A stretch of DNA of 64,000 bases from Cellulosimicrobium terreum (GTDB lineage: Bacteria > Actinomycetota > Actinomycetes > Actinomycetales > Cellulomonadaceae): contig JACYFD010000001.1 of NCBI GenBank assembly GCA_014803435.1, positions 496,001 through 560,000 of the forward strand, in the 5' to 3' direction. This document shows positions 1 to 64,000 of this stretch, piece by piece (positions within the stretch are counted from its first letter, which is position 1; each line of letters opens with the position of its first letter). Both the position numbers and the translations under genes were made by a program. The notes under the pieces were generated by a model. It was not told the DNA's origin, did not search any database, and saw only the letters and a list, made by a program, of their open reading frames with translations.

Positions 1-22
1 GCGACGCCGCGACCTGCGTCGC

Positions 23-763
23 GTGCGGGTCGCGGAGGTGGTGCTCGTCCTGCTCCAGCTCGTCGCCGTCGTCCTGCTCATGCTGCGGCTGCCCGCGCAG
101 CCCGCACCGGACGATCTCACCGCCGCGATCTACGGGGTGATGGTCTCGCTCGGGCTCCAGGTGATGGTGTCGGTCCGGCTCCTGTGGATCCTCGTCATGG
201 GCCCCGGGTCGCGGCGCGTGCGGCGGAAGGTCCCGGCCCGGGTCGGGTTCGTCACCGCGGCCTCGCCGGTCCTCACGCTGCTCGTCCTGGTGCCCTGGAT
301 CGTCTCGGGGATCTTCGACGGCGGCGAGGGCGCGTCGGCGTGGCTCCTGTTCCTCCTGCTCGTCCTGGCTGCCGGGTTCGGCCTGCTCGCGACGGCGGTC
401 GTGCTCGCCCCCGTCGAGATGGCGGTGCGCGGCGTCGTCGCGGTCGTCCGGGGTTCCGGCGACCGGGGGCGCCGGGCCGACGGCTGGGCTTTGCTCAGGG
501 GTGCCGCGTGGCTCGGGGCGCTCGGCCTGTTCGTCGTCGGGGTCGGGCTCGCCGTCGACCAGCCCGGACCGGGCCGGGGGTCCTGGGGCGTGGTCGTCCT
601 GGCGGTCGTCGGGCTGCCAGGGGACTACACGGTCCGGTACCCGGTTCTGCTCTGGGCCGGGCGGGCGGTCCTCCTCGCGCTCGTGGTCTCCGTCGTCGTG
701 CCGTGGGCGCGCAAGCGCGTCGCCCGTGCGCGTCCGGCGCGGGAGCAGGGGGACGAGGGATGA
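23..763 (+). CDS. Multi-pass membrane protein of unknown function (5' end may lie outside window)
   Basis: The frame gives about 246 residues with six or seven hydrophobic segments (roughly residues 3-25, 36-58, 75-95, 103-130, 160-178, 188-203, 212-230) and an Arg-rich C-terminus (WARKRVARARPAR), so an integral membrane protein with a cytoplasmic basic tail. GTG at 23 is the first start in view, but the frame stays open to the window edge (bases 2-22 have no stop), so the true start may be upstream. I recognise no family. It ends 4 bases before the stop of the convergent NAD-kinase-like gene. Confidence 0.6.
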   Translation: MRVAEVVLVLLQLVAVVLLMLRLPAQPAPDDLTAAIYGVMVSLGLQVMVSVRLLWILVMGPGSRRVRRKVPARVGFVTAASPVLTLLVLVPWIVSGIFDGGEGASAWLLFLLLVLAAGFGLLATAVVLAPVEMAVRGVVAVVRGSGDRGRRADGWALLRGAAWLGALGLFVVGVGLAVDQPGPGRGSWGVVVLAVVGLPGDYTVRYPVLLWAGRAVLLALVVSVVVPWARKRVARARPAREQGDEG

Positions 764-767
764 CCGC

Positions 768-1673
768 TCAGGGGCGGACGAGTCGTAGCGGGGCATCCGC
801 GGTGCGGACGGTGACGGTCTGGCCCCAGGATGCGACGAGCCGGTCGTCCTCGATCCCGTCGCCGAACACGACGAGGCGGTCCGACGCGACCGTCACCGCG
901 AGAGCGGCCCCCGGCTCGACGTAGCCCTCGGTGAGCGCCACCCCGGTGGTCGGCGAGGGCCAGGCCTCGCGCACGAACCAGCCGAGCCGCACGTCGGTCC
1001 GAGCGGGGGCCGGCCGGCCGCCGCGGTCGTGCGCGAGCGACGCCCACCAGCCGGTCGCCCCCGTCCCGGTGGAGACGAGCAGGCCCGACGAGGACTGCCG
1101 CTCCTCGCCCGCCGCGCACCGCAGGGCGTAGCGCGCGCTCTGGTGCGACGGGTGTCCGACGAACACCTCGTTGAGCGCGGTCAGGTGCTGGCCGTCGTCC
1201 AGGTCGGCGCGGACCATCGTCAGGTCCTCCAGCGACTCCTCCAGCGAGAGGGCTGCGGCCGGGTCACCCAGCCCGCGCAGGACCTGCGTGGCCGCGGCGA
1301 CGGGGTGCCGCACGAGCACGCCCGCGTTGACGCCCGGCTCGGGGTCGACCCCGAGCACCGGCTGCCCGTGCAGGTACTTCGCGACGTTCGCGACGAGACC
1401 GTCCTGGCCGACGACCACGACCACGTCCTCGGGGTCGACGAGGAACCGCGACAGGTCGGCGCGCTCGACGTCGGCCCGGGCCCAGTCGTCGGGAACGGCG
1501 GCCGCGACGGCGGCGCGGGCCTCGGCGAGCGTGTCGTGACGGGCCTGGACCTCGGCGAGCGTGCGGCCGCGGGACCGCAGGAAGAACTCGGCCTGCCCCC
1601 GGGTGCCGTGCCGGTCGAGGAGCTCGTCCAGCTCGGTCCGCCGGTGCACGACGACGGCGCGTCGGCGCAGCAC
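768..1673 (-). CDS. NAD(+) kinase-like protein
   Basis: A 301-residue protein with the layout of NAD kinases, which phosphorylate NAD to NADP in the cytoplasm. The usual GGDGT loop is present as VVGQDGLVANVAKY (about residues 88-101), so the Asp is kept but two flanking positions differ. Downstream are the conserved Asn-Glu (ALNEVFVGHP) and a SSGLLVSTGTGATGW stretch matching the family's DGxxVSTPTGSTAY. The GTG start at 1673 lies one base after the stop of the SPFH gene, so the two are translationally coupled and share the NrtR-type promoter at 2704-2743. The altered GGDGT loop leaves open whether it is an active NAD kinase or a related lipid/nucleotide kinase-fold protein. Confidence 0.75.
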   Translation of the reverse strand: MLRRRAVVVHRRTELDELLDRHGTRGQAEFFLRSRGRTLAEVQARHDTLAEARAAVAAAVPDDWARADVERADLSRFLVDPEDVVVVVGQDGLVANVAKYLHGQPVLGVDPEPGVNAGVLVRHPVAAATQVLRGLGDPAAALSLEESLEDLTMVRADLDDGQHLTALNEVFVGHPSHQSARYALRCAAGEERQSSSGLLVSTGTGATGWWASLAHDRGGRPAPARTDVRLGWFVREAWPSPTTGVALTEGYVEPGAALAVTVASDRLVVFGDGIEDDRLVASWGQTVTVRTADAPLRLVRP

Positions 1674-1674
1674 G

Positions 1675-2703
1675 TCAGGCTCCCTTCCCGGCGGGTGCGT
1701 CCGGGCTGAGCGCGCCGGTCACGAGGGCACCGAGGACGCCGGTCAGCAGGTCGGGCGTGACGGTGAGGTTCTGCACGTCGGGCAACGAGCGGGCGGCGTC
1801 GCGCAGCGCGAGCGCGACGAGCGTGCCCTGCCCCGCCTGCGCGTACACCTCCATCCGGGCCTGCTCCGCGGCGGCCTCCGCCGCCCCGACGGCCCGGACC
1901 TGCTCGGCCTTCGAGGCCGTCGCGAGGCCGGCCCGCTCGGCCGTCGCCCGGGCGTCGACGAGCGCCGCCGCGGCCTTCTCCTCCGACTCGCGCCGCGCGT
2001 TCGCGCCCTCCTGCGCGACGAGGCTCTCGCGGCGTGTGGCGAGCGCGATCTTGCTCGCGAGCTCGTTCTCCGAGATGGCGCGCTCGCGCTCGACGGCGAG
2101 GGCCCGACGCTCGGACGTCGCACGGTCGGCCTCGGCCTGGAGGTGCTCGCGGGCGGGGGTCTGCAGGGCCCGCTCGACGTCCTTCTCGGGCCGCACGGCG
2201 AGCACCTGGACGCCGATGACCGCGATGCCGGTGGCGGCGAGGCGCGGGTCCGCGGGGAGCGCCCGCGTGAGCAGGGCGCGGACGCGGGTGACGCCCGACG
2301 TCATCGCCTCGGCGAGCGTCATGGCGGCGACCGCGTCGGTGGCGTGGCTCTGGGCGAGCTGACCGACGATGGTCGTGACCTGCTCGCGACCGGCGGGGCT
2401 GGTCCGGCCCCGGGCGTCGAGCGCGAAGTCGAGCCTCTGCGAGACCGTCACGGGCTCGGTGAAGCGGTAGGTGACGCCTGCCTGGACGGTGACGTCCTGG
2501 TGGTCGGCGGTGATGGCGTGGAAGAAGACGGGCAGCTCCTGGTCGTCGACCGGGACCTCGCTGAGGACCGAGGTGGTGGCGCGGAACCAGAAGGACTGCC
2601 CGACGCCCTCGTGCGCGACGCGCCCGCGGCGCAGGTGCACCACGTGCCCGGTCGGTGTGCCGAGGAAGCGTCGTGCCCCGGGGTAGGTGCGGATGCTGGC
2701 CAT
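1675..2703 (-). CDS. SPFH/band 7 domain protein
   Basis: 342 residues. The N-terminal half (about 10-180) is an SPFH/band 7 domain. Residues about 185-285 are a long Ala/Glu/Arg-rich helix typical of flotillin- and stomatin-like scaffolds. There is no N-terminal membrane segment, so it would be cytoplasmic or peripheral. ATG at 2703 is preceded by GGACGGAGAAC at a normal spacing. First gene of a two-gene unit with the NAD-kinase-like gene and divergent from nrtR. The operator upstream suggests its expression follows NAD status. The function is inferred only from this linkage; the family itself covers many membrane-organising roles. Confidence 0.8.
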   Translation of the reverse strand: MASIRTYPGARRFLGTPTGHVVHLRRGRVAHEGVGQSFWFRATTSVLSEVPVDDQELPVFFHAITADHQDVTVQAGVTYRFTEPVTVSQRLDFALDARGRTSPAGREQVTTIVGQLAQSHATDAVAAMTLAEAMTSGVTRVRALLTRALPADPRLAATGIAVIGVQVLAVRPEKDVERALQTPAREHLQAEADRATSERRALAVERERAISENELASKIALATRRESLVAQEGANARRESEEKAAAALVDARATAERAGLATASKAEQVRAVGAAEAAAEQARMEVYAQAGQGTLVALALRDAARSLPDVQNLTVTPDLLTGVLGALVTGALSPDAPAGKGA

Positions 2704-2720
2704 GTCGTTCTCCGTCCGTT

Positions 2721-2743
2721 GTTATCGTCACTGTGACGATAAC
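2721..2743. promoter_or_regulatory. Perfect 23-bp palindromic operator (NrtR-type)
   Basis: GTTATCGTCAC, one central T, then GTGACGATAAC: two perfect 11-base arms. It sits 17 bases upstream of the SPFH start codon and 62 bases upstream of the divergent NrtR-family gene. A Nudix-type regulator next to a strong palindrome in front of an NAD-kinase-like operon makes this the obvious NrtR binding site. Confidence 0.8.
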
Positions 2744-2767
2744 GACGACGCTACGCCCGACGGCTAC

Positions 2768-2783
2768 TTATCGTCAACCTGAC
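2768..2783 (+). promoter_or_regulatory. Second, imperfect operator copy overlapping the nrtR promoter
   Basis: TTATCGTCA followed by ACCTGAC repeats the left arm of the palindrome at 2721-2743 with a degenerate right arm. It lies just before a TAGCCT -10 box (2794-2799), so binding here would cover the -35 region of nrtR and give autoregulation. Confidence 0.5.
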
Positions 2784-2805
2784 CCGAACGCGCTAGCCTG
2801 GACGC

Positions 2806-3648
2806 GTGACGAACCCATCGGTACCGCCCGACGCGGCGCTGCTCCCCGTGACCGTCGACGTCGTCGCCCTCACCGTGCGCGACAGGGCCCTGCACGTCCT
2901 CCTCGTCGAACGGGGCGTCGAGCCCTTCCGCGACGTGCTCGCGCTGCCGGGCGGGTTCGTGCTCCCCGGGGAGCGGCTCGCTGCCGCCGCGACGCGCGAG
3001 CTCGCGGAGGAGACGGGCGTGCGCGCGCCCGGACATCTGGAGCAGCTGCGGACCTACGGCCCGCTCGGGCGCGACCCGCGTGGGCCGGTGCTCTCGGTCG
3101 CCTACATCCTCCTCGCGCCGGACTTCGGCGTGGTACGGGCAGGGTCCGACGCCGGGGGAGCGGCCTGGCACGCGGTCGACGACCTCGCGGGGTCGGGCGT
3201 CGAGCACCCGGAGGCGGGCGCGCGGCTCGCGTTCGACCACGCCCGCATCCTCGCCGACGGCGTCGAGCGCGCCCGGGCCAAGCTCGAGTACTCGGCGCTC
3301 GCGACCGCGTTCTGCCCGCCGGAGTTCACGGTCGCCGACCTGCGCCGCGTGTACGAGGCCGTCTGGGGCGTAAGGCTGGATCCTCGCAACTTCTCCCGCA
3401 AGGCGACGAGCACCCCGGGCTTCCTCGCGGAGACCGGTCGCACGACGTCGGGCAGCACCGGCCGACCTGCCGCGCTCTACCGTCCCGCACGCCCACTGCC
3501 GAACCCCGGGTTGCCGCCCGATGGGCAGCCCGATCGGGCGCGAACCCGGGGTTCGGCGGGCGGCGTGGACGGCGCCGGCGATGCGGACGACGTGCCGGCG
3601 AGCGTCCCCGCCGTGCTCGACCCTCCGCTCATGCGGCCCCGCGGCTGA
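2806..3648 (+). CDS. nrtR: NrtR-family Nudix transcriptional regulator
   Basis: 280 residues. Residues 15-140 are a Nudix domain with an intact GX5EX7REUXEEXGU box (GGFVLPGE ... RELAEETGV, residues 49-72). Residues about 160-225 are the winged helix of NrtR regulators, with the characteristic LDPRNFSRK and STGRPAALYRP. The family represses NAD-metabolism genes and responds to ADP-ribose-type ligands; here the catalytic residues are kept, so hydrolase activity is possible. GTG at 2806 follows TAGCCT (2794-2799) by six bases, so the mRNA is probably leaderless. About 48 residues after the conserved end are non-conserved, Pro/Gly/Arg-rich, and contain a 60-base palindrome (3498-3557), as though the natural C-terminus was replaced by an insertion. 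Confidence 0.85.
   Translation: MTNPSVPPDAALLPVTVDVVALTVRDRALHVLLVERGVEPFRDVLALPGGFVLPGERLAAAATRELAEETGVRAPGHLEQLRTYGPLGRDPRGPVLSVAYILLAPDFGVVRAGSDAGGAAWHAVDDLAGSGVEHPEAGARLAFDHARILADGVERARAKLEYSALATAFCPPEFTVADLRRVYEAVWGVRLDPRNFSRKATSTPGFLAETGRTTSGSTGRPAALYRPARPLPNPGLPPDGQPDRARTRGSAGGVDGAGDADDVPASVPAVLDPPLMRPRG
3498..3557. repeat. 60-bp dispersed palindromic element, copy 1 (inside nrtR)
   Basis: Arms GCCGAACCCCGGGTT and AACCCGGGGTTCGGC flank a GC-rich centre; the pairing extends inward through CGCCCGAT-type arms with two mismatches. The same 60-base unit occurs in reverse orientation at 48322-48381, with about 80% identity and equal length. Here it encodes residues 231-251 of NrtR, just past the last conserved codons. 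Confidence 0.8.
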
Positions 3649-3709
3649 CCTGCCGTCCATGGGGAGGACTGCCCCTGGACAACCGGTCGGCCGCGAGTAG
3701 CCTCCCCGC

Positions 3710-5446
3710 ATGACGTACAACTCCTGGCGCTCGGAGCACGCGAACTTCCGGGCCCTGTCCGACGAGCTCGAGACGCAGGCCGCGCGGGCACGGTCCCGGG
3801 AGGCCTCGCTCGGCCGCCGGCTGGCGTCGCTCGAGGGCGACCTGTCGAGCCGCGTCGAGGTGCTGTCGCGGCTGCTCAACGCCGTGATCGAGCTCGGTGA
3901 GGTCCGCGACGAGCTCACGCTGTTCACGTCCGCCCGGCGGGCCCGGGACGCCGCGCGCGAGCTGACGCGCGCCGTCGTCGACGGCGTCGGCGACGTCTCG
4001 CACCTGCGGCGCTCGCCGGACCTCGTCGAGGTCCCCGGCTACTGGCTGGTCCCGGCCGCCCACGCCGTCGCCGACGCGCGCGACGGTCGCCTGGACCTCG
4101 AGGCCGCCCAGGAGGCCGTGCTGCGGGACCGGCAGCGCGCCGCGACCTACCTGGTCGCGGTGTGCACGCTCGTCGGCCACCCTGAGCTCGCCGAGCAGTG
4201 GGTCGAGGTCGCGCTGGAGGCGCCCGCCGTGCCGGGTGCAGGCTGGGGCGATGCGTCGGGCAGCCCGGCGCCCGAGGCAGCGACCGCGCGCAAGGGAGCG
4301 ACCGCGCGCAAGGGAGCGGCTGCGGACGAGGCGGTGAACGAGGTGCAGGTGACCGCCGCCGAGCGCGCGCTGTGGCGTGCCACCGCGGCCGGGCTGCTGC
4401 ACGGCTCGGGGTCCGCCGGTGTCCGCGCGGGCCTGCGGTCGCGCGTCACCCTGCTCGACGACGCGTCGCACAACCGGCTGCGCACCGCGCTGCTCGCGAC
4501 GGCCCCCGGCATCACGGGCGAGCCCGGGACGGACTGGGGGACGCCTGCTCCGGCGTCGTCGGCGTCGGACGACGCGGCCGTCCTGCGCGCCTGGCACGGC
4601 TGGGCCACCGTCGTCGCGGTGACGACGGAGTCCCGTGCCACGGAGCCCGGTGCCGCGGAACCTCCCGCCGAGGTGCCCGCTGTCGAGACGCCCACCACCG
4701 GTGACGGGACGGGCGACGCCCCCGGGGCGACGCCGCGCGACGCGCTGATGAGCGTCGTCGTCTCGCTCGTCGACGAGGGCGCGCCCGTCGAGCGCGACCT
4801 GCTCGAGCGTGCCGACGTGCTGAACCAGCGCGTCGGCCGCGAGCGCGAGCGCGGCGAGCACGAGTGGGACGCGCCGGTGGGCATGCTCGTCGACCTGCTC
4901 GTCGCGGACGCGCGTGGCGAGGACGAGCACGCTGCCGCCCTCGTCGCGCCCCTGCTCGCGGACGACCTGCGGGCAGCGGCGCACGAGCGAGCGGCCGGGC
5001 TCGCCGCGGCGCCCGCACCCACGCGGTCACTGCGGCTGGTCGGTCGCACGGTCACGGTGTCGCCCGTCGACGACGGCGCGCCGAGCGCGGCGGCAGCCCG
5101 CGACGCGCTCCTCGCGCGCCCGGTGGACTCCGTGCAGTGGGGCGTGGTCGGCGGTGCCGGGGCGGTCGCGGTCGCGCTGGCCGTCCTCGCGATCGCGACG
5201 AGCCCGGCGTGGTTCGTGGCCGCGGCGATCGCCGCCGGCGTCGCCGGGTGGTACTGGTACGCCGGGACGCGCCGGGCGGCGGAGCAGCAGGAGCTCGCCC
5301 GCCGCAACGCCGACCGGTTCGACCAGGACCTCGCGGCCGCACGGGCCGAGGTCGCGGCCGACGCGGAGCGTGCACGGGAGCAGCGCGAGACGGTCGCGCA
5401 GGTGATCTCCGACCTCGACGACGCCCTCGCGCCGCTGGCCGCGTGA
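3710..5446 (+). CDS. Unknown protein with N-terminal coiled coil and C-terminal membrane hairpin
   Basis: 578 residues, unrecognised. The N-terminus (about 5-95) is rich in Arg/Glu/Leu heptads. The middle is an alpha-helical, Ala-rich region. Residues about 477-520 form two adjacent hydrophobic segments (VAVALAVLAIATSPAWF, then AAAIAAGVAGWYWYAG), followed by a charged helix to the C-terminus. The likely topology is a large cytoplasmic body anchored by a membrane hairpin. ATG at 3710 follows a TAGCCT box (3698-3703) by six bases, suggesting a leaderless mRNA. A tandem 18-base repeat (4280-4315) encodes ATARKG twice in a low-complexity linker. Confidence 0.8.
   Translation: MTYNSWRSEHANFRALSDELETQAARARSREASLGRRLASLEGDLSSRVEVLSRLLNAVIELGEVRDELTLFTSARRARDAARELTRAVVDGVGDVSHLRRSPDLVEVPGYWLVPAAHAVADARDGRLDLEAAQEAVLRDRQRAATYLVAVCTLVGHPELAEQWVEVALEAPAVPGAGWGDASGSPAPEAATARKGATARKGAAADEAVNEVQVTAAERALWRATAAGLLHGSGSAGVRAGLRSRVTLLDDASHNRLRTALLATAPGITGEPGTDWGTPAPASSASDDAAVLRAWHGWATVVAVTTESRATEPGAAEPPAEVPAVETPTTGDGTGDAPGATPRDALMSVVVSLVDEGAPVERDLLERADVLNQRVGRERERGEHEWDAPVGMLVDLLVADARGEDEHAAALVAPLLADDLRAAAHERAAGLAAAPAPTRSLRLVGRTVTVSPVDDGAPSAAAARDALLARPVDSVQWGVVGGAGAVAVALAVLAIATSPAWFVAAAIAAGVAGWYWYAGTRRAAEQQELARRNADRFDQDLAAARAEVAADAERAREQRETVAQVISDLDDALAPLAA
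4280..4315 (+). repeat. Two tandem 18-bp repeats in a coding linker
   Basis: The unit GCGACCGCGCGCAAGGGA occurs twice in a row (4280-4297 and 4298-4315), adding six residues per copy without shifting frame; a partial third copy starts after it. Consistent with slippage in a non-critical linker. Confidence 0.85.
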
Positions 5447-5463
5447 CAGCCCCGCGCGGGCTG

Positions 5464-5504
5464 TTCGAACGACGTTTCGAACACCGGATGAACGGTCGAT
5501 GAAC
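5464..5504 (-). promoter_or_regulatory. PHO-box-like direct repeats upstream of pit
   Basis: On the minus strand GTTCATC (5504-5498), GTTCATC (5493-5487) and GTTCGAA (5482-5476) recur at exactly 11-base spacing, with a fourth GTTCGAA one base out of step (5470-5464). Eleven-base GTTCA-type repeats are the known actinobacterial PhoP-binding arrangement. The array ends 53 bases before the start of the phosphate transporter gene. Confidence 0.6.
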
Positions 5505-5557
5505 AGTGGCATAAGAGTCCACAGGATGGTCGCGGAGAGGGTCGCGCGGACCTCACC

Positions 5558-6829
5558 ATGGAGTACGTGACCGAGACGCTCCTGCTGGTGCTCGTCGTCG
5601 TGACCGCACTCGCCTTCGACTTCACGAACGGCTTCCACGACACGGGCAACGCGATGGCCACGTCCATCGCCACCAAGGCCCTCAAGCCCAAGACTGCCGT
5701 CGCACTGTCGGCCGTCCTCAACCTCGTCGGTGCCTTCCTGTCGCTCGCCGTCGCGGCGACGATCGCGAAGGGCCTCGTCGACGCGAACGTCATCACGCTC
5801 GAGGTGGTCCTCGCGGGCCTCGTCGGCGGGATCACGTGGAACCTGCTCACCTGGCTGTTCGGCATCCCGTCGAGCTCGTCGCACGCCCTCATCGGCGGCG
5901 TCGTCGGCTCGGTGCTGGCCGCCGTCGGCACGAGCGGTGTCCTGTGGTCCGGCGTGATCGCGAAGGTGCTGCTGCCCGCGCTGATCGCCCCGATCCTCGC
6001 GATCGGCGTCGCAGGCGTCGGGACCTGGGCGGTCGCCCGCCTCACGCGCGGGGTCCCCGAGGACACCTCGACCCGCGCGTTCCGCTGGGGTCAGGTCGGC
6101 TCCGCGTCGCTCGTCTCCCTCGCGCACGGCACCAACGACGCGCAGAAGTCGATGGGCATCATCCTGCTCGCCCTCATCGCCGCGGGCGCCGTCCCGGCCG
6201 ACTCGGGCGTGCCATTCTGGGTGATCCTGTCCTGCGCCACGTTCATGGCGCTCGGGACCTACCTGGGCGGCTGGCGCATCATCCGCACGCTCGGCAAGGG
6301 GCTCGTCGAGATCGACACCCGCCAGGGCATGGCCGCGGAGACGTCGTCCGCCGCGGTCATCCTCATGTCGGGCTTCTTCGGCTACTCGCTCTCGACGACG
6401 CACGTCGCCACCGGGTCCATCCTCGGCTCCGGCGTCGGCATGCCGGGCGCGAAGGTCCGCTGGGGCCTGGCGGGGCGCATGCTCGCAGCCTGGGGCCTCA
6501 CGCTCCCGGCCGCCGGGATCGTCGGCGCCGTCTGCTACGGCATCCAGCACGGGATCGGCGGGACGGCCGGCACGCTCGTCGTGTTCGCGATCCTCGTCGC
6601 CACGTCCGTCGCGATCTGGGTGGCCTCGCGCCGCAAGCCCGTCGACCACAACAACGTCAACGACGCCTGGGAGGAGGGCGCGGTGGACTCCGGCCTCGCC
6701 CCCGAGGTCGTCGAGGCCCGCGAGGCGCGGCTCATGCAGCGCCTCGACGCCGCCGACCCGTTCGCCGAGCCGTCCCCCACCCCGGCAGGTCCGGCGTCGC
6801 TCCCCGCGCGCGAGCGCACGAGCATCTGA
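5558..6829 (+). CDS. pit: Pit-family low-affinity inorganic phosphate transporter
   Basis: 423 residues with about ten membrane segments and the two signature repeats of the Pit/PiT family: DFTNGFHDTGNAMATSIAT near the N-terminus and SLAHGTNDAQKSMGIILL in the second half. It carries metal-phosphate into the cell in symport with protons. The hydrophilic C-terminus (from about residue 365) is cytoplasmic. ATG at 5558 has only a weak ribosome-binding site (GAGAGGG 13 or more bases upstream). The repeat array at 5464-5504 points to phosphate-dependent control, which is less usual for Pit than for Pst systems. A small two-helix membrane protein follows 26 bases downstream and is probably co-transcribed. 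Confidence 0.93.
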   Translation: MEYVTETLLLVLVVVTALAFDFTNGFHDTGNAMATSIATKALKPKTAVALSAVLNLVGAFLSLAVAATIAKGLVDANVITLEVVLAGLVGGITWNLLTWLFGIPSSSSHALIGGVVGSVLAAVGTSGVLWSGVIAKVLLPALIAPILAIGVAGVGTWAVARLTRGVPEDTSTRAFRWGQVGSASLVSLAHGTNDAQKSMGIILLALIAAGAVPADSGVPFWVILSCATFMALGTYLGGWRIIRTLGKGLVEIDTRQGMAAETSSAAVILMSGFFGYSLSTTHVATGSILGSGVGMPGAKVRWGLAGRMLAAWGLTLPAAGIVGAVCYGIQHGIGGTAGTLVVFAILVATSVAIWVASRRKPVDHNNVNDAWEEGAVDSGLAPEVVEAREARLMQRLDAADPFAEPSPTPAGPASLPARERTSI

Positions 6830-6855
6830 CGCCGCGGACCGAAGGAGACAGAGCC

Positions 6856-7134
6856 ATGCCCATCGAGATCGACTCCCTGCTCAAGGTCGCCGTCGCCGGC
6901 CTCGTCCTCGGCGCCGGCCTGCCCGCGCTGTTCGCGCTCGGCGTGCGGCTCGCGGCCGGACGCGCCGTCCCCGCGGCTGTGGGCGCCGACGACGCCCGCC
7001 TGACCACCGACGGCGGTGCCGTCCAGGTGACGCCCGCGTCGCGCGCCCGCCAGGTCGGCGCGGCCGTGTGCTTCACCGTCGTCGTCCTGGCGATCGTCGC
7101 CGGCATCGCGTTCGTCGCGAGCGGCGGCCACTAG
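6856..7134 (+). CDS. Small two-helix membrane protein downstream of pit
   Basis: 92 residues: a hydrophobic helix at about 8-30 (LLKVAVAGLVLGAGLPALFA), a short polar loop, and a second helix at about 67-88 (VCFTVVVLAIVAGIAFVASG). ATG at 6856 is preceded by GAAGGAGACAGAGCC, a good Shine-Dalgarno. It follows pit in the same direction and may be an accessory subunit; no catalytic motif is visible. Confidence 0.8.
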   Translation: MPIEIDSLLKVAVAGLVLGAGLPALFALGVRLAAGRAVPAAVGADDARLTTDGGAVQVTPASRARQVGAAVCFTVVVLAIVAGIAFVASGGH

Positions 7135-7152
7135 CCGAGCGCCCACCTCCGT

Positions 7153-7210
7153 CGAGAAGTGAGAATCCGCCCCTGATCCGAGCAGATCAGGGGCGGGTTC
7201 TCACTTCTCG
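7153..7210. terminator. Long inverted repeat (26-bp arms), terminator or palindromic element
   Basis: CGAGAAGTGAGAATCCGCC... pairs with ...GGCGGGTTCTCACTTCTCG over 26 bases with one mismatch and a six-base loop (7179-7184). It lies between the end of the pit operon and the convergent LacI gene, where a bidirectional terminator is expected. The arms are unusually long and there is no U-tract, so it may be a dispersed palindromic repeat. Confidence 0.65.
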
Positions 7211-7239
7211 GGGGGTGCGGGTCGCGCCCAGAGGTGCGG

Positions 7240-8286
7240 TCACGCGGAGTCGCGCACGACCAGCGTGGGGGTGAACGTCCGGGGCGGCTCCTCGTCCTCG
7301 GCCCGGTCGAGCTGGGCGAGCAGGAGGCGGGCCATCTCGCTCGCCATGTCCTCGACGGGCTGCCGCACGGTCGTCAGGTGCGGGTGGGCGTGCACGGCCA
7401 CGGTCGAGTCGTCGAACCCGACGACAGCGACGTCCTGCGGTACCCGTCGCCCGCTCTCCTGCAGGACGGTCGAGGCGCCGTCGGCCATGAGGTCGCTCGC
7501 GGCGAAGACGCCGTCGACGTCGGGCAGCGCGGCGAGCAGCTCGCGGGCCGCGGACTCGCCGCCGGCGCGCGTGAGGTCGCCCTCGACGACCACGGCATCC
7601 GCCACCCCGGCGGCGCGTGCCGCCGCGAGGAAGCCGTCGAGGCGCTCGCGCGCGAACGGGACGTCCGCAGGCCCGGAGACCGTCGCGAGCCGCGTGCGAC
7701 CCCGAGCGACCAGGTGCTCCGCGGCCAGCCGGCCACCGGCGGCCTGGTCGAGGTCGACCGCGGGGACGTCGTCGGGCAGGCCGTCGATCCTCGTGGACAG
7801 CACCACGGGCAGGGGGAGCGCCGCGAGACGTGCGGGCAACGGGTCGCGGCTGCTGGACGAGATGAGCAGGACGCCGTCCACGTGACCCTGGCGGACGTAG
7901 CCGACCACCTGGTCGTGCGCGGGCGGGTCGGCGGGCAGGATCGCGAGGTGGATGCCGCGCGGTCGCAGCACCCGCTGCGCGCCCTCCGTCACGCGACCGA
8001 CGTACGGGTCGGTGAACAGCCGCTCGAGGAACGGGCTGGGGGAGTGCCGCTCCGTGGGCTCCGACACCACCAGGGCGACGGCGCCCGTGCGGCGCGTCAC
8101 CAGGGAGCGGGCGGCGAGGTTCGGGACGTAGCCCGTCTCCTCGATGGCCCTCTCGACAGCGGCGACGATCTGCGGGTACACCGTCGGGACGGCGTTGATG
8201 ACGCGTGACACCGTCGCGCGCGAGACCCCGGCGACGGCGGCCACGGTCTCGAGGGTGGGGCGCGGGTCGCTGGGGCGAGGGGACAT
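7240..8286 (-). CDS. LacI-family transcriptional regulator (likely controls the GH16 gene)
   Basis: 348 residues. N-terminal LacI helix-turn-helix (LETVAAVAGVSRATVSRVIN, about residues 11-30), then a periplasmic-binding-like ligand domain (about 65-345). ATG at 8286 is chosen because the HTH begins shortly after it and GTTATA on the plus strand (8294-8299) gives a TATAAC -10 box seven bases upstream, so the transcript is probably leaderless. It lies downstream of the GH16 glucanase on the same strand, and the GH16 promoter region carries a CebR-like palindrome (10283-10298). The effector is likely an oligoglucan, by inference from that target. Confidence 0.9.
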   Translation of the reverse strand: MSPRPSDPRPTLETVAAVAGVSRATVSRVINAVPTVYPQIVAAVERAIEETGYVPNLAARSLVTRRTGAVALVVSEPTERHSPSPFLERLFTDPYVGRVTEGAQRVLRPRGIHLAILPADPPAHDQVVGYVRQGHVDGVLLISSSSRDPLPARLAALPLPVVLSTRIDGLPDDVPAVDLDQAAGGRLAAEHLVARGRTRLATVSGPADVPFARERLDGFLAAARAAGVADAVVVEGDLTRAGGESAARELLAALPDVDGVFAASDLMADGASTVLQESGRRVPQDVAVVGFDDSTVAVHAHPHLTTVRQPVEDMASEMARLLLAQLDRAEDEEPPRTFTPTLVVRDSA

Positions 8287-8418
8287 GTCGTCAGTTATAC
8301 CGCTCCCGTGCCCCTGACCGGTGCGGACGTGCCCGCGAGAGCGGGGCCCGACGGCGCGGGAGCAGCACCGCACCGCCGGGCACCGGGTCGAGCCGTGGAG
8401 GAACGGCTCAGGCGCGGG

Positions 8419-10197
8419 TCACTCGTAGACCCGCACGTAGTCGACGAGCATCCGGGAGGGGAACGGGGTGCTCGCGTCGGGCGGTCCGGGCCAGTCGCCA
8501 CCGACCGCCAGGTTGAGGATCAGGTAGAACTCGTGGTCGTACACCCACGGGCCGCGGGTGGACTCCACGACCTCCTTGGAGGCGTAGAAGGTGTCGCGGC
8601 CGTCGAGCGAGAACTGGATGCCCTCGCTGTCCCACTCGGCCGCCCACACGTGGAAGTCGTCGGCGAACCGTGCGTTGCCCGGCAGCGTCGCCGGACCGCC
8701 GTGGCCGCCCGCGCCCCAGTACGCCGGCGCGTGCAGCGTCGAGTGCGTGATGGTGGGCTCGAACCCGACGTTCTCCATGATGTCGATCTCGCCGTTGTAC
8801 GGCCACGGGCGGCCCTCGAGGAAGTCGGAACCCATCATCCAGAACGCGGGCCACAGGCCCTCGCCCGACGGGATCTTGATGCGCGCCTCGAAGCGGCCGT
8901 ACTGGCTGTTGAGCGTCGTCGAGGTGTTCATGCGGTGCGACGTGTACTCACGCCCCTCGACGCTCTCGCGCCGGGCCTCGATGACGAAGTGCCCCTGCCC
9001 GTCGTGGAAGCCGTTGCCCGACGCCGTGTACACCTGGTGCTCGGCGTTCTGCGGGAAGCCGGGGTCGATGTGCCACTTCGAGGCGTTCGCCGGCGTGCCC
9101 GACGCCGCGTCGAACTCGTCGCTCCACACGAGGTCGAGGTCGTCGAAGTCCGGGTCGGCGGGCACGCTCGGCGGCTGCGTGGGGGCGCCGCCCGTGCCGT
9201 AGACCTGGAACTCCCACAGGGAGTAGCCGTACGCGCTGACACGGTCGTTCATGTGCACGCGCACGTGCCGGCCGTCCGCGTCGAGCGGGATGGTCTCCTT
9301 GAAGCCCGACCCCGAGCTCGTGGAGTACACGCTGCGCCACGACGACCCGTCGTCGGACACCTCGACGGCGTAGCCCGTCGCGAACGCCGGGTCCCACTGC
9401 AGGACGACCTGCGTGACGTGCGCCCGGGCGCCGAGGTCGACGGCGATCCAGCCCTCGTCGACCCAGCCCGTCGTGGACGACGTGGCCCAGCGCGACGCCG
9501 GGTCGAGGTCGAACGCCTTGTCCGGCGTGCAGTCCCAGCAGTTCGGGTCCTGCTCCTGCGAGCTCGACGCCGAGCCCGACTTCCCGTAGGACAGGAGCCC
9601 GTCAGCGGTGGGGTCCGGGTCCGGGTCGGGGTCCGGGTCCGGGTCGCCGCTCCCGCCGCCGAAGACCTGGAGCTCCCACAGCGACACGCCCCACTGGGTC
9701 GCGCGCTTGGTGGCGGTCAGGCGGACGTAGCGACCGCTCGCGTCGAGGTCGAGCGACTCGTCGCCGCCCGTGCCGGTGGTGGTGGTGTAGGCGGTCGACC
9801 ACGAGGCGGCGTCGGGCGAGACCTCGATGCGGTACCCGGACGCGTAGGCCGTCTCCCAGTCGAGCTCGACCCGGTCGATCGCCTGGACGCTGCCGAGGTC
9901 GACCTGGATCCACTGGCCGTCGGCGGCCTTGCTCGACCAGCGGGTGCCGCGGTCGCCGTCGAACGCCGCGGTCGCGGCGCTCCAGTCGAACTCGGTGCTC
10001 GACGACGTCGCGGTGCGGCCTTGCGAGACCGGGTCGCCCGGGGCGGCAGCGGCGGACTGGGAGACGGCGCCGAGGGTCAGCAGGCTCAGCACGGCAGCCG
10101 CGGCGCCGAGGGCACGACTGCGCGGTCGGGACGGGGTGCGTGGGCGGGCGGTGGACGCCGGGTGGTTCGCGTGGCGCGGCGGGGAGGAGGCGGGCAT
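8419..10197 (-). CDS. Secreted GH16 beta-glucanase (laminarinase-like) with two F5/8 type C domains
   Basis: 592 residues. Residues 1-52 are a long signal peptide (hydrophobic core LGAAAAVLSLLTLGA, cut near SAAAA). Two discoidin/F5/8-type carbohydrate-binding domains follow (about 55-180 and 200-335), separated by a (DP)n linker (185-195). Residues 352-592 are a GH16 jelly roll with the catalytic motif GEIDIMEN (E470 nucleophile, D472, E475 acid/base). The enzyme should cut beta-1,3- or mixed-linked glucans outside the cell. ATG at 10197 has AAGGAG eight bases upstream. Unusually, both binding domains precede the catalytic domain. The neighbouring LacI gene and upstream palindrome suggest substrate induction. 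Confidence 0.93.
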   Translation of the reverse strand: MPASSPPRHANHPASTARPRTPSRPRSRALGAAAAVLSLLTLGAVSQSAAAAPGDPVSQGRTATSSSTEFDWSAATAAFDGDRGTRWSSKAADGQWIQVDLGSVQAIDRVELDWETAYASGYRIEVSPDAASWSTAYTTTTGTGGDESLDLDASGRYVRLTATKRATQWGVSLWELQVFGGGSGDPDPDPDPDPDPTADGLLSYGKSGSASSSQEQDPNCWDCTPDKAFDLDPASRWATSSTTGWVDEGWIAVDLGARAHVTQVVLQWDPAFATGYAVEVSDDGSSWRSVYSTSSGSGFKETIPLDADGRHVRVHMNDRVSAYGYSLWEFQVYGTGGAPTQPPSVPADPDFDDLDLVWSDEFDAASGTPANASKWHIDPGFPQNAEHQVYTASGNGFHDGQGHFVIEARRESVEGREYTSHRMNTSTTLNSQYGRFEARIKIPSGEGLWPAFWMMGSDFLEGRPWPYNGEIDIMENVGFEPTITHSTLHAPAYWGAGGHGGPATLPGNARFADDFHVWAAEWDSEGIQFSLDGRDTFYASKEVVESTRGPWVYDHEFYLILNLAVGGDWPGPPDASTPFPSRMLVDYVRVYE

Positions 10198-10282
10198 GGA
10201 CGTGCTCCTTCGAACGTCGGTCGGGTCACGAGAGCGACTGCGGACGTGGTGCGGCAGCGTCGATGCTGTCCGAATAGTCGTC

Positions 10283-10298
10283 GATAGAGCGCTCTCTC
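10283..10298 (-). promoter_or_regulatory. CebR/CelR-like LacI operator upstream of the GH16 gene
   Basis: GATAGAGCGCTCTCTC is a palindrome with one mismatch around the core AGAGCGCTCT. It resembles the GGGAGCGCTCCC boxes bound by actinobacterial cellulose and glucan LacI regulators. It lies 86 bases upstream of the glucanase start. Confidence 0.55.
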
Positions 10299-10354
10299 AT
10301 TCCAGGGTGCACCCGCCGCGACCCTCAGGTCAAGCGGTTTCTCGAAACTTGTTA

Positions 10355-10378
10355 CTGACCAGTCAGCCAGTATTGACA
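10355..10378 (+). promoter_or_regulatory. Promoter candidate for the peptide operon with TetR-like palindrome
   Basis: CTGAC-CA-GTCAG (10355-10366) is a small perfect inverted repeat of the kind TetR-family repressors bind. It is followed at once by TTGACA (10373-10378), a consensus -35 hexamer. The -10 region near 10396-10402 (AATCCT) is poor, which would fit a promoter needing an activator such as the SARP encoded in the operon. No TetR gene is present in the window. Confidence 0.4.
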
Positions 10379-10479
10379 TCGGTGGCCGCGGCCCGCAATC
10401 CTTGGGCGCGACGGAGCGGTCCGTGACCCGGATCCGTTTCATGTTCACGACGTGGTTGGAGCAGGGCCAAGGGGGGCTC

Positions 10480-11055
10480 ATGTCGTACCCATGGATCGTC
10501 GCGTGCCTCGTGGTCTCAGGCGTGTTCGCCGCCTCTGTCCACAGTGCGGTGCGGACGCCGGACAGCTGGACCGCGTTCGTCGGGTCGACGGCGTCGCTCG
10601 CTCGGCGTCGACGCCCTGCGGCGGGCCGCCTCGCGGTCGTGGTGGTCGTCGCCGAGTCGGCGGCAGCGCTCGCGCTGGCCGTGGTGGTGCTCGTGCGCGT
10701 CGCCGTCGACGAGCCCGCGGCGCCGGCGCTCGTCGGTCCGCTCGGTGCGGCGGCCGGGACGGGCGGCGCAGCTCTGCTGCTCGTCCTCGCCGTCGCGCTG
10801 CGCCGCGCGCAGCGCGACCGCCCGGGCACGGCCTGCCACTGCTTCGGCGCCGCGGACGAGGTGTCGGGCCGGCACGTCGTGCGCAACGTCCTCCTCGCGG
10901 TGCTCGCGCTGGTCGCTGCCGCCGGCCCGGCGACGTCGAGCCACCCCCACCCGGCCGGCGTGCTCCTGTGCTGCGTCGTCGCGGTCGTCGCCACCGAGGC
11001 GGTCCGCCGCCTGGACGACCTCTCCGCGCTGCTCGTCCCCGCGTCCCGTCCCTGA
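10480..11055 (+). CDS. MauE/DoxX-like redox-associated membrane protein
   Basis: 191 residues with about five membrane segments (2-22, 50-73, 90-108, 134-150, 158-175). A cytoplasm- or membrane-proximal CHCFG motif (C119, C121) follows the third segment, as in MauE-type proteins, which together with a thioredoxin-like partner help disulfide formation in exported proteins. ATG at 10480 is chosen over upstream starts because GGGGGG lies five bases before it and the first membrane helix starts at once. First gene of a seven-gene operon; the next gene encodes an anchored thioredoxin-fold protein, the usual partner. Confidence 0.8.
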   Translation: MSYPWIVACLVVSGVFAASVHSAVRTPDSWTAFVGSTASLARRRRPAAGRLAVVVVVAESAAALALAVVVLVRVAVDEPAAPALVGPLGAAAGTGGAALLLVLAVALRRAQRDRPGTACHCFGAADEVSGRHVVRNVLLAVLALVAAAGPATSSHPHPAGVLLCCVVAVVATEAVRRLDDLSALLVPASRP

Positions 11056-11071
11056 CCCGAGAGGCCTCACC

Positions 11072-11641
11072 GTGCCCGTGCTCACCGCCGCGGTCGTCGT
11101 CCTGACCGTCCTCGTCCTGCTCAACCTCGCCCTCACGGGCGCGGTGATCCGTCGGCTGCGCGTCGACGCCGCCGCGGCCGGTGGTCTGCGGGAGAGCGCC
11201 TCCGGCGTCGTGCCGACACCCCTGGACCTCCCCGTCGGTGCCGTCGTCCCGCCCTTCGCGGCCGCGGGGGAGGACGGCGAGATCCTCACGCGCGACGACC
11301 TCCTCGGCGCGCGCACGCTCGTCGCGTTCTCGTCGACGACGTGCGCGGCGTGCGTCACGCAGGCACCCGGGCTCGTCGCGGAGTCCGAGCTGCTCGCCGG
11401 CCAGGGGATCGTGGTCGTCCCCGTCCTCGTCGGCGAGGACGACACCCACGACCTCGCCGCGAAGCTCCGGCCCGCCGGACCGCTGGTGCGCGAGCCCCAC
11501 GGCGGTCCGTGCAGCGCGGCGTTCGGCCTGCGCGGCACGCCGTCGTACGCCCTGGTCGGCCCCGACGCGCGGGTCCTTGCCGCCGGCCTCGTCCTGGCCG
11601 ACGTCGTGTCGGCGGGCGCCACCACGACCGCGACCCGCTGA
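11072..11641 (+). CDS. Membrane-anchored thioredoxin-like (TlpA-type) disulfide protein
   Basis: 189 residues: an N-terminal membrane anchor (about 4-25) followed by an extracytoplasmic thioredoxin fold with the active site STTCAACVTQ (C91 and C94) and the cis-proline loop GTPSY (P157). A third Cys lies in GGPCSAAF. GTG at 11072 is preceded by GAGAGG. It is 16 bases after the MauE-like gene, and its stop overlaps the next ATG by one base. It probably exchanges electrons with the MauE-like protein to make or reshuffle disulfides in an exported substrate; the four-Cys peptide encoded at the far end of the locus is the obvious candidate. Confidence 0.85.
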   Translation: MPVLTAAVVVLTVLVLLNLALTGAVIRRLRVDAAAAGGLRESASGVVPTPLDLPVGAVVPPFAAAGEDGEILTRDDLLGARTLVAFSSTTCAACVTQAPGLVAESELLAGQGIVVVPVLVGEDDTHDLAAKLRPAGPLVREPHGGPCSAAFGLRGTPSYALVGPDARVLAAGLVLADVVSAGATTTATR

Positions 11642-13611
11642 TGGGCGTACGCAACCGGGCCCGGCCGCGGGCGGCCGCGAGCGGCCGGCTCGGCGCGCTG
11701 GCCGTCGCGATGCGGCTCTACCACCGCGCGGCGCCCGCCGCCGTCGTGGCACGGGCCGTGACCGTCGCGCTGGCCGGCCTCGTCCCCGTCGCCGCGGCCT
11801 GGCTCACCAAGGCGCTGGTCGACGGGCTCGGCACTGGACTGACGACGCGGCTCGCCCTGCTCCTCGCCGTCGGCCTCGCCGTGACCGGGGCGCTCGGCGC
11901 GGTCCTCGCGCAGGTCGCGCGGTACCTCGACCAGGAGATCGGGCGACGCGTCAGCCTGCACATGCAGACGACGCTGTTCGGTGCCGTCGTCCGGCCGGCC
12001 GGGATCGCGCAGCTCGAGGACCCGGAGTATCACGACCGCCTGCAGCTCGCGCGGCTCGCCGGTGAGGCCGGGCCGATGATCCTCACGGCGGCCTTCGTCT
12101 CGGTCGTCCAGTCGCTGGTCACCGTGACCGCGTTCGCCGTGTCGCTGGCGGTCCTGTCGCCGCTCGCGGCGAGCCTCGTGCTGGCCTCGGCTGTGCCCGC
12201 CCTCGTGGCGCAGCTGCGGCTCGGCCGCCTCCGCAGCTCGACGACGGCGCTCAACAGCCCGCGGTCCCGTCGCCAGCTGTTCTACGCGACGCTCCTCACG
12301 GACGTGCGCACGGCCAAGGAGATCCGCCTCTTCGGCCTCGGCGAGCACTTCCGCGCCAAGATGCTCGACGAGGTCGGGTCGGTCCACGCCACCGAGCGGC
12401 ACGTCGACCGCGTCACGGTGCGGACCGAGACGCTGCTCGCGCTGCTCACCGCACTGGTCTCCGGCGCGGTCCTGCTCCACGCGGTCCTCCGGATCGCCGA
12501 CGGGTCGGGCAGCGTGGGCGACGTCGCCCTCCTCGTCGCCGCGCTCGGGGCGGTCCAGACAGCCGTGGCCGCCATCGTCGGGCAGGTCGGGGTGCTCGAC
12601 GAGGCGCTCGTCCTGCTCGGCCGGTACGTCGAGATCGTCGCTCCAGATCCCGGCTCGGAGCCTGGACCAGCGTCCGGCGCGGAGCCCGGCTCCGAGGTGG
12701 CGGGCACGGTGGCCGTGCGTCCCGCACACGCTTCGCCCATCGCACCCACCGGACCGGCCGCGCAACCGGCGGGCATCCGCTTCGAGAAGGTGTGGTTCCG
12801 GTACGCCGAGGACAGCCCGTGGGTCCTGCAGGACCTCGACCTCGAGATCCCCGTGGGCTCGCGCGTGGCGCTCGTCGGGGCGAACGGCGCGGGCAAGTCG
12901 ACGGTGGTCAAGCTGCTGTGCCGGCTCTACGAGCCGACCCGGGGCCGGGTCACCTGGGACGGCGTCGACGTCGCGACGATCGACCCCGCCGTCCTGCGTG
13001 CCCGCATCGCGACGGTCTTCCAGGACTTCGTCTGCTACGAGCTCACCGCGCGGGAGAACGTCGCGCTCGGTGACCTCGCACGCGCCGCGCAGCCGGGCGC
13101 CGTCGAGCACGCGGCGTCGGTCGCCGGCGTCGGCGGGGTCCTCGGCGCCCTGCCACGGGGATACGACACGATGCTCACCCGCATGTTCGCGGGCCTGGCA
13201 CCGGAGCCGGACGACGCGGACCCGCAGAACGGGACGCAGGACGACGGCGCGGGCGTCGTCCTCTCGGGCGGGCAGTGGCAACGGGTCGCGGTCGCGCGTG
13301 CGTTCCTGCGCGAGGACGCCGAGCTGCTCGTCCTCGACGAGCCGTCCTCGGGCCTGGACCCGCGCGCGGAGGCGGACCTGTACGCGACGCTGCGCGCCGT
13401 GGGCAGCGGCCGTGCGACGCTGCTCGTCGCGCACCGGCTCAGCACGGTGCGCGACGCCGACCGGATCGTCGTGCTGGCCGATGGCACGGTGCTCGAGAGC
13501 GGGGACCACGACGCCCTGATGGGGCTCGACGGCGAGTACGCCACACTCTTCCGGCTCCAGGCCGACGGGTACCAGGAGCGTGCGGCGGCCACGGCGGGAG
13601 GTGCGCCGTGA
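11641..13611 (+). CDS. ABC exporter, fused membrane and ATPase domains (peptide/lipid exporter type)
   Basis: 656 residues. Residues about 30-335 form a six-helix ABC exporter domain. A Pro/Ser/Ala linker (336-377) leads to the nucleotide-binding domain: Walker A GANGAGKST (413-421), signature LSGGQWQRVAVARAF (541-555), Walker B ELLVLDEP, and H-loop LLVAHRLSTV. It has no N-terminal C39 peptidase domain, so leader removal would need another enzyme; a signal-peptidase-like gene is in the operon. An acidic stretch (about 521-537, PEPDDADPQN...) is inserted just before the signature, where most exporters are compact. Works as a homodimer in related systems. ATG overlaps the previous stop (TGATG); the 3' end overlaps the next GTG. 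Confidence 0.9.
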   Translation: MGVRNRARPRAAASGRLGALAVAMRLYHRAAPAAVVARAVTVALAGLVPVAAAWLTKALVDGLGTGLTTRLALLLAVGLAVTGALGAVLAQVARYLDQEIGRRVSLHMQTTLFGAVVRPAGIAQLEDPEYHDRLQLARLAGEAGPMILTAAFVSVVQSLVTVTAFAVSLAVLSPLAASLVLASAVPALVAQLRLGRLRSSTTALNSPRSRRQLFYATLLTDVRTAKEIRLFGLGEHFRAKMLDEVGSVHATERHVDRVTVRTETLLALLTALVSGAVLLHAVLRIADGSGSVGDVALLVAALGAVQTAVAAIVGQVGVLDEALVLLGRYVEIVAPDPGSEPGPASGAEPGSEVAGTVAVRPAHASPIAPTGPAAQPAGIRFEKVWFRYAEDSPWVLQDLDLEIPVGSRVALVGANGAGKSTVVKLLCRLYEPTRGRVTWDGVDVATIDPAVLRARIATVFQDFVCYELTARENVALGDLARAAQPGAVEHAASVAGVGGVLGALPRGYDTMLTRMFAGLAPEPDDADPQNGTQDDGAGVVLSGGQWQRVAVARAFLREDAELLVLDEPSSGLDPRAEADLYATLRAVGSGRATLLVAHRLSTVRDADRIVVLADGTVLESGDHDALMGLDGEYATLFRLQADGYQERAAATAGGAP

Positions 13612-14360
13612 CCCTGGAGATCGACGTCCTCGGCCCGTTGCGCGCCCGCGTCGACGGCCGCGAGATGGCGCTCGGAGGGCCCGGCCGCCGGGCCCTGCTC
13701 GCCGCGCTCGTGCTCGGCAAGGGACGCGTCGTCACGACCAGCGCGATCGTGGACACGCTCTGGGTCGACGACCCGCCGGCGAGCGCCGTGACGAAGGTGC
13801 AGGGGCACGTGTCCGAGCTGCGCAAGGCGCTCGCGGCGGCCGGGCACGACGACCCCACCGCGGTCCTGGTGACCGCGGCGCCCGGGTACCTCCTGCGGCC
13901 CGGCGCCACGGCGACCGACCTGGCGCGGTTCGAGGCGGACGTGGTCGCGGCGCAGGCCGCCCGGCGCGCCGACGACCTGGTCGCTGCGGAGACGTTGCTC
14001 GCCGGGGCGCTCGAGCTGTGGCGGGGCCCGGCGCTCGCGGACGTGAGCGCCCCGACGTTGCGCGCCGTCGCCGGCGGTCTCGACGACCGGCGGCTGCGCG
14101 TCCTGGAGGACCACGCCGAGGTGAGCCTGGCGCTCGGTCGCTCGCGGGACGTGCTCGACGCGCTCGGGCCGCTCCTCGTGGCGCACCCCTTCCGCGACCG
14201 TCTGAACGAGCTGTTCATGGTCGCGCTCATCCGCACCGACCGGCCCTCCGAGGCCATCGCCACCTATCGCCGCTGCCGCGAGATGTACGGCCGCGAGCTC
14301 GGCATCGAGCCGAGCTCACGGCTGCGTCGTCTCGTGGCGTCGCTCGGCTACCCGTCGTAG
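13608..14360 (+). CDS. SARP-family transcriptional activator (OmpR-type wHTH plus BTAD)
   Basis: 250 residues. N-terminal winged helix (about 3-95, beginning EIDVLGPLRARVDGREM, with LLAALVLGKGRVVTT) followed by the bacterial transcriptional activator domain (about 100-245, including DPFRDRL-like AHPFRDRLNELFMVAL and LGIEPSSRLRRL). This is the AfsR/DnrI/RedD architecture that switches on biosynthesis of secondary metabolites, binding direct heptamer repeats near the -35 region. GTG at 13608 overlaps the preceding stop (GTGA). Its presence inside the operon supports the view that this locus makes a regulated small product. Confidence 0.88.
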   Translation: MTLEIDVLGPLRARVDGREMALGGPGRRALLAALVLGKGRVVTTSAIVDTLWVDDPPASAVTKVQGHVSELRKALAAAGHDDPTAVLVTAAPGYLLRPGATATDLARFEADVVAAQAARRADDLVAAETLLAGALELWRGPALADVSAPTLRAVAGGLDDRRLRVLEDHAEVSLALGRSRDVLDALGPLLVAHPFRDRLNELFMVALIRTDRPSEAIATYRRCREMYGRELGIEPSSRLRRLVASLGYPS

Positions 14361-14374
14361 AGAGGACCGGCAGC

Positions 14375-15130
14375 ATGCCGACCAGAGGATCCACGACGCG
14401 CCTCGTCACCCGGGCAGCTCGACCGGAGGCGTCGCCGGGTGCTGACGCCCCGCACGGCGCGCACGTCCGTCTCGAGCAGGTGGTCCGGTCGTTCCCGCTC
14501 GGGCAGCGCGACCGGCTCGTGGCCGTCGACCACGTCGACCTCGAGCTCGAGCCCGGTAGCATCACGGCCCTGACCGGTCCCTCGGGCTCGGGGAAGTCGA
14601 CCCTGCTGCACCTCGTGGGCGCGATCGAGCGTGCGGACTCCGGCTCGATCCAGGTCGACGGGGAGGAGCTCGTGGGTGCACCGCGCGGGCGCCTCACCCG
14701 GTATCGGCGGGGCGTCGGCTTCGTCTTCCAGCGCTTCCACCTGCTCCCGGCCCTGAGCGTCCTCGACAACGTCCTCGTGCCGCTGCTGCCGGAGCGGTCG
14801 CAGCGGGCCGGTGCGGTGGACCGGGCGCGCGAGCTGCTCGACGCCGTCGGGCTGGGCGGGCGCGAGGACGCGCTGCCCTCGGCACTGTCGGGAGGTCAGC
14901 AGCAGCGGGTGGCGATCGCGCGGGCGCTCGTCGTGCGGCCTCGGCTCCTCGTCGCGGACGAGCCCACCGGGAACCTGGACTCGCGGACGGGGCGCGCGGT
15001 CCTCGACCTGCTCCTCGGGCTGCGGGACACCCACCCGATGACGATCGTGCTGTCCACGCACGACCCGCTCCTGGCCGCCGAGTGCGAGCGCACCGTGCAC
15101 CTCCTCGACGGCCGGACGGCCGCGGCATGA
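14375..15130 (+). CDS. ABC transporter ATP-binding protein (LolD/MacB type)
   Basis: 251 residues. Walker A GPSGSGKST (about 75), Q-loop FVFQRFHLLPALSV, signature LSGGQQQRVAIARAL, Walker B LLVADEPTGNLDS, H-loop STHD. It has the LolD/MacB/FtsE-like profile that partners FtsX-type permeases, and such a permease is two genes downstream. ATG at 14375 has AGAGAGGA ten bases upstream. The stop overlaps the next start (ATGA). Likely the energy subunit of a mechanotransmission-type ABC system used for release of, or immunity to, the locus peptide. Confidence 0.9.
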   Translation: MPTRGSTTRLVTRAARPEASPGADAPHGAHVRLEQVVRSFPLGQRDRLVAVDHVDLELEPGSITALTGPSGSGKSTLLHLVGAIERADSGSIQVDGEELVGAPRGRLTRYRRGVGFVFQRFHLLPALSVLDNVLVPLLPERSQRAGAVDRARELLDAVGLGGREDALPSALSGGQQQRVAIARALVVRPRLLVADEPTGNLDSRTGRAVLDLLLGLRDTHPMTIVLSTHDPLLAAECERTVHLLDGRTAAA

Positions 15131-15600
15131 CCCCGCGCGGCGCGGTCGCGCTCGTATCCGTCGCGCTCGGGGTCCTCGCCGTCGGGGTCCTCGCCGTCGT
15201 AGCCCGCCGCCGCCTCCTGGTCGTGTCCGTCAGCGGCGCGAGCATGGGACCGGCCTACGGTCCGGGGACCCGCGTGCTGGTGGTGCGCGGGCGCCGTGCC
15301 CGCCCGGGGGACGTCGTCGTGCTCGACGGCGCGCTCGTCGCTCCCGTCCCGACCGACGTCCCGGACGAGGCGGGCGGCCTCGTCGTGAAGCGCGTCGCGG
15401 CGGGACCGGGCCACCCGGTGCCCGCCGAGGTGCTGGGCGTCGTCGGTGCGCGGTCGGGTGACGTCGTCCCGCCGGACAGCCTCGTCGTGCTGGGTGACGC
15501 ACCGGAGGCGAGCGTGGACTCGCGGCTCTGGGGCTTCGTCCCCGTCGACGCCGTGGTCGGCAGGGTCGCGACCGTGCTCGCGCCGGGGGCGGTGCAGTGA
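15127..15600 (+). CDS. Signal-peptidase-like protease (S26 family)
   Basis: 157 residues. N-terminal membrane anchor (about 6-26), then an extracytoplasmic S26 fold: catalytic Ser in VSGASMGP (S39), a basic residue in GGLVVKRVAAG (K88), and the conserved GDAPEASVDSRLWGFVP box (about 123-139). The Ser/Lys arrangement is as in type I signal peptidases. Because the exporter in this operon lacks its own leader peptidase, this enzyme is the best candidate for trimming the small peptide, whose leader ends in an AEA (A-x-A) site. Overlaps its neighbours on both sides (ATGA, GTGA). Confidence 0.85.
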   Translation: MTPRGAVALVSVALGVLAVGVLAVVARRRLLVVSVSGASMGPAYGPGTRVLVVRGRRARPGDVVVLDGALVAPVPTDVPDEAGGLVVKRVAAGPGHPVPAEVLGVVGARSGDVVPPDSLVVLGDAPEASVDSRLWGFVPVDAVVGRVATVLAPGAVQ

Positions 15601-18377
15601 TCTCGTTGGTGGTGTCCCAGCTCCGGCACGGGCTCGGGCGGGCGGTGGCGACCGTGCTGGCCGTGGCGGTCGCCGTCGCGAGCTTCGCCCTCCTCGCCTC
15701 GACCGCGGAGGTCTCCCGGCTGGAGGCGTCGGGCACCGTGGAGGCGAACGCGCGCCCGCTGTACGACATCCTCGTCCGGCCCGCGGACACGGTCGAGGCG
15801 GCTTCGGGGCTCGTCCGCGCTGACGACGTCGCCTCCGCGGTCGGTGGGATCACGGCCGCGCAGTGGGAGCAGGTCAGCACCCTTCCCGGCGTCGACGTCG
15901 CGGCGCCGCTCGCCACGGTCGGGTACGTGATGCAGCACGTCGCGGTACCTGTGGACCTGTCGTCCTACCTCGACCCGGACGCCGAGCGCCAGCTCCTGCG
16001 CCTACGACCGACCGTCGTCTCCGACCGCGGCACCACGACGGTGCCCGACGGCGACTCCTACCTCTACGCGACGACGCACCCGCTCGAGCTCGTCCCCGGT
16101 GAGCCGTGGGAGGCCGGGGTCGTGTACGAGGCGGGTGACGTACCGGCCGACCCCACGATCGTCGAGCACGACGCCGACGGGGCGCACGAGAACTGCGCGT
16201 GGGGGGACCGGACCGACCAGGACGTGGACAGGTTCGCGCCGCAGGACCGCGAGTCCTTCGCCTGCTGGTCGTCCGCCGGGTCGGTCGAGGGGGCGCCCGA
16301 CGCCCCGACCGCATGGGTCGGGGTCACGGTCCCGCTCCTCGTCGCCGCGGTCGACCCCGAGCAGGAGGCGGCGCTGGGCGGGCTCGACCGGTCGGTGGTG
16401 TCCGGCAGGTACCTCGGCGCGGGCGACGGGGCCACGCCCGGTGAGCTGCCGGTGCTCGCGGCGACCCGTGGCGGGCTCGACCAGCAGGTGTCGCTCGAGG
16501 TCCAGCGGCTGCCGGCGGACGCCGCGGCCACCGTGCTGTCGTCGCGCGTCGTGAGCTCCGCCCTCGACGTGCTCGACGCGTCCGCCTCGCACCAGGGGAC
16601 CGGGACCGAGCTCGGTCGGCTCGAGATCGACGCCGACGACGTCCACGCCCGGCTGCTCGAGACGCTCGGTGCGCCGCCCGGTCCGGGCGCGCCCCCGTGG
16701 CTCCTGGCGCCCTCGACGGTGGCCGGGCCGTCGGCGAGCACGCTCGTGGACGCCGTCCGCACCGTCGGGCCTGCGACGTCCGGCCCGGTCGACGTCACGG
16801 GGGACGAGTGGGGGTCCGCGTTCCGTGACGACCCGGCGCGGAACCCGGTCCCCGTCACGTCGGCCGACGTCGCGGCACGGGCGGTCGCCCGGTATGCGCC
16901 GCCGGACCCGGGCACGACCGTCACGCTGCGCGCCGTCGGCACGTTCGACCCCGCCCTCGTCGACTCCGGCCCGGAGCTCGCGACGCTCCCGTTCGAACCG
17001 TCCGCCCCGGTGGGTGCGATCGGTGCCGACGACGCGAGCCGGGCCGCGCTCGGCGACCGGCCGCTCCTGCCCGGGCCCGCGATCTCCGGCTGGGCCGGGC
17101 AGCGGCCGGCGCTCGTGACGTCGCTCGACGCCGTGGGGTCCCTCGCCGGGTACGTGCACGGCGACGACGCGCTCCCCGTCGAGTCCGCGGCACCCATCGC
17201 GTCGCTGCGCGTGCGTGTCGAGGGCGACGTCGGGCTCGACGACCGGTCCCAGGAGCGGGTGCGGGCGGTCGCGGACCGCATCCACGAGACGACCGGCCTG
17301 CACGTCGACCTGCTCGTGGGGTCGTCCACGACCCAGGTTCCGGCGCCGGTCCCCGCGGGCGCCTTCGGCCGGCCCGCGCTCGTCGTCGGCGACCCGCACC
17401 TGGAGAAGGACGTGGCGACCGCGATCGTCACCGCGGTCGACACGAAGAGCCTCGTCCTGGCGGTCCTCGTCCTCGTCGCGTGCGCGCTCGCGGTCGGGAA
17501 CGCGACGAGCTCGGCCGTCCGCGTCCGGTCCACCGAGCTCGCCGTCCTCGCCTGCGTCGGGTGGCCCCGCCGACGGCTGTTCGGGCTCGTCCTCCTGGAG
17601 ACGCTCGTCGTCAGCGGGGCGGCCGGCCTGGTCGGCGTGCTCGTCGCCGTGGTCGGCGCGCCGCTGCTCGGCGTCACCCTCGTGCCGTCGTTCGTCCTGC
17701 TCGCGGTGCCCGCGGCGATCGCGCTCGGCGCGGCGTCCGCGCTCGCACCGGCCTGGCGGGCGTCGCTCGCCGACCCCGGGTCCGCGACGCGGGTCCCCGT
17801 CACCCACGTCGGGCGGGCATGGTCACCGCGCCGGGTCACGACGCTCGCCCTCCTCAACGTGGCGCGCGCACCCGGACGCTCCCTCGTCGGGGCGCTCGCG
17901 CTCGCGCTCGGCGTCGGGTCCGTCGGTGTCCTCGCCGCGGTGTCCGTCGCGTTCCGCGGTGCCGTCACCGGGACGGTCCTCGGCGACGCGGTCACCCTGC
18001 AGGTCCGGGCGGCGGACTTCGTCGCCGCCGGTCTCGTGGCGCTGCTCGGCGCGGTGACCGTCGCGGACGTGCTCTACGTCGCGGTGCGCGAGCGCGCGGC
18101 GGAGCTCGCGCTGCTCGACGCGGTGGGGTGGCGCTCGGGGACGGTGGGCCGGATGGTCCTCGTCGAGGCGACCGCGGTCGGGGTCGTCGGGTCCCTCGTC
18201 GGGGCCGGCCTGGCGCTCGGGACCGCGGCGGTGCTCGCGGACGACGTGCCCGGCGCCGTCTGGGCCGCGGCGGTCGGCGCGGCGGTGGGCGGTGTCGTCC
18301 TCGCGCTGGTGGCCGCCTGGTGGCCGGTGCGGTCTCTGCGGCGGCTGCCGGTCGCGCGGCTGCTCGCCGCCGAGTGA
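15597..18377 (+). CDS. Large FtsX-type ABC permease
   Basis: 926 residues. An N-terminal membrane helix (about 12-30) is followed by a roughly 570-residue extracytoplasmic region. Then come two clusters of membrane helices (about 615-725 and 755-915) typical of two FtsX/MacB permease domains (for example LRVRSTELAVLACVG-like and VRERAAELALLDAVGW motifs before the helices). It pairs with the LolD-type ATPase encoded two genes upstream. In related loci such pairs export or confer resistance to peptides. GTG at 15597 overlaps the previous stop. Last gene of the operon; a strong hairpin follows at 18429-18459. Confidence 0.88.
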   Translation: MISLVVSQLRHGLGRAVATVLAVAVAVASFALLASTAEVSRLEASGTVEANARPLYDILVRPADTVEAASGLVRADDVASAVGGITAAQWEQVSTLPGVDVAAPLATVGYVMQHVAVPVDLSSYLDPDAERQLLRLRPTVVSDRGTTTVPDGDSYLYATTHPLELVPGEPWEAGVVYEAGDVPADPTIVEHDADGAHENCAWGDRTDQDVDRFAPQDRESFACWSSAGSVEGAPDAPTAWVGVTVPLLVAAVDPEQEAALGGLDRSVVSGRYLGAGDGATPGELPVLAATRGGLDQQVSLEVQRLPADAAATVLSSRVVSSALDVLDASASHQGTGTELGRLEIDADDVHARLLETLGAPPGPGAPPWLLAPSTVAGPSASTLVDAVRTVGPATSGPVDVTGDEWGSAFRDDPARNPVPVTSADVAARAVARYAPPDPGTTVTLRAVGTFDPALVDSGPELATLPFEPSAPVGAIGADDASRAALGDRPLLPGPAISGWAGQRPALVTSLDAVGSLAGYVHGDDALPVESAAPIASLRVRVEGDVGLDDRSQERVRAVADRIHETTGLHVDLLVGSSTTQVPAPVPAGAFGRPALVVGDPHLEKDVATAIVTAVDTKSLVLAVLVLVACALAVGNATSSAVRVRSTELAVLACVGWPRRRLFGLVLLETLVVSGAAGLVGVLVAVVGAPLLGVTLVPSFVLLAVPAAIALGAASALAPAWRASLADPGSATRVPVTHVGRAWSPRRVTTLALLNVARAPGRSLVGALALALGVGSVGVLAAVSVAFRGAVTGTVLGDAVTLQVRAADFVAAGLVALLGAVTVADVLYVAVRERAAELALLDAVGWRSGTVGRMVLVEATAVGVVGSLVGAGLALGTAAVLADDVPGAVWAAAVGAAVGGVVLALVAAWWPVRSLRRLPVARLLAAE

Positions 18378-18380
18378 GCG

Positions 18381-18422
18381 CGAGCGACCGGGTAGCTGAG
18401 AGAGCGCCGAGCGACCGGGTAG
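18381..18422 (+). repeat. Two 15-bp direct repeats after the permease gene
   Basis: CGAGCGACCGGGTAG occurs at 18381-18395 and 18408-18422 (27-base spacing), between the permease stop and the terminator hairpin. Role unknown; possibly a remnant of local duplication. Confidence 0.6.
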
Positions 18423-18428
18423 ACGCGC

Positions 18429-18459
18429 GCTGCCCCGGACCGTGACGGTCCGGGGCAGC
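18429..18459. terminator. Bidirectional hairpin terminator between operon and peptide gene
   Basis: GCTGCCCCGGACCGT and ACGGTCCGGGGCAGC are perfect 15-base arms around a single G, giving a stem of about 13 bp in practice. It lies between the convergent permease gene and peptide gene and can stop transcription from both. Confidence 0.75.
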
Positions 18460-18505
18460 GGCGGGACGGACTCCGCCGGCTCAGCGTGGGTGCCGAGCCG
18501 CGGGC

Positions 18506-18673
18506 TCAGAGCCAGTTGCAGTACGTCGTGTTGATCGGGATGATGCGGCAGCACTTCTCGACGCGCCCGCCCGAGAAGTAGTTGTACCAGCAGTAGTAGT
18601 CCTTGGCCTCGGCCCGGGCCGAGGGGAGCAGGGCGCCGAGGAGCCGGTCTCCGAGCATGTGCATGCGCTTCAT
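18506..18673 (-). CDS. Small Cys- and aromatic-rich exported peptide precursor (candidate)
   Basis: A 55-codon gene. The leader MKRMHMLGDRLLGALLPSAR is basic then amphipathic/hydrophobic and ends with ARAEA, an A-x-A signal-peptidase site (cut after residue 21 or 23). The remaining 32 residues begin KDYYCWYNYF and end NTTYCNWL, with Cys at 28, 41, 42 and 52, five Tyr and two Trp. ATG at 18673 has GGAAGGA seven to eight bases upstream, so translation is well supported. It faces an operon with thioredoxin-like, MauE-like, S26-protease and two ABC systems, exactly what a disulfide-bearing exported peptide needs. The four Cys could form two disulfides. It matches no bacteriocin or lantipeptide class that I can name. 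It could also be a signalling peptide sensed by the SARP-controlled locus. Confidence 0.72.
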   Translation of the reverse strand: MKRMHMLGDRLLGALLPSARAEAKDYYCWYNYFSGGRVEKCCRIIPINTTYCNWL

Positions 18674-18694
18674 CGCGTGTCCTTCCGTGGGTCG

Positions 18695-18733
18695 TCGTGC
18701 AGCGCGACGACAGGAGGTCGTCGTGCTGCACGA
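18695..18733 (-). terminator. Hairpin in the leader of the peptide gene / after the GH3 gene
   Basis: TCGTGCAGCGCGACGAC (18695-18711) and GTCGTCGTGCTGCACGA (18717-18733) form a 17-bp stem with one mismatch and an AGGAG loop. It lies 38 bases after the GH3 stop and 22 bases before the peptide ATG. It may end GH3 transcription or control readthrough into the peptide gene; no TANNNT box is seen between the two genes. Confidence 0.55.
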
Positions 18734-18770
18734 GCGTTCCGCGCCGTCCTGACGGTCCGCTGCCGATCCG

Positions 18771-19988
18771 CTACCCGTCCGCCCCCGCGCCGAGCCGCTC
18801 CTTCGCGGCCAGGACCCGCACGACCGAGGCGTCCACCCGGGCGGCGAACGCGGGGTCCGTCGTCGCGCGCTCGACGAGCGCGTCGGCCATCGCGGGCACG
18901 ACGCCCGGGTCGGCGGAGGCGAGGACCATGTCGCCGCCCGCCTCGATCGTCAGGACGGCCCGCTGCGCGGGGGACCAGTCCTGCACCTGGGCCGCGGCCG
19001 AGACGTCGTCGGTGATCACGACCCCGTCGAACCCGAGGTCGCCGCGCAGCATGCCGTCGACGACGACGGGCGAGAACGCGGCCGGGTGGTCGGGGTCGAT
19101 CTTCGTGTAGACGGCCGTCGACGTCATCACGAACGCCGCACCGGCGTCGATCCCGGACGCGAACACGGCCACGGACTCGTCGTCGCGCGTCGTGACGTCG
19201 TCGGTGACGCCCGCGTCCGTGTCGGTGTTCTCCGCGACGCGGCCGAGCCCCGGGAAGTGCTTGATCGTCACGTCGACCCCGGACGCCTCCATCCCGGCGG
19301 AGAACGCGTTCGCGTGCGACGTGACGTCCTCGGGGGTGAAGCCGTAGCTGCGCCCGAAGTACCCGATCGGCGGGTTCTGCGCCGCCGACCCCGCCGGCAC
19401 GAGGTCCATCACCGGGGCCAGGTTGAGGTTCACGCCCGCGGACGCGAGCTCGGAGCCCCAGGTCGTCGCGGCGTCGCGAAGGTCGTCCGGGCCGAGGCCC
19501 GCCTGGTCCACCGCCGCGGGGATGTCCGAGAACCCCGGTCCGCGCAGCACCTGGACGTTGCCGCCCTCCTGGTCGGTCGCGACGAAGAGGGGGGCGCCGT
19601 GCGTCGTGCCGTCCGAGACGAGGTCCGTGAACGACGCCGTGAGGTCCGCGGTCGCGCCCGTCCCCGCCTGCGACCGCCCCGCGAGGAACACGTTCCCGAC
19701 GTGGTGCTCCGTCACGGCGTCGTAGCTCACCTGCCGGGGGTCCGCGACGTCGACCCCGACCATGAGGAGCTGGCCGACCTTCTGCTCGAGCGTCCACCCG
19801 GCGAGCGGTTCGGCAGGCGGGGTGATGGGCGCGGGCGGGGTGGTCGTGCCCGACGGCGCGGGCTCGCCCGGGCTCGACGGCGCCGGTCCCGGGTCGGGGC
19901 GGTCCACGAACCAGACCACGGCGGCCACCGCCACCACGGTGGTCACGACGGCGAGGACGATCCAGACGATGCGGGCACGAGACGACAC
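18771..19988 (-). CDS. GH3 family hydrolase (NagZ-like beta-N-acetylhexosaminidase), membrane-anchored
   Basis: 405 residues. An N-terminal anchor or signal (about 5-26, IVWIVLAVVTTVVAVAAVVWF) is followed by a Pro/Ser/Thr stalk (28-53) and a GH3 TIM barrel (about 57-395). Family signatures: DQEGGNVQ, IKHFPGLGR, FDGVVITDDVSA (nucleophile Asp), AGGDMVLAS. Typical NagZ enzymes have KHFPGHG plus a nearby Asp-Ser-His loop supplying the acid/base; here it reads KHFPGLGRVAENTDTDAG, so the His is missing and the catalysis may differ. Likely acts outside the membrane on cell-wall or chitin fragments. GTG at 19988 is chosen because GGAGG lies six bases upstream. Confidence 0.85.
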   Translation of the reverse strand: MSSRARIVWIVLAVVTTVVAVAAVVWFVDRPDPGPAPSSPGEPAPSGTTTPPAPITPPAEPLAGWTLEQKVGQLLMVGVDVADPRQVSYDAVTEHHVGNVFLAGRSQAGTGATADLTASFTDLVSDGTTHGAPLFVATDQEGGNVQVLRGPGFSDIPAAVDQAGLGPDDLRDAATTWGSELASAGVNLNLAPVMDLVPAGSAAQNPPIGYFGRSYGFTPEDVTSHANAFSAGMEASGVDVTIKHFPGLGRVAENTDTDAGVTDDVTTRDDESVAVFASGIDAGAAFVMTSTAVYTKIDPDHPAAFSPVVVDGMLRGDLGFDGVVITDDVSAAAQVQDWSPAQRAVLTIEAGGDMVLASADPGVVPAMADALVERATTDPAFAARVDASVVRVLAAKERLGAGADG

Positions 19989-20135
19989 GGACACCTCCGT
20001 CTGACACGGTAGTCGAGCGCGCGTCGTGACCGGTCCCACAGCGTGGGTCGCGTCATGATGCAACCGGGGGCGCGTCCCATCTCCACCGAGCGGCACCACG
20101 ACCTGGCGTCGCGACCGTCGAACGAGAAGAGCACG

Positions 20136-23100
20136 ATGCACCCCCGATCGATCACGCGCACCCGGGCCCTCGACCGCAGCCGGCGGGTCGTTGCCGCCCT
20201 CGTCGCCTCGATGCTCGCCCTCGTCGGCGCCGTGGTCCTCGTGACCGGCCCGCAGGCGCGTCCGGCGTCCGCCGCCATCGGGTTCTGCCCGGACCCGGAC
20301 GACATCCCGGACGTCGGCCCGCTGCCACCGCTCTTCACGGACCAGAACGTCGCGGTCTACTCGGGCGGGGACTACCACGCGACGGCGAGCGCCGCGGAGT
20401 CGGAAGGCCTGCTCGTGGTCGCGGGCGACGCGCTCATCGACGCCCCGGGGAACTTCAGCGTCGGCAGCGTCGGCGCCGGGTCGCAGATCACCCCGCCGGA
20501 CGGCGATGTGATGCTCGCCGTCGCCGGCGGGCTCGAGATCGCGGCCGGGACGAGCGTCACGGTCGGATCGACGCTCCCCAGCGGCGGTGCGGTGGACGTG
20601 GGGGACACGGTCACCGGCGGCGGCACGCTGTCGACGGCCGGCACGACGCCCGGCGCCGACGCCCCCGTCACCGAGAGCATGGGCGCCGAGGCGATCGCGG
20701 ACTGGGCCGACTTCGGCACGGTCATCTCCGACACGTCGGCGACGATCGGCGGCTGGTCGACCACCGCCCCCGCCGTCGTCGCGGGCAGCCAGGTCACGTT
20801 CACCGGCTCGGGCACGGACGACCCGCAGGTCTTCTCCGTCGACGCCGCGGCGCTCGCGGGCGTGACGGAGATCGTCTTCGCGGACATCCCGGACGGGACC
20901 GCGATCGCGATCAACGTCACCGGGGACGCGCCCGTGGACGTCAGCCCGAACTACTGGGAGGGCAACGGGGAGCCGTTCATCAACGGGCTCGCGACCCCCG
21001 GCTTCGGCAGCTGGGCCTCCCGCATCCTGTGGAACTTCGAGGACACCACGGACCTGGCGCTCGGCCGTGCTGACCAGTTCCTCGGCACGATCCTCGCGCC
21101 CCAGGCCGACGCGACGTTCATGACCAGCACCAACGGTCGCGTGCTGATCGGCGGGAACCTCACGTTCGGGGACGAGTCGGTCCCCGGCGGGCTCGAGATG
21201 CACAACTACCCGTGGATCGGCCCCGGTCCGTTCGACTGCATCCCGTCGTCGAGCTTCGGCGTGCAGAAGACCGTGACGGGCGAGGCGTCGGCGGACGTGC
21301 CGGCCGACACGACGTTCGACGTCGACTACACGTACGAGGAGCCGGACGGCACGACCGGCGGTGACACGCTGACGGTCCCCATCAGCGGCGAGCTCGTCTA
21401 CGGCCCCGACCTGCCGGTGGGCACGGTCGTGACGATCAGCGAGACGGACCTCCCGGACGTCCCCGGTGTCGAGTGGGGCACGCCCGTGATCCAGGTGGAC
21501 GGGGAGCCGCTGGGCGACCCGGTGCAGTTCACGATCGCCGAGGACCAGACCGTCACGGTCACGGTGGTCAACACCGCGAACGGAGGTGGCGAGGTCGTGG
21601 TCGGGGGGTTCACGGTCGCCAAGGCCGTGACCGGTGACGCCGCCGGGCTGGTCCCGGACGACACAGAGTTCGCGGTCGACTGGACCGCGACCGTCCCGGA
21701 CGGGGTCGAGTTCGACGGCGAGACGTCGGGCACGCTGACGGTCCTGGCCGACGGGACCGTGGTGGACGGCCCGGACGACCTTCCGGTCGGCACCACGGTC
21801 ACGCTCACCGAGCAGCAGCCGTTGCCCGAGGTCGACGGCGTCGTCTGGGGCGAGCCCTCGTTCAGCCCGGCGTCCCCGATCACGGTCGTCGAGGGCGCCT
21901 CGGGCGTCGCGGTCACGCTCACCAACACCGCGGACGCGGTCGTCGGGGGGTTCACGGTCGCCAAGTCCGTGACCGGTGACGCCGCCGGGCTGGTCCCGGA
22001 CGACACAGAGTTCGCGGTCGACTGGACCGCGAGCGTCCCGGACGGGGTCGACTACGACGGCGAGACGTCGGGCACGCTGACGGTCCTGGCCGACGGGACC
22101 GTGGTGGACGGCCCGGACGACCTTCCGGTCGGCACGACGGTCACGCTTACCGAGCGGCAGCCGTTGCCCGAGGTCGACGGCGTGGTCTGGGGGACCCCGA
22201 CGATCGACCCTGCGTCACCGATCACGATCGTCGAGGGGGCGACGGGCGTCGAGGTGACGCTCACCAACACGGCGGACGCGGAGGAGGAGATCGGCGGGTT
22301 CTCGCTGAGCAAGGCCATGACGGGAGGCGCGTCGCGCGCCGTGCCCGTCGACGCGGCCTTCGATGTCGAGTGGGCGGCCGAGCTCCCGGACGGCGCGGAG
22401 TACGACGGGCCGACGTCGGGCACCCTCACCGTGCTCGCGGACGGGACCGTCGTGGACGGGCCGCAGGACCTCCCCGAGGCCACGGTCGTGACGTTCGTCG
22501 AGGTCGAGCCCCTGCCCGAGGTCGACGGCGTCGACTGGGGAACCCCCGAGTTCTCGCCCACCTCCGTCACGATCGGGACGGGTGACACGAGCGCAGGCGT
22601 CGTCCTGACGAACACGGCCGACGCCCAGGTGGGTGGCTTCGCGCTCGCCAAGTCCGTCACGGGCGGCACCGCCGACCTCGTCCCGGGCGGCACCGAGTTC
22701 CAGGTCGAGTGGACCGCGGAGGTCCCCGACGTCTTCACGTACGACGGCGCGACGACCGGCACGCTGACGGTCCTGGCCGACGGGACCGTCGTCGACGGCC
22801 CGCAGGACCTGCCGGTCGGCACGGTCGTGACGTTCACGGAGGTGAACCTGCCGGACGTCGACGGCGTGGTGTGGGGCGCGCCGACCTTCTCGCCGGGGTC
22901 CGTGACGATCGGCGAGGACGAGAGCACGCTCGTCACGCTCACCAACACGACGCAGGACGCGCTCGCGACCGGCGGCTTCTCCGCCGCCAAGGAGGTGACC
23001 GGCGACCGGGCCGACCTGGTGGCCCCGGACACCGTCTTCACGGTCGCGTACTCGTACGAGCTGGAGGGCGTCCTGGTCGGCGGTTCCCTGGAGGTCCCGG

Positions 23101-23753
23101 CGGACGGCACCGTCGTCGACGGGCCGCAGAACCTGCCGGTCGGCACCGTCGTGTCGTACACGGAGGCGGACCTGCCGCCGGTCGACGGCGTCGCCTGGGG
23201 CACGCCGTCGTTCAGCCCCGCGACCGTCACGGTCGGGGAGGACGAGAACACGCTCGTCACGGTCACCAACACGGCGGACCAGGGGGTCGGCGGGTTCGCC
23301 GTCGCGAAGGACGTGGTCGGTGACGCGGCGGACGACGTGCCGGGGGACACCGAGCTCACCGCGACCTGGTCGGCGGCCGTGCCGGACGGCGCGACCTACG
23401 CGGGCGCGACGTCGGGCCGGCTCACGCTGCTCGCCGACGGGACGGTCGTCGAGGGTCCGCAGGACCTGCCCGTCGGGACCGCGGTCACCATCGCCGAGGT
23501 CGACCTGCCCGAGGTCGACGGCGTCGAGTGGGGCACCCCCGTCCTCACCGTCGACGGCGAGGAGGTCGCGGTCGTGACCATCGCGGCCGGTGGCCCTGTG
23601 CTCGTGACGCTCACCAACACGGCGTCCGACGACGGCGGACCGCTCGCCACGACCGGGACCGACGCCGCGCTCGCGGCAGGGACCGGCGTGCTGCTGATCC
23701 TCACCGGTGCCGGGCTGGTCCTGATCCGGGCCCACCGCCGTCGTACCGCCTGA
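20136..23753 (+). CDS. Wall-anchored choice-of-anchor A protein with seven DUF5979 repeats
   Basis: 1205 residues. A signal peptide (about 15-46, ending RPASA) is followed by a choice-of-anchor A domain (about 50-360; AVYSGGDYHATASAAESEG, LGTILAPQADATFMTS, GRVLIGGNLTFG). Then come seven repeats of about 105-115 residues of DUF5979 type, each opening G(F)xxxKxVTG and ending with VTLTNTAD. The C-terminus is LATTGTD, a hydrophobic helix and HRRRTA: an LAxTG-type sorting signal used by actinobacterial class E sortases. Repeats two and three are almost identical in DNA (342-base period). Probably a surface stalk or adhesin. ATG at 20136 suits the signal peptide; an ATG at 20043 would add 31 residues. 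Confidence 0.88.
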   Translation: MHPRSITRTRALDRSRRVVAALVASMLALVGAVVLVTGPQARPASAAIGFCPDPDDIPDVGPLPPLFTDQNVAVYSGGDYHATASAAESEGLLVVAGDALIDAPGNFSVGSVGAGSQITPPDGDVMLAVAGGLEIAAGTSVTVGSTLPSGGAVDVGDTVTGGGTLSTAGTTPGADAPVTESMGAEAIADWADFGTVISDTSATIGGWSTTAPAVVAGSQVTFTGSGTDDPQVFSVDAAALAGVTEIVFADIPDGTAIAINVTGDAPVDVSPNYWEGNGEPFINGLATPGFGSWASRILWNFEDTTDLALGRADQFLGTILAPQADATFMTSTNGRVLIGGNLTFGDESVPGGLEMHNYPWIGPGPFDCIPSSSFGVQKTVTGEASADVPADTTFDVDYTYEEPDGTTGGDTLTVPISGELVYGPDLPVGTVVTISETDLPDVPGVEWGTPVIQVDGEPLGDPVQFTIAEDQTVTVTVVNTANGGGEVVVGGFTVAKAVTGDAAGLVPDDTEFAVDWTATVPDGVEFDGETSGTLTVLADGTVVDGPDDLPVGTTVTLTEQQPLPEVDGVVWGEPSFSPASPITVVEGASGVAVTLTNTADAVVGGFTVAKSVTGDAAGLVPDDTEFAVDWTASVPDGVDYDGETSGTLTVLADGTVVDGPDDLPVGTTVTLTERQPLPEVDGVVWGTPTIDPASPITIVEGATGVEVTLTNTADAEEEIGGFSLSKAMTGGASRAVPVDAAFDVEWAAELPDGAEYDGPTSGTLTVLADGTVVDGPQDLPEATVVTFVEVEPLPEVDGVDWGTPEFSPTSVTIGTGDTSAGVVLTNTADAQVGGFALAKSVTGGTADLVPGGTEFQVEWTAEVPDVFTYDGATTGTLTVLADGTVVDGPQDLPVGTVVTFTEVNLPDVDGVVWGAPTFSPGSVTIGEDESTLVTLTNTTQDALATGGFSAAKEVTGDRADLVAPDTVFTVAYSYELEGVLVGGSLEVPADGTVVDGPQNLPVGTVVSYTEADLPPVDGVAWGTPSFSPATVTVGEDENTLVTVTNTADQGVGGFAVAKDVVGDAADDVPGDTELTATWSAAVPDGATYAGATSGRLTLLADGTVVEGPQDLPVGTAVTIAEVDLPEVDGVEWGTPVLTVDGEEVAVVTIAAGGPVLVTLTNTASDDGGPLATTGTDAALAAGTGVLLILTGAGLVLIRAHRRRTA
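21609..22292 (+). repeat. Two near-identical 342-bp tandem DUF5979 repeats
   Basis: TTCACGGTCGCCAAG starts at 21609 and again at 21951. The following bases stay almost identical for most of the unit (for example CTGGTCCCGGACGACACAGA in both), while the other five repeats are much more diverged. This indicates a recent duplication or gene conversion. Confidence 0.85.
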
Positions 23754-23771
23754 CGGGGACCCACGTGCCGC

Positions 23772-24185
23772 TCAGTCGTGACCGGCGAGCGTCCCGAGCG
23801 CCTTGCACCACAGCGCGTTGGCGCGCTCGGCGCGCTCCGCCGACTCGATGTTCGTCTCGACGACGGTGACCTGGGTCCCCGCCTCGTCGGGCTCGAGCGT
23901 GATCGCGATGTCGTGGTAGTTCTCGGCCTCGTCGGGCAGGTCCATCGTGGCGGAGAAGTGGGTGAACCGCAGCAGGTGCGGCCGCTCCACCTCGAGGACC
24001 TTCCCCCAGTCGGCGAACTCGCGACCCATGTAGTGCCCCTCGAACGTCACCGGGCTGCCGGGCCGGTAGTCCGTCTCGACGTTCATGCCGAGCATCCAGC
24101 GTGCGCCCGGGTGGACCATCTGCGACCAGACGACCTCGGGCGGGCGGGCGACGTGGACGCTGCAGGTCGTGGTGTGACCGGTCAT
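23772..24185 (-). CDS. SRPBCC-fold protein (polyketide cyclase/AHSA1-like)
   Basis: 137 residues with an SRPBCC/START-like pattern: opening beta strand TTTCSVHVARPPEVVWSQM, a middle FEGHYMGREFADWGKVLEVERPHLLRFTHF, and a C-terminal helix. Such proteins bind small hydrophobic ligands or act as Hsp90-activator homologues; the ligand is unknown. ATG at 24185 has AGGAGGTACCC directly upstream and TACGGT about 30 bases further as a -10 box. Convergent with the wall-protein gene, 18 bases apart. Confidence 0.8.
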   Translation of the reverse strand: MTGHTTTCSVHVARPPEVVWSQMVHPGARWMLGMNVETDYRPGSPVTFEGHYMGREFADWGKVLEVERPHLLRFTHFSATMDLPDEAENYHDIAITLEPDEAGTQVTVVETNIESAERAERANALWCKALGTLAGHD

Positions 24186-24298
24186 GGGTACCTCCTGGGG
24201 GTGGGGCCTCGGTCAGACCGTAGACCGTCCGCACGGGCGGGGCGAACCCGACGGACGGCGTCGGGCAGGTGCGGGAGGGGGCGGGTAGGTTCGACGCC

Positions 24299-25282
24299 GT
24301 GACCCGACTCGTGCTGCTCCACGGCCGCGACAACCAGGGCCTCGACCCGGAGGAGCTGGAGCGGACGTGGCGCTCCGTCCTCGCCGCGGGGCTCATGGCG
24401 GCCGGGTCGCCGCGGGACATCAGCGACGACGACGCGACGTTCGTCTACTACGGTGACACGCTCGCGGCACTCACGCGCGAGGCCGGCACGAGCGTCCCGC
24501 CCGTCACCGTGCACGCGGTCCCGGGGACACGCACGGAGGCGGTCACGCTCGACCGCCGGCGGGTCGCGGACCTTCCCGACGACGAGCTGGCGTTCCTCGC
24601 CGCCGTCGCCACCGAGGTGCTGCGCGGGGCCGGCACGGACGACGTCCTGGCCCTCGGTGGGCTGGGTGATCTCGGTGGCTGGGTCAACGCGCTGCTGTCC
24701 GCGCTGGACCGTGTCCCCGGGCTCAGCGCGGCCGTGCTCGTGCTGCTCGTGCGCGACGTGTGGGCGTACCTGCACGACCCCGAGGTCAGGAACGTGATCG
24801 ACGACGCCGTCGCCGCCGCGATGCCGACGGACGAGCCGGCCGTCGTCGTCGGGCACTCGCTCGGGTCGGTCGTCGCGTACTCGGTGCTGCGCGAGGACGC
24901 GGGTGCCGGGCGCTGGGACGTCCCGCTGCTCCTGACGCTCGGCTCGCCGCTCGCGATCCGCGGGATCCGCGACGCCCTCGCCACGCGTGCGCCGCTGCGC
25001 GTGCCTGCGCCGGTGGACCGCTGGGTCGCGGTCCGGGACCGGCGCGACCCCCTCGCGCTGCACGGGCTGGGACCGGACGCGTTCCCGCTCGAGCCAGGGC
25101 CGCCGTCGGGCCCGGGCGCGCCGGTCGGCGTCGCGGCGATCGAGGACCTCGTCGTGTCGAACGCCGCGCCGGGGCACCACGCCGCCGCGGTGCTGCTCGA
25201 CGGTCGCGTCCCCGCGGGCTACCTCGCCCTGCCGGAGGTCGCCCGCACCGTCGCCGACGCACTACCCGACGACGCGACGTAG
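24299..25282 (+). CDS. Alpha/beta-hydrolase-like protein
   Basis: 327 residues. It begins with a beta strand and HG loop (RLVLLHGRDNQGL) and carries the nucleophile elbow VVVGHSLGSVVAYSVL (GHSLG, about residues 183-187), as in esterases and lipases. A late SNAAPGHHAA may supply the catalytic His. Cytoplasmic: no signal peptide. GTG at 24299 follows TAGGTT (24286-24291) by seven bases, so the message is probably leaderless. Substrate unknown. Convergent with the lyase gene, with a small hairpin at the junction. Confidence 0.8.
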   Translation: MTRLVLLHGRDNQGLDPEELERTWRSVLAAGLMAAGSPRDISDDDATFVYYGDTLAALTREAGTSVPPVTVHAVPGTRTEAVTLDRRRVADLPDDELAFLAAVATEVLRGAGTDDVLALGGLGDLGGWVNALLSALDRVPGLSAAVLVLLVRDVWAYLHDPEVRNVIDDAVAAAMPTDEPAVVVGHSLGSVVAYSVLREDAGAGRWDVPLLLTLGSPLAIRGIRDALATRAPLRVPAPVDRWVAVRDRRDPLALHGLGPDAFPLEPGPPSGPGAPVGVAAIEDLVVSNAAPGHHAAAVLLDGRVPAGYLALPEVARTVADALPDDAT

Positions 25283-25307
25283 TACCGGGGCCTCGCTGGG
25301 GTACTAC
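25279..25307. terminator. Short hairpin at a convergent gene junction
   Basis: GTAGTACC (25279-25286) pairs with GGTACTAC (25300-25307). It overlaps the last codons of the hydrolase gene and abuts the stop of the opposing lyase gene. The 8-bp stem is modest. Confidence 0.45.
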
Positions 25308-26431
25308 CTCGGCGAGGGGGTGGTGGTGACGCGGAGGTCGGCGACGAAGGCGTCCACGTCGGTCGTCGTCGTGTCCCAGGAGCACATCCAGCGCACCTCG
25401 ACGCGGTCCGGGGTCTCGCCCGGTCCCCAGTCGTAGAACCGGTGGCGCTCGTGCAGACGCTGCGCGACGTCGCGGGGCAGCGTCGCGAACACGGCGTTGG
25501 CCTCGGTCGGTTGCGTCAGCACGATGCCCGACGCCGCGACGGGCGGCCCGTCGTCCGGCAGCGGGACGCCCGTGGCCTGGACGGCTCCCGCGGCGACGAG
25601 GCCGGCCCGGAGCCGGGTGGCCATCACGTTCGCGTTCCGGGCGTTGCGCAGCCACAGCTCGTCGGCGGCGTCCGCGCCGGTCCCGGGCTCGAACAGCGCG
25701 AGGAGCTGGGCGGAGACGTAGCGCAGCTTCGACGCGAGCTGCATCGTGGACTTGCGCACGAACTCGACGCCGTCCACCGACGAGGGGTCGAGCACGACCA
25801 CGGCCTCGCCCAGGGCGAGGCCGTTCTTCGTCCCGCCGAAGGACAGCACGTCGACGCCGACGTCCGTCGTCAGGGCGCGCAGCGGCACGCCCAGCGACGC
25901 CGCGGCGTTCGCGAGGCGCGACCCGTCGAGGTGGACGCGCATGCCCCGTGCGTGCGCGGCGTCGGCGACCGCGCGGATCTGCGCCGGTGTGTACACCGTG
26001 CCCAGCTCCGTCGCCTGCGTGATGGAGACGACGAGGGGCTGCGCGCGGTGCGGGTCACCCAGGTCGGCGGCGAAGCGCTCGACCGCGGACGGGGTCAGCC
26101 GGCCGTCGGGTGCGGGGACGGTCAGGACCTTGATCCCGCCGACCCGCTCGGGCGCCCCGTTCTCGTCGGTGTTCAGGTGCGCGTGCTCGGTCGCGACGAC
26201 GGCCCCCCAGCGCGGCAGCATCGACATCAGGGCGACGACGTTGGCACCTGTGCCGGTGAGCACCGGGAACGCCGTCGCGTCCGGGCCGAACCGGTCCCGC
26301 ACCACGTCCTGGAGCCGCGCCGTCCACGGGTCCTCCCCGTAGGGCACCGCGTGGCCTGCGCTCGCAGCGGCCAGCGCGGCGAGGGCGTCGGGATGGGCGG
26401 GGGCGTAGTTGTCAGACGCGAACGAGGTCAC
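25304..26431 (-). CDS. Low-specificity threonine aldolase / beta-eliminating lyase family
   Basis: 375 residues, PLP-dependent fold type I. Features: the N-terminal SDNYAPAHP, the glycine-rich PVLTGTGANVVALMSM, MRVHLDGSRLANAA (Asp binding the pyridine N), and SFGGTKNGLALGEAVV with the Schiff-base Lys. These match the threonine aldolase family, which splits L-threonine or allo-threonine to glycine and acetaldehyde. GTG at 26431 follows TACCCT (26444-26439) by seven bases, giving a likely leaderless mRNA. Divergent from the small Pro-rich gene at 26531. Confidence 0.9.
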   Translation of the reverse strand: MTSFASDNYAPAHPDALAALAAASAGHAVPYGEDPWTARLQDVVRDRFGPDATAFPVLTGTGANVVALMSMLPRWGAVVATEHAHLNTDENGAPERVGGIKVLTVPAPDGRLTPSAVERFAADLGDPHRAQPLVVSITQATELGTVYTPAQIRAVADAAHARGMRVHLDGSRLANAAASLGVPLRALTTDVGVDVLSFGGTKNGLALGEAVVVLDPSSVDGVEFVRKSTMQLASKLRYVSAQLLALFEPGTGADAADELWLRNARNANVMATRLRAGLVAAGAVQATGVPLPDDGPPVAASGIVLTQPTEANAVFATLPRDVAQRLHERHRFYDWGPGETPDRVEVRWMCSWDTTTTDVDAFVADLRVTTTPSPR

Positions 26432-26530
26432 GCACCCCAGGGTAGGTCGCCGCGCGCGAGCGGACGGGCCCGGGTCTAGCGTCGGGAACGACGCCGGTAC
26501 GGCGTCCCGCACGCACACGGAGGTGCCGTC

Positions 26531-26740
26531 ATGACCGTCCCCGATCCCGCGCACGACGAACCGACCGTCGGGCCGCCGTCGTCCCCCGGTTCGCCGCCGG
26601 AACCTCGACCCGGCGAGCCCGAGCCCGTCACCCCGCGGTCGCCCGGGCCGCCGGCGGAACCGCGGCCCAGCGAGCCCGAGCCCGTCACCCCGCGGTCGCC
26701 CGGGCCGCCGCCGGACCCCGACGAGCCGACGCACGACTGA
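26531..26740 (+). CDS. Small Pro-rich protein with 19-residue repeats (possible gene)
   Basis: 69 codons, ATG at 26531 with ACGGAGGTGCC ideally placed upstream and a TAGCGT -10-like box near 26476. About a third of residues are Pro and many are acidic; the unit EPEPVTPRSPGPP occurs twice with a 19-codon period. No family. The good ribosome-binding site favours a real gene, but the low complexity and lack of homology knowledge keep the confidence low. Confidence 0.45.
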   Translation: MTVPDPAHDEPTVGPPSSPGSPPEPRPGEPEPVTPRSPGPPAEPRPSEPEPVTPRSPGPPPDPDEPTHD

Positions 26741-26752
26741 CCGCCGTCGACG

Positions 26753-28456
26753 TCACAGGACCCGGCGCGACCCCGGACAGGTGACGCGCAGCCAGCGGAA
26801 GCCGTAGCCGTCGAGCCGGACCTCGGCGGTCCCGGCCGCGGTGGGCTCGACGTCCTCGTGGTCGAGGAGGTCCACGAGCCGGGTGCCCTCGGGCAGCTCG
26901 CCGAGCGCGAGCGGCACGACAGCGGGATCGGGCGAGAGGTTGTGCAGCGTGAGCATCGACGCGTCCTGCCAGGTGGTGCGCAGCACGAGGACCGAGGCCA
27001 CCGGCTGGTCCAGCACCTCGACGTCGCCCCAGCCCAGCTCGGGGCAGTCGCGGTACCGGTGCGCGAGCAGCCGCACGAACGACAGGAGCGAGTCGGGGTC
27101 GCGCTGCTGGTCGGCGACGTTGACGTGCTCGGGTGCGTACCCGTCGTCGGGCAGGGGGGCGGTGAGGCGCCGTGCGGGAGCGCGCGAGAACCCACCGTTC
27201 GCCCCGGAGGTCCACTGCATGGGGGTGCGCACGGCGAGACGGCCCGGAACGTCCAGGTTCTCGCCCATCCCGATCTCCTCGCCGTAGAACAGCACGGGGG
27301 TCCCTGGCAGCGCGAAGAGCAGCGAGTAGACCATCCGCAGCCGACGCGGCTCTCCGCCCAGCATCGGTGGCAGCCGGCGACGGAGCCCGCGCCCGTAGAG
27401 CTGCATCTCCTCCTCCGGGCCGAACGCGGCGAAGACCTCGGCGCGCTCGTCGTCGGTGAGCTTGTCGAGGGTGAGCTCGTCGTGGTTGCGCACGAACGTC
27501 GCCCACTGGGTGTCGCGCGGGATCGGGGGGCGGGACCGCAGCGACGCGGCGAGCGGTCCGGCGTCGTGGCGCGCGAACGCCAGGTACATCGCCTGCATCG
27601 CGTTGAAGTCGAACTGCATCGTCAGCTCGGTGCTCGTCACGCCGCCCGGGTCGGCGTCGCCGGGCTGCCCGTCGCCGAAGAACCGTGCCTGGTCCGGGTA
27701 GGGCAGGTTGACCTCTCCCATGAGGATGGCGTCGCCGGAGCGGCGGCCGAGGAACGCGCGCAGCACGCGGAGCATGTCGTGGGGGTCCTCGATCTCGTCG
27801 CCAGGGTTGGCGGCCGCGTCGGTCAGCGCGAACGGGACCGCGTCGACGCGGAAGCCCGAGATGCCGAGCTCGAGCCAGAAGCCGATCGTCTTGGCGATGG
27901 CGTCCCGCACGGCCGGGTTCGCGGTGTTGAGGTCCGGCTGGTGGCGGTAGAACCGGTGCCGGTACCACTCGCCGGTCTTCTCGTCGAGGGTCCAGATCCC
28001 CTCCTCCTGGTCGGGGAAGACGACCTGCTCCTTCGTGGACGGCGGCTCGTCGGAGCGCCACACGTAGAAGTCGCGGAACGGGCCGTCGGTCGATCGGCGC
28101 GCGCTGCGGAACCAGGGGTGGCGGTCGGAGGTGTGGTTGATGACGAGGTCGACGATGACGCGGATACCGCGGTCCCGGGCCGTGCGGACCAGCTCGACGA
28201 CGTCACCCAGGTCCCCCAGGCGCGGGTCGACGCCGAGGAAGTCGGTGATGTCGTAGCCGTCGTCCCGCTCCGCGGTCGGGTAGAACGGCATGAGCCACAG
28301 GCAGGTCACGCCGAGGTCGGCAAGATGGTCGAGCCGCTGCACGAGGCCGGGGAAGTCGCCGACGCCGTCGTCGTCCCAGTCCATGTAGGTCTCGACGTCC
28401 AGGCAGTAGACGACGGCGTTCTTCCACCAGAGGTCGCCGGTGTCGCTGATCCTCAT
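26753..28456 (-). CDS. GH13 family enzyme (trehalose synthase / alpha-glucosidase-like)
   Basis: 567 residues. GH13 signatures in order: VIVDLVINHTSDRHPWF (about 100-116), ISGFRVDAVPF (nucleophile D205), ILMGEVN (acid/base E248), FVRNHDEL (D326), then the EEIGMGENL segment and a C-terminal beta domain. The YDITDF and DLVINHTS context resembles trehalose synthase and oligo-glucosidase subfamilies, so it probably acts on maltose, trehalose or short alpha-glucans in the cytoplasm (no signal peptide). ATG at 28456 overlaps the stop of the upstream flavoprotein gene (ATGA), so the two are tightly coupled. Confidence 0.9.
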   Translation of the reverse strand: MRISDTGDLWWKNAVVYCLDVETYMDWDDDGVGDFPGLVQRLDHLADLGVTCLWLMPFYPTAERDDGYDITDFLGVDPRLGDLGDVVELVRTARDRGIRVIVDLVINHTSDRHPWFRSARRSTDGPFRDFYVWRSDEPPSTKEQVVFPDQEEGIWTLDEKTGEWYRHRFYRHQPDLNTANPAVRDAIAKTIGFWLELGISGFRVDAVPFALTDAAANPGDEIEDPHDMLRVLRAFLGRRSGDAILMGEVNLPYPDQARFFGDGQPGDADPGGVTSTELTMQFDFNAMQAMYLAFARHDAGPLAASLRSRPPIPRDTQWATFVRNHDELTLDKLTDDERAEVFAAFGPEEEMQLYGRGLRRRLPPMLGGEPRRLRMVYSLLFALPGTPVLFYGEEIGMGENLDVPGRLAVRTPMQWTSGANGGFSRAPARRLTAPLPDDGYAPEHVNVADQQRDPDSLLSFVRLLAHRYRDCPELGWGDVEVLDQPVASVLVLRTTWQDASMLTLHNLSPDPAVVPLALGELPEGTRLVDLLDHEDVEPTAAGTAEVRLDGYGFRWLRVTCPGSRRVL

Positions 28457-29445
28457 GAGCGCACCCCCGCCCCGGCGGTGGGAGCGGCCGCGCGCAGCCG
28501 CGGCACGATCTCCGCTCCCGCCGCGTCGAGGAACGCGTCCTGCTGCCGGCCGACATGGTGCAGGTAGACCGCGTCGAACCCGCACGCGACCATGTCGGCG
28601 ACACGGTCCGCGAGCCGCTGCGCGTCGTGCTCGACGAGCACGGTGCCACGCACCTCCTCGGGCCGGACGAGGCCCGCGACGGCGTCGTACTGCTCGGGTG
28701 TCTCGAGGTGCCAGCTCACGCTGGGCGGCAGGAGGTTCGAGCGCCACTGGTCGTGCGCGACGGCGAAGGCGGCCTCGTCGTCGGCTCCCCACGCCACGTG
28801 GACCTGGAGCGCCAGGTCGCCCCGGCCGCCCGCGTCGCGGTACGCGTCGACGACCCTTCGCAGCGACTCCACCGGCTGGTTCACCGTGACGAGTCCGTCC
28901 GCCCAGTCGGCGTGCCGGCGCGCCGTCTCGGCGGTGACGGCAGGGCCGATCAGCAGCGGATCGACGTCGGGCAGCGACCAGACGCGCGCCCGGTCCACGG
29001 TGACGCGCCCGTGGTGCGTGACCTCCTCGCCCGCGAGCAGCGCGCGGATCACCTCGACGCACTCGCGCAGGCGCTCGTCGCGCTCGGCCTTGGTGGGCCA
29101 GCGGTCACCCGTCACGTGCTCGTTCATCGCCTCGCCCGAGCCGAGCGCGGCCCAGAAGCGGCCCGGGAACATCGAGCCCAGCGTCGCGATCGCCTGGGCG
29201 AGTATCACCGGGTGGTAGCGCTGGCCCGGCGCGGTCACGACGCCGAACGGCAGGCGGGTCGTCGCGAGCGCCGCACCGAGCCACGACCACGCGAAGCCCG
29301 ACTCGCCCTGCCGCGCGCTCCACGGCGCGAGGTGGTCGGAGCACATCGCCGCGTCGAAGCCGACGTCCTGGGCTCGCTGCGCGGCCGCGAGCAGCGGGCC
29401 GGGCGCGATCTGCTCGTGGGAGGAATGGAATCCGAGTGTGACCAT
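28453..29445 (-). CDS. Luciferase-like (LLM class) flavin-dependent oxidoreductase
   Basis: 330 residues with the TIM-barrel pattern of bacterial luciferase-like monooxygenases and F420/FMN-dependent enzymes: LGFHSSHEQIAPGPLL, CSDHLAPWSARQGESGFAW, GVVTAPGQRYHPVILAQAIATLGSM in pieces, and FWAALGSGEAMNEHV. Resembles the non-F420 subgroup often found beside GH13 trehalose-synthase-like genes. Its stop overlaps the GH13 start. Cofactor (FMN or F420) and substrate cannot be told from sequence. VanZ gene is divergent. Confidence 0.85.
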   Translation of the reverse strand: MVTLGFHSSHEQIAPGPLLAAAQRAQDVGFDAAMCSDHLAPWSARQGESGFAWSWLGAALATTRLPFGVVTAPGQRYHPVILAQAIATLGSMFPGRFWAALGSGEAMNEHVTGDRWPTKAERDERLRECVEVIRALLAGEEVTHHGRVTVDRARVWSLPDVDPLLIGPAVTAETARRHADWADGLVTVNQPVESLRRVVDAYRDAGGRGDLALQVHVAWGADDEAAFAVAHDQWRSNLLPPSVSWHLETPEQYDAVAGLVRPEEVRGTVLVEHDAQRLADRVADMVACGFDAVYLHHVGRQQDAFLDAAGAEIVPRLRAAAPTAGAGVRS

Positions 29446-29564
29446 GGCGCCCAGTAGAACCAGTCTGGCGGTGACCCGCGCGGCGAGGGGAGGAACCGGT
29501 GCAGATCGGATGAGGATCCGGCGAGCGCGAGGGCGGACGCGCCGCCGGTACCTACGCTGTGGCG

Positions 29565-30056
29565 ATGCGCATGCTGACCTGGACGTTCGCCGTCTATCTC
29601 GGGGCGGTCCTCGTCGTGACGCTGTGGCCCTCGCCCCAGTCCACGACGGCGCCCGGCTGGGCGACGGCGACGCTGGACGTCCTGCGCGGGCTCGGCGTCC
29701 CGATGACGCTGCCGGTCCTGGAGGCCTCGGCGAACGTCGTGATGTTCCTGCCGTTCGGCCTGCTCGGCGTGCCGCTCGTGCACGGGCGGAGCCGGGCGCG
29801 CCGGGACGTGCCGGGTGCCGCTGCGTCGCCGTGGCGCGCGCTGGTGATCGTGACGCTCGCCGGGGCGGCGCTGTCGACGGCGATCGAGCTGACCCAGCAC
29901 CTGCTGCCCGGCCGCGTCCCGACCGTGCAGGACGTGGTGCTCAACACCGTGGGCGCCCTGCTCGGAGGACTGCTCGTCACGCTCCTCGTGCTCAGGAGGT
30001 CGGGACGGGGAACGACCCCTCGCCGTCGCACGCCGCAGGGTCGACCGGCACCGTGA
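29565..30056 (+). CDS. VanZ family membrane protein
   Basis: 163 residues, four hydrophobic segments (about 5-22, 45-62, 88-104, 125-145), with VanZ-family features: LWPSPQ, ASANVVMFLPFGLLGVPL, ALSTAIELTQHLLPGR and QDVVLNTVGALLGG. VanZ-like proteins alter tolerance to glycopeptide or lipid-II-binding drugs in some hosts; most are of unknown role. ATG at 29565 follows TACGCT (29553-29558) by six bases (leaderless). Its last 65 bases overlap the end of the opposing lipoprotein gene. Confidence 0.85.
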   Translation: MRMLTWTFAVYLGAVLVVTLWPSPQSTTAPGWATATLDVLRGLGVPMTLPVLEASANVVMFLPFGLLGVPLVHGRSRARRDVPGAAASPWRALVIVTLAGAALSTAIELTQHLLPGRVPTVQDVVLNTVGALLGGLLVTLLVLRRSGRGTTPRRRTPQGRPAP

Positions 30057-30495
30057 CCGACAGCGACGACGTCTGCTCCGACGCGACGACGACCTCCGCG
30101 CCGTCGTCGTCCGACGCGTCCGCCACGACGGCGCCGCCCTCCACGGACTCGCCGTCGCCCAGCTCCGAGAACCCGTGCTCCGCGAGCACCGGGTCGAGGG
30201 CGGACGCGACGTCGTCCGTCGACCCGTCGTCCGCCGCCAGGTACTGCTGCGTCGTCGCGCGGGGCAGGACGAGGGTGCACGACCCGTCCTCCCCGGACAG
30301 GCTCGCCTCACCGGTCGTGTCCCACCCGGCGGGGCCGCCGAGCGCCGCGACCAGGTCCTCCTGGACGTCGGCATAGGTCGCCGCGGCGTCGGCCGGGTCG
30401 AGGGTCGCCGGCGCGTCGCAGCCCGTCACGACGAGGGCGAGCGGGACCGTGAGGAGCAGGGAGCTCGCCCGGACGGCGAGGCGGCGCGGCGGCAT
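29992..30495 (-). CDS. Putative lipoprotein of unknown function
   Basis: 167 residues. A signal peptide with lipobox VVTGC (Cys about 27) is followed by an acidic extracytoplasmic domain with two further Cys (SCTLVLP and AACDGEG) that may pair. No family recognised. ATG at 30495 is preceded by TACGTT (30507-30502) six bases upstream (leaderless). The 3' end runs antisense into the last 65 bases of the VanZ gene. Confidence 0.75.
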   Translation of the reverse strand: MPPRRLAVRASSLLLTVPLALVVTGCDAPATLDPADAAATYADVQEDLVAALGGPAGWDTTGEASLSGEDGSCTLVLPRATTQQYLAADDGSTDDVASALDPVLAEHGFSELGDGESVEGGAVVADASDDDGAEVVVASEQTSSLSVTVPVDPAACDGEGSFPVPTS

Positions 30496-30580
30496 GGGGC
30501 GAACGTAGCAGCCACGGGTCCGGGGGCAACGGGTAGTGGTCCCCATGTCACGGGAGGCGGCCCGTGGCTACGGTGGCGCG

Positions 30581-31711
30581 GTGGACGACGCCGTGTCACG
30601 AGCGTCCGGGCTGAACGGGGTACTGATGGGCGGGATGTACGGAGCCGACGTCGCGGAGCTGCGACGGCTCGGTGGTGCGGTCGCGGACGCGGCGACACGG
30701 CTCCAGGAGGCGCGGCACGCGGTCGACGGTGCACTGTCGTCGGTCCCGTGGTCCGGTCCCGACGGCGACGGGTTCCGCACGGAGTGGTCGGACCGGCAGG
30801 CCGTCCTCCTCGCCCGCTGCGTCGACCTCCTGACCGACGTCGCGACCACGGTCCGCACGAACGCCGACCAGCAGGAGGGCACGAGCACCGACGGCGTCGC
30901 GGGGGGCCGCGGGCCTGGCGGCCCGGGTTCCGGCGGTGGCCCCGGGGGCGGGGGCGGCGACCGCGGTGGCGAGGACCTGCCCGGCAACCCGGACCTCGGC
31001 GACTACGGGACCTGGGTCGACGTCCCGCCGAACATCCCGCTCGACGACAACGCGATCGACCCCAACGAGATCAACCAGCAGACGCTGGGGGACTGCTGGC
31101 TGCTCGCGGCGCTCGGCGCGGTCGCGTCCGACGACCCGCAGTGGATCCGTGACCACATGCAGCTCAACCCCGACGGGACGTGGACCGTCACGATGTACAA
31201 GGACGGAGAACCGGTGGAGATCACCGTCGAGCCCGAGGTCGCGTCGCAGGGTGCGATGGACCCGAACGGGGACCCGAGCTGGGTGTCGATCTACGAGAAG
31301 GCGGCCGCCGAGTACTGGGGCGGGGAGTACGAGGACCTCGACGGCGGGTACTCGAGCGACGCGTTCGAGGCCATCACGGGGGCCGAGGCCTCGAGCTCGG
31401 GGGACGCGAGCCTCGAGGACCTCCAGGACCGCCTCCAGGACGGGCCGGTCGCCCTGGGCACGGAGGGGGAGGGCGGCTGGTGGCCCTTCGGCGACGAGGT
31501 CGACGACTCCCGCATCGTGCCGGACCACGCGTACGTCGTCGACCGGGTCGAGGAGCGCGACGGCGAGCTGATGGTGCACGTCGTCAACCCGTGGGGTCCG
31601 GGCGACCACCCGCAGGACGACGGGAGCAACAAGATCGGTGACATGTGGCTGACCCAGCAGGAGTACGACGAGAACTTCGACACCGTCTACTCGGTGCCGT
31701 CGACGAGGTAG
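30581..31711 (+). CDS. WXG100-like / calpain-type cysteine protease fusion (candidate secreted effector)
   Basis: 376 residues. Residues 1-100 are alpha-helical with a central WSG turn (57-59), like WXG100 proteins sent through type VII (ESX) secretion. A Gly-rich linker (108-130) leads to a calpain-type domain (about 145-375) with all three catalytic positions: QTLGDCWLLAAL (C172), VPDHAYVV (H316) and VVNPWGP (N336). GTG at 30581 is chosen because TACGGT (30569-30574) ends six bases before it, as for other leaderless genes here; ATG at 30545 would add 12 residues. The layout is that of polymorphic toxins: secretion domain, flexible linker, enzymatic end. The small gene right after it could be an immunity protein. 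Confidence 0.82.
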   Translation: MDDAVSRASGLNGVLMGGMYGADVAELRRLGGAVADAATRLQEARHAVDGALSSVPWSGPDGDGFRTEWSDRQAVLLARCVDLLTDVATTVRTNADQQEGTSTDGVAGGRGPGGPGSGGGPGGGGGDRGGEDLPGNPDLGDYGTWVDVPPNIPLDDNAIDPNEINQQTLGDCWLLAALGAVASDDPQWIRDHMQLNPDGTWTVTMYKDGEPVEITVEPEVASQGAMDPNGDPSWVSIYEKAAAEYWGGEYEDLDGGYSSDAFEAITGAEASSSGDASLEDLQDRLQDGPVALGTEGEGGWWPFGDEVDDSRIVPDHAYVVDRVEERDGELMVHVVNPWGPGDHPQDDGSNKIGDMWLTQQEYDENFDTVYSVPSTR

Positions 31712-31719
31712 GAGCGGCC

Positions 31720-32013
31720 ATGGACCACGCCGAGGAGCAGGTCACGACGATCCGGGCCAGGCAGGGCTCGCAGCCGCGGTTCGCCGACGTCAAGGTCGGC
31801 GTCATGCGCATCGGGGTGCGGGGCGACCGCGCCCTCGTCCAGCTCGCCGTGCGGTCGCCGCGCGGCGAGGACGTCGTCGTCGTGGACGAGGGCGACGGGA
31901 TCGACCTGCACGGGACGGGGCTGCTGCACGTCGACGAGGTCCACGGGCAGGAGGGGACCACCCGGGGCGACGTCGTGCTGACGTTCGACCCGACGCGCAA
32001 GGTCCCGTCCTGA
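31720..32013 (+). CDS. Small protein after the calpain gene (possible immunity/inhibitor)
   Basis: 97 residues, beginning MDHAEEQVTTIRARQG, mostly beta-strand pattern after residue 20 (FADVKVGVMRIGVRGDRALVQLAV). No signal peptide, acidic overall. ATG at 31720 has GGAG five bases upstream and lies eight bases after the protease stop, so it is co-transcribed. No family recognised; position after a putative secreted toxin suggests immunity or a regulator. Confidence 0.7.
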   Translation: MDHAEEQVTTIRARQGSQPRFADVKVGVMRIGVRGDRALVQLAVRSPRGEDVVVVDEGDGIDLHGTGLLHVDEVHGQEGTTRGDVVLTFDPTRKVPS

Positions 32014-32063
32014 CGACCGGGACGACGCCCTGACGCCGTCCGTGACGAGACCGCCACGGGCCG

Positions 32064-33734
32064 TCAGTGCGTCAGTGGTGTGTCCCCGCACAGGTGGACC
32101 GGGACGCCGAGGCCGGCGAAGAGGGCTGCCTTGGCGGTGAGGGCGCGGTCCGCCGTCGCCGCGTCGGGCGCGTAGGCGACGTTCAGGTGGTTCGCACGGT
32201 GCCGGGACATGAGCTGGTCGCGGCTCACTCCGTGCAGCACGGCGTGCATGATCGGCCACTCCGGGTTCGTGGCCTCCTTGCGGCGACGGGTCTCCTCCGG
32301 AGGGAGCGACACCGCGGACGCGCGGCCGAGGTCGACCTGGAGGATCCCGTCGGCGATGTAGACGCGGGACCAGACGATCTCGCCCGGCCGGCACACGCCG
32401 TTGATCGTGGAACCGCCGGCCGGGAAGAACACGGGGTCCTGGCGCCACCCCTCGGCACCCGCGTAGCCGCCCTCGAGGTGCGACGCCGGGACGGAGCCGG
32501 AGATCTCGAGGACCCACACGAACCGGCCGTCGTGCTCCTCGCCCCAGCGCACGTCGTGCAGGGTCGTGGCGGGGTCGAGGCCCATCGCCGTCCACAGCCG
32601 GTTGGTCACGAGCGCGTCGACGGCGACGCCCTCGTCGGCCTCGTTGAAGTGCGGGAACGCGCGGCCCTCCCACAGGACGCGCTCCCCGTCGCGCGAGCGG
32701 ACCGGCGGGCGCTCGACGTTGTTGAGCAGACCCTCCGCCAGGTCGGACGCGGGGGAGAGGTCCTTGAGGCCCTGCTGGTACTGGATGCCGACGGCGTCGA
32801 GCCCGAAGTCGTCCGCGATGCGCAGGGCCGCGACGTACATCTTGTGCTGCCAGCGCAGCTGCGCGGCGGTCAGCTCGGTCTCCTCGTCGGTGCCGACGTG
32901 GAACGTCATGCCCGCGTCCTCGAGCCAGCGCTGGACCGCGTCGGCCTCGGCGTCGGTGACGCGCTGCATCTCCGCCCACAGCGCGGACTGGGACAGCCGC
33001 TCCTTGTAGATGCCGATCCCGTTGAGCAGCTCGTCGTCGAAGATCGCGTTGTACATGCCCATGCAGCCCTCGTCGAAGACGCCGATGATCGCCTTCTCGC
33101 GCCGGAGCTGGGCGGCGAGCGCCTCGCCGAGCTGCTTCTCGGGGCCGTCCGCGAGCGCGGGCAGCGCGTGGACGTGGGAGTCGTCGTGGGTGATCGTGCC
33201 GGTCGTGATCCACGAGCGGATCGCGTCCTGGAACCAGGCGTCGGTCCCGTCGACGGTCCACACGGTCGAGTAGGCCGTGCCCATCTTGGTCAGGCCGGCG
33301 TTGAGGCCGAGCAACCCGACGAGCCCCGGCCAGTCGCCGGCGAAGTTCGCGGCCGTGAGGATCGGCCCGCGGTGGGTGCGCAGGCCGGCGAGGACGTGGT
33401 GGCTGTACTGCCAGACGGCCTCGGCGACGACGAGCGGCGCGTCGGGCGGGATGGTCGCGAAGACGTCGAGACCCATGCGCTGGGAGCTGATGAACCCATG
33501 ACCGGTCTCCGGGTCCACCCCGTTGGCGCGGACGACGGCCCACCCGTGCGCCGCGAACGCGTCGGTGAGGACGCGTTCCAGCGCGACCTGGGTGTCCCAC
33601 CCCGCGACGTTCGCGGACTCCCGCAGGTCGCCCGAGGCGACGAGGTAGACCGTGTTCTCCGGCGCGCGCGGCTCGGGCGGGACCTCGGGGAGGGCGTACG
33701 CGGTCGTCGTCGTCGACGTCGTCGGAGAAGCCAT
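32064..33734 (-). CDS. L-fucose/D-arabinose isomerase-like sugar isomerase
   Basis: 556 residues with the L-fucose isomerase fold: VYLVASGDLRESANVAGWDT, FDEGCMGMYNAIFDDELL (metal-binding Glu region), GLDAVGIQYQQG (metal-binding Asp) and SRHRANHLNVAY (metal-binding His). Slightly shorter than E. coli FucI (about 590). Interconverts an aldose and ketose (fucose/fuculose or arabinose/ribulose), Mn-dependent. ATG at 33734 follows TATGCT (33746-33741) by six bases (leaderless). An operator (33747-33762) overlaps this promoter and the adjacent upstream gene encodes a LacI repressor. No fuculokinase or aldolase lies nearby, so later steps must be elsewhere. Confidence 0.85.
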   Translation of the reverse strand: MASPTTSTTTTAYALPEVPPEPRAPENTVYLVASGDLRESANVAGWDTQVALERVLTDAFAAHGWAVVRANGVDPETGHGFISSQRMGLDVFATIPPDAPLVVAEAVWQYSHHVLAGLRTHRGPILTAANFAGDWPGLVGLLGLNAGLTKMGTAYSTVWTVDGTDAWFQDAIRSWITTGTITHDDSHVHALPALADGPEKQLGEALAAQLRREKAIIGVFDEGCMGMYNAIFDDELLNGIGIYKERLSQSALWAEMQRVTDAEADAVQRWLEDAGMTFHVGTDEETELTAAQLRWQHKMYVAALRIADDFGLDAVGIQYQQGLKDLSPASDLAEGLLNNVERPPVRSRDGERVLWEGRAFPHFNEADEGVAVDALVTNRLWTAMGLDPATTLHDVRWGEEHDGRFVWVLEISGSVPASHLEGGYAGAEGWRQDPVFFPAGGSTINGVCRPGEIVWSRVYIADGILQVDLGRASAVSLPPEETRRRKEATNPEWPIMHAVLHGVSRDQLMSRHRANHLNVAYAPDAATADRALTAKAALFAGLGVPVHLCGDTPLTH

Positions 33735-33746
33735 CGGTCCAGCATA

Positions 33747-33762
33747 CAGAAATCGATTACAG
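33747..33762 (-). promoter_or_regulatory. LacI-type operator overlapping the isomerase promoter
   Basis: CTGTAATCGATTTCTG on the minus strand: perfect AATCGATT core with partly matching flanks, the shape of LacI-family sites. It touches the -10 box TATGCT, so binding would block transcription of the isomerase gene. Confidence 0.6.
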
Positions 33763-33764
33763 CG

Positions 33765-34784
33765 TCAGCCGGGCGGAGCCTCCTGGACGACGGCACGGGC
33801 AGGGGTGGCGTCGCCTCCGAGCCGGTCGAGCAGCAGCCGGGCGGCCGTGGTCCCGAGGGCGCGCGGGTCCAGCGGGACGAGCACGACGTCCGAGGTGCGC
33901 GACGTCGCGAACGGGAGGTCGCCGACGACCCCGACCCCGAGCTCGGGCCCGCGCCGGGCACCCCGACCGGCGTCCCGACCAGCATCCACCGGCGCCGCCG
34001 CAGGCCTCCCGTGCGCGTCGGCGAGCGCACGCAGGACCCCGACGCCGACGAGGTTGTTCGTGGCCAGGACGGCGTCCGGAGGGTCGGCGCGCGCGAGCAG
34101 GTCGCGCATCGCGTCGTACCCGCCGTCGACCCGGAAGTTCGCGTGCACCAGCAGCCGGTCGTCCACCTCGACGCCGCCGTCGACGAGCGCCGACCGCCAT
34201 CCCCGGGCCCGCTCGACCGCTGTGCTGGTGGTCCGCGGACCGGTGATGCACGCGATCCGTCGGAACCCGCGACCCACGAGGGTCCCGGCCGCGTGCCGCC
34301 CCAGGGCGGCGTCGTCGAAGAGCACGTGGTCGACGTCGTCGTGCGTCGTGCGCCGGTCGATGACGACGACCCCGCGTCGTCGTGCCCGCAGGGCGGCCAG
34401 CGGCGGGCTGTCGTTCGCGGGCGCGATGACGACGCCCGCCATGTTCTCGTGCTCCACGACGGTGAGGTAGCGCGCCTCCTTCGCCGGGTCGTCGTCGGTG
34501 TTGCACAGCACGACCGAGTAGCCGGCCTCCTGCGCGACGTCCTCGACACCGCGCGCCACCGCGGTGAAGAACGGATTCTCCACGTCGGGCAGGACGAGGG
34601 CGACCACGTCGCTCGTCCGGCGCCGCAGCGAACGGGCGGTGCGGTCGGGGACGTAGCCGAGCTCGTCGACAGCCGCACGCACGGCGGCGACGAGCTCGGG
34701 GCGCACGCTCTTGCCGTTGAGCACGCGCGAGACCGTGGCGGTCGAGACCCCGGCGCTGCGTGCCACGTCGACGATGCGGGTCAC
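33765..34784 (-). CDS. LacI-family repressor of the isomerase gene
   Basis: 339 residues. HTH at about 2-24 (TRIVDVARSAGVSTATVSRVLNG split over two helices), then a sugar-binding domain (about 60-330). An Ala/Pro/Arg-rich insert (about 262-283, RPAAAPVDAGRDAGRGARRG) interrupts the usual ligand-domain spacing. GTG at 34784 overlaps the stop of the YchJ-type gene (GTGA). It lies directly upstream of the isomerase gene, whose promoter carries a LacI-type palindrome. Confidence 0.88.
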   Translation of the reverse strand: MTRIVDVARSAGVSTATVSRVLNGKSVRPELVAAVRAAVDELGYVPDRTARSLRRRTSDVVALVLPDVENPFFTAVARGVEDVAQEAGYSVVLCNTDDDPAKEARYLTVVEHENMAGVVIAPANDSPPLAALRARRRGVVVIDRRTTHDDVDHVLFDDAALGRHAAGTLVGRGFRRIACITGPRTTSTAVERARGWRSALVDGGVEVDDRLLVHANFRVDGGYDAMRDLLARADPPDAVLATNNLVGVGVLRALADAHGRPAAAPVDAGRDAGRGARRGPELGVGVVGDLPFATSRTSDVVLVPLDPRALGTTAARLLLDRLGGDATPARAVVQEAPPG

Positions 34785-35221
34785 GGGCGCGTGCCCGGGT
34801 GGTCGCCGTCGACGTAGTACCAGCGACCGTCCTCCCGGACGAACCGGCTGACCTCGTGCAGGCGCCCGCGGACCGCGGGGCCGCCGTCGGGCGCGGGGGT
34901 GCGGTGGTGCGCGACGAACTCCACGGTGCCGTGGTCGTCGAACGGCCCGCCCGCCTCGGTGCGCACGACGTCGAGCCGGCGCCACTCGGTGTCGTCGTCC
35001 AGGTCGAGGGTGGCCGGTCGGGTCGACGGGTGCCACGTGGCGAGCAGGTGGTCCGGGTCGCCGACGGCGAACGCGCTGTACCGCGACCGCATGAGCGCCT
35101 CGGCGGTCGGGGCGTGGGGCCCGGCGGGCCGGGCGCGCGACCCCGCGTGGAACCGGCCGCAGCACGCGCCGTAGGTGTCGCCGGACAGGCAGGGGCAGCG
35201 CGCGTCGTCGGGCAGGGTCAC
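34781..35221 (-). CDS. YchJ family (UPF0225) protein
   Basis: 146 residues. N-terminal SEC-C-like zinc motif CPCLSGDTYGACCGRFH, then the YchJ core with LMRSRYSAFAVGDPDHLLATWH and WRRLDVV, ending GRWYYVDGDHP. A conserved actinobacterial and proteobacterial family, probably a metal-binding protein of unknown function. GTG at 35221 overlaps the MarR stop and its own stop overlaps the LacI GTG, so three regulators and accessory genes are translated as a chain. Confidence 0.85.
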   Translation of the reverse strand: MTLPDDARCPCLSGDTYGACCGRFHAGSRARPAGPHAPTAEALMRSRYSAFAVGDPDHLLATWHPSTRPATLDLDDDTEWRRLDVVRTEAGGPFDDHGTVEFVAHHRTPAPDGGPAVRGRLHEVSRFVREDGRWYYVDGDHPGTRP

Positions 35222-35733
35222 GACGCCGCCCGGCCGCCCGAGTCGCCCGATCCGGCGGGGGTCGGGGAGCGCCCGACCGCACCCTGGACGGCCTCGGCGA
35301 TCGTGCGTGAGACGGACTCGAGGCGGGCGAGGCCGTCCGGGCCGAGCGGGTCGAAGACGACGTCGCGCAGCAGCTCGGTGTGCCCGCGCACGGTGCGCAG
35401 GAGCGCGCGCCGACCCGGGTTGGTGAGGGCGATCCAGGTGCCGCGCGCGTCGTCGGCGCACTCCCCGCGCTCGACGAGGCCGCGCTCGCTCATGCGGCGC
35501 ACGAGGTGCGAGACGCGGCTGCGCTCCCAGCACAGCTGGGCGGCGAGCTCGCCGGTGCGCAGCGCGCGGTCCTGCGCGGCGTGCAGCGTCGAGAGCACCT
35601 CGAACTCCGCGGGGGACAGGTCTCCGTCCGCGCGCATCCCCGCCTCGAGGACGCGGTCGAGCGATCGGCGCATCGCGACGTAGGCATCCCACGCGTCGCG
35701 CTCGGCGTCACCGAGGATCGGGTGTCCCGTCAT
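35218..35733 (-). CDS. MarR-family regulator
   Basis: 171 residues with a MarR winged helix (about 40-125: SPAEFEVLSTLHAAQDRALR, LCWERSRVSHLVRRMSERGLVERGEC in pieces). ATG at 35733 follows TACGAT (35746-35741) by seven bases (leaderless). Three copies of a GGTGAC-type palindrome lie in the divergent region with the FMN reductase gene (35756-35816), the nearest touching its own promoter; so it most likely represses both itself and the reductase, perhaps sensing quinones or oxidants. Confidence 0.9.
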   Translation of the reverse strand: MTGHPILGDAERDAWDAYVAMRRSLDRVLEAGMRADGDLSPAEFEVLSTLHAAQDRALRTGELAAQLCWERSRVSHLVRRMSERGLVERGECADDARGTWIALTNPGRRALLRTVRGHTELLRDVVFDPLGPDGLARLESVSRTIAEAVQGAVGRSPTPAGSGDSGGRAAS

Positions 35734-35755
35734 GCGGACGATCGTATCGCTCGTA

Positions 35756-35816
35756 GGTGACGCGTCACCGAGAAGGGGTTAAGGTGACGCATCACCAACT
35801 TTGGTGACACGTCACT
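35756..35816. promoter_or_regulatory. Three MarR operator palindromes
   Basis: GGTGACGCGTCACC (35756-35769, perfect), GGTGACGCATCACC (35783-35796) and GGTGACACGTCACT (35803-35816). Centres are 27 and 20 bases apart, between the MarR gene and the divergent FMN reductase gene. Confidence 0.85.
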
Positions 35817-35829
35817 TACTGGAGGAGCC

Positions 35830-36423
35830 ATGACCCCGACCCCGCGCATCGCTGTCCTCGTCGGCAGCACGCGCACCGGCCGCAAGAGCGCGAGCGTCGC
35901 GCAGTGGGTGCTCGCGCACGCCACGACCCGCGCCGACGCCACGTTCGAGGTCGTCGATCTCGTCGACCACCCGCTGCCGCACCTCGACGAGGCGATGCCA
36001 CCGCGCTACCAGCAGTACGAGAACCCGCTCGTCTGGGAGTGGTCGCGCGTGATCGACGGCTTCGACGGCTACGTCGTCGTGACCCCCGAGTACAACCACG
36101 CACCGACGGCCGTGCTGAAGAACTCGATGGACTGGCTCTACAACGAGTGGGCGGACAAGGCGATCGGCTTCGTCGGGTACGGGGTCCAGGGCGGGGCGCG
36201 CGCCGTCGAGCAGCTGCGGCTGGTCGCGGGCGAGCTCCAGCTCGCGGACGTGCGGACACAGGTCGGGCTGTCGCTCTACGACGACTTCGAGGAGTACACG
36301 CGCCTCGCGCCGCGCGAGCGTCACCTGCGCGACCTCGACACCCTCCTCGACGAGGTCGTCGCGTGGAGCGGCGCGCTGCACGGCGTTCGTGAGCGCAAGG
36401 CCGTCGCCGCGGCCGCCGCGTAG
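35830..36423 (+). CDS. NAD(P)H-dependent FMN reductase
   Basis: 197 residues, flavodoxin-like NADPH-dependent FMN reductase family (SsuE/ArsH/azoreductase type): phosphate loop VGSTRTGRKSASVAQWV (about 9-25), PEYNHAPTAVLKNSMDWLYN (about 82-101) and KAIGFVGYG. Reduces FMN, quinones or azo compounds with NAD(P)H in the cytoplasm. ATG at 35830 has GGAGGAG three to nine bases upstream. Divergent from and probably repressed by the MarR gene. Confidence 0.9.
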   Translation: MTPTPRIAVLVGSTRTGRKSASVAQWVLAHATTRADATFEVVDLVDHPLPHLDEAMPPRYQQYENPLVWEWSRVIDGFDGYVVVTPEYNHAPTAVLKNSMDWLYNEWADKAIGFVGYGVQGGARAVEQLRLVAGELQLADVRTQVGLSLYDDFEEYTRLAPRERHLRDLDTLLDEVVAWSGALHGVRERKAVAAAAA

Positions 36424-36426
36424 CAG

Positions 36427-36463
36427 GACGGCGCCCGCCCACCCGAGGTGAGCGGGCGCCGTC
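36427..36463. terminator. Strong hairpin between convergent genes
   Basis: GACGGCGCCCGC (36427-36438) pairs with GCGGGCGCCGTC (36452-36463), and CACC with GGTG inside, giving about 16 bp with one mismatch. It lies after the FMN reductase and before the end of the opposing LVIVD gene. Confidence 0.8.
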
Positions 36464-36513
36464 GTGCACCGGGCGGGGAAGGACGTCCCGCCGGGCGAGC
36501 GGTGCCGGTGGTG

Positions 36514-38283
36514 TCAGACGGTGGCCGCCCACGGACCCCAGCGGTCGCCCGGGGCCTGGTTCCGGGTCCACCACTTCGCGGTGTACTCGGTGCCCTCGTG
36601 CGTCACCTTGTCACCCGTGACGTACACGCGCGTGGGAACCCACGCGCCGACGCCGTCGGAGTCGACGCCCGCGATCTCCTCCCACGGACCCCACGGGTCG
36701 CCGGGCTTCTGACCCTGCGTCCACCACTGCGCCCGCCAGACGGCGCCGCCGTAGGTCACGGTGGCACCACCCTGGTAGGCCTTGCCCTTGGCCCAGGCCG
36801 CCGGCTCCGCGTACGTCGGCTGGGCCTGCGGGTTGAGCTCGTCCGTCACGACCGACTTCGCGGCGTTGGTCACCGGGTCGTCGAGCAGGAGCACGTCGAG
36901 ACCCTGCTGGATGTCGTTCGAGATGATCGCGCCGTTGTACCAGTACGCCGACCAGGAGCCACCGAGGATCAGGCGCTCGCTGGAGAGCGGCCCGCGGTCG
37001 AACCACGCGATCTCGACCGGGTTCGCCGAGTCCGTGAAGTCCCACACCGAGATGCCGCCCTGGTACCAGGCCTGGACCATGATGTCGCGGCCCGGGACGG
37101 GGATGAGCGACCCGTTGTGCGCGACGCAGTTCTCCGTCTGCGCCTGCTCGCGCTCGATCTTGTAGTAGCTCTGGAACACGAGCTGGCCGTCGACGATGTC
37201 GTAGATCGCGTCGGCGCCCTTCTCCGGGCCGACCGTCGCGTTGCACGTGGGCGCCCCGCCGCCACCGAGCTCGTCCGTGAAGACGACCTTGGTGCCCGCG
37301 TTGTTGAACGTCGCCGAGTGCCAGAACGCGAAGTTCTCCGTGTCCCGCACGACCTCGGTCACCACGGGGTGCGCGCGGTCCGTGATGTCCATGAGGATGC
37401 CGTCGCCCATGCACGCACCTGCGGCGATGTCCTTCGACGGGTAGGTCGTGATGTCGTGGCAGCCCGACGTCGTGCTCGACCCGTTGCCGCCGGGGTTGCC
37501 GCCGTCCGGGAAGAGGACGGGCGTCGAGACCACGGCCGACGCCGCGGGGTCGTCGAGCGGGACCTGCACGACGCTGATGAGGTCGTGCGGCGGCTGGCAG
37601 TCCGGGAACGCCGCGTTGGGGCTGTACGACGACACGTAGACGAAGAGGTCCTCGCCGTCCTTGCTCGGCGCGAGCGAGTGCGTGTGGGAACCGCACTGCG
37701 TCTCGACGGACGCCACGTACTGCGGCGACGCCGGCTCGGAGATGTCGAAGACCTTGATGCCCTCCCAGGACTCCTTGACCGCCGCGCTCTGTGCCACGTT
37801 GTCGCACGAGTCGGTGCTGCGCGACGAGTCCGTGCTGAGCACCAGGAGGTCCCCGTGCACGGAGATGTCGTTCTGCGAACCGGCGCAGACGACCTGCGCC
37901 ACCTGCTGCGGGGCGGTCGGGTCTGCGACGTCGTAGACCGTGAACCCGCCGTAGTTGCCGGCGAACGCGTAGTGCCCCTGGAACGCGAGGTCGGAGCTGT
38001 ACTGGCCTTCGGGTGCGAACGCGCCGTTCTTCGGGATGTTCGCGACGAGCTCGAGGTTGGGGCTGCTCGCCGTCTCGCCGACCCCGAGGACGGGGGAGTC
38101 GACGGCGAGCGGTGCGAGCCGCTGGGCCGGCAGGTCGGTGAGCTCGGCGACGGCCTCCGGTGACCCGTCGGACGGCTCGGCGAGCGCCGGTGCGGCTGCT
38201 GCGAAGGACGCCACGACGAGTCCTGCGGTCAGTGCTGAGGCGTGCGAGCCCCGGCGTCGTTGCCTGTGCGTCGGATGATGCAC
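36514..38283 (-). CDS. Secreted LVIVD-repeat protein with two C-terminal carbohydrate-binding modules
   Basis: 589 residues. Signal peptide (about 1-36, ending AAPALA) followed by a beta-propeller-like region of LVIVD repeats (about 75-440; GGFTVYDVADPTAPQQVAQV, GIKVFDISEPASPQYVASV, GGISVWDFTDSANPVEIAWF) and two CBM5/12-like modules (about 495-535 and 545-588) with the WW...PGDPWGPW pattern of chitin-binding domains. The LVIVD part is of unknown function; the modules suggest attachment to chitin or similar glycans. GTG at 38283 is chosen because AAGGAGG lies ten bases upstream and the signal peptide starts there. Divergent from a DUF305 lipoprotein gene. Confidence 0.85.
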   Translation of the reverse strand: MHHPTHRQRRRGSHASALTAGLVVASFAAAAPALAEPSDGSPEAVAELTDLPAQRLAPLAVDSPVLGVGETASSPNLELVANIPKNGAFAPEGQYSSDLAFQGHYAFAGNYGGFTVYDVADPTAPQQVAQVVCAGSQNDISVHGDLLVLSTDSSRSTDSCDNVAQSAAVKESWEGIKVFDISEPASPQYVASVETQCGSHTHSLAPSKDGEDLFVYVSSYSPNAAFPDCQPPHDLISVVQVPLDDPAASAVVSTPVLFPDGGNPGGNGSSTTSGCHDITTYPSKDIAAGACMGDGILMDITDRAHPVVTEVVRDTENFAFWHSATFNNAGTKVVFTDELGGGGAPTCNATVGPEKGADAIYDIVDGQLVFQSYYKIEREQAQTENCVAHNGSLIPVPGRDIMVQAWYQGGISVWDFTDSANPVEIAWFDRGPLSSERLILGGSWSAYWYNGAIISNDIQQGLDVLLLDDPVTNAAKSVVTDELNPQAQPTYAEPAAWAKGKAYQGGATVTYGGAVWRAQWWTQGQKPGDPWGPWEEIAGVDSDGVGAWVPTRVYVTGDKVTHEGTEYTAKWWTRNQAPGDRWGPWAATV

Positions 38284-38393
38284 GGGGGAAACACCTCCTT
38301 GGTAGGGTTCCCAGATTCTGTCCGCCAATTGGACGGTCGGCTACCCAAAGCGGGACAGGTCCGGCGAAGTTTTACACGAAGGGAACGCGCCGC

Positions 38394-39110
38394 GTGACGA
38401 GTTTTCCTGGTGGAAACGCACGGCGTCGTCGTCGTGCGACAGCGCTGGCGACGGTCGGGGCCCTGGGCCTGCTCCTGGTCGCGACCGCGTGCACGGGCGG
38501 GGGCGACGAGGTCACGTCGACGCCGTCGAGCGTCGTGGTGCAGCCCGGACGCCCCGGCGAGGACGTGACCACGACCGCACCCGACGACTTCGACACCGCA
38601 CCGTCCACCGGAGGGTGGAACCCGGCCGACGTCACGTTCGTGACCAGCATGATCGGCCACCACCTGCAGGCCCTCGACATCGCGGCGCTCGCACCCGAGC
38701 GCGCGCAGGCCCCCGACGTCGTCGCCCTCGCCGAACGCATCACCGCCGCCCAGGGGCCCGAGATCCACGCGCTCGCCGCCTGGCTCCAGGAGCGCGAGCT
38801 CCCCGTGCCCGCCGAGGCGCTCGACGGGACCGGGCCGCGCGTGCCGGACGCCGGTCACGAGCACGGCGACGGCGAGATGGCGGGAATGCTCGACGCCGAC
38901 CAGCTGGCCGCGCTCGAGGCGGCGTCCGGAGCGGAGTTCGACCGGCTCTTCCTGGAGGGCATGATCCAGCACCACCAGGGCGCGCTCACCATGGTGGACG
39001 TCGTGCTCGTGGACGGCGAGGACACGTACGCGCTCGAGATCGCCGCCGACACCGCGGCCGGTCAGGGCGCCGAGATCGACCGCATGCGGGGGATGCTCGA
39101 CGCGTCCTGA
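38394..39110 (+). CDS. DUF305 lipoprotein
   Basis: 238 residues. Signal peptide with lipobox VATAC (Cys about 33), a Thr/Pro stalk (about 38-72), then DUF305, a ferritin-like helical domain with paired His motifs MIGHHLQALDIA and MIQHHQGALTM. The His pairs suggest metal (often copper) binding at the cell surface. GTG at 38394 is the first start giving a proper signal peptide, with GAAGGGA upstream. Divergent from the LVIVD gene, with which it probably shares a regulatory region. Confidence 0.88.
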   Translation: MTSFPGGNARRRRRATALATVGALGLLLVATACTGGGDEVTSTPSSVVVQPGRPGEDVTTTAPDDFDTAPSTGGWNPADVTFVTSMIGHHLQALDIAALAPERAQAPDVVALAERITAAQGPEIHALAAWLQERELPVPAEALDGTGPRVPDAGHEHGDGEMAGMLDADQLAALEAASGAEFDRLFLEGMIQHHQGALTMVDVVLVDGEDTYALEIAADTAAGQGAEIDRMRGMLDAS

Positions 39111-39165
39111 CGGCCGGTCGGCGGATTGACGGGACGACCCCCGAGGTGCCACAGTAAGCAGATCC

Positions 39166-39177
39166 GGAAACGTTTCC
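39166..39177. promoter_or_regulatory. LacI operator 1
   Basis: Perfect palindrome GGAAACGTTTCC, 72 bases upstream of the LacI start. TTGACG at 39126-39131 may be the -35 of the promoter it controls, so the site lies downstream of the -10 region. Confidence 0.85.
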
Positions 39178-39200
39178 AAGCCTGTCGTCGACAGAAGGTC

Positions 39201-39212
39201 GGAAACGTTTCC
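39201..39212. promoter_or_regulatory. LacI operator 2
   Basis: A second GGAAACGTTTCC with identical core, 35 bases from the first (centre to centre), 37 bases upstream of the LacI GTG. Two in-phase sites allow cooperative repression of the operon. Confidence 0.85.
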
Positions 39213-39248
39213 AGCCCAGCGGCCGGTCAACGACGAAGTGGAGCGACA

Positions 39249-40346
39249 GTGACGTCATCACGCGCCACGCTGATACAGGTGGCCCAGCGCGCCGGGGTCT
39301 CACTGGCCTCGACCTCCCGTGCGCTGCACGGGACGGGAGCCAGCCCGGCGATGGTCGAGCGCGTGCGCCTCGCCGCGACGGAGCTCGGTTACAGCCCGGA
39401 CGCGATCGGCCGGTCCCTGCGGTTGAAGAAGACCTTCCAGGTCGCGTTCGCGGTCGCCGACATCGGCAACCCCGTCTACGTCGAGATGATGGCCGCGATC
39501 CACGAGGTCCTCGACCCGCACGGCTACCGCGTCGTCGTCATGACGACAGGCGACTCGCCGCGCTCGACGGCGGACCTGGTCCGCAGCCTCTCGAGCGGCT
39601 TCGTGGACGCGCTGGTCGTCAGCCCGCTGCGCACGGACGACGAGCTCGTCCGGGAGATCCAGCAGTCCGCGGTGCCCGTCGTCGTCATCGGTCGCTCGCT
39701 CGGCGCCTACGGCGTGGACTCGGTCTCGACCGACTCCGCCGGCGGCGTCGGGCTTGCCGTCGAGCACCTGCTCGCCACCGGCCGCCGCAGTATCGGGTTC
39801 CTCAACGGTCCGCTCGACACCACTCCGGGCGAGGCACGCCAGCGCGGCTTCGACGCCGCGACGGGCGCCGCGTTCCCGGGTGAGCGCGTCGACGCCGAGG
39901 TGGCGACCGACTTCACGGTCGGTGCCGGGACGGTGGCCGCCCGCGAGCTCCTCCAGCGGGTGCCCGACGGCGGCGGGCGCGTCGACGCGATCGTCGCCGC
40001 CAACGACCTCCTCGCCATCGGTGCGATCCGCGCCGTGCGCGAGCTCGGCCTCGCCGTCCCGGACGACGTCGCCGTGACCGGCATGGACGACACCGAGCTC
40101 GGGCGGGTCTTCCAGCCGAGCCTCACGAGCGTCTCGCTCGGCTCGGCCGAGCGCGGCCGGGCCGCTGCGCGGATCGTGCTCGGCCTGATGGACGGCGCCG
40201 AACCCGGCGCCGCGCAGTCGACGGTCGGGCCGCGGCTCGCCGTCCGCGAGTCCACGGCCCCGACCGGGACCACGGCCGCGACGTCGACCGCCGCGTCGAC
40301 CGCGACCGAGCCCGTTCCTGACGACCCCGACGGAGGAGTGCGATGA
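39249..40346 (+). CDS. LacI-family repressor of the catabolic operon
   Basis: 365 residues. HTH at about 6-26 (LIQVAQRAGVSLASTSRAL), sugar-binding domain about 62-335, and a Thr/Ala-rich tail (TTAATSTAASTATE). GTG at 39249 with GTGGAG upstream. Two identical operators lie just before it, so it is autoregulated with the ten-gene operon. Stop overlaps the first permease gene (ATGA). The ligand is presumably the imported glycoside or its ribose-like part. Confidence 0.92.
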   Translation: MTSSRATLIQVAQRAGVSLASTSRALHGTGASPAMVERVRLAATELGYSPDAIGRSLRLKKTFQVAFAVADIGNPVYVEMMAAIHEVLDPHGYRVVVMTTGDSPRSTADLVRSLSSGFVDALVVSPLRTDDELVREIQQSAVPVVVIGRSLGAYGVDSVSTDSAGGVGLAVEHLLATGRRSIGFLNGPLDTTPGEARQRGFDAATGAAFPGERVDAEVATDFTVGAGTVAARELLQRVPDGGGRVDAIVAANDLLAIGAIRAVRELGLAVPDDVAVTGMDDTELGRVFQPSLTSVSLGSAERGRAAARIVLGLMDGAEPGAAQSTVGPRLAVRESTAPTGTTAATSTAASTATEPVPDDPDGGVR

Positions 40347-41302
40347 CCACCCCGAATCTCGCGACGGGCGTGCAGGCCCCGCCGCCGCGGTCCGGCCGCA
40401 AGGACACCCGCCCGCGCGGCGGCATGGCGCGTGCGAAGCGTCGGGAGGCCGCCGCGCTCGTCATGCCCTCGCTGCTGCCGATCCTCGTCCTGAGCGTCGC
40501 GCCGCTCGTCATGGGCGTCGCGCTCGCGTTCACGGACGCGCGACTCGTGCGGCACCCGGACTACCAGTTCGTGGGCGTCGACAACTTCGTGCGCCTCGCG
40601 GACAACTCGTTCTTCTGGGACTCCTTCCGGATCGGCATGATCTGGGCGGTCTCGGTGACGGTGCTGCAGCTCGTCGCCGCGATGGGCCTCGCGCTCCTGC
40701 TCAACTCCGGACTGCGGCTGCAGGGGCTCACCCGCGTGCTCGCCCTCATCCCGTGGGCGATGCCCCCGGTCGTCGTGGCGATCATGTGGCGGATGATCTA
40801 CTCGCCGAACGCGGGTCCGCTCAACGCGTTCCTCGGTGCCCTCGGGCTCCCCGACGACATCAACTGGCTCGGTGACTTCTCGACGGCCCTGCCCGCCGTC
40901 ATCGTGGTCGGTGTCTGGGTCGGCATGCCGCAGACGACGGTGACGCTCCTCGCGGGTCTCCAGCAGATCCCGGGCGAGCTGCACGAGGCGGCCGCGATGG
41001 ACGGCGCGGGTGCCTGGCGACGCTTCACCGCAGTGACGCTGCCGAGCCTGCGCCCGATCATCTCGTCGATCACGTCGCTGAACTTCATCTGGAACTTCAA
41101 CTCGTTCTCGCTGGTCTACGTGCTCACCGAGGGCGGGCCCGGCGGCAAGACGATGCTCCCGATGCTGTTCACGTACCTCGAGGCGTTCAAGAACCGCAAC
41201 ATCGGGTACGCCGCCGCCATGGGCGTGGTCCTCGTGATCGTCGTCGTCGTCCTGCTCGCGCTCTACCTCCGGTCCCAGTTCCGTGACGAGAAGAAGGGCT
41301 GA
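40343..41302 (+). CDS. Sugar ABC transporter permease (MalF-like)
   Basis: 319 residues, six membrane helices and the EAA loop ELHEAAAMDGAGAWRRFTAVTLP (about 212-234, in two parts) that docks the ATPase. A cytoplasmic N-terminal tail of about 45 residues is Arg-rich. It partners the MalG-like permease and binding protein that follow. No ATPase gene is present in the operon; as in many actinobacteria, a shared MsiK-type ATPase elsewhere probably powers it. Confidence 0.92.
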   Translation: MTTPNLATGVQAPPPRSGRKDTRPRGGMARAKRREAAALVMPSLLPILVLSVAPLVMGVALAFTDARLVRHPDYQFVGVDNFVRLADNSFFWDSFRIGMIWAVSVTVLQLVAAMGLALLLNSGLRLQGLTRVLALIPWAMPPVVVAIMWRMIYSPNAGPLNAFLGALGLPDDINWLGDFSTALPAVIVVGVWVGMPQTTVTLLAGLQQIPGELHEAAAMDGAGAWRRFTAVTLPSLRPIISSITSLNFIWNFNSFSLVYVLTEGGPGGKTMLPMLFTYLEAFKNRNIGYAAAMGVVLVIVVVVLLALYLRSQFRDEKKG

Positions 41303-41306
41303 ACCG

Positions 41307-42134
41307 ATGCGCGTCCTCGTCCGCCCCGCCCAGTACGTGGCGCTGGCCCTGTACATCGTCTTCCTCGGCTTCCCGCTGCTGTGGCTCGTCTCGGCCTCGA
41401 TGAAGTCGTCGCGGGAGCTGAACTCGCTCACGGTGAGCCTGATCCCGCAGGAGTGGCACTGGGAGAACTACGCGCAGGCGCTCGCGCGCCAGGGGCTCGT
41501 CCACTCGGCGTGGAACAGCCTCGTGGTCGCGCTGGTGTCGACGGCGCTCGTCGTCCTCATCGCGATCCCCGCGTCCTACGTCCTCGCCCGGCTGCGGGGC
41601 AAGGTCCGCGCCGCGGGCGTCGGCTGGATCCTCGTGAGCCAGGTCTTCCCGGTGATCCTCGTCATCCTGCCGCTGTTCCTCATCCTGCGGACCGTGAACC
41701 TGACGGACAGCCTCGTCGGACTCACCCTCGTCCACACCACCTACACCCTGCCGTTCGCGCTGTGGATGCTGCAGGGGTACGTCTCCGCCATCCCCGTCGA
41801 CCTCGAGGAGGCCGGGTCGATGGACGGGGCGAGCCGGCTCACGGTGCTGCGCACCATCGTCTTCCCGCTCCTCATGCCGGGAGTGGTGGCGACGGCGATG
41901 TTCAGCTTCGTGTCGTCGTGGAACGAGTTCTTCTTCGCCCTCGTGCTCCTGCAGTCGCCGGAGAACTACACGCTGCCCATCACGCTGACGATGTTCATCG
42001 GCGGCGAGGGCAAGGTCGCGCTCGGTCCGCTCGCCGCGGGCTCCGCGCTCGCCGCCATCCCGAGCATCGTCTTCTTCTCGCTCATGCAGAAGCGGCTCAC
42101 CGGCGGTCTCCTGTCCGGCGCCGTGAAGGGGTGA
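41307..42134 (+). CDS. Sugar ABC transporter permease (MalG-like)
   Basis: 275 residues, six membrane helices, EAA motif VDLEEAGSMDGASRLTVLRTIVFP (about 168-191, in two parts). ATG at 41307, four bases after the previous stop, with AGAAGG about ten bases upstream. Ends SGAVKG, typical of the family. Confidence 0.92.
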   Translation: MRVLVRPAQYVALALYIVFLGFPLLWLVSASMKSSRELNSLTVSLIPQEWHWENYAQALARQGLVHSAWNSLVVALVSTALVVLIAIPASYVLARLRGKVRAAGVGWILVSQVFPVILVILPLFLILRTVNLTDSLVGLTLVHTTYTLPFALWMLQGYVSAIPVDLEEAGSMDGASRLTVLRTIVFPLLMPGVVATAMFSFVSSWNEFFFALVLLQSPENYTLPITLTMFIGGEGKVALGPLAAGSALAAIPSIVFFSLMQKRLTGGLLSGAVKG

Positions 42135-42190
42135 CCCGCATGCGTCCTGTCGTCCGTCCCCGCTCTCCCTCTCTCCGAAAGGCCAAGCTC

Positions 42191-43465
42191 ATGAAGACTC
42201 GTGGTGCGTCCATCGCCGCATGCCTCACGATCACCACCCTCCTCGTCGCGTCGTGCAGCAGCGGGGGAGGGGACGACGACGGTCCGGTGACCCTCACGTT
42301 CCAGTCCCTGTCCGACCAGCCGGCCGCCATCGAGGCGACCCGGTCGATCGTCGCGGAGTGGAACGAGGCCCACCCCGACGTGCAGGTCGAGGTCGTCCCC
42401 ACCGGCTGGGACGGCGTCTACGACAAGCTGATCACCCAGTTCAACGGCGGCTCCGCGCCGGACATCATCCACTACGAGGCGGCGAGCATCGTCCCCTTCG
42501 CGGCGGACGGCTACCTCGCCGACCTGTCCGAGTACATGCCGGACGAGAAGCGGGCCGACATCCCCGAGGGGATCCTCGACTCCGTGACCGTCGACGACCA
42601 GGTCATCGCCTACCCGACCGAGCTGCAGTCCTACATGGTGTTCGCCAACAAGACGATGCTCGAGGACGCCGGGGTCGAGATCCCGACCGGCGACACCATG
42701 ACCTGGGACGAGCTGCGCGAGATGGCGCAGGCCACGACGAAGGACGGGAAGCACGGCCTCGGGTGGGGTCTCGCGAGCCCCACGGCGACGTTCATGGCGA
42801 TGGCCCCCGGGTTCGGCGGCACGTACTTCGACGGCACGGGTGCCGACGCGAGCCTGACAGTCGGCGAGGGCGAGATGGCCCTGCCGGAGCTCGTCGACAC
42901 CATGGCGTACGACGACCAGTCGATCCTCCCCGTGACCCTCACGCAGTCGGGCTCGGAGACGCTCGCCCCGTTCTACGCGGGCGACGTCGCGATGACGGTC
43001 CAGGGCTCGTACCAGGCCGCGAACATCGCGACCGACGCGCCCGAGGGCTTCGACTGGGTCGTGCTGCCCCCGCTCGCCGGGCCCGACGGCCCGCAGCAGG
43101 CGGCGAACCCGCAGACCCTCTCGGTGAACATCGACTCGGAGCACGTCGAGGAGTCCGCGGAGTTCATCGACTTCTTCACCGACACGGAGAACCTCGCGGC
43201 GCTCAACGAGGCGGACGCACTCATCCCGGCGACGACGTCGGCCCAGGAGGCGATGAAGGACTCGCTCGGCGACGAGAACGGCTGGAGCACGATCCTGTCG
43301 TCGGGCCAGTACCTCACGTCGGCGCCTTACCTGTTCGTCGACGCGTACGCGCAGTGGAAGGACACGGTCGCGACGCCCGCCTACCAGAAGTTCCTCGCCG
43401 AGCAGACCGACGCCGACCAGCTCGCGACCGAGCTCGAGGACGGCTGGGAAGAGATCACCAAGTAA
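42191..43465 (+). CDS. ABC transporter substrate-binding lipoprotein (family 1)
   Basis: 424 residues. Lipobox LVASC with acylated Cys at about 20, followed by SSGGGDDDG. The mature part has the family-1 sugar-binding layout (WNEAHPDVQVEVV, APDIIHYEAASIVPFAADGY in pieces, MTWDELREMAQ, FYAGDVAMTVQGSY). ATG at 42191 has GAAAGG upstream. It binds the operon's substrate outside the cell. A hairpin right after the gene may protect its mRNA and lower expression of the enzymes downstream. Confidence 0.92.
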   Translation: MKTRGASIAACLTITTLLVASCSSGGGDDDGPVTLTFQSLSDQPAAIEATRSIVAEWNEAHPDVQVEVVPTGWDGVYDKLITQFNGGSAPDIIHYEAASIVPFAADGYLADLSEYMPDEKRADIPEGILDSVTVDDQVIAYPTELQSYMVFANKTMLEDAGVEIPTGDTMTWDELREMAQATTKDGKHGLGWGLASPTATFMAMAPGFGGTYFDGTGADASLTVGEGEMALPELVDTMAYDDQSILPVTLTQSGSETLAPFYAGDVAMTVQGSYQAANIATDAPEGFDWVVLPPLAGPDGPQQAANPQTLSVNIDSEHVEESAEFIDFFTDTENLAALNEADALIPATTSAQEAMKDSLGDENGWSTILSSGQYLTSAPYLFVDAYAQWKDTVATPAYQKFLAEQTDADQLATELEDGWEEITK

Positions 43466-43482
43466 GCACGGCAAGGGGTGCG

Positions 43483-43508
43483 GGGTGGTCGCCGACCGGC
43501 GACCACCC
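43483..43508 (+). terminator. Intra-operon hairpin after the binding-protein gene
   Basis: GGGTGGTCGCC pairs perfectly with GGCGACCACCC around a GACC loop, 18 bases after the binding-protein stop. No T-tract. Probably a partial terminator or mRNA-stabilising stem separating transport from catabolic genes. Confidence 0.65.
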
Positions 43509-43589
43509 GGCCCGCAGACCGCGCCCCGCACGACGGGGCGCACAGGGCGCGACGCGGTCGCGCCGACGGAACGACAGGGGAGTGGACCC

Positions 43590-44804
43590 GTGACCTGGCT
43601 GGACGACCGAGCGGTGGCCGTGATCACCGGCGCAGCGGTGGGGGACGCGCTGGGAGGCGCCACCGAGGGCTGGACGCCCGAGCAGATCGAGGAGCGCCAC
43701 GGCGGTCGCGTGACCGGCATCGTGGAACCCTGGTACCCGAACTGGCAGGACGCGCGTCCGATCGCGCCCTACCACAAGGGCGACGGGCACATCACCGACG
43801 ACACCCTCATGACCCGTGCCCTGGTCGAGGTGTACGCCAAGCGCCGTGAGCACCTCGACGCGTACGCGATGGCCGAGGACCTCGTGCCCCTCATGATCGG
43901 CGAGCCGCGCTGGATCCCGGAGCTCGAGTCGACGGCGCTGCTCCTGCAGCGCGTGTTCCTCGCCGAGAAGTGGATCGTCGCGCGCCTGCACTACGGCCAC
44001 GTCGACCCGCGCGAGGCAGGCGTCGGCAACGTCGTGAACTGCGGCGCCGCGATGTACGTCGCACCGGTGGGGCTCGCGAACGCGGGCGACCCCCGCGCCG
44101 CGTACGCCGAGGCGATCGACCTCACGGGCGCCCACCAGGCGAGCTACGGTCGCGAGGCCGCGGGCGTGTTCGCGGCGATGGTCGCGGCGTCGGTCGCGCC
44201 CGGCGCCACGCTGGACGACGTCGTGCACGCTGCGCTGGACGTCGGGCACGACGGCACGGCCGCCGCGCTGCACGCGGTCGTCGACGCGTTCGACGGCTGG
44301 ACGACGGCCCCCACCACCGACGAGGAGGAGCGTGCCCTTGCCCGGCTGGTCCGCGAGACCGTCGCGCCGTTCGACTCGGTCGGACCCGCGTACCGGCAGA
44401 TGTCGATGGACGCGCGCCGCCCGTCGCGCACCAAGTCGATCGAGGAGCTGCCCGCGGCGCTCGGGTTCGTCCTCGGTCACCGCGGCGACTTCCGCGGCGC
44501 CGTCCTCGGGGCCGTGAACTACGGGCGCGACGCCGACTCCATCGCCGTCATGGCGGGGGCTGTCTGTGCCGGGCTCGGCGGCACGGGAGTCGTGCCGACG
44601 GAGTGGCTCGACGCCATCGAGGAGGCGAGCCGCATGGACATCCGGGAGACGGGACGCCTCATGGCGTCGGCCGCGGCCGACATCCTCGCGGCGGACCGCG
44701 AGCGCGCCGCCGCGCGCCTGCGCTCCCTCGACGCGCTCGACGCGCTCGACGCCGCCTCGTCCGACGCGTCCGGCCGCCGCGCCGTCGCGGGTGGCGCGGC
44801 GTGA
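43590..44804 (+). CDS. ADP-ribosylglycohydrolase family protein 1
   Basis: 404 residues. The fold is shown by ITGAAVGDALGGATEGW near the N-terminus, GHITDDTLMT (metal-binding T-D-D) and VNYGRDADSIAVMAGAVCAG (D-x-D-S, second metal site). Family members cleave N- or O-glycosidic bonds at ribose C1, typically from ADP-ribosylated proteins or ADP-ribose compounds. GTG at 43590 with GGGGAG upstream. An Ala/Asp-rich tail (LDALDALDAAS) ends the protein. Overlaps the second family member by four bases. Confidence 0.88.
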   Translation: MTWLDDRAVAVITGAAVGDALGGATEGWTPEQIEERHGGRVTGIVEPWYPNWQDARPIAPYHKGDGHITDDTLMTRALVEVYAKRREHLDAYAMAEDLVPLMIGEPRWIPELESTALLLQRVFLAEKWIVARLHYGHVDPREAGVGNVVNCGAAMYVAPVGLANAGDPRAAYAEAIDLTGAHQASYGREAAGVFAAMVAASVAPGATLDDVVHAALDVGHDGTAAALHAVVDAFDGWTTAPTTDEEERALARLVRETVAPFDSVGPAYRQMSMDARRPSRTKSIEELPAALGFVLGHRGDFRGAVLGAVNYGRDADSIAVMAGAVCAGLGGTGVVPTEWLDAIEEASRMDIRETGRLMASAAADILAADRERAAARLRSLDALDALDAASSDASGRRAVAGGAA

Positions 44805-46222
44805 GGCTCACCTGGGCCCAGCCCGAGGACCTGCTCGCGCACGAGCTCGTGCAGGCCGCGGCCGAGGGCGTCGCCGCCGAGGCCCTGGCCGCCGTCCGCG
44901 ACCGCTGGGTCGCGGCGGGCGGGGACCCGGTCCCCGCGGTCAGCGGCGCCGGGCCGGTCCCGGCCACTCCGGCGCTGCGCGCGCTCGCGCGCGAGCTCCT
45001 CGACGAGCTCGAGTCCCTGCCCGCCGCCGCGCACCCCGACGAGCCGGACGGCTGGGACGACATCGTCGCGCTGCTTCCCGCCGCGCCCGACCTCCCGGCC
45101 CGGCCCGTCCGTGACGACGGCGCGGGGCGGGGAGGCGCGTACGCCGACCGCGTGCTGGGCGCGTGGACGGGCCGCGCCGCGGGCTGCCTGCTCGGCAAGC
45201 CGGTCGAGAAGATCCCGCGCGCGGGCATCGAGGAGATCCTGCGCGCGACGGGCCGCTGGCCGCTCGCGGGCTGGTTCACCGCCGTCGGGCTGCCCGACGA
45301 CGTGGCCGCCCGCTGGCCGTGGAACCGGCGCAGCGCGCCGACGTCTCTCGAGGAGAACATCGACGGGATGCCGGAGGACGACGACCTCAACTACCCGATC
45401 CTCGCGCTCGCCCTGCTCGAGCAGCACGGTCGCGGGTTCACGACGGCCGACGTCGCACAGCTGTGGCTCGACGCGCTGCCCGCCGGACGCGTGTTCACCG
45501 CCGAGCGCGCCGCGTACCGCAACATCCTGGACGCGCGGCCCGTGCCGGAGACCGCGACCCACCACAACCCGTTCCGGGAGTGGATCGGTGCGCTCATCCG
45601 CACGGACGTGCTCGGCTGGGTCTCACCCGGCGACGTGCGCGAGGCGGCGCGGCTGGCGTGGACCGACGCGCGCCTGAGCCACACGCGCAACGGCCTCTAC
45701 GGCGCCATGTGGGCGGCGGCGCTCGCGTCGGCCGCGACCGTCTGCGGCACGGTCGAGGACGTGCTCGACGCCGCGTCCGCGGTCGTCCCCCCGCGCAGCC
45801 GGCTCGCCGAGGCGATCCGCCTCGGACGCGAGGCGGGCCGCGACGGCGACGCGTCCGAGGCTGGCGTGCGTGCCGGCCTCGACGCGATCCACGCGGCGTA
45901 CGGCGACCTGCACTGGGTGCACGTGCTGAACAACGCCGCCGTGATCGCGTACGCGCTCACCGCGGGCCGCGGCGCGGACGGGCGCGGCGACTTCGGCGCG
46001 AGCGTCTCGATCGCCGTCACGGCGGGCTGGGACACCGACTCGGCCGGGGCGTCCGTCGGTGGCGTGGTGGGCGCGCTCCAGGGCGTCGACGGCATCGGCG
46101 AGCGCTGGACGCGTCCGCTCGACGGCCACATCGCGACGTCGCTGCCCGGCGGCGAGCAGCGGATCGTGGACCTCGCGGCGCGCACCCTGGCGCTCGCGCC
46201 GGCGGCCGGGTCGGGCGCATGA
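44801..46222 (+). CDS. ADP-ribosylglycohydrolase family protein 2
   Basis: 473 residues. After an N-terminal helical extension of about 105 residues, the family core begins ADRVLGAWTGRAAGCLLGKP, with EDDDLNYPILALALLEQHG and VTAGWDTDSAGASVGGVVGA (D-T-D-S). The YP in place of the usual T-D-D after the acidic run and the long extension differ from protein 1, so the two likely act on different bonds or substrates. Starts at GTG 44801 (GTGA overlap), ends overlapping the kinase ATG. Confidence 0.87.
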   Translation: MRLTWAQPEDLLAHELVQAAAEGVAAEALAAVRDRWVAAGGDPVPAVSGAGPVPATPALRALARELLDELESLPAAAHPDEPDGWDDIVALLPAAPDLPARPVRDDGAGRGGAYADRVLGAWTGRAAGCLLGKPVEKIPRAGIEEILRATGRWPLAGWFTAVGLPDDVAARWPWNRRSAPTSLEENIDGMPEDDDLNYPILALALLEQHGRGFTTADVAQLWLDALPAGRVFTAERAAYRNILDARPVPETATHHNPFREWIGALIRTDVLGWVSPGDVREAARLAWTDARLSHTRNGLYGAMWAAALASAATVCGTVEDVLDAASAVVPPRSRLAEAIRLGREAGRDGDASEAGVRAGLDAIHAAYGDLHWVHVLNNAAVIAYALTAGRGADGRGDFGASVSIAVTAGWDTDSAGASVGGVVGALQGVDGIGERWTRPLDGHIATSLPGGEQRIVDLAARTLALAPAAGSGA

Positions 46223-47211
46223 GCCGGGACACCGCAGGGACGCAGGACGCGCGCGCCGGCCGGGTCGTCGTCGTCGGTTCGGCGAACGTCGACCTCGTCG
46301 TCGACGTGCCGCGCCACCCGGGCGGCGGCGAGACCATCCTCGGCGGCGAGCTGCGACGCACCGCCGGAGGAAAGGGCGCGAACCAGGCCGTCGGGGCGGC
46401 GCGCGCGGGCGGCGCCGACACCACCTTCGTCGGCGCGCTCGGGCACGACGACTCCGCCGACCTCCTGCTCGCTTCGCTGGAGCGCGGTGGCGTGCGGACC
46501 GACCTCGTCGCCCGCGTCGACGTCCCGACCGGGACGGCCCTCATCACCGTCTCGCCCGACGGCGAGAACGCGATCGTCGTCGCCCCGGGCGCCAACTCGC
46601 ACGTACCGGTCGGCACCGCGCAGGCCGAGCGGATCGCGCGGGCGGACGTCGTGCTCGCCCAGCTCGAGGTACCGCTCGACGTCGTCCGTGCTGCCGCCGC
46701 GGCCCGCCGCCCGCAGGCCGTGATGGTGCTCAACGCCGCGCCGTCGCGCGACCTGCCGGACGACGTGTGGGACGCGCTCGACGTCCTCGTCGTCAACGAG
46801 CACGAGGCGGCCGATCTCGCGGGCCTCGCAGCGGACGCGGCTCCCGGCACGACGCCGGGTGCTCTCGACCCGAGCGCCCTCGCGACGCTCCTGCTGGACC
46901 GGGTGCCGGCCGTCGTCGTGACGCTCGGCGGCCGGGGCAGCCTCGTCGCGGAGCGCAACCCCGGCGGGACGCTCCTCACGTCGGTCCCCGCGTTCCCCGT
47001 CGACGCCGTCGACACCACCGGGGCGGGCGACACGTTCTGCGGCGTGCTCGCCGCGGCGCTCGCGCGCGGCGCGGACCTGCCCGACGCCGCACGTCTCGCC
47101 GCGGCGGCGGGTGCGCTCGCCGTCACGCGGCCCGGCGCGCAGGACGCCGTGCCCACCGCGGCGGAGGTCGCCGCGCTCGCCGAGGGGCTCCCCGAGGGAA
47201 AGGCATCATGA
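46219..47211 (+). CDS. PfkB-family sugar kinase (ribokinase-like)
   Basis: 330 residues. Signatures: GSANVDLVVDVPRHPGGGET, RTAGGKGANQAVGAARAGG and the C-terminal DTTGAGDTFCGVLAAALARG with the catalytic Asp. Matches ribokinase more closely than fructokinase (GGKGANQA, NEHEA). Would phosphorylate the ribose freed by the two glycohydrolases. ATG and TGA overlaps on both sides place it firmly in the operon. Confidence 0.92.
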   Translation: MSRDTAGTQDARAGRVVVVGSANVDLVVDVPRHPGGGETILGGELRRTAGGKGANQAVGAARAGGADTTFVGALGHDDSADLLLASLERGGVRTDLVARVDVPTGTALITVSPDGENAIVVAPGANSHVPVGTAQAERIARADVVLAQLEVPLDVVRAAAAARRPQAVMVLNAAPSRDLPDDVWDALDVLVVNEHEAADLAGLAADAAPGTTPGALDPSALATLLLDRVPAVVVTLGGRGSLVAERNPGGTLLTSVPAFPVDAVDTTGAGDTFCGVLAAALARGADLPDAARLAAAAGALAVTRPGAQDAVPTAAEVAALAEGLPEGKAS

Positions 47212-49319
47212 CCTACACGTTCGACCCGCTCGTCCCGCGCCCGATCGACCGCCCGACCGAGGTCCCGCTGGACGGGCCGCTCACGCCCGAGCAGTCCGTC
47301 GCCCTCGACGAGGCGAAGATCTTCGTCGGCCCGGCCGACCCCGCCGACCGTCCCTCCTGGCGCGAGCGCCTCGCGGCGTGGCGCGACGACGCCCGCCGCC
47401 GGCACGCATACACCGGAGCCGCCTACGACCGGCCGGAGGCCGCGTGGGCCGCGGGCTGCTCGACGGTCGCGCAGGTGTGGCTGTGGGACGAGCTCTTGTA
47501 CTCGTTCGACGAGCACCGCTTCACGCCCGAGCGGTTCCTCGACGACGCGCGCGAGCGGTTCGGCGGCCTCGATGCCGTCGTGCTGTGGCACGCGTACCCG
47601 GTCATCGGGATCGACGACCGCAACCAGTGGGACTTCTACCGCGACGTCCCCGGGATCGTCGACCTCGTGCGCACGTTCCACGACGCCGGCCTGCACGTGT
47701 TCGTCGACTACAACCCGTGGGACGTCGGCACGCGCCGCGGCGACGACGACCTCACCGAGCTCGCGGCCCTCGTGCGCGACCTCGGTGCCGACGGCGTCTT
47801 CCTCGACACCCTGAAGAAGGCCGAGCCCGAGCTCGTCGAACGGCTCGAGGCAGCGCGTCCGGGCATCGTCCTGGAGGGCGAGTCCAAGCTGCCCGTCGAA
47901 CGCATCGAGGACCACTCGTCGTCGTGGGCGCAGTTCTTCGCCGACTCGCCCGTGCCCGGCGTGCTGCGCGCCCACTGGTACGAGCGCCGGCACATGCAGC
48001 ACCACGTGCGGCGCTGGCACCGCGACCACTCCGAGGAGCTGCAGTCCGCCTGGCTCAACGGTGTCGGCGTCATGGTGTGGGAGGTCGTGTTCGGGGTGTG
48101 GGTCGGCTGGTCGCGGCGCGACGCCGCGACGGTGACTCGGCTCGTCTCGGTCCAGCGGGCCGCGCGCCGGCTCCTGCTCGACGGCGTGTGGACACCCCTC
48201 GCCGAGCTGACCCCCGAGGCCGACGCCGCGGGCGTGTACGCCTCGCGCTGGGAGCTCGACGGCGTGACGCTCTGGACGCTCGTCAACCGCGGCGAGCAGG
48301 ACTACGACGGTCCGCTCCTTCGCCGAACCCCGGCTTCGCCCCCGATCGGTGCCGTCAACGGGGGGCAACCCGGGGCTCGGCAGGACGACGATGCCGGGTA
48401 CGACGACGCCGGGTCCGGCAGCGCCGTCGTGGTCCCGGCGCGCGGCGTCGCCGCCCTGCTGCACGTCGCCGACGGCGTCGCGGAGCCCACGTGGCTGTCG
48501 GGCCTGCGCGACGTGGTGGGCTCGCTCGACGAGCGCGCCCCGCACGACGCCGACGCGCGGTTCCCGCACCGCGTCGCGCGGCGCGTGGTCCCGACCGTTG
48601 TCCCGACCCGGCCGACCTTGCCAGCCGTGCCGCCTGCGCCTGAGCCCGGCGCCGTCGTCGTGCCCGCAGGCCCGTACGCGCTGACGGTCCGGTACCGCGC
48701 CCGCGAGACGGGCATGTACCAGGGTGCGCCGTACGTCGACGAGTGGAAGCCGCTCCCGCCGCGCCTGCACGACGCACGGACCCTCCAGCGCGACGGCGAG
48801 CTCGCCGCACCCGTCGCGGTGGCTGCGTCGGACGTGTCGAACGCGCAGTACGCCGCGTTCGTCGACGCGACGGGTTACGCGCCCGCGGACGCGTACCGGT
48901 TCCTCGCGCACTGGGTCGACGGACGCCCGGCCGCGGGGACGGAGGACGAGCCGGTGACGTTCGTCGACCTCGACGACGCGCGCGCCTACTGCGCGTGGCT
49001 CGGCGGGCGGCTGCCCACCGAGGACGAGTGGCAGCTCGCCGCGGAACGTCCCGGCTGGACCCGCGGCGAGCCCGCGGTGTGGAGCTGGACCGGGTCTGAG
49101 CACTCCGACGGCCGCACGCGGTTCGTCATGCTCAAGGGCGGGAGCGACTACCGCGCCGACGGCTCCGACTGGTACGTCGAGGGTGGCCGGCACGCGCCGG
49201 ACTACGCCGTGAAGCTCCTGCTCCCGGGCCTCGGCCTCGCCCGGGGATCGACCGTCGGGTTCCGGTGCGCCTGGGATCTGCCCGCCGGCACGACCACCCC
49301 CGGAGAGGTGACGGCATGA
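47208..49319 (+). CDS. TIM-barrel glycoside-hydrolase-like protein fused to a formylglycine-enzyme-like domain
   Basis: 703 residues. Residues about 75-330 look like a TIM barrel (VWLWDELLYSFDEHRF, VLWHAYPVIGIDDRNQWDFY, LHVFVDYNPWDVGTRRGDDD, GADGVFLDTLKKAEPELV, IVLEGESKLPV), with candidate acidic catalytic residues at the strand ends. A beta domain follows to about 370. Residues 372-391 derive from a 60-base palindrome, then a linker. Residues about 545-695 are an FGE/SUMF1-like domain (VSNAQYAAFVDATGYAP, VTFVDLDDARAYCAWLGGRL, LPTEDEWQLAAE, GGSDYRADG, GFRCAW). The FGE domain here probably binds ligand rather than oxidising Cys. No signal peptide: acts inside the cell. Confidence 0.75.
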   Translation: MTYTFDPLVPRPIDRPTEVPLDGPLTPEQSVALDEAKIFVGPADPADRPSWRERLAAWRDDARRRHAYTGAAYDRPEAAWAAGCSTVAQVWLWDELLYSFDEHRFTPERFLDDARERFGGLDAVVLWHAYPVIGIDDRNQWDFYRDVPGIVDLVRTFHDAGLHVFVDYNPWDVGTRRGDDDLTELAALVRDLGADGVFLDTLKKAEPELVERLEAARPGIVLEGESKLPVERIEDHSSSWAQFFADSPVPGVLRAHWYERRHMQHHVRRWHRDHSEELQSAWLNGVGVMVWEVVFGVWVGWSRRDAATVTRLVSVQRAARRLLLDGVWTPLAELTPEADAAGVYASRWELDGVTLWTLVNRGEQDYDGPLLRRTPASPPIGAVNGGQPGARQDDDAGYDDAGSGSAVVVPARGVAALLHVADGVAEPTWLSGLRDVVGSLDERAPHDADARFPHRVARRVVPTVVPTRPTLPAVPPAPEPGAVVVPAGPYALTVRYRARETGMYQGAPYVDEWKPLPPRLHDARTLQRDGELAAPVAVAASDVSNAQYAAFVDATGYAPADAYRFLAHWVDGRPAAGTEDEPVTFVDLDDARAYCAWLGGRLPTEDEWQLAAERPGWTRGEPAVWSWTGSEHSDGRTRFVMLKGGSDYRADGSDWYVEGGRHAPDYAVKLLLPGLGLARGSTVGFRCAWDLPAGTTTPGEVTA
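48322..48381. repeat. 60-bp dispersed palindromic element, copy 2 (inside the TIM-barrel fusion gene)
   Basis: Same 60-base unit as 3498-3557 but inverted: its reverse complement starts GCCGAGCCCCGGGTTGCC and ends GAAGCCGGGGTTCGGC. Internal arms still pair. It encodes residues 372-391 (PASPPIGAVNGGQPGA), between two domains. Confidence 0.8.
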
Positions 49320-50536
49320 CGGACGGGCCGAGGATCTCCCGCGACCCCGCCGCCGGGGCGCTCGCCGGGCTGCGCGTCGTCGACGCGTCCACGCTCTTCG
49401 CGGGGCCGATGGCCGCGATGCACCTCGGCGACCTGGGTGCCGACGTCGTCAAGGTGGAGCACCCGACGAAGCCCGACCCGTCGCGCACCCACGGTGCCGC
49501 GAAGGACGGCGTGAACCTGTGGTGGAAGACGCTCGGCCGCAACAAGCGCACGGTCACCGTGAACCTCGGCAGCGACGGCGGTCGCGAGGTGTTCCTCGCG
49601 CTCGTCGCCGAGGCCGACGTGGTGATCGAGAACTTCCGTCCGGGCACGCTCGAGCGCTGGGGTCTCGGCTACGACGAGCTGTCCGCGCGCAACCCTCGGC
49701 TCGTGCTGGCGCGCGTCAGCGGGTTCGGGCAGGTCGGCCCGTACCGGACGCGGCCCGGGTTCGGCACGCTCGCCGAGGCCATGAGCGGGTTCGCGGCGAT
49801 GACGGGCGAGCCCGACGGCGCGCCGACCCTCCCGCCGTTCGGGCTGGCCGACGGCGTCGCCTCGCTCGCGACGGCGTTCGCGGTCATGGTCGCGCTGTCC
49901 ACGCGCGAGCGCACGGGCCACGGGCAGGTGGTCGACACGGCGATCATCGAGCCGATCCTCGCGATGCTGGGCCCGCAGATCACGCGCTGGGACCAGCTCC
50001 GCACCGTCCAGCCCCGCACGGGCAACCGGTCCGCGAACAACGCGCCGCGCAACACCTACCGCACGGGCGACGGCCAGTGGGTCGCCGTCTCGACGTCCGC
50101 TCAGTCCATCGCCGAGCGCGTGATGCGGCTCGTGGGACGCCCGGAGCTGGTCGACGAGCCCTGGTTCGCCAGCAGCATCGACCGGGTGCAGCACGCCGAC
50201 GAGCTGGACGAGGCGGTCGGCGGGTGGATCGCGCAGCGCACGCGGGACGAGGTCGTGGCCGCCTTCGAGGCGGCGCACGCGGCCGTCGCACCCATCTACG
50301 ACGCGCAGGACATCGTCGACGACCCGCAGTTCCGCGCCCTCGGGACGATCCACGAGATCGACGACCCCGAGCTCGGGCCGATGCTCATGCAGGGTCCGCT
50401 GTTCCGGATGTCCGACAACGACGGCGTCATCCGGTTCACCGGTCGGGCCCACGGCGCCGACACCGACGACGTGCTCGGCGAGCTCGGGTTCACGCCGCAG
50501 GACGTCGAGCGGCTCCGGGAGGCGGGAGCCGTATGA
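49316..50536 (+). CDS. Class III CoA-transferase (CaiB/BaiF family)
   Basis: 406 residues, usual family length. RVVDASTLFAGPMAAMHLGDLGADVVKVEHP and the later NLWWKTLGRNKRTVTVNL, VVIENFRPGTLERWGLGY and GLADGVASLATAFAV (catalytic Asp) are family motifs. Moves CoA between carboxylic acids. Being followed by a CitE-like lyase, it likely activates a dicarboxylic or hydroxy acid derived from the operon substrate. ATGA overlap with both neighbours. Confidence 0.92.
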   Translation: MTDGPRISRDPAAGALAGLRVVDASTLFAGPMAAMHLGDLGADVVKVEHPTKPDPSRTHGAAKDGVNLWWKTLGRNKRTVTVNLGSDGGREVFLALVAEADVVIENFRPGTLERWGLGYDELSARNPRLVLARVSGFGQVGPYRTRPGFGTLAEAMSGFAAMTGEPDGAPTLPPFGLADGVASLATAFAVMVALSTRERTGHGQVVDTAIIEPILAMLGPQITRWDQLRTVQPRTGNRSANNAPRNTYRTGDGQWVAVSTSAQSIAERVMRLVGRPELVDEPWFASSIDRVQHADELDEAVGGWIAQRTRDEVVAAFEAAHAAVAPIYDAQDIVDDPQFRALGTIHEIDDPELGPMLMQGPLFRMSDNDGVIRFTGRAHGADTDDVLGELGFTPQDVERLREAGAV

Positions 50537-51417
50537 GCCCGGCCTCTGACGCGTCGCCGAACTCGACGCCGGCTCCCGCGCTGACGCTGCTGTACGTGCC
50601 CGCGGACCGGCCCGACCGGGTCGTCAAGGCGCTCGCGTCCCCGGCCGACGTCGTGCTGGTGGACCTCGAGGACGCGGTCGCGCCGGCTCGCAAGGACGAG
50701 GCGCGTGCGAACGTCGTCGGGCTGCTCGACGAGAGCGTCGACATCGACCTGGCCGCGCGGGGCGTCCAGGTGCGCGTCAACCACCCCACGACCCCGTGGC
50801 ACACCGATGACGTCGAGGCGCTCGCGGGACTGCCGCTTGCCGTCGGGGTGCGCGCGCCGAAGGTCGAGTCCCCCGACGAGGTGCGCGCGCTCGCCGCCGC
50901 GCTGCCGGGCCGGGCGCTGCACCTGCTCGTCGAGTCCGCGCTCGGGGTCGAGCGGGCGTTCGAGCTCGCGACGGCCTCGCCGCAGGTCGCGTCGCTCGGG
51001 CTCGGCGAGGCCGACCTGCGCTCGGACCTGCGCGTCGACGACGAGGACGGGCTGACGTGGGCGCGCAGCCGCATCGTGAACGCGGCCCGGGCCGCCGGGC
51101 TGTCCTCACCGGCCATGTCCGCCTACACGCACGTCCGGGATCTCGATGGTCTCGCCGCGTCCTGCCGTTCGGGCCGCGCGCTCGGGTTCTGCGGACGGAC
51201 CGCGATCCACCCCGCCCAGCTCGGCACGATCCGCGACGCGTTCCTCCCGACGCAGGACGAGGTCGCGCGGTCGCGCGAGGTCGTGGACCGGGTGGGCGAC
51301 GCCGCGGCGTCGGGCTCCGGCGTCGTGACCCTGCCCGACGGCACGTTCCTCGACGTCGCGATGGTCGAGCGGGCGCGCGCCGTCCTGGCGCTGGCGGCCC
51401 GCCGCCCGCCCTCCTGA
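50533..51417 (+). CDS. HpcH/HpaI aldolase, CitE-like CoA-ester lyase
   Basis: 294 residues, TIM barrel of the citrate-lyase-beta/malyl-CoA lyase family: LTLLYVPADRPDRVVKAL, VVLVDLEDAVAPARKDEAR (metal site), QVRVNHPTTPWHTDDVEAL, LHLLVESALGVERAFELA, LGFCGRTAIHPAQL. Cleaves a beta-hydroxyacyl-CoA to acetyl-CoA plus a keto acid in relatives. Last gene of the operon, coupled to the CoA-transferase (ATGA). Confidence 0.92.
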   Translation: MSPASDASPNSTPAPALTLLYVPADRPDRVVKALASPADVVLVDLEDAVAPARKDEARANVVGLLDESVDIDLAARGVQVRVNHPTTPWHTDDVEALAGLPLAVGVRAPKVESPDEVRALAAALPGRALHLLVESALGVERAFELATASPQVASLGLGEADLRSDLRVDDEDGLTWARSRIVNAARAAGLSSPAMSAYTHVRDLDGLAASCRSGRALGFCGRTAIHPAQLGTIRDAFLPTQDEVARSREVVDRVGDAAASGSGVVTLPDGTFLDVAMVERARAVLALAARRPPS

Positions 51418-51468
51418 CGACGACGGCACGACACCCGGACCTCGACGGGCAGGAGGTGCTGGCCGCGC

Positions 51469-53739
51469 TCAGTCGGTGACGTCGCGGGCGCCGGAGGCCC
51501 CCGAGCCGTCGGCACCCGCGCGCGCGGGTGCGGGCTCGCAGCGCGGCTCGTCCCGGTCCACGCCGGAGAAGATCCCGTGCGTCACGCCCATGGCCTCCGT
51601 CGCCCCCTGGGACCCGGGCAGAAGGTCCCCGTACGCCTCCCGCGCCTCTGCCGGGTCCATGCCCGAGTCGACGGCGTGCGCTGCGACGCGCACCGCGGTG
51701 CTGGTGGCGACGATCTCCTGCGTGCTCACCCCGCCGGCGACGGCGGCGTCGAGCGCCGCGGGGAGCTGGTCGGGGGAGACGACGCCCGCGAGCCACGGCA
51801 CGCCGCTCGCCGCGACACCCCAGACCGCCGGTGCCTCGGCCAGCGCGACGGTGAGCACGAACCCGGCGTCCGCCACGATCTCGTCACGCACCTGGTCGTG
51901 GTGGGCGGCGTCGGCGAGGCCGCCGTGCTCCAGCCCGCCGTGCACCGCGCCGGAGACGCGCAGGACGTCGTCGGCGACTGCCCGGGCGGCCGCCGGGTCG
52001 GGCGGGGCGGGTGCGCCCGGGGCGAGCAGGGCGTCGAGGTGCGTCTGCTGGTGATCGCTCGCGAGCCGCGTCCAGGCGCTGACGACCGGGCCTCCGGCGG
52101 CACCGGTCACCGCGACGACGTCGCGGAGCGCCACGACGTCCATGACGGGCATGACGCGTGCCGAGGCGACGAGCCGACCGTCCTCGACCACCAGCTCGAG
52201 CCCGACGCCCGTCTCCGTCCCGTCGCACCACGCGCCGCGCGGCAGCCCGGTCGAGGTCGCGCCGGCCCCGTACGCCGCGTCGTCGAACGCCCCGACGTAC
52301 GGTGCGTAGACGTCGACGAGCCGGAGCGCGGCCGTGTCCGACACCCCGGAGGCGAGGTACCCGTCCGGCAGCACCGCGGTGAGGCGGGCGACCGTCGCCG
52401 CGGCACGGGTCTGCGTCGCGACGTCGTCGGACGCCTCCCCGGACAGGACGCCCGCGCGCACGGCGTCCGCGAGCGCCTCGCCGTCGTCCGACCACAGCCC
52501 CGGGGTCGGGTCGCCGAACCACCGCGCCACCCGGGCGCGCGCGAGGTCGTCGTCGCCCGGCGGGGCGAAGAAGGCGAGCGACTCGGGACCGGACCGGGCC
52601 AGCCCACGCAGGACCGCCACGTCGAGGTCGGCGTCGCGCACGTCGTCGACGAGCGCGGCCGCGTCGCCGGCCGAGTACGGGCTGCCCGGCCCGCCCGACA
52701 CCCCGGGTGCACGCCCGCGCGCCGTGGCCAGGGCGTCCAGGCCCTCGGCGGCGCCGCGGTGCACGCGGGCCGGTACGCCCGGGGCGGAGAGCAGGACCGC
52801 GACGAACCCGCCCCACGGCAGCGGACCGCCGGGCGTGGCGCCCTGGTCGACCAGCGCCCGGCCGAGGTCGACCTGGGCGGTGGGGTCGAGCGCCGACGTC
52901 CAGAGCCCGAAGCCCGTCACGACCAGGTCGGCGGTCTCGGTGTCGTGCGCCAGAGCGAGCTCCGACAGCAGCGTGGACGTCTCGTCGGGCGAGGTGGGGC
53001 CGAAGAGGGCGGTCCAGAACACCTGGTCGTCCGCGTGGTCCGCGAGCAGCGCCCGCAGCTCGCCGATCCGGTCGGCGCGCTCGGCGTCGGTCCACGTGCG
53101 CGAGGTCAGCGTGCCCACGAGGGCCGCCGCCCGGGTGCCGTCGTCCCACGACGCGTGGAACGACGCGCCGTCGACTCCCGACCCGACCCACGCGCGGACC
53201 GCGACGGTGTCCGACAACGGCGTGAGCAGCGCCGCCGCGGCCAGAGTCTCCCGGGCCTTGCCGTCCCGGTGCGCGCGCCAGTCCTGCTCCGCGCGCCGGA
53301 CGGCGTCGTCCGCGTCGGTCCAGCGCTGCCGGGCGAGGTCCGCGGCGAAGGGGTCCGACGAGGCGACCGAGGGGATGAGGGAGGGCGTGCACAGGGAAGC
53401 CGCCACCCACCGGTCCCGCTCGGCGACGGCCTCCGCCCGCCGGGTGATCGCGGCCTGCGCCCCGGCCTGCTCCAGGGCGAGCCGGTCGGCGTGGTCGCGC
53501 AGCGTGCGCGCGGCGTCCGACAGCACGCTCGCGGCCGTGACGGTCCGCGACGACGCCGCGGCGACGCGCTCACGGGCCCCGTCGACCGCCGGGCCGCTGC
53601 CGCCCGCCAGGAGCTCGGCCACCTGCGCGAGCCGCCCCCGCGCATCCTCCAGGGCGGTCGCACCCGCCGAGAACCCGTTCGCGGCGTCGTGCAACGCGGT
53701 CGAGCTGCCGGTCAGGGGCTCGAACTCGACGTCGGCCAC
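51469..53739 (-). CDS. Large alpha-helical protein paired with a WXG-like protein (type VII secretion related?)
   Basis: 756 residues. The N-terminal ~150 residues are helical and rich in Ala/Arg/Asp with a long coiled-coil-like stretch, as in LXG/WXG-type secreted proteins. The rest (about 170-755) is Ala-rich with repeated LLADHADDQVFWTALFG-like helices, resembling DUF6571-like proteins. No signal peptide or enzymatic motif found. GTG at 53739 lies four bases after the stop of the small helical gene, so they are a pair. Function unknown. Confidence 0.78.
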   Translation of the reverse strand: MADVEFEPLTGSSTALHDAANGFSAGATALEDARGRLAQVAELLAGGSGPAVDGARERVAAASSRTVTAASVLSDAARTLRDHADRLALEQAGAQAAITRRAEAVAERDRWVAASLCTPSLIPSVASSDPFAADLARQRWTDADDAVRRAEQDWRAHRDGKARETLAAAALLTPLSDTVAVRAWVGSGVDGASFHASWDDGTRAAALVGTLTSRTWTDAERADRIGELRALLADHADDQVFWTALFGPTSPDETSTLLSELALAHDTETADLVVTGFGLWTSALDPTAQVDLGRALVDQGATPGGPLPWGGFVAVLLSAPGVPARVHRGAAEGLDALATARGRAPGVSGGPGSPYSAGDAAALVDDVRDADLDVAVLRGLARSGPESLAFFAPPGDDDLARARVARWFGDPTPGLWSDDGEALADAVRAGVLSGEASDDVATQTRAAATVARLTAVLPDGYLASGVSDTAALRLVDVYAPYVGAFDDAAYGAGATSTGLPRGAWCDGTETGVGLELVVEDGRLVASARVMPVMDVVALRDVVAVTGAAGGPVVSAWTRLASDHQQTHLDALLAPGAPAPPDPAAARAVADDVLRVSGAVHGGLEHGGLADAAHHDQVRDEIVADAGFVLTVALAEAPAVWGVAASGVPWLAGVVSPDQLPAALDAAVAGGVSTQEIVATSTAVRVAAHAVDSGMDPAEAREAYGDLLPGSQGATEAMGVTHGIFSGVDRDEPRCEPAPARAGADGSGASGARDVTD

Positions 53740-53743
53740 CCGG

Positions 53744-54085
53744 TCAGACCGCCGTGCGGAAGGTCGGCGGCGCGAGCACCGTCGCTCGGGCCGGCGCGGC
53801 CAGGAGCGACGCCACCTCGGCGGCCGTGGCCTGCTCCGCGCCGTCGAGCACGGACGCGGCACCGCGCAGACCCGTCGCGAGCGCGCCCAGCACGTCGGCC
53901 AGCCCCGCCTGCTCGACGGCCCACGTGTCCTGCAGCGCGCCGAGCGCGCGCGCGAGCGTGAGGTCACCCGCCGCCGCCCCCGGGTCCGTCCGCAGCGAGG
54001 GAAGTGCCGTGAGCGCCGCGGACGCGCGACCGACGACCCCGCCCGCGTCGACGAGGTCGTCGGTGTCGACGACGTAGTGCGGCAT
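53744..54085 (-). CDS. Small WXG100-like helical protein
   Basis: 113 residues, Ala/Leu-rich, predicted helix-turn-helix with a central Trp (LQDTWAVEQAGL, about residue 60), resembling type VII secretion WXG/PE-like partners, though without a strict W-x-G. ATG at 54085 has AGGGGG upstream; ATG at 54172 would add 29 basic residues without a ribosome site. -10 box TACGTT at 54139-54134. Confidence 0.7.
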   Translation of the reverse strand: MPHYVVDTDDLVDAGGVVGRASAALTALPSLRTDPGAAAGDLTLARALGALQDTWAVEQAGLADVLGALATGLRGAASVLDGAEQATAAEVASLLAAPARATVLAPPTFRTAV

Positions 54086-54141
54086 CCGGCCCCCTGGCGC
54101 TCGCGGACCGCGACGGGTGTCGCGGTGTCGGCGAACGTAGC

Positions 54142-54190
54142 AGGACGGGAGCGGCGACCGTGGGTTCTCCACAGCCGCCGCTCCCGTCCT
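54142..54190 (-). terminator. Terminator hairpin after the asparaginase gene
   Basis: AGGACGGGAGCGGCG (54142-54156) and CGCCGCTCCCGTCCT (54176-54190) form a perfect 15-bp stem with a 19-base loop, ten bases after the asparaginase stop. Confidence 0.8.
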
Positions 54191-54199
54191 CAGCTGGTG

Positions 54200-55813
54200 T
54201 CAGCAGGTGGTGGCCGGGAAGGCCGCCGTCGTGATCGTCTGCACGCCCTTGCCGCCGACGTTCTTGTACGCCGTGAGCGTGGCCTTGCCCGCCGCGAGGT
54301 CGGCCGACGTCGTCGGGATCGTGTGCTTGACCGTCTTCCCGACGGGGATCTTCGAGAACTTGTAGCCGCCGGCCGGGCTCTCGACCCGGACGTCGACCGG
54401 CACGGCGTCCTTGTTGGTGATCGACACGGTCAGCTCGACCCTCGAGGCCTTGCAGGCGGGCGTCGCGGTGCCCGAGAACAGGACCGCCGTCGCACCCGGC
54501 TCGGCGCCGACGGTCTCAGCCGTCGCGGACTGGTCGAACGACGCGTTGCCGTACGTCGCGAACCAGCCCTTCGCCGTGTCGATGTCGGTGGTGAACCCGC
54601 GCGACAGGAGCAGCAGGAGCCGGGCCTTGACCGCGGTGAGGTCGCCGCCCGCGATGATCCCGGTGCCAGACCCGTACGACGACCCGGAGCCGGTGCGCGT
54701 CGTCGAGACGAACCACACGCCCTTGTCCCGGACGGCGGCGCTGCGTGCCTGGCTCATCGCCGAGGAGATGCCGCCCGCACCGGTGCCGGCCGTGACGATC
54801 CCCTTGACCCCGGCGTCCGCGAACGCCGTGACCGCCTCGCCCCCGGCCTGCTGGTAGGACATGAGGATCTCGGTGCGCGGCAGGTCCGTCGGCGCGACGT
54901 CGGAGAGGTCGAACGGCGTGAACCAGTCCTCGGTGTCGCACGACATGACGCGCGCCGGGGCGCGACCGAGAGTCACCGCGTCGCCGTCGATCCAGCCGAG
55001 CACGCCGTACTCGCGGCTCTGGAACGTGTCCGTCCGGTACGAGTTGGTCTTGGTGACCTCGCGGGCCGCCTGGATCTCGTCGTTGAGCATGAGGACGGTG
55101 CCGAAGCAGTAGGTCTGCTGCGACGCCGCGACCTTGATCGCGTTGTAGAGGTTCGCGGGAGCGTCGGTCCCGAACACGAGGTCGGTCTCCGGCCCGTCGC
55201 CCGCCCCCCAGGGGCGCATGGAGCCGGACGTCACGACGGGCTTGCGGGACTGGACGGTCAGGTCGAGCCAGTACGCGAACTCCTCCTGCGTGTCGGTCCC
55301 GGTCGTCACGACGACGGCGTCCGCGGTCTCGAGCTGCTTCTCGACCTCGAGCGTGAGCGCGTGGAACTGTGCGATCGAGTAGCCGGACGAGCCGGCGTTG
55401 CCGAACTGCACCGCGCTCACGTCGGCGACGGCGTCGAGCTCGGGTCGCAGCGTGTCGAGCATGTCCTCCATGAGGTAGGTGCCCGCGCGGTAGCTCGTGA
55501 AGGTGTCGCGACCGGACGCCTTGCCGGCCATGGTCCCCCCGGTCCCGACGACGACGACCTTGGGCTTGCCCGCCGCGGCCGTGGCGGTCGCGGTGCTGTA
55601 CCGGGTCGAGGCGATGCCGAGCGGGTTGGCGGTGCTCGCGGCGCCCTGCGCGAGGACGGGGGACTGCGCGCCGTCGGCGCGTGCGGCGGCGGCGGAGGCG
55701 CGCGAGTCCGCGAGGGAGTACGCGACCGCGGCGACGGCACCGGCGAGGACGAGGGCGATCGCGAGCACGGCCGCGACGGCGCGGCCGGACAGGGTCAGTG
55801 TGAACGTTCTCAA
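54200..55813 (-). CDS. Membrane-anchored or exported asparaginase/glutaminase-like enzyme
   Basis: 537 residues. N-terminal anchor (about 11-33), then a type II L-asparaginase fold (about 83-420): GTGGTMAGKA (Thr94 nucleophile), TTGTDTQEEFAYWLDL (second Thr/Asp pair) and VTSGSMRP. The loop reads TTGTDT where HGTDT is usual. A C-terminal beta domain of about 115 residues follows (from about 425, ending FPATTC). Hydrolyses asparagine or glutamine to the acid and ammonia outside the membrane. It starts at TTG (55813) because GGAAGG is six bases upstream and no in-frame ATG or GTG gives a usable site. Confidence 0.85.
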   Translation of the reverse strand: MRTFTLTLSGRAVAAVLAIALVLAGAVAAVAYSLADSRASAAAARADGAQSPVLAQGAASTANPLGIASTRYSTATATAAAGKPKVVVVGTGGTMAGKASGRDTFTSYRAGTYLMEDMLDTLRPELDAVADVSAVQFGNAGSSGYSIAQFHALTLEVEKQLETADAVVVTTGTDTQEEFAYWLDLTVQSRKPVVTSGSMRPWGAGDGPETDLVFGTDAPANLYNAIKVAASQQTYCFGTVLMLNDEIQAAREVTKTNSYRTDTFQSREYGVLGWIDGDAVTLGRAPARVMSCDTEDWFTPFDLSDVAPTDLPRTEILMSYQQAGGEAVTAFADAGVKGIVTAGTGAGGISSAMSQARSAAVRDKGVWFVSTTRTGSGSSYGSGTGIIAGGDLTAVKARLLLLLSRGFTTDIDTAKGWFATYGNASFDQSATAETVGAEPGATAVLFSGTATPACKASRVELTVSITNKDAVPVDVRVESPAGGYKFSKIPVGKTVKHTIPTTSADLAAGKATLTAYKNVGGKGVQTITTAAFPATTC

Positions 55814-56000
55814 GATGGGCCTTCCGTCGGGGGACGCTTGACTTCACGACGGTAGGAAACGGATGTTGCCAGGCGGTTGCCGGGGCGTAAGAAGTGCTGA
55901 CCTCCCGGGCTCCGCCCGACCACGCGGTGGCTCCCGGGGTGGCGGCCTACGATCGACAGGTAGGGCGGTCGCCCGCGCGACCCCCGCCCCGGAGGCGAGC

Positions 56001-57383
56001 ATGACGCAGACCGACGACGCGCTGCACCGCGCGCACGAGCACGCGACCACCTGGCTCGGCTCGCTCGCGACCCGACCCGTTCCGCCGCAGGCCACGGTCG
56101 ATGAGGTGGTGGCCGCGCTCGGCACGGACCTTCCCGAGGGCCCGACGCCGGCCGCCGAGGTCGTCGACCTCCTCGCCTCGGCCTGCGGGCCGGGACTGAC
56201 CGCGATGCCGTCCGGACGGTTCTACGGCATGGTCATCGGCGGCAGCCACCCGGCGGCGCTCGCCGCGGACTGGCTCACCAGCGTGTGGGACCAGAACTCG
56301 GCGCTCCGCACCGTCACGCCCGCGCACACCGCCGTCGAGGACGTGACGAGCGCATGGCTGCTCGACCTCCTCGGTCTCCCGCCCGCGAGCGCGGTCGGGT
56401 TCGTCACCGGCGCGACGACGGCGAACTTCACGGCGCTCGCGGCGGCCCGGGGCGAGGTGCTGCGCCGCGTGGGCTGGGACGTGCGAGCCGACGGCCTGAC
56501 CGGTGCGCCGCGCGTGCGCGTGCTCGTCGGTGCCGAACGGCACGAGTCGGTGGACCTCGCGCTGTCCTACCTCGGGCTCGGTGCGCCGGAGGTCGTCCCC
56601 GCCGACGAGCAGGGCCGGATCCTCCCCGATGCGCTGGCCGACGCGCTGGACGGTGGACCGTCGGGCGGGCTCGACGACCTTCCGTCGATCGTCGTGCTCC
56701 AGGCGGGCAACGTGCACTCGGGAGCGTTCGACCCGTTCGCCGATGCGGTCGACGTCGCGCACCGGCACGGCGCCTGGGTGCACGTCGACGGCGCGTTCGG
56801 GCTCTTCGCGGCGGCGTCGCGGACGTACGAGCACCTCGTCGCCGGCTACGAGGGCGCGGACTCGTGGGCGACCGACGCCCACAAGACCCTCAACGTGCCG
56901 TACGACTGCGGGCTGGCGATCGTCGCCGACCCGGCGGCGATGCGAGCGGCGATGGGCATGCACGGCGACTACCTGATCCAGAGCGACGCGGGCGACCCGT
57001 TCGACAAGGTCCCCGAGCTGTCGAGACGCGGCCGGGCCTTCCCCGTGTGGGCCGTGCTGCGCGCGCTCGGCCGCACCGGGGTGGAGGACCTGGTCGACGG
57101 GTTCTGCCGTCACGCCGCCACGTTCGCGGACGGGTTGCGCGCGATCGACGGCGCCGAGGTGCTCAACGACGTGGGGTTCACGCAGGTGTGCGCGTCGTTC
57201 GGCGACGACGAGCGGACCCGCGAGGTCGTGCGCCGTGTCCTCGACGACGGCACCGCGTGGATGTCCGGCTCGCGCTGGCACGACCGCGCGGTCCTGCGCA
57301 TCTCCGTGAGCAGCTGGGCGACGACGCAGGACGACGTCCGGGTCAGCCTCGACGCGCTGCGCCGCGCGGCGTCCGCCGTCTGA
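56001..57383 (+). CDS. PLP-dependent decarboxylase (aromatic-L-amino-acid decarboxylase-like, group II)
   Basis: 460 residues. Features of the group II decarboxylase family: PSGRFYGMVIGGSHPAALAA, GFVTGATTANFTALAAARGEV, AWVHVDGAFGLFAAASRTY and DSWATDAHKTLNVPYDCG with the Schiff-base Lys. Substrate (tryptophan, tyrosine, aspartate) cannot be told. ATG at 56001 has GGAGG six bases upstream and TACGAT as a possible -10 (about 55948). A strong hairpin follows the gene. Confidence 0.9.
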   Translation: MTQTDDALHRAHEHATTWLGSLATRPVPPQATVDEVVAALGTDLPEGPTPAAEVVDLLASACGPGLTAMPSGRFYGMVIGGSHPAALAADWLTSVWDQNSALRTVTPAHTAVEDVTSAWLLDLLGLPPASAVGFVTGATTANFTALAAARGEVLRRVGWDVRADGLTGAPRVRVLVGAERHESVDLALSYLGLGAPEVVPADEQGRILPDALADALDGGPSGGLDDLPSIVVLQAGNVHSGAFDPFADAVDVAHRHGAWVHVDGAFGLFAAASRTYEHLVAGYEGADSWATDAHKTLNVPYDCGLAIVADPAAMRAAMGMHGDYLIQSDAGDPFDKVPELSRRGRAFPVWAVLRALGRTGVEDLVDGFCRHAATFADGLRAIDGAEVLNDVGFTQVCASFGDDERTREVVRRVLDDGTAWMSGSRWHDRAVLRISVSSWATTQDDVRVSLDALRRAASAV

Positions 57384-57432
57384 CGCGACCGCCGGACTCG
57401 GCTCGGGACCCGCCTCCGCCTCCCGCCCCGCT

Positions 57433-57475
57433 CGAGGATGCTGCCGCCGGCAGGCCGACGACGGCAGCATCCTCG
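57433..57475. terminator. Bidirectional hairpin terminator
   Basis: CGAGGATGCTGCCG (57433-57446) pairs perfectly with CGGCAGCATCCTCG (57462-57475). It lies between the decarboxylase and the convergent ScyD/ScyE-like gene. Confidence 0.8.
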
Positions 57476-57481
57476 TGATCG

Positions 57482-58612
57482 TCAGCGACCGCGCGGGAAT
57501 CCGACCCGGACGAGGTGACCGTCGGGCGGTCCCTCCTCGCCCGGCAGCGCGTTGGTGGTCGCCAGCAGGCCCTTGCTCGTCCACTCGACACCACCCGGCA
57601 GCGCCGTCTCGACGACCGTGCGCGGCCCGGAGGACGTCGCCTGCGAGATCCTGCCGCCGAACATCTCGGCGACGTAGACGGTGCCCGTCGGCGAGACGGC
57701 GAGGCCCGTCGCCGACACGAAGCCGGACGCGACCTTCCTCACCTTCCCCTTCCACGGGTCGACCGTGTAGACGGCGCCACGAGCACCGAGGCTCGCGTCC
57801 TCCGGTCCGCCCGGCAGCGTCGACACGTACAGCTGGCCCCACGGACCGATCTCGACGTCCGTCGGGACGGCCTCGAACCAGTACGTCTCACCGACGACGC
57901 ACTCCGGCCAGCCGATGCCGGCGGCGGCCTCGGCCGTGACGACCGCAGGCTGTGCCGGCAGCACGGCCAGCGTCCTGGCCTTGCCGTGCGGGCTCACCGA
58001 GAGGATCGCGTTCGTCCCCGCGTCCGCGACGAACGTCGTGCCGAGCAGGCTCGCGGTCGCGTACGGGTGGGAGTCGACGAGACCCGTGTACAGCGGCGAG
58101 ATGGGCCCGCCCGCCGGGACCTGGGCGACGCAGTCGGGGTCGGTGTCGCGCAGCCCGTAGGTCACGCGGCTGTCGGGGTTGTTCTTCTGCTCGTACGCGT
58201 AGGTGTCCACGAGGACGCGCGGCGCCCCGCTCGGCGCCCCCTTCGCGTCGAGCCGCAGGGTCTTGACCGCCGACGCGGTGATGCCGGTCTCGCCCCCGAC
58301 GGTCTCGGTGAAGGTGAGGGTGCGCAGGCCGTCGAACGACACGCCCCCGACCTCCGCGCCGCCCTCGGAGGCGTACAGGACGGAGGGCGTCCCGTGCCGG
58401 TCCACGGACGTGAGCAGACCGGCGAAGTTCTGGGTCACATAGGTGGTCCCGCCCCACCCGGGGGCGAGGCTGAGGGGGCTGACGAGACCGCCGGTGATGT
58501 CCTCGACCGCGGGTGGGCGAGGGTCGGGCCTGCCGCCGTGCGCGGCGGCAGGCCCGGCGGCGAGCACGACGGCGGCCGCCGCGGCGGTACAGGCAGAGAG
58601 GACTCGCTTCAT
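57482..58612 (-). CDS. Secreted ScyD/ScyE family beta-propeller protein
   Basis: 376 residues. Signal peptide (about 1-24, ending GPAAA) followed by a six-bladed-propeller-type region with LSPHGKARTLAVL-like, TFVADAGTNAILSV, GPWGQLYVSTLPGGP, GLAVSPTGTVYVAEMFGG and GHLVRVGFP blades, matching ScyD/ScyE family proteins. Two Cys may pair (DPDCVAQ, PECVVG). Role outside the cyanobacterial scytonemin context is unknown. ATG at 58612 has CCAGGAG about nine bases upstream. Confidence 0.88.
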   Translation of the reverse strand: MKRVLSACTAAAAAVVLAAGPAAAHGGRPDPRPPAVEDITGGLVSPLSLAPGWGGTTYVTQNFAGLLTSVDRHGTPSVLYASEGGAEVGGVSFDGLRTLTFTETVGGETGITASAVKTLRLDAKGAPSGAPRVLVDTYAYEQKNNPDSRVTYGLRDTDPDCVAQVPAGGPISPLYTGLVDSHPYATASLLGTTFVADAGTNAILSVSPHGKARTLAVLPAQPAVVTAEAAAGIGWPECVVGETYWFEAVPTDVEIGPWGQLYVSTLPGGPEDASLGARGAVYTVDPWKGKVRKVASGFVSATGLAVSPTGTVYVAEMFGGRISQATSSGPRTVVETALPGGVEWTSKGLLATTNALPGEEGPPDGHLVRVGFPRGR

Positions 58613-59015
58613 GGATGACTCCTGGTGTGCGCTGGGATGACGACGCGTCCGATCTGGACGCCGGTGCGCTCACCGCGGGGTCATCGCGGCTGCGGGACGC
58701 GGCCTGTGGGGGCCGTGGGCACGGTGCTGCGTCGGCTGTGACGCAGCACCACGACACGAGTGTGCTCCGACGCGTTCTGATGCGCCAGGACCGTCGCTCG
58801 GGGCGACTTCACCCGCGCCGTACGGGCAGGTCGACCCGCACGAGCGTCGCGCACGCGCAGGTCGTGGCGAACGACACACCTGGGCGGACGGAACGCCGGA
58901 CACGTGCGAAGCGTCCTACTCTCGACGGGGGTGCTCGCGCACCCCACGGGCCGGCTGTCGTACGACGGCCCGGTGAACTGTCGTACCGGCGCCTCGGTGC
59001 CCGGAGGGAGCTCGA
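58613..59015. other. 403-bp intergenic region upstream of the ole cluster
   Basis: No convincing ORF. It holds the promoters of two divergent genes. A direct repeat CTGTCGTAC (58955-58963 and 58978-58986, 23 bases apart) lies just before oleA, the first copy within a TCGTACGA palindrome, a candidate operator. TACTCT at 58917-58922 could be a -10 box for oleA. No RNA gene recognised. Confidence 0.55.
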
Positions 59016-60038
59016 GTGTCCGGGAACGCCACCACCAGGTTCGACGACGTCGCCTTGCTGTCCGTGACCAGCAGGTTGCCGTCCACGGTCACGCCGTCGT
59101 CCGACGTCCAGCGCCGGCTGGCTCCGACGCTCGAGCGGCTGCGGCTGCCGTCGACGCTGCTGGAACGGGTCGCGGGGGTCGAGGCGCGCCGGAACTGGGG
59201 GGCGGGGGAGGACGTGACCTCCGCGACGGTCGAGGCGGCGCGCAGGGCCCTGGCCGCCGCCGACGTCGAGCCCGAGGAGGTGGGCCTGCTCATCAACACC
59301 TCGGTGACCCGCCCGCACCTGGAGCCGTCCGTCGCGGTGGCCCTGCACCACGGGCTGGGCCTGCCGAGCTCCGCCGTGAACTTCGACGTCGCGAACGCCT
59401 GCCTGGGGTTCATCAACGGGATGACGCTGGCCGCCGGCATGATCGAGTCGGGCCAGGTCCGCTACGCCGTCGTCGTCGACGGCGAGGACGCCGACGCCCT
59501 GCAGGCCAACACCGTCGAGCGGCTCCTGCGCGCGGACGTCGCGCGCGAGGACGTGCTGGCCGAGTTCGCGTCGCTGACGCTCGGCTCCGGGTCGGCCGCT
59601 GCGGTGCTCGGTCCGGCGCAGGCCCACCCGGCGGGCCACCGCGTCCTCGGCGGGGTGACGCGCGCGGCGACCCAGCACCACGGACTGTGCCTGGGCAGCC
59701 CGGAAGGGATGTTCACGGACGCCGAGGCGTTGCTCGAGGGCGGTCTGGAGCTGGTCGTGGACGCCTGGAAGGACGCGGTCCCGGAATGGGACTGGGGTTC
59801 CATGGACCGGTACGTCACGCACCAGGTCTCGCGGGTGCACACGAGCGCGATCGTCGACGCCGTCGGGCTGGACCGGGCCAAGGTGCCGACGACGTTCCCC
59901 TGGCTGGGCAACGTCGGGCCGGCATCGGTGCCCATCACGCTGGCCGAGGAGGCGGCGTCGCTCACCGCCGGTGACCGCGTGCTGCTCATGGGGGTCGGCT
60001 CCGGCATCAACACCGCCATGCTGGAGCTGGTGTGGTGA
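59016..60038 (+). CDS. oleA: OleA: acyl-CoA condensing thiolase-fold enzyme
   Basis: 340 residues. KAS-III fold with DVANACLGFINGM (nucleophile C129), YVTHQVSRVHTS (H269) and LGNVGPASVP (N299). The Glu at 103 matches the extra catalytic Glu that separates OleA from FabH, 26 residues before the Cys. Joins two fatty acyl-CoAs head to head to a 2-alkyl-3-keto acid. GTG at 59016 has GGAGGGAG upstream. First gene of oleA-oleBC-oleD. Confidence 0.92.
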   Translation: MSGNATTRFDDVALLSVTSRLPSTVTPSSDVQRRLAPTLERLRLPSTLLERVAGVEARRNWGAGEDVTSATVEAARRALAAADVEPEEVGLLINTSVTRPHLEPSVAVALHHGLGLPSSAVNFDVANACLGFINGMTLAAGMIESGQVRYAVVVDGEDADALQANTVERLLRADVAREDVLAEFASLTLGSGSAAAVLGPAQAHPAGHRVLGGVTRAATQHHGLCLGSPEGMFTDAEALLEGGLELVVDAWKDAVPEWDWGSMDRYVTHQVSRVHTSAIVDAVGLDRAKVPTTFPWLGNVGPASVPITLAEEAASLTAGDRVLLMGVGSGINTAMLELVW

Positions 60039-62692
60039 GCCTGTCCGCTGCGAGGACCGCTCCGGCCGGCCTGCCCGGCCTCGACCCACGGTTCAGCCAC
60101 GTGCGCGGCGAGTGGCACTACCTGGACAACGGGCCTGCGCTGGCGGCCCAGGGCATCCGCCCCGTCGGCACCGTGCTGGCCGTGCACGGCAACCCGACGT
60201 GGTCCTACCTGTGGCGCGACGTGCTGGTCGCTGCCGCTGCCGCCCGGGAACCCTGGCGCGTCGTCGCGGTCGACCAGCTCGAGATGGGGCTGTCCGCCCG
60301 CACCGGACGACGTCGCACCCTGGCCGACCGGGTCGCGGACCTCTCCGCGTTCACCGACGACCTCGGGCTCGACGGTCCGGTCGTCACGCTCGGGCACGAC
60401 TGGGGCGGGGTCGTCTCGCTCGGCTGGGCCGTCGACCACGCCGACCGCCTCGCCGGCGTCGCCCTGCTCAACACCGCCGTGCACCAGCCCGACGGCGCCG
60501 CGATCCCCGCGCCGCTGCGGCTCGCCCTCGCCCGGGGCGTGCACCGGCTCGGGACCCGCACCACCTCGGCCTTCCTGGACACGACGCTCGCCCTCGCCCA
60601 CCCACGGCTGCACCGCGACGTGGCCGACGCCTACCGCCTGCCCTACCGCAGCGCGGCCGACCGTGCGGGCATCGAGCAGTTCGTCGCCGACATCCCTGCG
60701 GACCTCGACCACCCGAGCCGGGCCGAGCTGGACCGGATCGCCTCCGGCGTCGCCCGGCTGGGCGAGCGAGAGGTCCCGGCGCTGCTGCTGTGGGGCGCGC
60801 GCGACCCGGTGTTCGGCGACCGCTACCTCGACGACCTCGTCGTCCGCCTGCCCCGGGCGCGCGTGCACCGGTTCGAGCAGGCCGGGCACCTGGTCGCCGA
60901 GGACGTCGACTACGCCGGACCCGTGCTGGGGTGGCTCGCGCACGACGTGCGCCCCGCCGGCCCCGGCCCGGCGCACGACGAACCTGCCGCAGCGGCGGAG
61001 GACCGGGCGGCGTCGGGCACCGGGGCCTTCCGACCGATCTGGGCGACCCTGGACGAGCGGGCCGACGACCCGGGCACCGCCACCGAACCCGCCGTGCTCG
61101 ACCTGACCACCGCTGGACCGGGGCGTGAGGTGAGCTGGGGCGCCCTGGGCCGCCAGGTGCGGCGCATCGCGGCCGGCCTGCACGCGATCGGGGTGCGTCC
61201 CGGCGACCGGGTGTCCCTGCTCGTGCGGCCCGGCCCGACGCTGACGGCCCTGGTCTACGCGTGCCTGCGCATCGGGGCGGTGGTGGTCGTGGCCGACGCC
61301 GGGCTCGGCCTGCGCGGGCTGACCCGCGCCCAGCGGGGCGCGTGGCCGCAGTACCTCGTGGGTCAGACGACGGCGCTCGTGGCCGCCCGCGGGGCGGGCT
61401 GGCCGGGGGTGCGGATCTCCGCCGACCCGCTCGACCCGGTGCGGCGCCGGGCGCTGGGCGTGGAGCACGGGCTGGTCGACGTCGCGCGTGCCGGCGAGGG
61501 CCGGGAGCTGCCGGCCGAGCCGGGTCCCGACGATCCGGCGGCGGTGCTGTTCACCTCGGGCTCGACCGGCCCGGCCAAGGGGGTCCTGTACACGCACGGG
61601 CGCCTGTCCGCGCTGTGCGGGGCCCTGGGCGCGCACCTCGGCGTCGGGCCCGAGACGGGCCTGGTGACCGGGTTCGCGCCGTTCGCACTGCTCGGCCCGG
61701 CGCTCGGGACGCGCTCCGTGACGCCGGACATGGACGTCTCCTCGCCGCGCACGCTCACCGCGCGAGCCGTCGCCGACGCCGTGCGGGCCACCGGCGCGCT
61801 GCTGGTGTTCCTGTCCCCGGCGGCGATCCTCAACGTCGTCGAGACTGCCGTCGACGCGAGCTCCGGGCTGGACGGCGCGGACCGGGACGCGCTCGGGCGC
61901 GTGCAGACGTTCGTGTCCACCGGAGCGCCGATCAGCGCCGAGCTGCTGGCCGCCGCGCAGTCGATCATGCCGGCCGCGGAGCCGCACACCCCGTACGGCA
62001 TGACCGAGTGCCTGCTGGTCACCGACATCACCCTGGCAGGGATCCGGGCGGTCGCGTCCGCGCCCGACGCGGGCGTGTGCGTGGGGCGACCCGTCGGCTC
62101 GGCGCAGGTGCTCGTCAGCGCGCTGGACGACGACGGCGCGGCCACCGGCGCGCCCTCGGACGCGCCGGGGGTGCTGGGCGAGGTCCTGGTCAGCGCCGCG
62201 CACCTCAAGGAGAGCTACGACCGGCGCTGGCTGACCGACGTCGCCGCCGAGCGGGACACCCCGCCGGGCCACTGGCACCGCACCGGGGACGTCGGGCACC
62301 TGGACGACGACGGTCGGCTCTGGATCGAGGGCCGCCTCGCGCACGTGCTGACGACGGCACGGGGTCCGCTGGCTCCGGTCGGCCCGGAGCAGGCGGTCGA
62401 GCGGGTCGACGGCGTGCGCCGCGCGGCCGTCGTCGGTGTGGGTCCCGCGGGGGTGCAGCAGGCGGTCGCGGTCGTCGAGTCGCTGCCGGCCGCGCGGCGC
62501 CCGGGTCTGGCACCGACCGCGCTCGCCGAGGAGGTGCGCGCGGCGGCTGCCGACGGGTCGGTCGCGCTCGCGGCTGTGCTCGTGGTGCCCGAGCTGCCGA
62601 CGGACGTGCGGCACAACTCCAAGATCGACCGGGCGCGGCTGGCCTCCTGGGCCGACGGGGTCCTGGCCGGCGGTCGGGTGGGTGCGCCGTGA
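60035..62692 (+). CDS. oleBC: OleBC fusion: beta-lactone decarboxylase plus beta-lactone synthetase
   Basis: 885 residues. Residues 15-310 are the OleB part, a haloalkane-dehalogenase-like alpha/beta hydrolase with nucleophile in LGHDWGGVVS (D122) and the HGNPTWSYLWRD oxyanion loop. After a linker, residues about 330-885 are OleC, an AMP-forming ligase fold: FTSGSTGPAKGVLYTHG, PYGMTECLL, RTGDVGHLDDDGRLWIEG. OleC makes the beta-lactone from the beta-hydroxy acid and OleB removes CO2 to give the alkene. The fused form is typical of actinobacteria. GTG at 60035 overlaps the oleA stop; GTG at 60032 is an alternative. Confidence 0.93.
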   Translation: MSLSAARTAPAGLPGLDPRFSHVRGEWHYLDNGPALAAQGIRPVGTVLAVHGNPTWSYLWRDVLVAAAAAREPWRVVAVDQLEMGLSARTGRRRTLADRVADLSAFTDDLGLDGPVVTLGHDWGGVVSLGWAVDHADRLAGVALLNTAVHQPDGAAIPAPLRLALARGVHRLGTRTTSAFLDTTLALAHPRLHRDVADAYRLPYRSAADRAGIEQFVADIPADLDHPSRAELDRIASGVARLGEREVPALLLWGARDPVFGDRYLDDLVVRLPRARVHRFEQAGHLVAEDVDYAGPVLGWLAHDVRPAGPGPAHDEPAAAAEDRAASGTGAFRPIWATLDERADDPGTATEPAVLDLTTAGPGREVSWGALGRQVRRIAAGLHAIGVRPGDRVSLLVRPGPTLTALVYACLRIGAVVVVADAGLGLRGLTRAQRGAWPQYLVGQTTALVAARGAGWPGVRISADPLDPVRRRALGVEHGLVDVARAGEGRELPAEPGPDDPAAVLFTSGSTGPAKGVLYTHGRLSALCGALGAHLGVGPETGLVTGFAPFALLGPALGTRSVTPDMDVSSPRTLTARAVADAVRATGALLVFLSPAAILNVVETAVDASSGLDGADRDALGRVQTFVSTGAPISAELLAAAQSIMPAAEPHTPYGMTECLLVTDITLAGIRAVASAPDAGVCVGRPVGSAQVLVSALDDDGAATGAPSDAPGVLGEVLVSAAHLKESYDRRWLTDVAAERDTPPGHWHRTGDVGHLDDDGRLWIEGRLAHVLTTARGPLAPVGPEQAVERVDGVRRAAVVGVGPAGVQQAVAVVESLPAARRPGLAPTALAEEVRAAAADGSVALAAVLVVPELPTDVRHNSKIDRARLASWADGVLAGGRVGAP

Positions 62693-63687
62693 GGGTGCTG
62701 GTCACGGGTGCCTCGGGGTTGCTCGGCGGCGCGGTCGCGCGGGTGCTGGCCGCCCGGGGCGACCAGGTGCGGACCTTCCAGCGGCGCCCGTCGGGGGTGA
62801 CGGGCGTCGAGGACGCCGCCGGGTCGCTGGTCGATCCACGGGCCGTCGCCGCGGCCGTCACCGAGGTCGACGCCGTCGTCCACCTGGCCGCGAAGGTGTC
62901 GCTGGCGGGCGACCCGGCCGAGTTCGCGGCCGTGAACGTGGAGGGGACCCGCACGCTGCTGGACGCGGCCGAACGGGCCGGGGTGCGGCGGTTCGTGCAG
63001 GTGTCCTCGCCGTCGGTGGCGCACCTCGGCGACTCGTTGGTGGGCGTCGGTGCGGTTCCGGCCGACCCGGAGCGCGCGCGCGGCGAGTACGCGCGGACCA
63101 AGGCGGCCGGGGAGCTGCTGGCGCTGGCGCGGGACGGGGAGGGCCTGCGGGGCATGAGGGTGACTGCGGTGCGCCCGCACGCGGTGTGGGGACCCGGTGA
63201 CACCCAGCTCGTCGAGCGCGTCGTAGCCCGCGCGGCCCGAGGCCGGCTGCCGCTGCTGGGGCACGGGGCCGCGCTCATCGACACCACCTACCTGGACAAC
63301 GCCGCCGACGGCATCGTCGCCGCGCTCGACCGGCTGGGCGACCCCGACTCCGTGGTGCGCGGGCGTGCCTACGTGCTGACCAACGGCGAGCCGCGTCCGG
63401 TGGCCGACCTGCTGACCGGGATCTGCCGGGCTGCCGGGGTCGCGCCGCCGCGTTGGCGGGTGCCGGCCGGGCTGGCCCGGACCGCGGGCGGGGCCGTCGA
63501 GGTGGTCTGGCGCGTGCGCCCCGGGGCCGACGAGCCGCCGATGACGCGCTTCCTCGCCGAACAGCTCTCCACCGCGCACTGGTTCGACCAGCGCGAGACC
63601 CGGGCCGATCTCCGGTGGACCCCGGCCGTCAGCCTCGACGAGGGGTTCCGCCGCCTCGCCGCCCACTACGGCGGCGCCACCGGCTGA
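62689..63687 (+). CDS. oleD: OleD: NADPH-dependent 2-alkyl-3-ketoacid reductase
   Basis: 332 residues, extended SDR fold: TGASGLLGGAVARVL (6-20), VVHLAAKVSLAGDP, VSSPSVAH (Ser), and EYARTKAAGE with catalytic Y134 and K138. Reduces the OleA product to the beta-hydroxy acid. Overlaps oleBC (GTGA). Completes the minimal olefin pathway; order of action A, D, C, B. Confidence 0.92.
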   Translation: MRVLVTGASGLLGGAVARVLAARGDQVRTFQRRPSGVTGVEDAAGSLVDPRAVAAAVTEVDAVVHLAAKVSLAGDPAEFAAVNVEGTRTLLDAAERAGVRRFVQVSSPSVAHLGDSLVGVGAVPADPERARGEYARTKAAGELLALARDGEGLRGMRVTAVRPHAVWGPGDTQLVERVVARAARGRLPLLGHGAALIDTTYLDNAADGIVAALDRLGDPDSVVRGRAYVLTNGEPRPVADLLTGICRAAGVAPPRWRVPAGLARTAGGAVEVVWRVRPGADEPPMTRFLAEQLSTAHWFDQRETRADLRWTPAVSLDEGFRRLAAHYGGATG

Positions 63688-63715
63688 CGCCGGACCAGGG
63701 CCATGCCCGCGATGG

Positions 63716-64000
63716 TCAGCGACGCACGGACAGGTCCACCCACACGAGCCGGTGGTCGCTGCTCGGGAACGGGTAGACCCCGGTGAGCCGGGACAGCGGG
63801 TCGGCCTGCACGGGCCAGAACACCCCGGCGTCGCGCACGCGCAGGTCGCGCGACGGCAGCACGTAGTCGGCGCGCAGGTTGCCGGGTGCGGTGTCCGCGA
63901 AGTCGGCGGTGTCGAGCGCGGGGTCGCCCCGGTGGGTCGCGTTGGCGCCGCCCTGGAGCGCGGCGGCCTCGACCGCGCCGTCGGACGTCGGCGCCGGGTC
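63716..64000 (-). CDS. Endonuclease/exonuclease/phosphatase family protein (C-terminal part)
   Basis: The last 94 codons of a gene that runs off the window. Read from the edge: ...DPALDTADFADTAPGNLRAD, then YVLPSRDLRV, and the family-typical SSDHRLVWVDLSVRR end with the conserved Asp-His (SDH). Probably a secreted phosphodiesterase-type nuclease, to judge by similar proteins. Convergent with oleD, 28 bases apart. Confidence 0.8.
   Translation of the reverse strand, partial: DPAPTSDGAVEAAALQGGANATHRGDPALDTADFADTAPGNLRADYVLPSRDLRVRDAGVFWPVQADPLSRLTGVYPFPSSDHRLVWVDLSVRR

Follow-up and report, generated by a model that had tools for sequence, protein, structure and literature searches.

The ABC exporter of C39 double-glycine bacteriocins is dedicated to a short-leader peptide, and in lactococcin 972 loci a LolD-type ATPase with a large permease lies near the small secreted peptide. 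Three mauE-containing candidate RiPP families were listed in Streptomyces by decRiPPter in 2020, where MauE was suggested to modify the precursor and one family also has MauD (PMC7794033); the same source describes MauE as speculated to form disulfides in methylamine dehydrogenase maturation. Class I lasso peptides (siamycin, sviceucin, humidimycin, MS-271) likewise have disulfides and a pair formed by a DoxX-family protein and a thioredoxin (PMC7168211, PMC9266682). As reported in PMC9266682, this pair is dispensable for the disulfides: without mslE or mslF there was no more than a drop in yield, and without sviF release was affected.

The locus described here lies in a window of 64,000 nucleotides (the whole stretch of DNA analysed) from Cellulosimicrobium terreum. 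Like the decRiPPter families, it places a MauE homolog, a transporter, a peptidase and a regulator beside a Cys-rich precursor. The decRiPPter precursors, however, hold at least eight Cys whereas the window peptide has four, the mining covered Streptomyces only, and section 7 of that paper, with which the comparison was made by description, gives no common leader, S26 peptidase or even-Cys rule (PMC7794033). As in methylamine dehydrogenase maturation, MauE is paired with a thioredoxin-like partner, but the operon has no other mau gene and its cargo is a small peptide. Class I lasso peptides share the redox pair but owe their cyclisation to B and C enzymes, for which there was no Pfam match in the eight proteins of the locus; the dispensability of their pair counts against a redox role for the pair here. 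Unlike that of the C39 bacteriocins, the window exporter has no C39 domain and there is no GG site, an S26 peptidase standing in its place. The LolD-type ATPase scores 160.3 bits against the lactococcin 972 model L_ocin_972_ABC (TIGR03608; cut-off 254.85), and module and leader differ from that system. PADLOC gave generic matches to ATPase and TPR proteins, and the "MauE" of PMC13192320 is an author name. The original prediction called the locus undescribed. This holds for the wider leader-defined class, which a literature search did not find beyond the decRiPPter mauE candidates, but not for the mauE gene combination, for which three Streptomyces families are already listed (PMC7794033). The locus is most likely a cluster making a SARP-switched, disulfide-only, ABC-exported, S26-trimmed small peptide.

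Gene layout and the inserted block

The eight predicted ORFs were found in place, seven on the plus strand and a facing peptide gene on the minus strand, and their tight packing was borne out, with gene junctions between a 4-bp overlap and a 16-bp gap. The features are:

10372..18788, no strand, whole operon and peptide gene as one inserted block; empty site in G065 (L147)
10480..11055, plus, MauE-like membrane protein; Pfam MauE E 8.6e-10, C-x-CFG from residue 119
11072..11641, plus, membrane-anchored thioredoxin-like protein; CAAC from residue 91, AhpC-TSA just below cut-off
11641..13611, plus, ABC exporter, permease and ATPase; Pfam ABC_tran, weak ABC_membrane, no C39
13608..14360, plus, small SARP, OmpR-type DNA-binding domain and BTAD; Pfam BTAD E 1.9e-34, Trans_reg_C E 1.3e-8
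14375..15130, plus, LolD/MacB-type ATPase (accessory); Pfam ABC_tran, best NCBIfam match LolD, below cut-off
15127..15600, plus, S26 peptidase; Pfam Peptidase_S26 E 6.4e-16, Ser39/Lys88 dyad, KRVAAGPGHPVP box
15597..18377, plus, FtsX-type permease (accessory); Pfam FtsX, two stretches
18428..18460, no strand, perfect inverted repeat between the converging genes, 16-nt arms, 1-nt gap
18506..18673, minus, precursor peptide gene, 55 aa; conserved ORF, leader-profile match
18605..18673, minus, leader MKRMHMLGDRLLGALLPSARAEA, 23 residues; leader profile score 32.3, hold-out profile 28.5
18509..18604, minus, core KDYYCWYNYFSGGRVEKCCRIIPINTTYCNWL, four Cys; CW...CC...C pattern, modelled three-stranded sheet
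18681..18686, minus, Shine-Dalgarno GGAAGG, 7 bases before ATG; same in G007 and G049
18733..18738, minus, AACGCT, -10-like hexamer, 8 bp past the third heptamer; similar layout in G007, G049 and G020
18743..18775, minus, three 11-bp direct repeats, predicted SARP operator; phased triple repeat before the peptide gene

Among the eight proteins, the Pfam matches above cut-off were MauE, ABC_tran (exporter and LolD-like ATPase), Trans_reg_C with BTAD, Peptidase_S26 and FtsX. The inverted repeat is likely a bidirectional terminator.

Peptide and operon occur together in three genomes of the genus. In a fourth, G065, the sequences that correspond to window positions up to 10371 and from 18789 onward are only 13 bp apart, an empty site for an insertion of about 8.4 kb that spans peptide gene and operon jointly. 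Operon and peptide were gained or lost as a single block. The prediction had staked its case on conservation of the peptide ORF among genomes that have the operon, and such conservation was observed: the peptide lies beside the same operon in G007 (93%) and G049 (78%), and in G020 it adjoins a homologous operon at 38% with all four Cys kept. A relative in another genus retains MauE, thioredoxin, ABC exporter, SARP, S26 and peptide without adjacent LolD-FtsX. In 200 genomes of the family, a peptide match at E<0.01 was obtained in four, and an FtsX relative at about 50% identity or more in just those four. Between the window and G049, 12 of the 18 changed peptide codons are nonsynonymous, so that the peptide is not plainly under purifying selection.

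Strong matches were found in at least 3 of 376 genomes, a prevalence that is a lower bound because only 17 candidates were scored per genome; a further 8 of the 11 matching genomes gave weak matches only (E 2e-4 to 0.009). Against a plasmid collection, the window peptide gave three weak matches (Nonomuraea gerenzanensis, Rhizobium, Stanieria), the first of which is real as judged from its neighbouring genes, and the G872 peptide as query gave weak matches only. Two candidates were rejected: a weak peptide-like match near LolD-FtsX in G020, whose translation gives no leader peptide, and G610 from a phylum search, which is without the module and without a leader match.

A common leader in actinomycete loci

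The precursor has the predicted Shine-Dalgarno sequence (GGAAGG), four Cys and a leader ending in AEA. The family survey consisted of 80 S26-anchored loci among the matches listed. The search suggested by the original prediction, for such leader ORFs beside module genes in other actinobacteria, was productive: in at least 69 loci (69/80 listed), spread over 25 named actinomycete genera, there is a peptide in which the same leader, aligned without gaps, precedes a Cys-rich core that varies. The common leader pattern is [GAST]DRLLxxLVPxxxAxA. In the 80 listed loci these peptides are usually accompanied by the redox pair, the exporter and S26, as anticipated. Among exporter-bearing loci, 64/67 also hold a leader-type Cys peptide, and the three without it (L075, L093, L121) are stretches cut by contig ends; 13 of the 80 are without the exporter at threshold, five of them still with the peptide. 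MauE was found in 57/80 and thioredoxin in 66/80, a shortfall due partly to contig ends and partly to absence or divergence. The conserved ORF groups are S26, ABC, thioredoxin, MauE and SARP-like. Other large ORF groups (found in 72, 59, 54 and 23 loci) consist mostly of ORFs that overlie those genes on the opposite strand, the next real gene group is a short-chain dehydrogenase (8/80 listed loci), and no tailoring enzyme is among the genes conserved across the 80.

The leader profile was seeded from a second regular-expression list (61 peptides from 56 loci, two odd), which included one spurious seed scoring 0.3. It recovers 74 peptides with at least four Cys in the 80 listed loci versus none in one order-2 shuffle. 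When trained on 30 Streptomycetaceae leaders alone, the profile finds 53 peptides with at least four Cys in 50 of the 55 other loci, and the window peptide is its single match in the 64-kb window (28.5, threshold 12). False matches (0-2 Cys) amount to 9/62 for the hold-out and 6/80 for the full profile. A Sec-like h-region was sought in the leaders and was not found, the longest hydrophobic run being 2-3 residues in 83/94 and the mean best 12-residue hydropathy 0.79.

The CW...CC...C pattern of the core is common to ten aligned peptides, themselves chosen for having it. A three-stranded sheet is predicted for the core (pLDDT 91-93), and the model gave no Foldseek match at E<=0.001. For the 56 peptide members of alignment A7, there were no matches in NCBIfam or by PDB profile, one member with Pfam DUF325 (E 4e-4) and one with a weak PHROGs match. 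Judged from sequence comparison, the cassette is one example of a large unnamed family scattered through soil actinobacteria. We think it reasonably probable that these loci form one unnamed actinobacterial class, with a gap-free leader, MauE, thioredoxin, C39-less ABC exporter and S26, a disulfide-only and otherwise free core of even Cys number (4-12), and SARP-type phased repeats switching many of its peptide genes.

Even cysteine number and the membrane proteins

The Cys number is even in 94/94 peptides and 63/63 clusters (range 4-12), as expected if every Cys were paired; this count leaves out profile matches with fewer than four Cys, of which there are six in the 80 loci (0, 0, 0, 0, 1 and 2 Cys) and three elsewhere. 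As background, all short ORFs with at least four Cys in the same loci, true peptides included, comprise 691 even versus 399 odd. At least eight Cys are present in 43/74 peptides of the 80 listed loci. A first regular-expression scan had given 53 matches in 50/80 listed loci, four with odd counts. In three of these (L079, L125, L141) a Cys inside the matched leader end had been left uncounted, and the fourth, in L098 with 3 Cys, is a probably spurious second ORF. The two odd ORFs of the second list, both on the minus strand, in L074 (5 Cys) and L133 (7 Cys), overlie genes on the opposite strand and were dropped. Whole-peptide counts from the profile scan contain no odd case among matches with at least four Cys.

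The C-x-CFG motif is present in 54/54 MauE relatives and CxxC in 66/66 thioredoxin-like relatives tested from the 80 listed loci; in one relative on a plasmid, L065, CGPT replaces CxxC. The thioredoxin-like protein scores 25.9 against Pfam AhpC-TSA (cut-off 26), and the MauD model is not among its listed NCBIfam matches (E<=1). The exporter permease part scores 24.3 against ABC_membrane, below the cut-off of 28, and the Pfam search of the exporter gave no C39 match, in agreement with the claim that it has no peptidase of its own. The claim for LolD-FtsX stands as to the presence of the gene pair, but not as to membership of the core module: relatives of both are present in 1/80 listed loci, and in G020 the pair is on a different contig from the peptide module. 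An FtsX relative adjoins the module in Asanoa hainanensis. The pair is an accessory transporter, perhaps with a role in self-protection or immunity.

Predicted switch, processing and role

Using the SARP operator spacing rule from PMC4393881, we found 11-bp triple repeats in 19/94 peptide upstreams versus 0-3 at spacings 7-10 and 12-15, and the phased triple repeat of the window fits a SARP operator. At threshold, 8/854 control windows have 11-bp repeats, whereas controls reach 17 at spacings 9 and 12 in 43/854 and 41/854, as coding DNA would. The other 75/94 upstreams fall below the threshold, and G007 scores 15; both the threshold of 17 and the -10 layout were set after inspection of the data.

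We suggest that the SARP binds the phased repeats and switches on the peptide gene, and that the 23-residue amphipathic leader marks the 55-residue precursor as cargo of the module. The peptidase-free exporter would carry the precursor over the membrane, and MauE with the thioredoxin-like protein would oxidise its four Cys to two disulfides, as their families and the even-Cys rule suggest. The Ser/Lys S26 peptidase would then cut after A-x-A, leaving about 32 residues predicted to form the three-stranded sheet, and LolD-FtsX as accessory transporter would most likely serve self-protection. For a cut behind residue 23, the calculated monoisotopic mass of the core is 3966.78 Da when oxidised and 3970.81 Da when reduced.

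The S26 peptidase has the Ser/Lys dyad and scores 56.5 against the signal peptidase I model TIGR02227 (cut-off 47). Its Ser-Met box is kept in 78/79 relatives from the 80 listed loci; a KRxxAxxGxPVP box, found in 12/12 of one alignment, is exact in only 39/79 and was abandoned as diagnostic. Cleavage at A-x-A by S26 and its membrane side are both putative, because the leader differs from an ordinary signal peptide. S26 might instead remove the leader in the cytoplasm ahead of export, in the manner of nickel superoxide dismutase maturation, with the exporter recognising the core. The enzyme does score 41.5 bits against the Ni-SOD maturation protease model sod_Ni_protease (TIGR02754), below its cut-off of 63.25, three Arg follow its membrane segment, and 10/78 S26 proteins have no clear hydrophobic segment, so that some cleavage could be cytoplasmic. 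Such a segment precedes the Ser box in the other 68/78, however, and what the cargos conserve is the leader, an indication that it is required for export. We regard trimming before export as somewhat unlikely and favour trimming after it.

The peptide probably serves antagonism of neighbours. That it is a secreted signal (pheromone), with LolD-FtsX as a sensor-linked transporter, is less likely, and we doubt it: the operon's SARP, together with the repeats that precede the peptide gene, would allow a feedback loop, but a sensor is not among the widely conserved gene groups of the 80 listed loci. Moreover, in nine loci there are two or three distinct cores, and cores diverge more than leaders in 10/11 same-locus paralog pairs, for which weapons fit better. 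It is very improbable that the peptide binds metal, as a metallophore or in metal handling, with MauE and thioredoxin holding its thiols reduced. Even Cys numbers suit metal sites too, and thioredoxin-like proteins can act as reductants as well as oxidants; yet Cys number and spacing vary widely over the 63 clusters, whereas metal sites usually keep their spacing, and no further group of genes recurs widely across the 80 listed loci. A spurious ORF beside an unrelated redox/transport operon of seven genes, a reading favoured by the gene's shortness and its opposite orientation, can be set aside, since frame, leader and Cys are conserved in four genomes and in a set of 94 such peptides, and peptide and operon are present or absent together.

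Disulfide-rich miniproteins are valued as stable scaffolds, and bacterial sources are few. If the loci do form one such class, the module would serve widely differing disulfide-rich miniproteins as a common platform for secretion and folding. One leader carrying diverse Cys-rich cores through a single dedicated module for redox chemistry, export and trimming would provide both a natural peptide library and a production tool. The class can be searched for directly with the leader profile and the S26 anchor, and the predicted SARP switch offers a handle for activating silent clusters.

The operon and its facing peptide gene

The original prediction of a seven-gene operon facing a small peptide gene was confirmed by inspection of the window sequence, with the features positioned as follows:

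10480-11055, +, MauE
11072-11641, +, thioredoxin-like protein
11641-13611, +, ABC exporter
13608-14360, +, SARP
14375-15130, +, LolD-like protein
15127-15600, +, S26 peptidase
15597-18377, +, FtsX
18428-18460, perfect inverted repeat (arms of 16 nt) in the gap where FtsX and the peptide gene converge
18506-18673, -, 55-aa peptide

Among the operon proteins, Pfam names MauE, ABC exporter, Trans_reg_C and BTAD (SARP), ABC ATPase, Peptidase_S26 and FtsX; an AhpC-TSA match of the thioredoxin-like protein lies just under the cut-off. Pfam reports no C39 domain on these proteins, as expected of an exporter predicted to lack its own C39 peptidase. The peptide reads MKRMHMLGDRLLGALLPSARAEA-KDYYCWYNYFSGGRVEKCCRIIPINTTYCNWL, where the dash marks the inferred cut. 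An AlphaFold2 run with nine alignment rows modeled its core as three strands (pLDDT 91-93) and its leader as a helix of low confidence, with a mean of 73, and a structure search with this model found no solved structure at E<=0.001. Near the block, a large protein (20043-23753) combines an adhesive domain of ice-binding-like type with seven stretches of DUF5979.

Among 200 family genomes, the peptide was found at E<0.01 in four, i.e., its own, G007, G049 and G020, and an FtsX relative of at least about 50% identity occurs in the same four; 46 others gave peptide matches at E 0.05-1 only. Of the 17 genomes of the genus, three carry the peptide. Conservation of the peptide ORF with the operon, set as a test beforehand, holds in G007, where the entire layout is present, and in G049, where it runs from exporter to peptide, with a DNA match to MauE and thioredoxin across the contig start. 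It also holds in G020, a genome of another genus, where MauE, thioredoxin, ABC, SARP and S26 genes face a peptide of 38% identity with the same four cysteines, and LolD-FtsX is absent beside the module and located on a different contig. A fifth genome, G150, has only a partial FtsX match (36%), and the 12 kb of its sequence examined contain no leader peptide. Furthermore, in genome G065 the flanks matching the window at <=10371 and >=18789 are only 13 bp apart, so the block 10372-18788, which comprises both operon and peptide gene, was gained or lost as one unit. Judged from these genome comparisons, the peptide belongs to the operon. A palindrome-like site, TTACTGACCAGTCAGCCAGT (10352-10371), directly abuts the left boundary of the block; it is also found at the empty site of G065 and may act as operator for a neighboring gene.

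A wider family of cassettes

When 396 phylum genomes were searched with a peptide profile, the own genome and two matches in G872 (8.7 Mb) came up; a second genome, G610, was rejected. In G872, three tandem peptides (L053:9441-10033) lie between S26-SARP and MauE-thioredoxin-ABC, with six cysteines each, leaders kept and cores diverged. The exporter query matched 31 plasmid records, and leader peptides were found by profile in all ten regions opened; five of these ten records are annotated, and there the peptide is a "hypothetical protein" placed before the MauE or thioredoxin gene. Four Streptomyces cassettes on plasmid records (L059, L062, L063, L065) have genes for a transposase or integrase in the flanking sequence retrieved, consistent with a patchy spread. 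In one of them (Streptomyces sp. NBC_01727, L065:4994-5527) a second redoxin gene directly precedes the peptide gene.

An S26 alignment anchored one scan of named genomes, which matched at least 594 stretches; of the 210 confirmed, the best 80 were analyzed. The proposed search for such peptides in other actinobacteria succeeded in 69 of these 80 loci, spanning 25 named genera, including Streptomyces, Embleya, Micromonospora, Nonomuraea, Actinomadura, Nocardia, Streptosporangium, Catellatospora, Kribbella, Nocardiopsis, Umezawaea and Asanoa. By content, the 80 loci hold S26 (79), ABC (67), thioredoxin (66), MauE (57), SARP (26) and leader peptide (69), with all five core parts together in 52. 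The peptide is present in 64 of 67 exporter-bearing loci, the three others being truncated at contig ends to 3.4, 5.9 and 10.6 kb, and in 5 of the 13 without an exporter at the threshold used.

Clustering of all ORFs in the 80 loci gave S26, ABC, thioredoxin, MauE and SARP-like groups. Four further large groups, present in 72, 59, 54 and 23 loci, consist mostly of antisense ORFs over those genes (166/187, 72/75, 87/93 and 29/47 of their unassigned ORFs, respectively), and the next real conserved group is a short-chain dehydrogenase in eight loci; thus none of the widely shared genes encodes a tailoring enzyme.

The LolD-FtsX pair, predicted as part of the locus, is indeed present but accessory, as the module also occurs without it. 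Among the 80 loci, relatives of both proteins were found only in Asanoa hainanensis:

L122:4300-11870, peptide, thioredoxin, ABC, S26, MauE, FtsX, LolD

Relatives without the module occur in genome G233 and on the separate G020 contig. Because the coupling occurs in two different families, a link of LolD-FtsX to the peptide is likely, and immunity is a natural guess for its role.

Leader, cysteines and upstream repeats

The leader profile is gap-free with 16 columns, [GAST]DRLLxxLVPxxxAxA. At a score threshold of 12 it matched 74 peptides with at least four cysteines, vs. none after the same 1.06 Mb had been shuffled once at order 2 (80 vs. 2 without the cysteine filter). Because the profile had been trained on the same loci, a hold-out was run with 30 Streptomycetaceae leaders for training and 55 other loci for testing. 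It gave 62 matches, of which 53 have at least four cysteines, all even in number, in 50 of the 55 loci, and nine carry 0-1. Leaders are 23 or 24 residues long in 87 of 94 peptides, contain no cysteine in any, and have hydrophobic runs of at most three in 83. Core divergence exceeds leader divergence in 10 of 11 same-locus peptide pairs.

Among peptides with at least four cysteines, to which the count was restricted, the number is 4, 6, 8, 10 or 12 in 94 of 94, and even in all 63 clusters at 60% identity. For comparison, all short ORFs with at least four cysteines in the same loci, true peptides included, are 691 even vs. 399 odd. Even numbers alone would be expected if all cysteines pair in disulfides. 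CxxC is kept in 66 of 66 thioredoxin relatives of the best 80 of 210 loci (beyond these, one plasmid relative has CGPT) and C-x-CFG in 54 of 54 MauE relatives, and given these motifs oxidation is the likeliest role of the pair. Against this role counts the dispensability of a comparable pair for class I lasso peptides, according to PMC9266682.

Upstream of the window peptide gene, GGTAGCGGATC-GGCAGCGGACC-GTCAGGACGGC form direct repeats with an 11-bp period, and a -10-like hexamer lies 8 bp past the last heptamer. The layout is similar in G007, G049 and G020 and fits the published SARP rule (PMC4393881, PMC5930380). At a score threshold chosen after the data were seen, which the window, G049 and G020 pass and G007 does not, 19 of 94 peptide upstreams score at 11-bp spacing, vs. 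0-3 of 94 at spacings of 7-10 and 12-15 and only 8 of the 854 windows used as control; the score is reached in 12 of 36 upstreams with SARP nearby vs. 7 of 58 without.

Relation to predicted families

With 56 peptide members as queries, NCBIfam and a PDB profile search gave no match, and Pfam and PHROGs one weak match each, in one member. The decRiPPter study (PMC7794033) lists three mauE-containing candidate families in Streptomyces, with precursors of at least eight cysteines, and names S. viridosporus T7A among its genomes; two of our best 80 of 210 loci belong to S. viridosporus NRRL 2414. From their description, these families are probably of the same kind as the present cassettes. The label "undescribed" is only partly right for the Streptomyces candidates, and stands for the wider class, of which no other description was found in searches of open-licence papers. 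Since these candidates exist and no other description was found, the cassettes are best regarded as a previously predicted, uncharacterized class of putative disulfide-only exported peptides, here unified and much enlarged.
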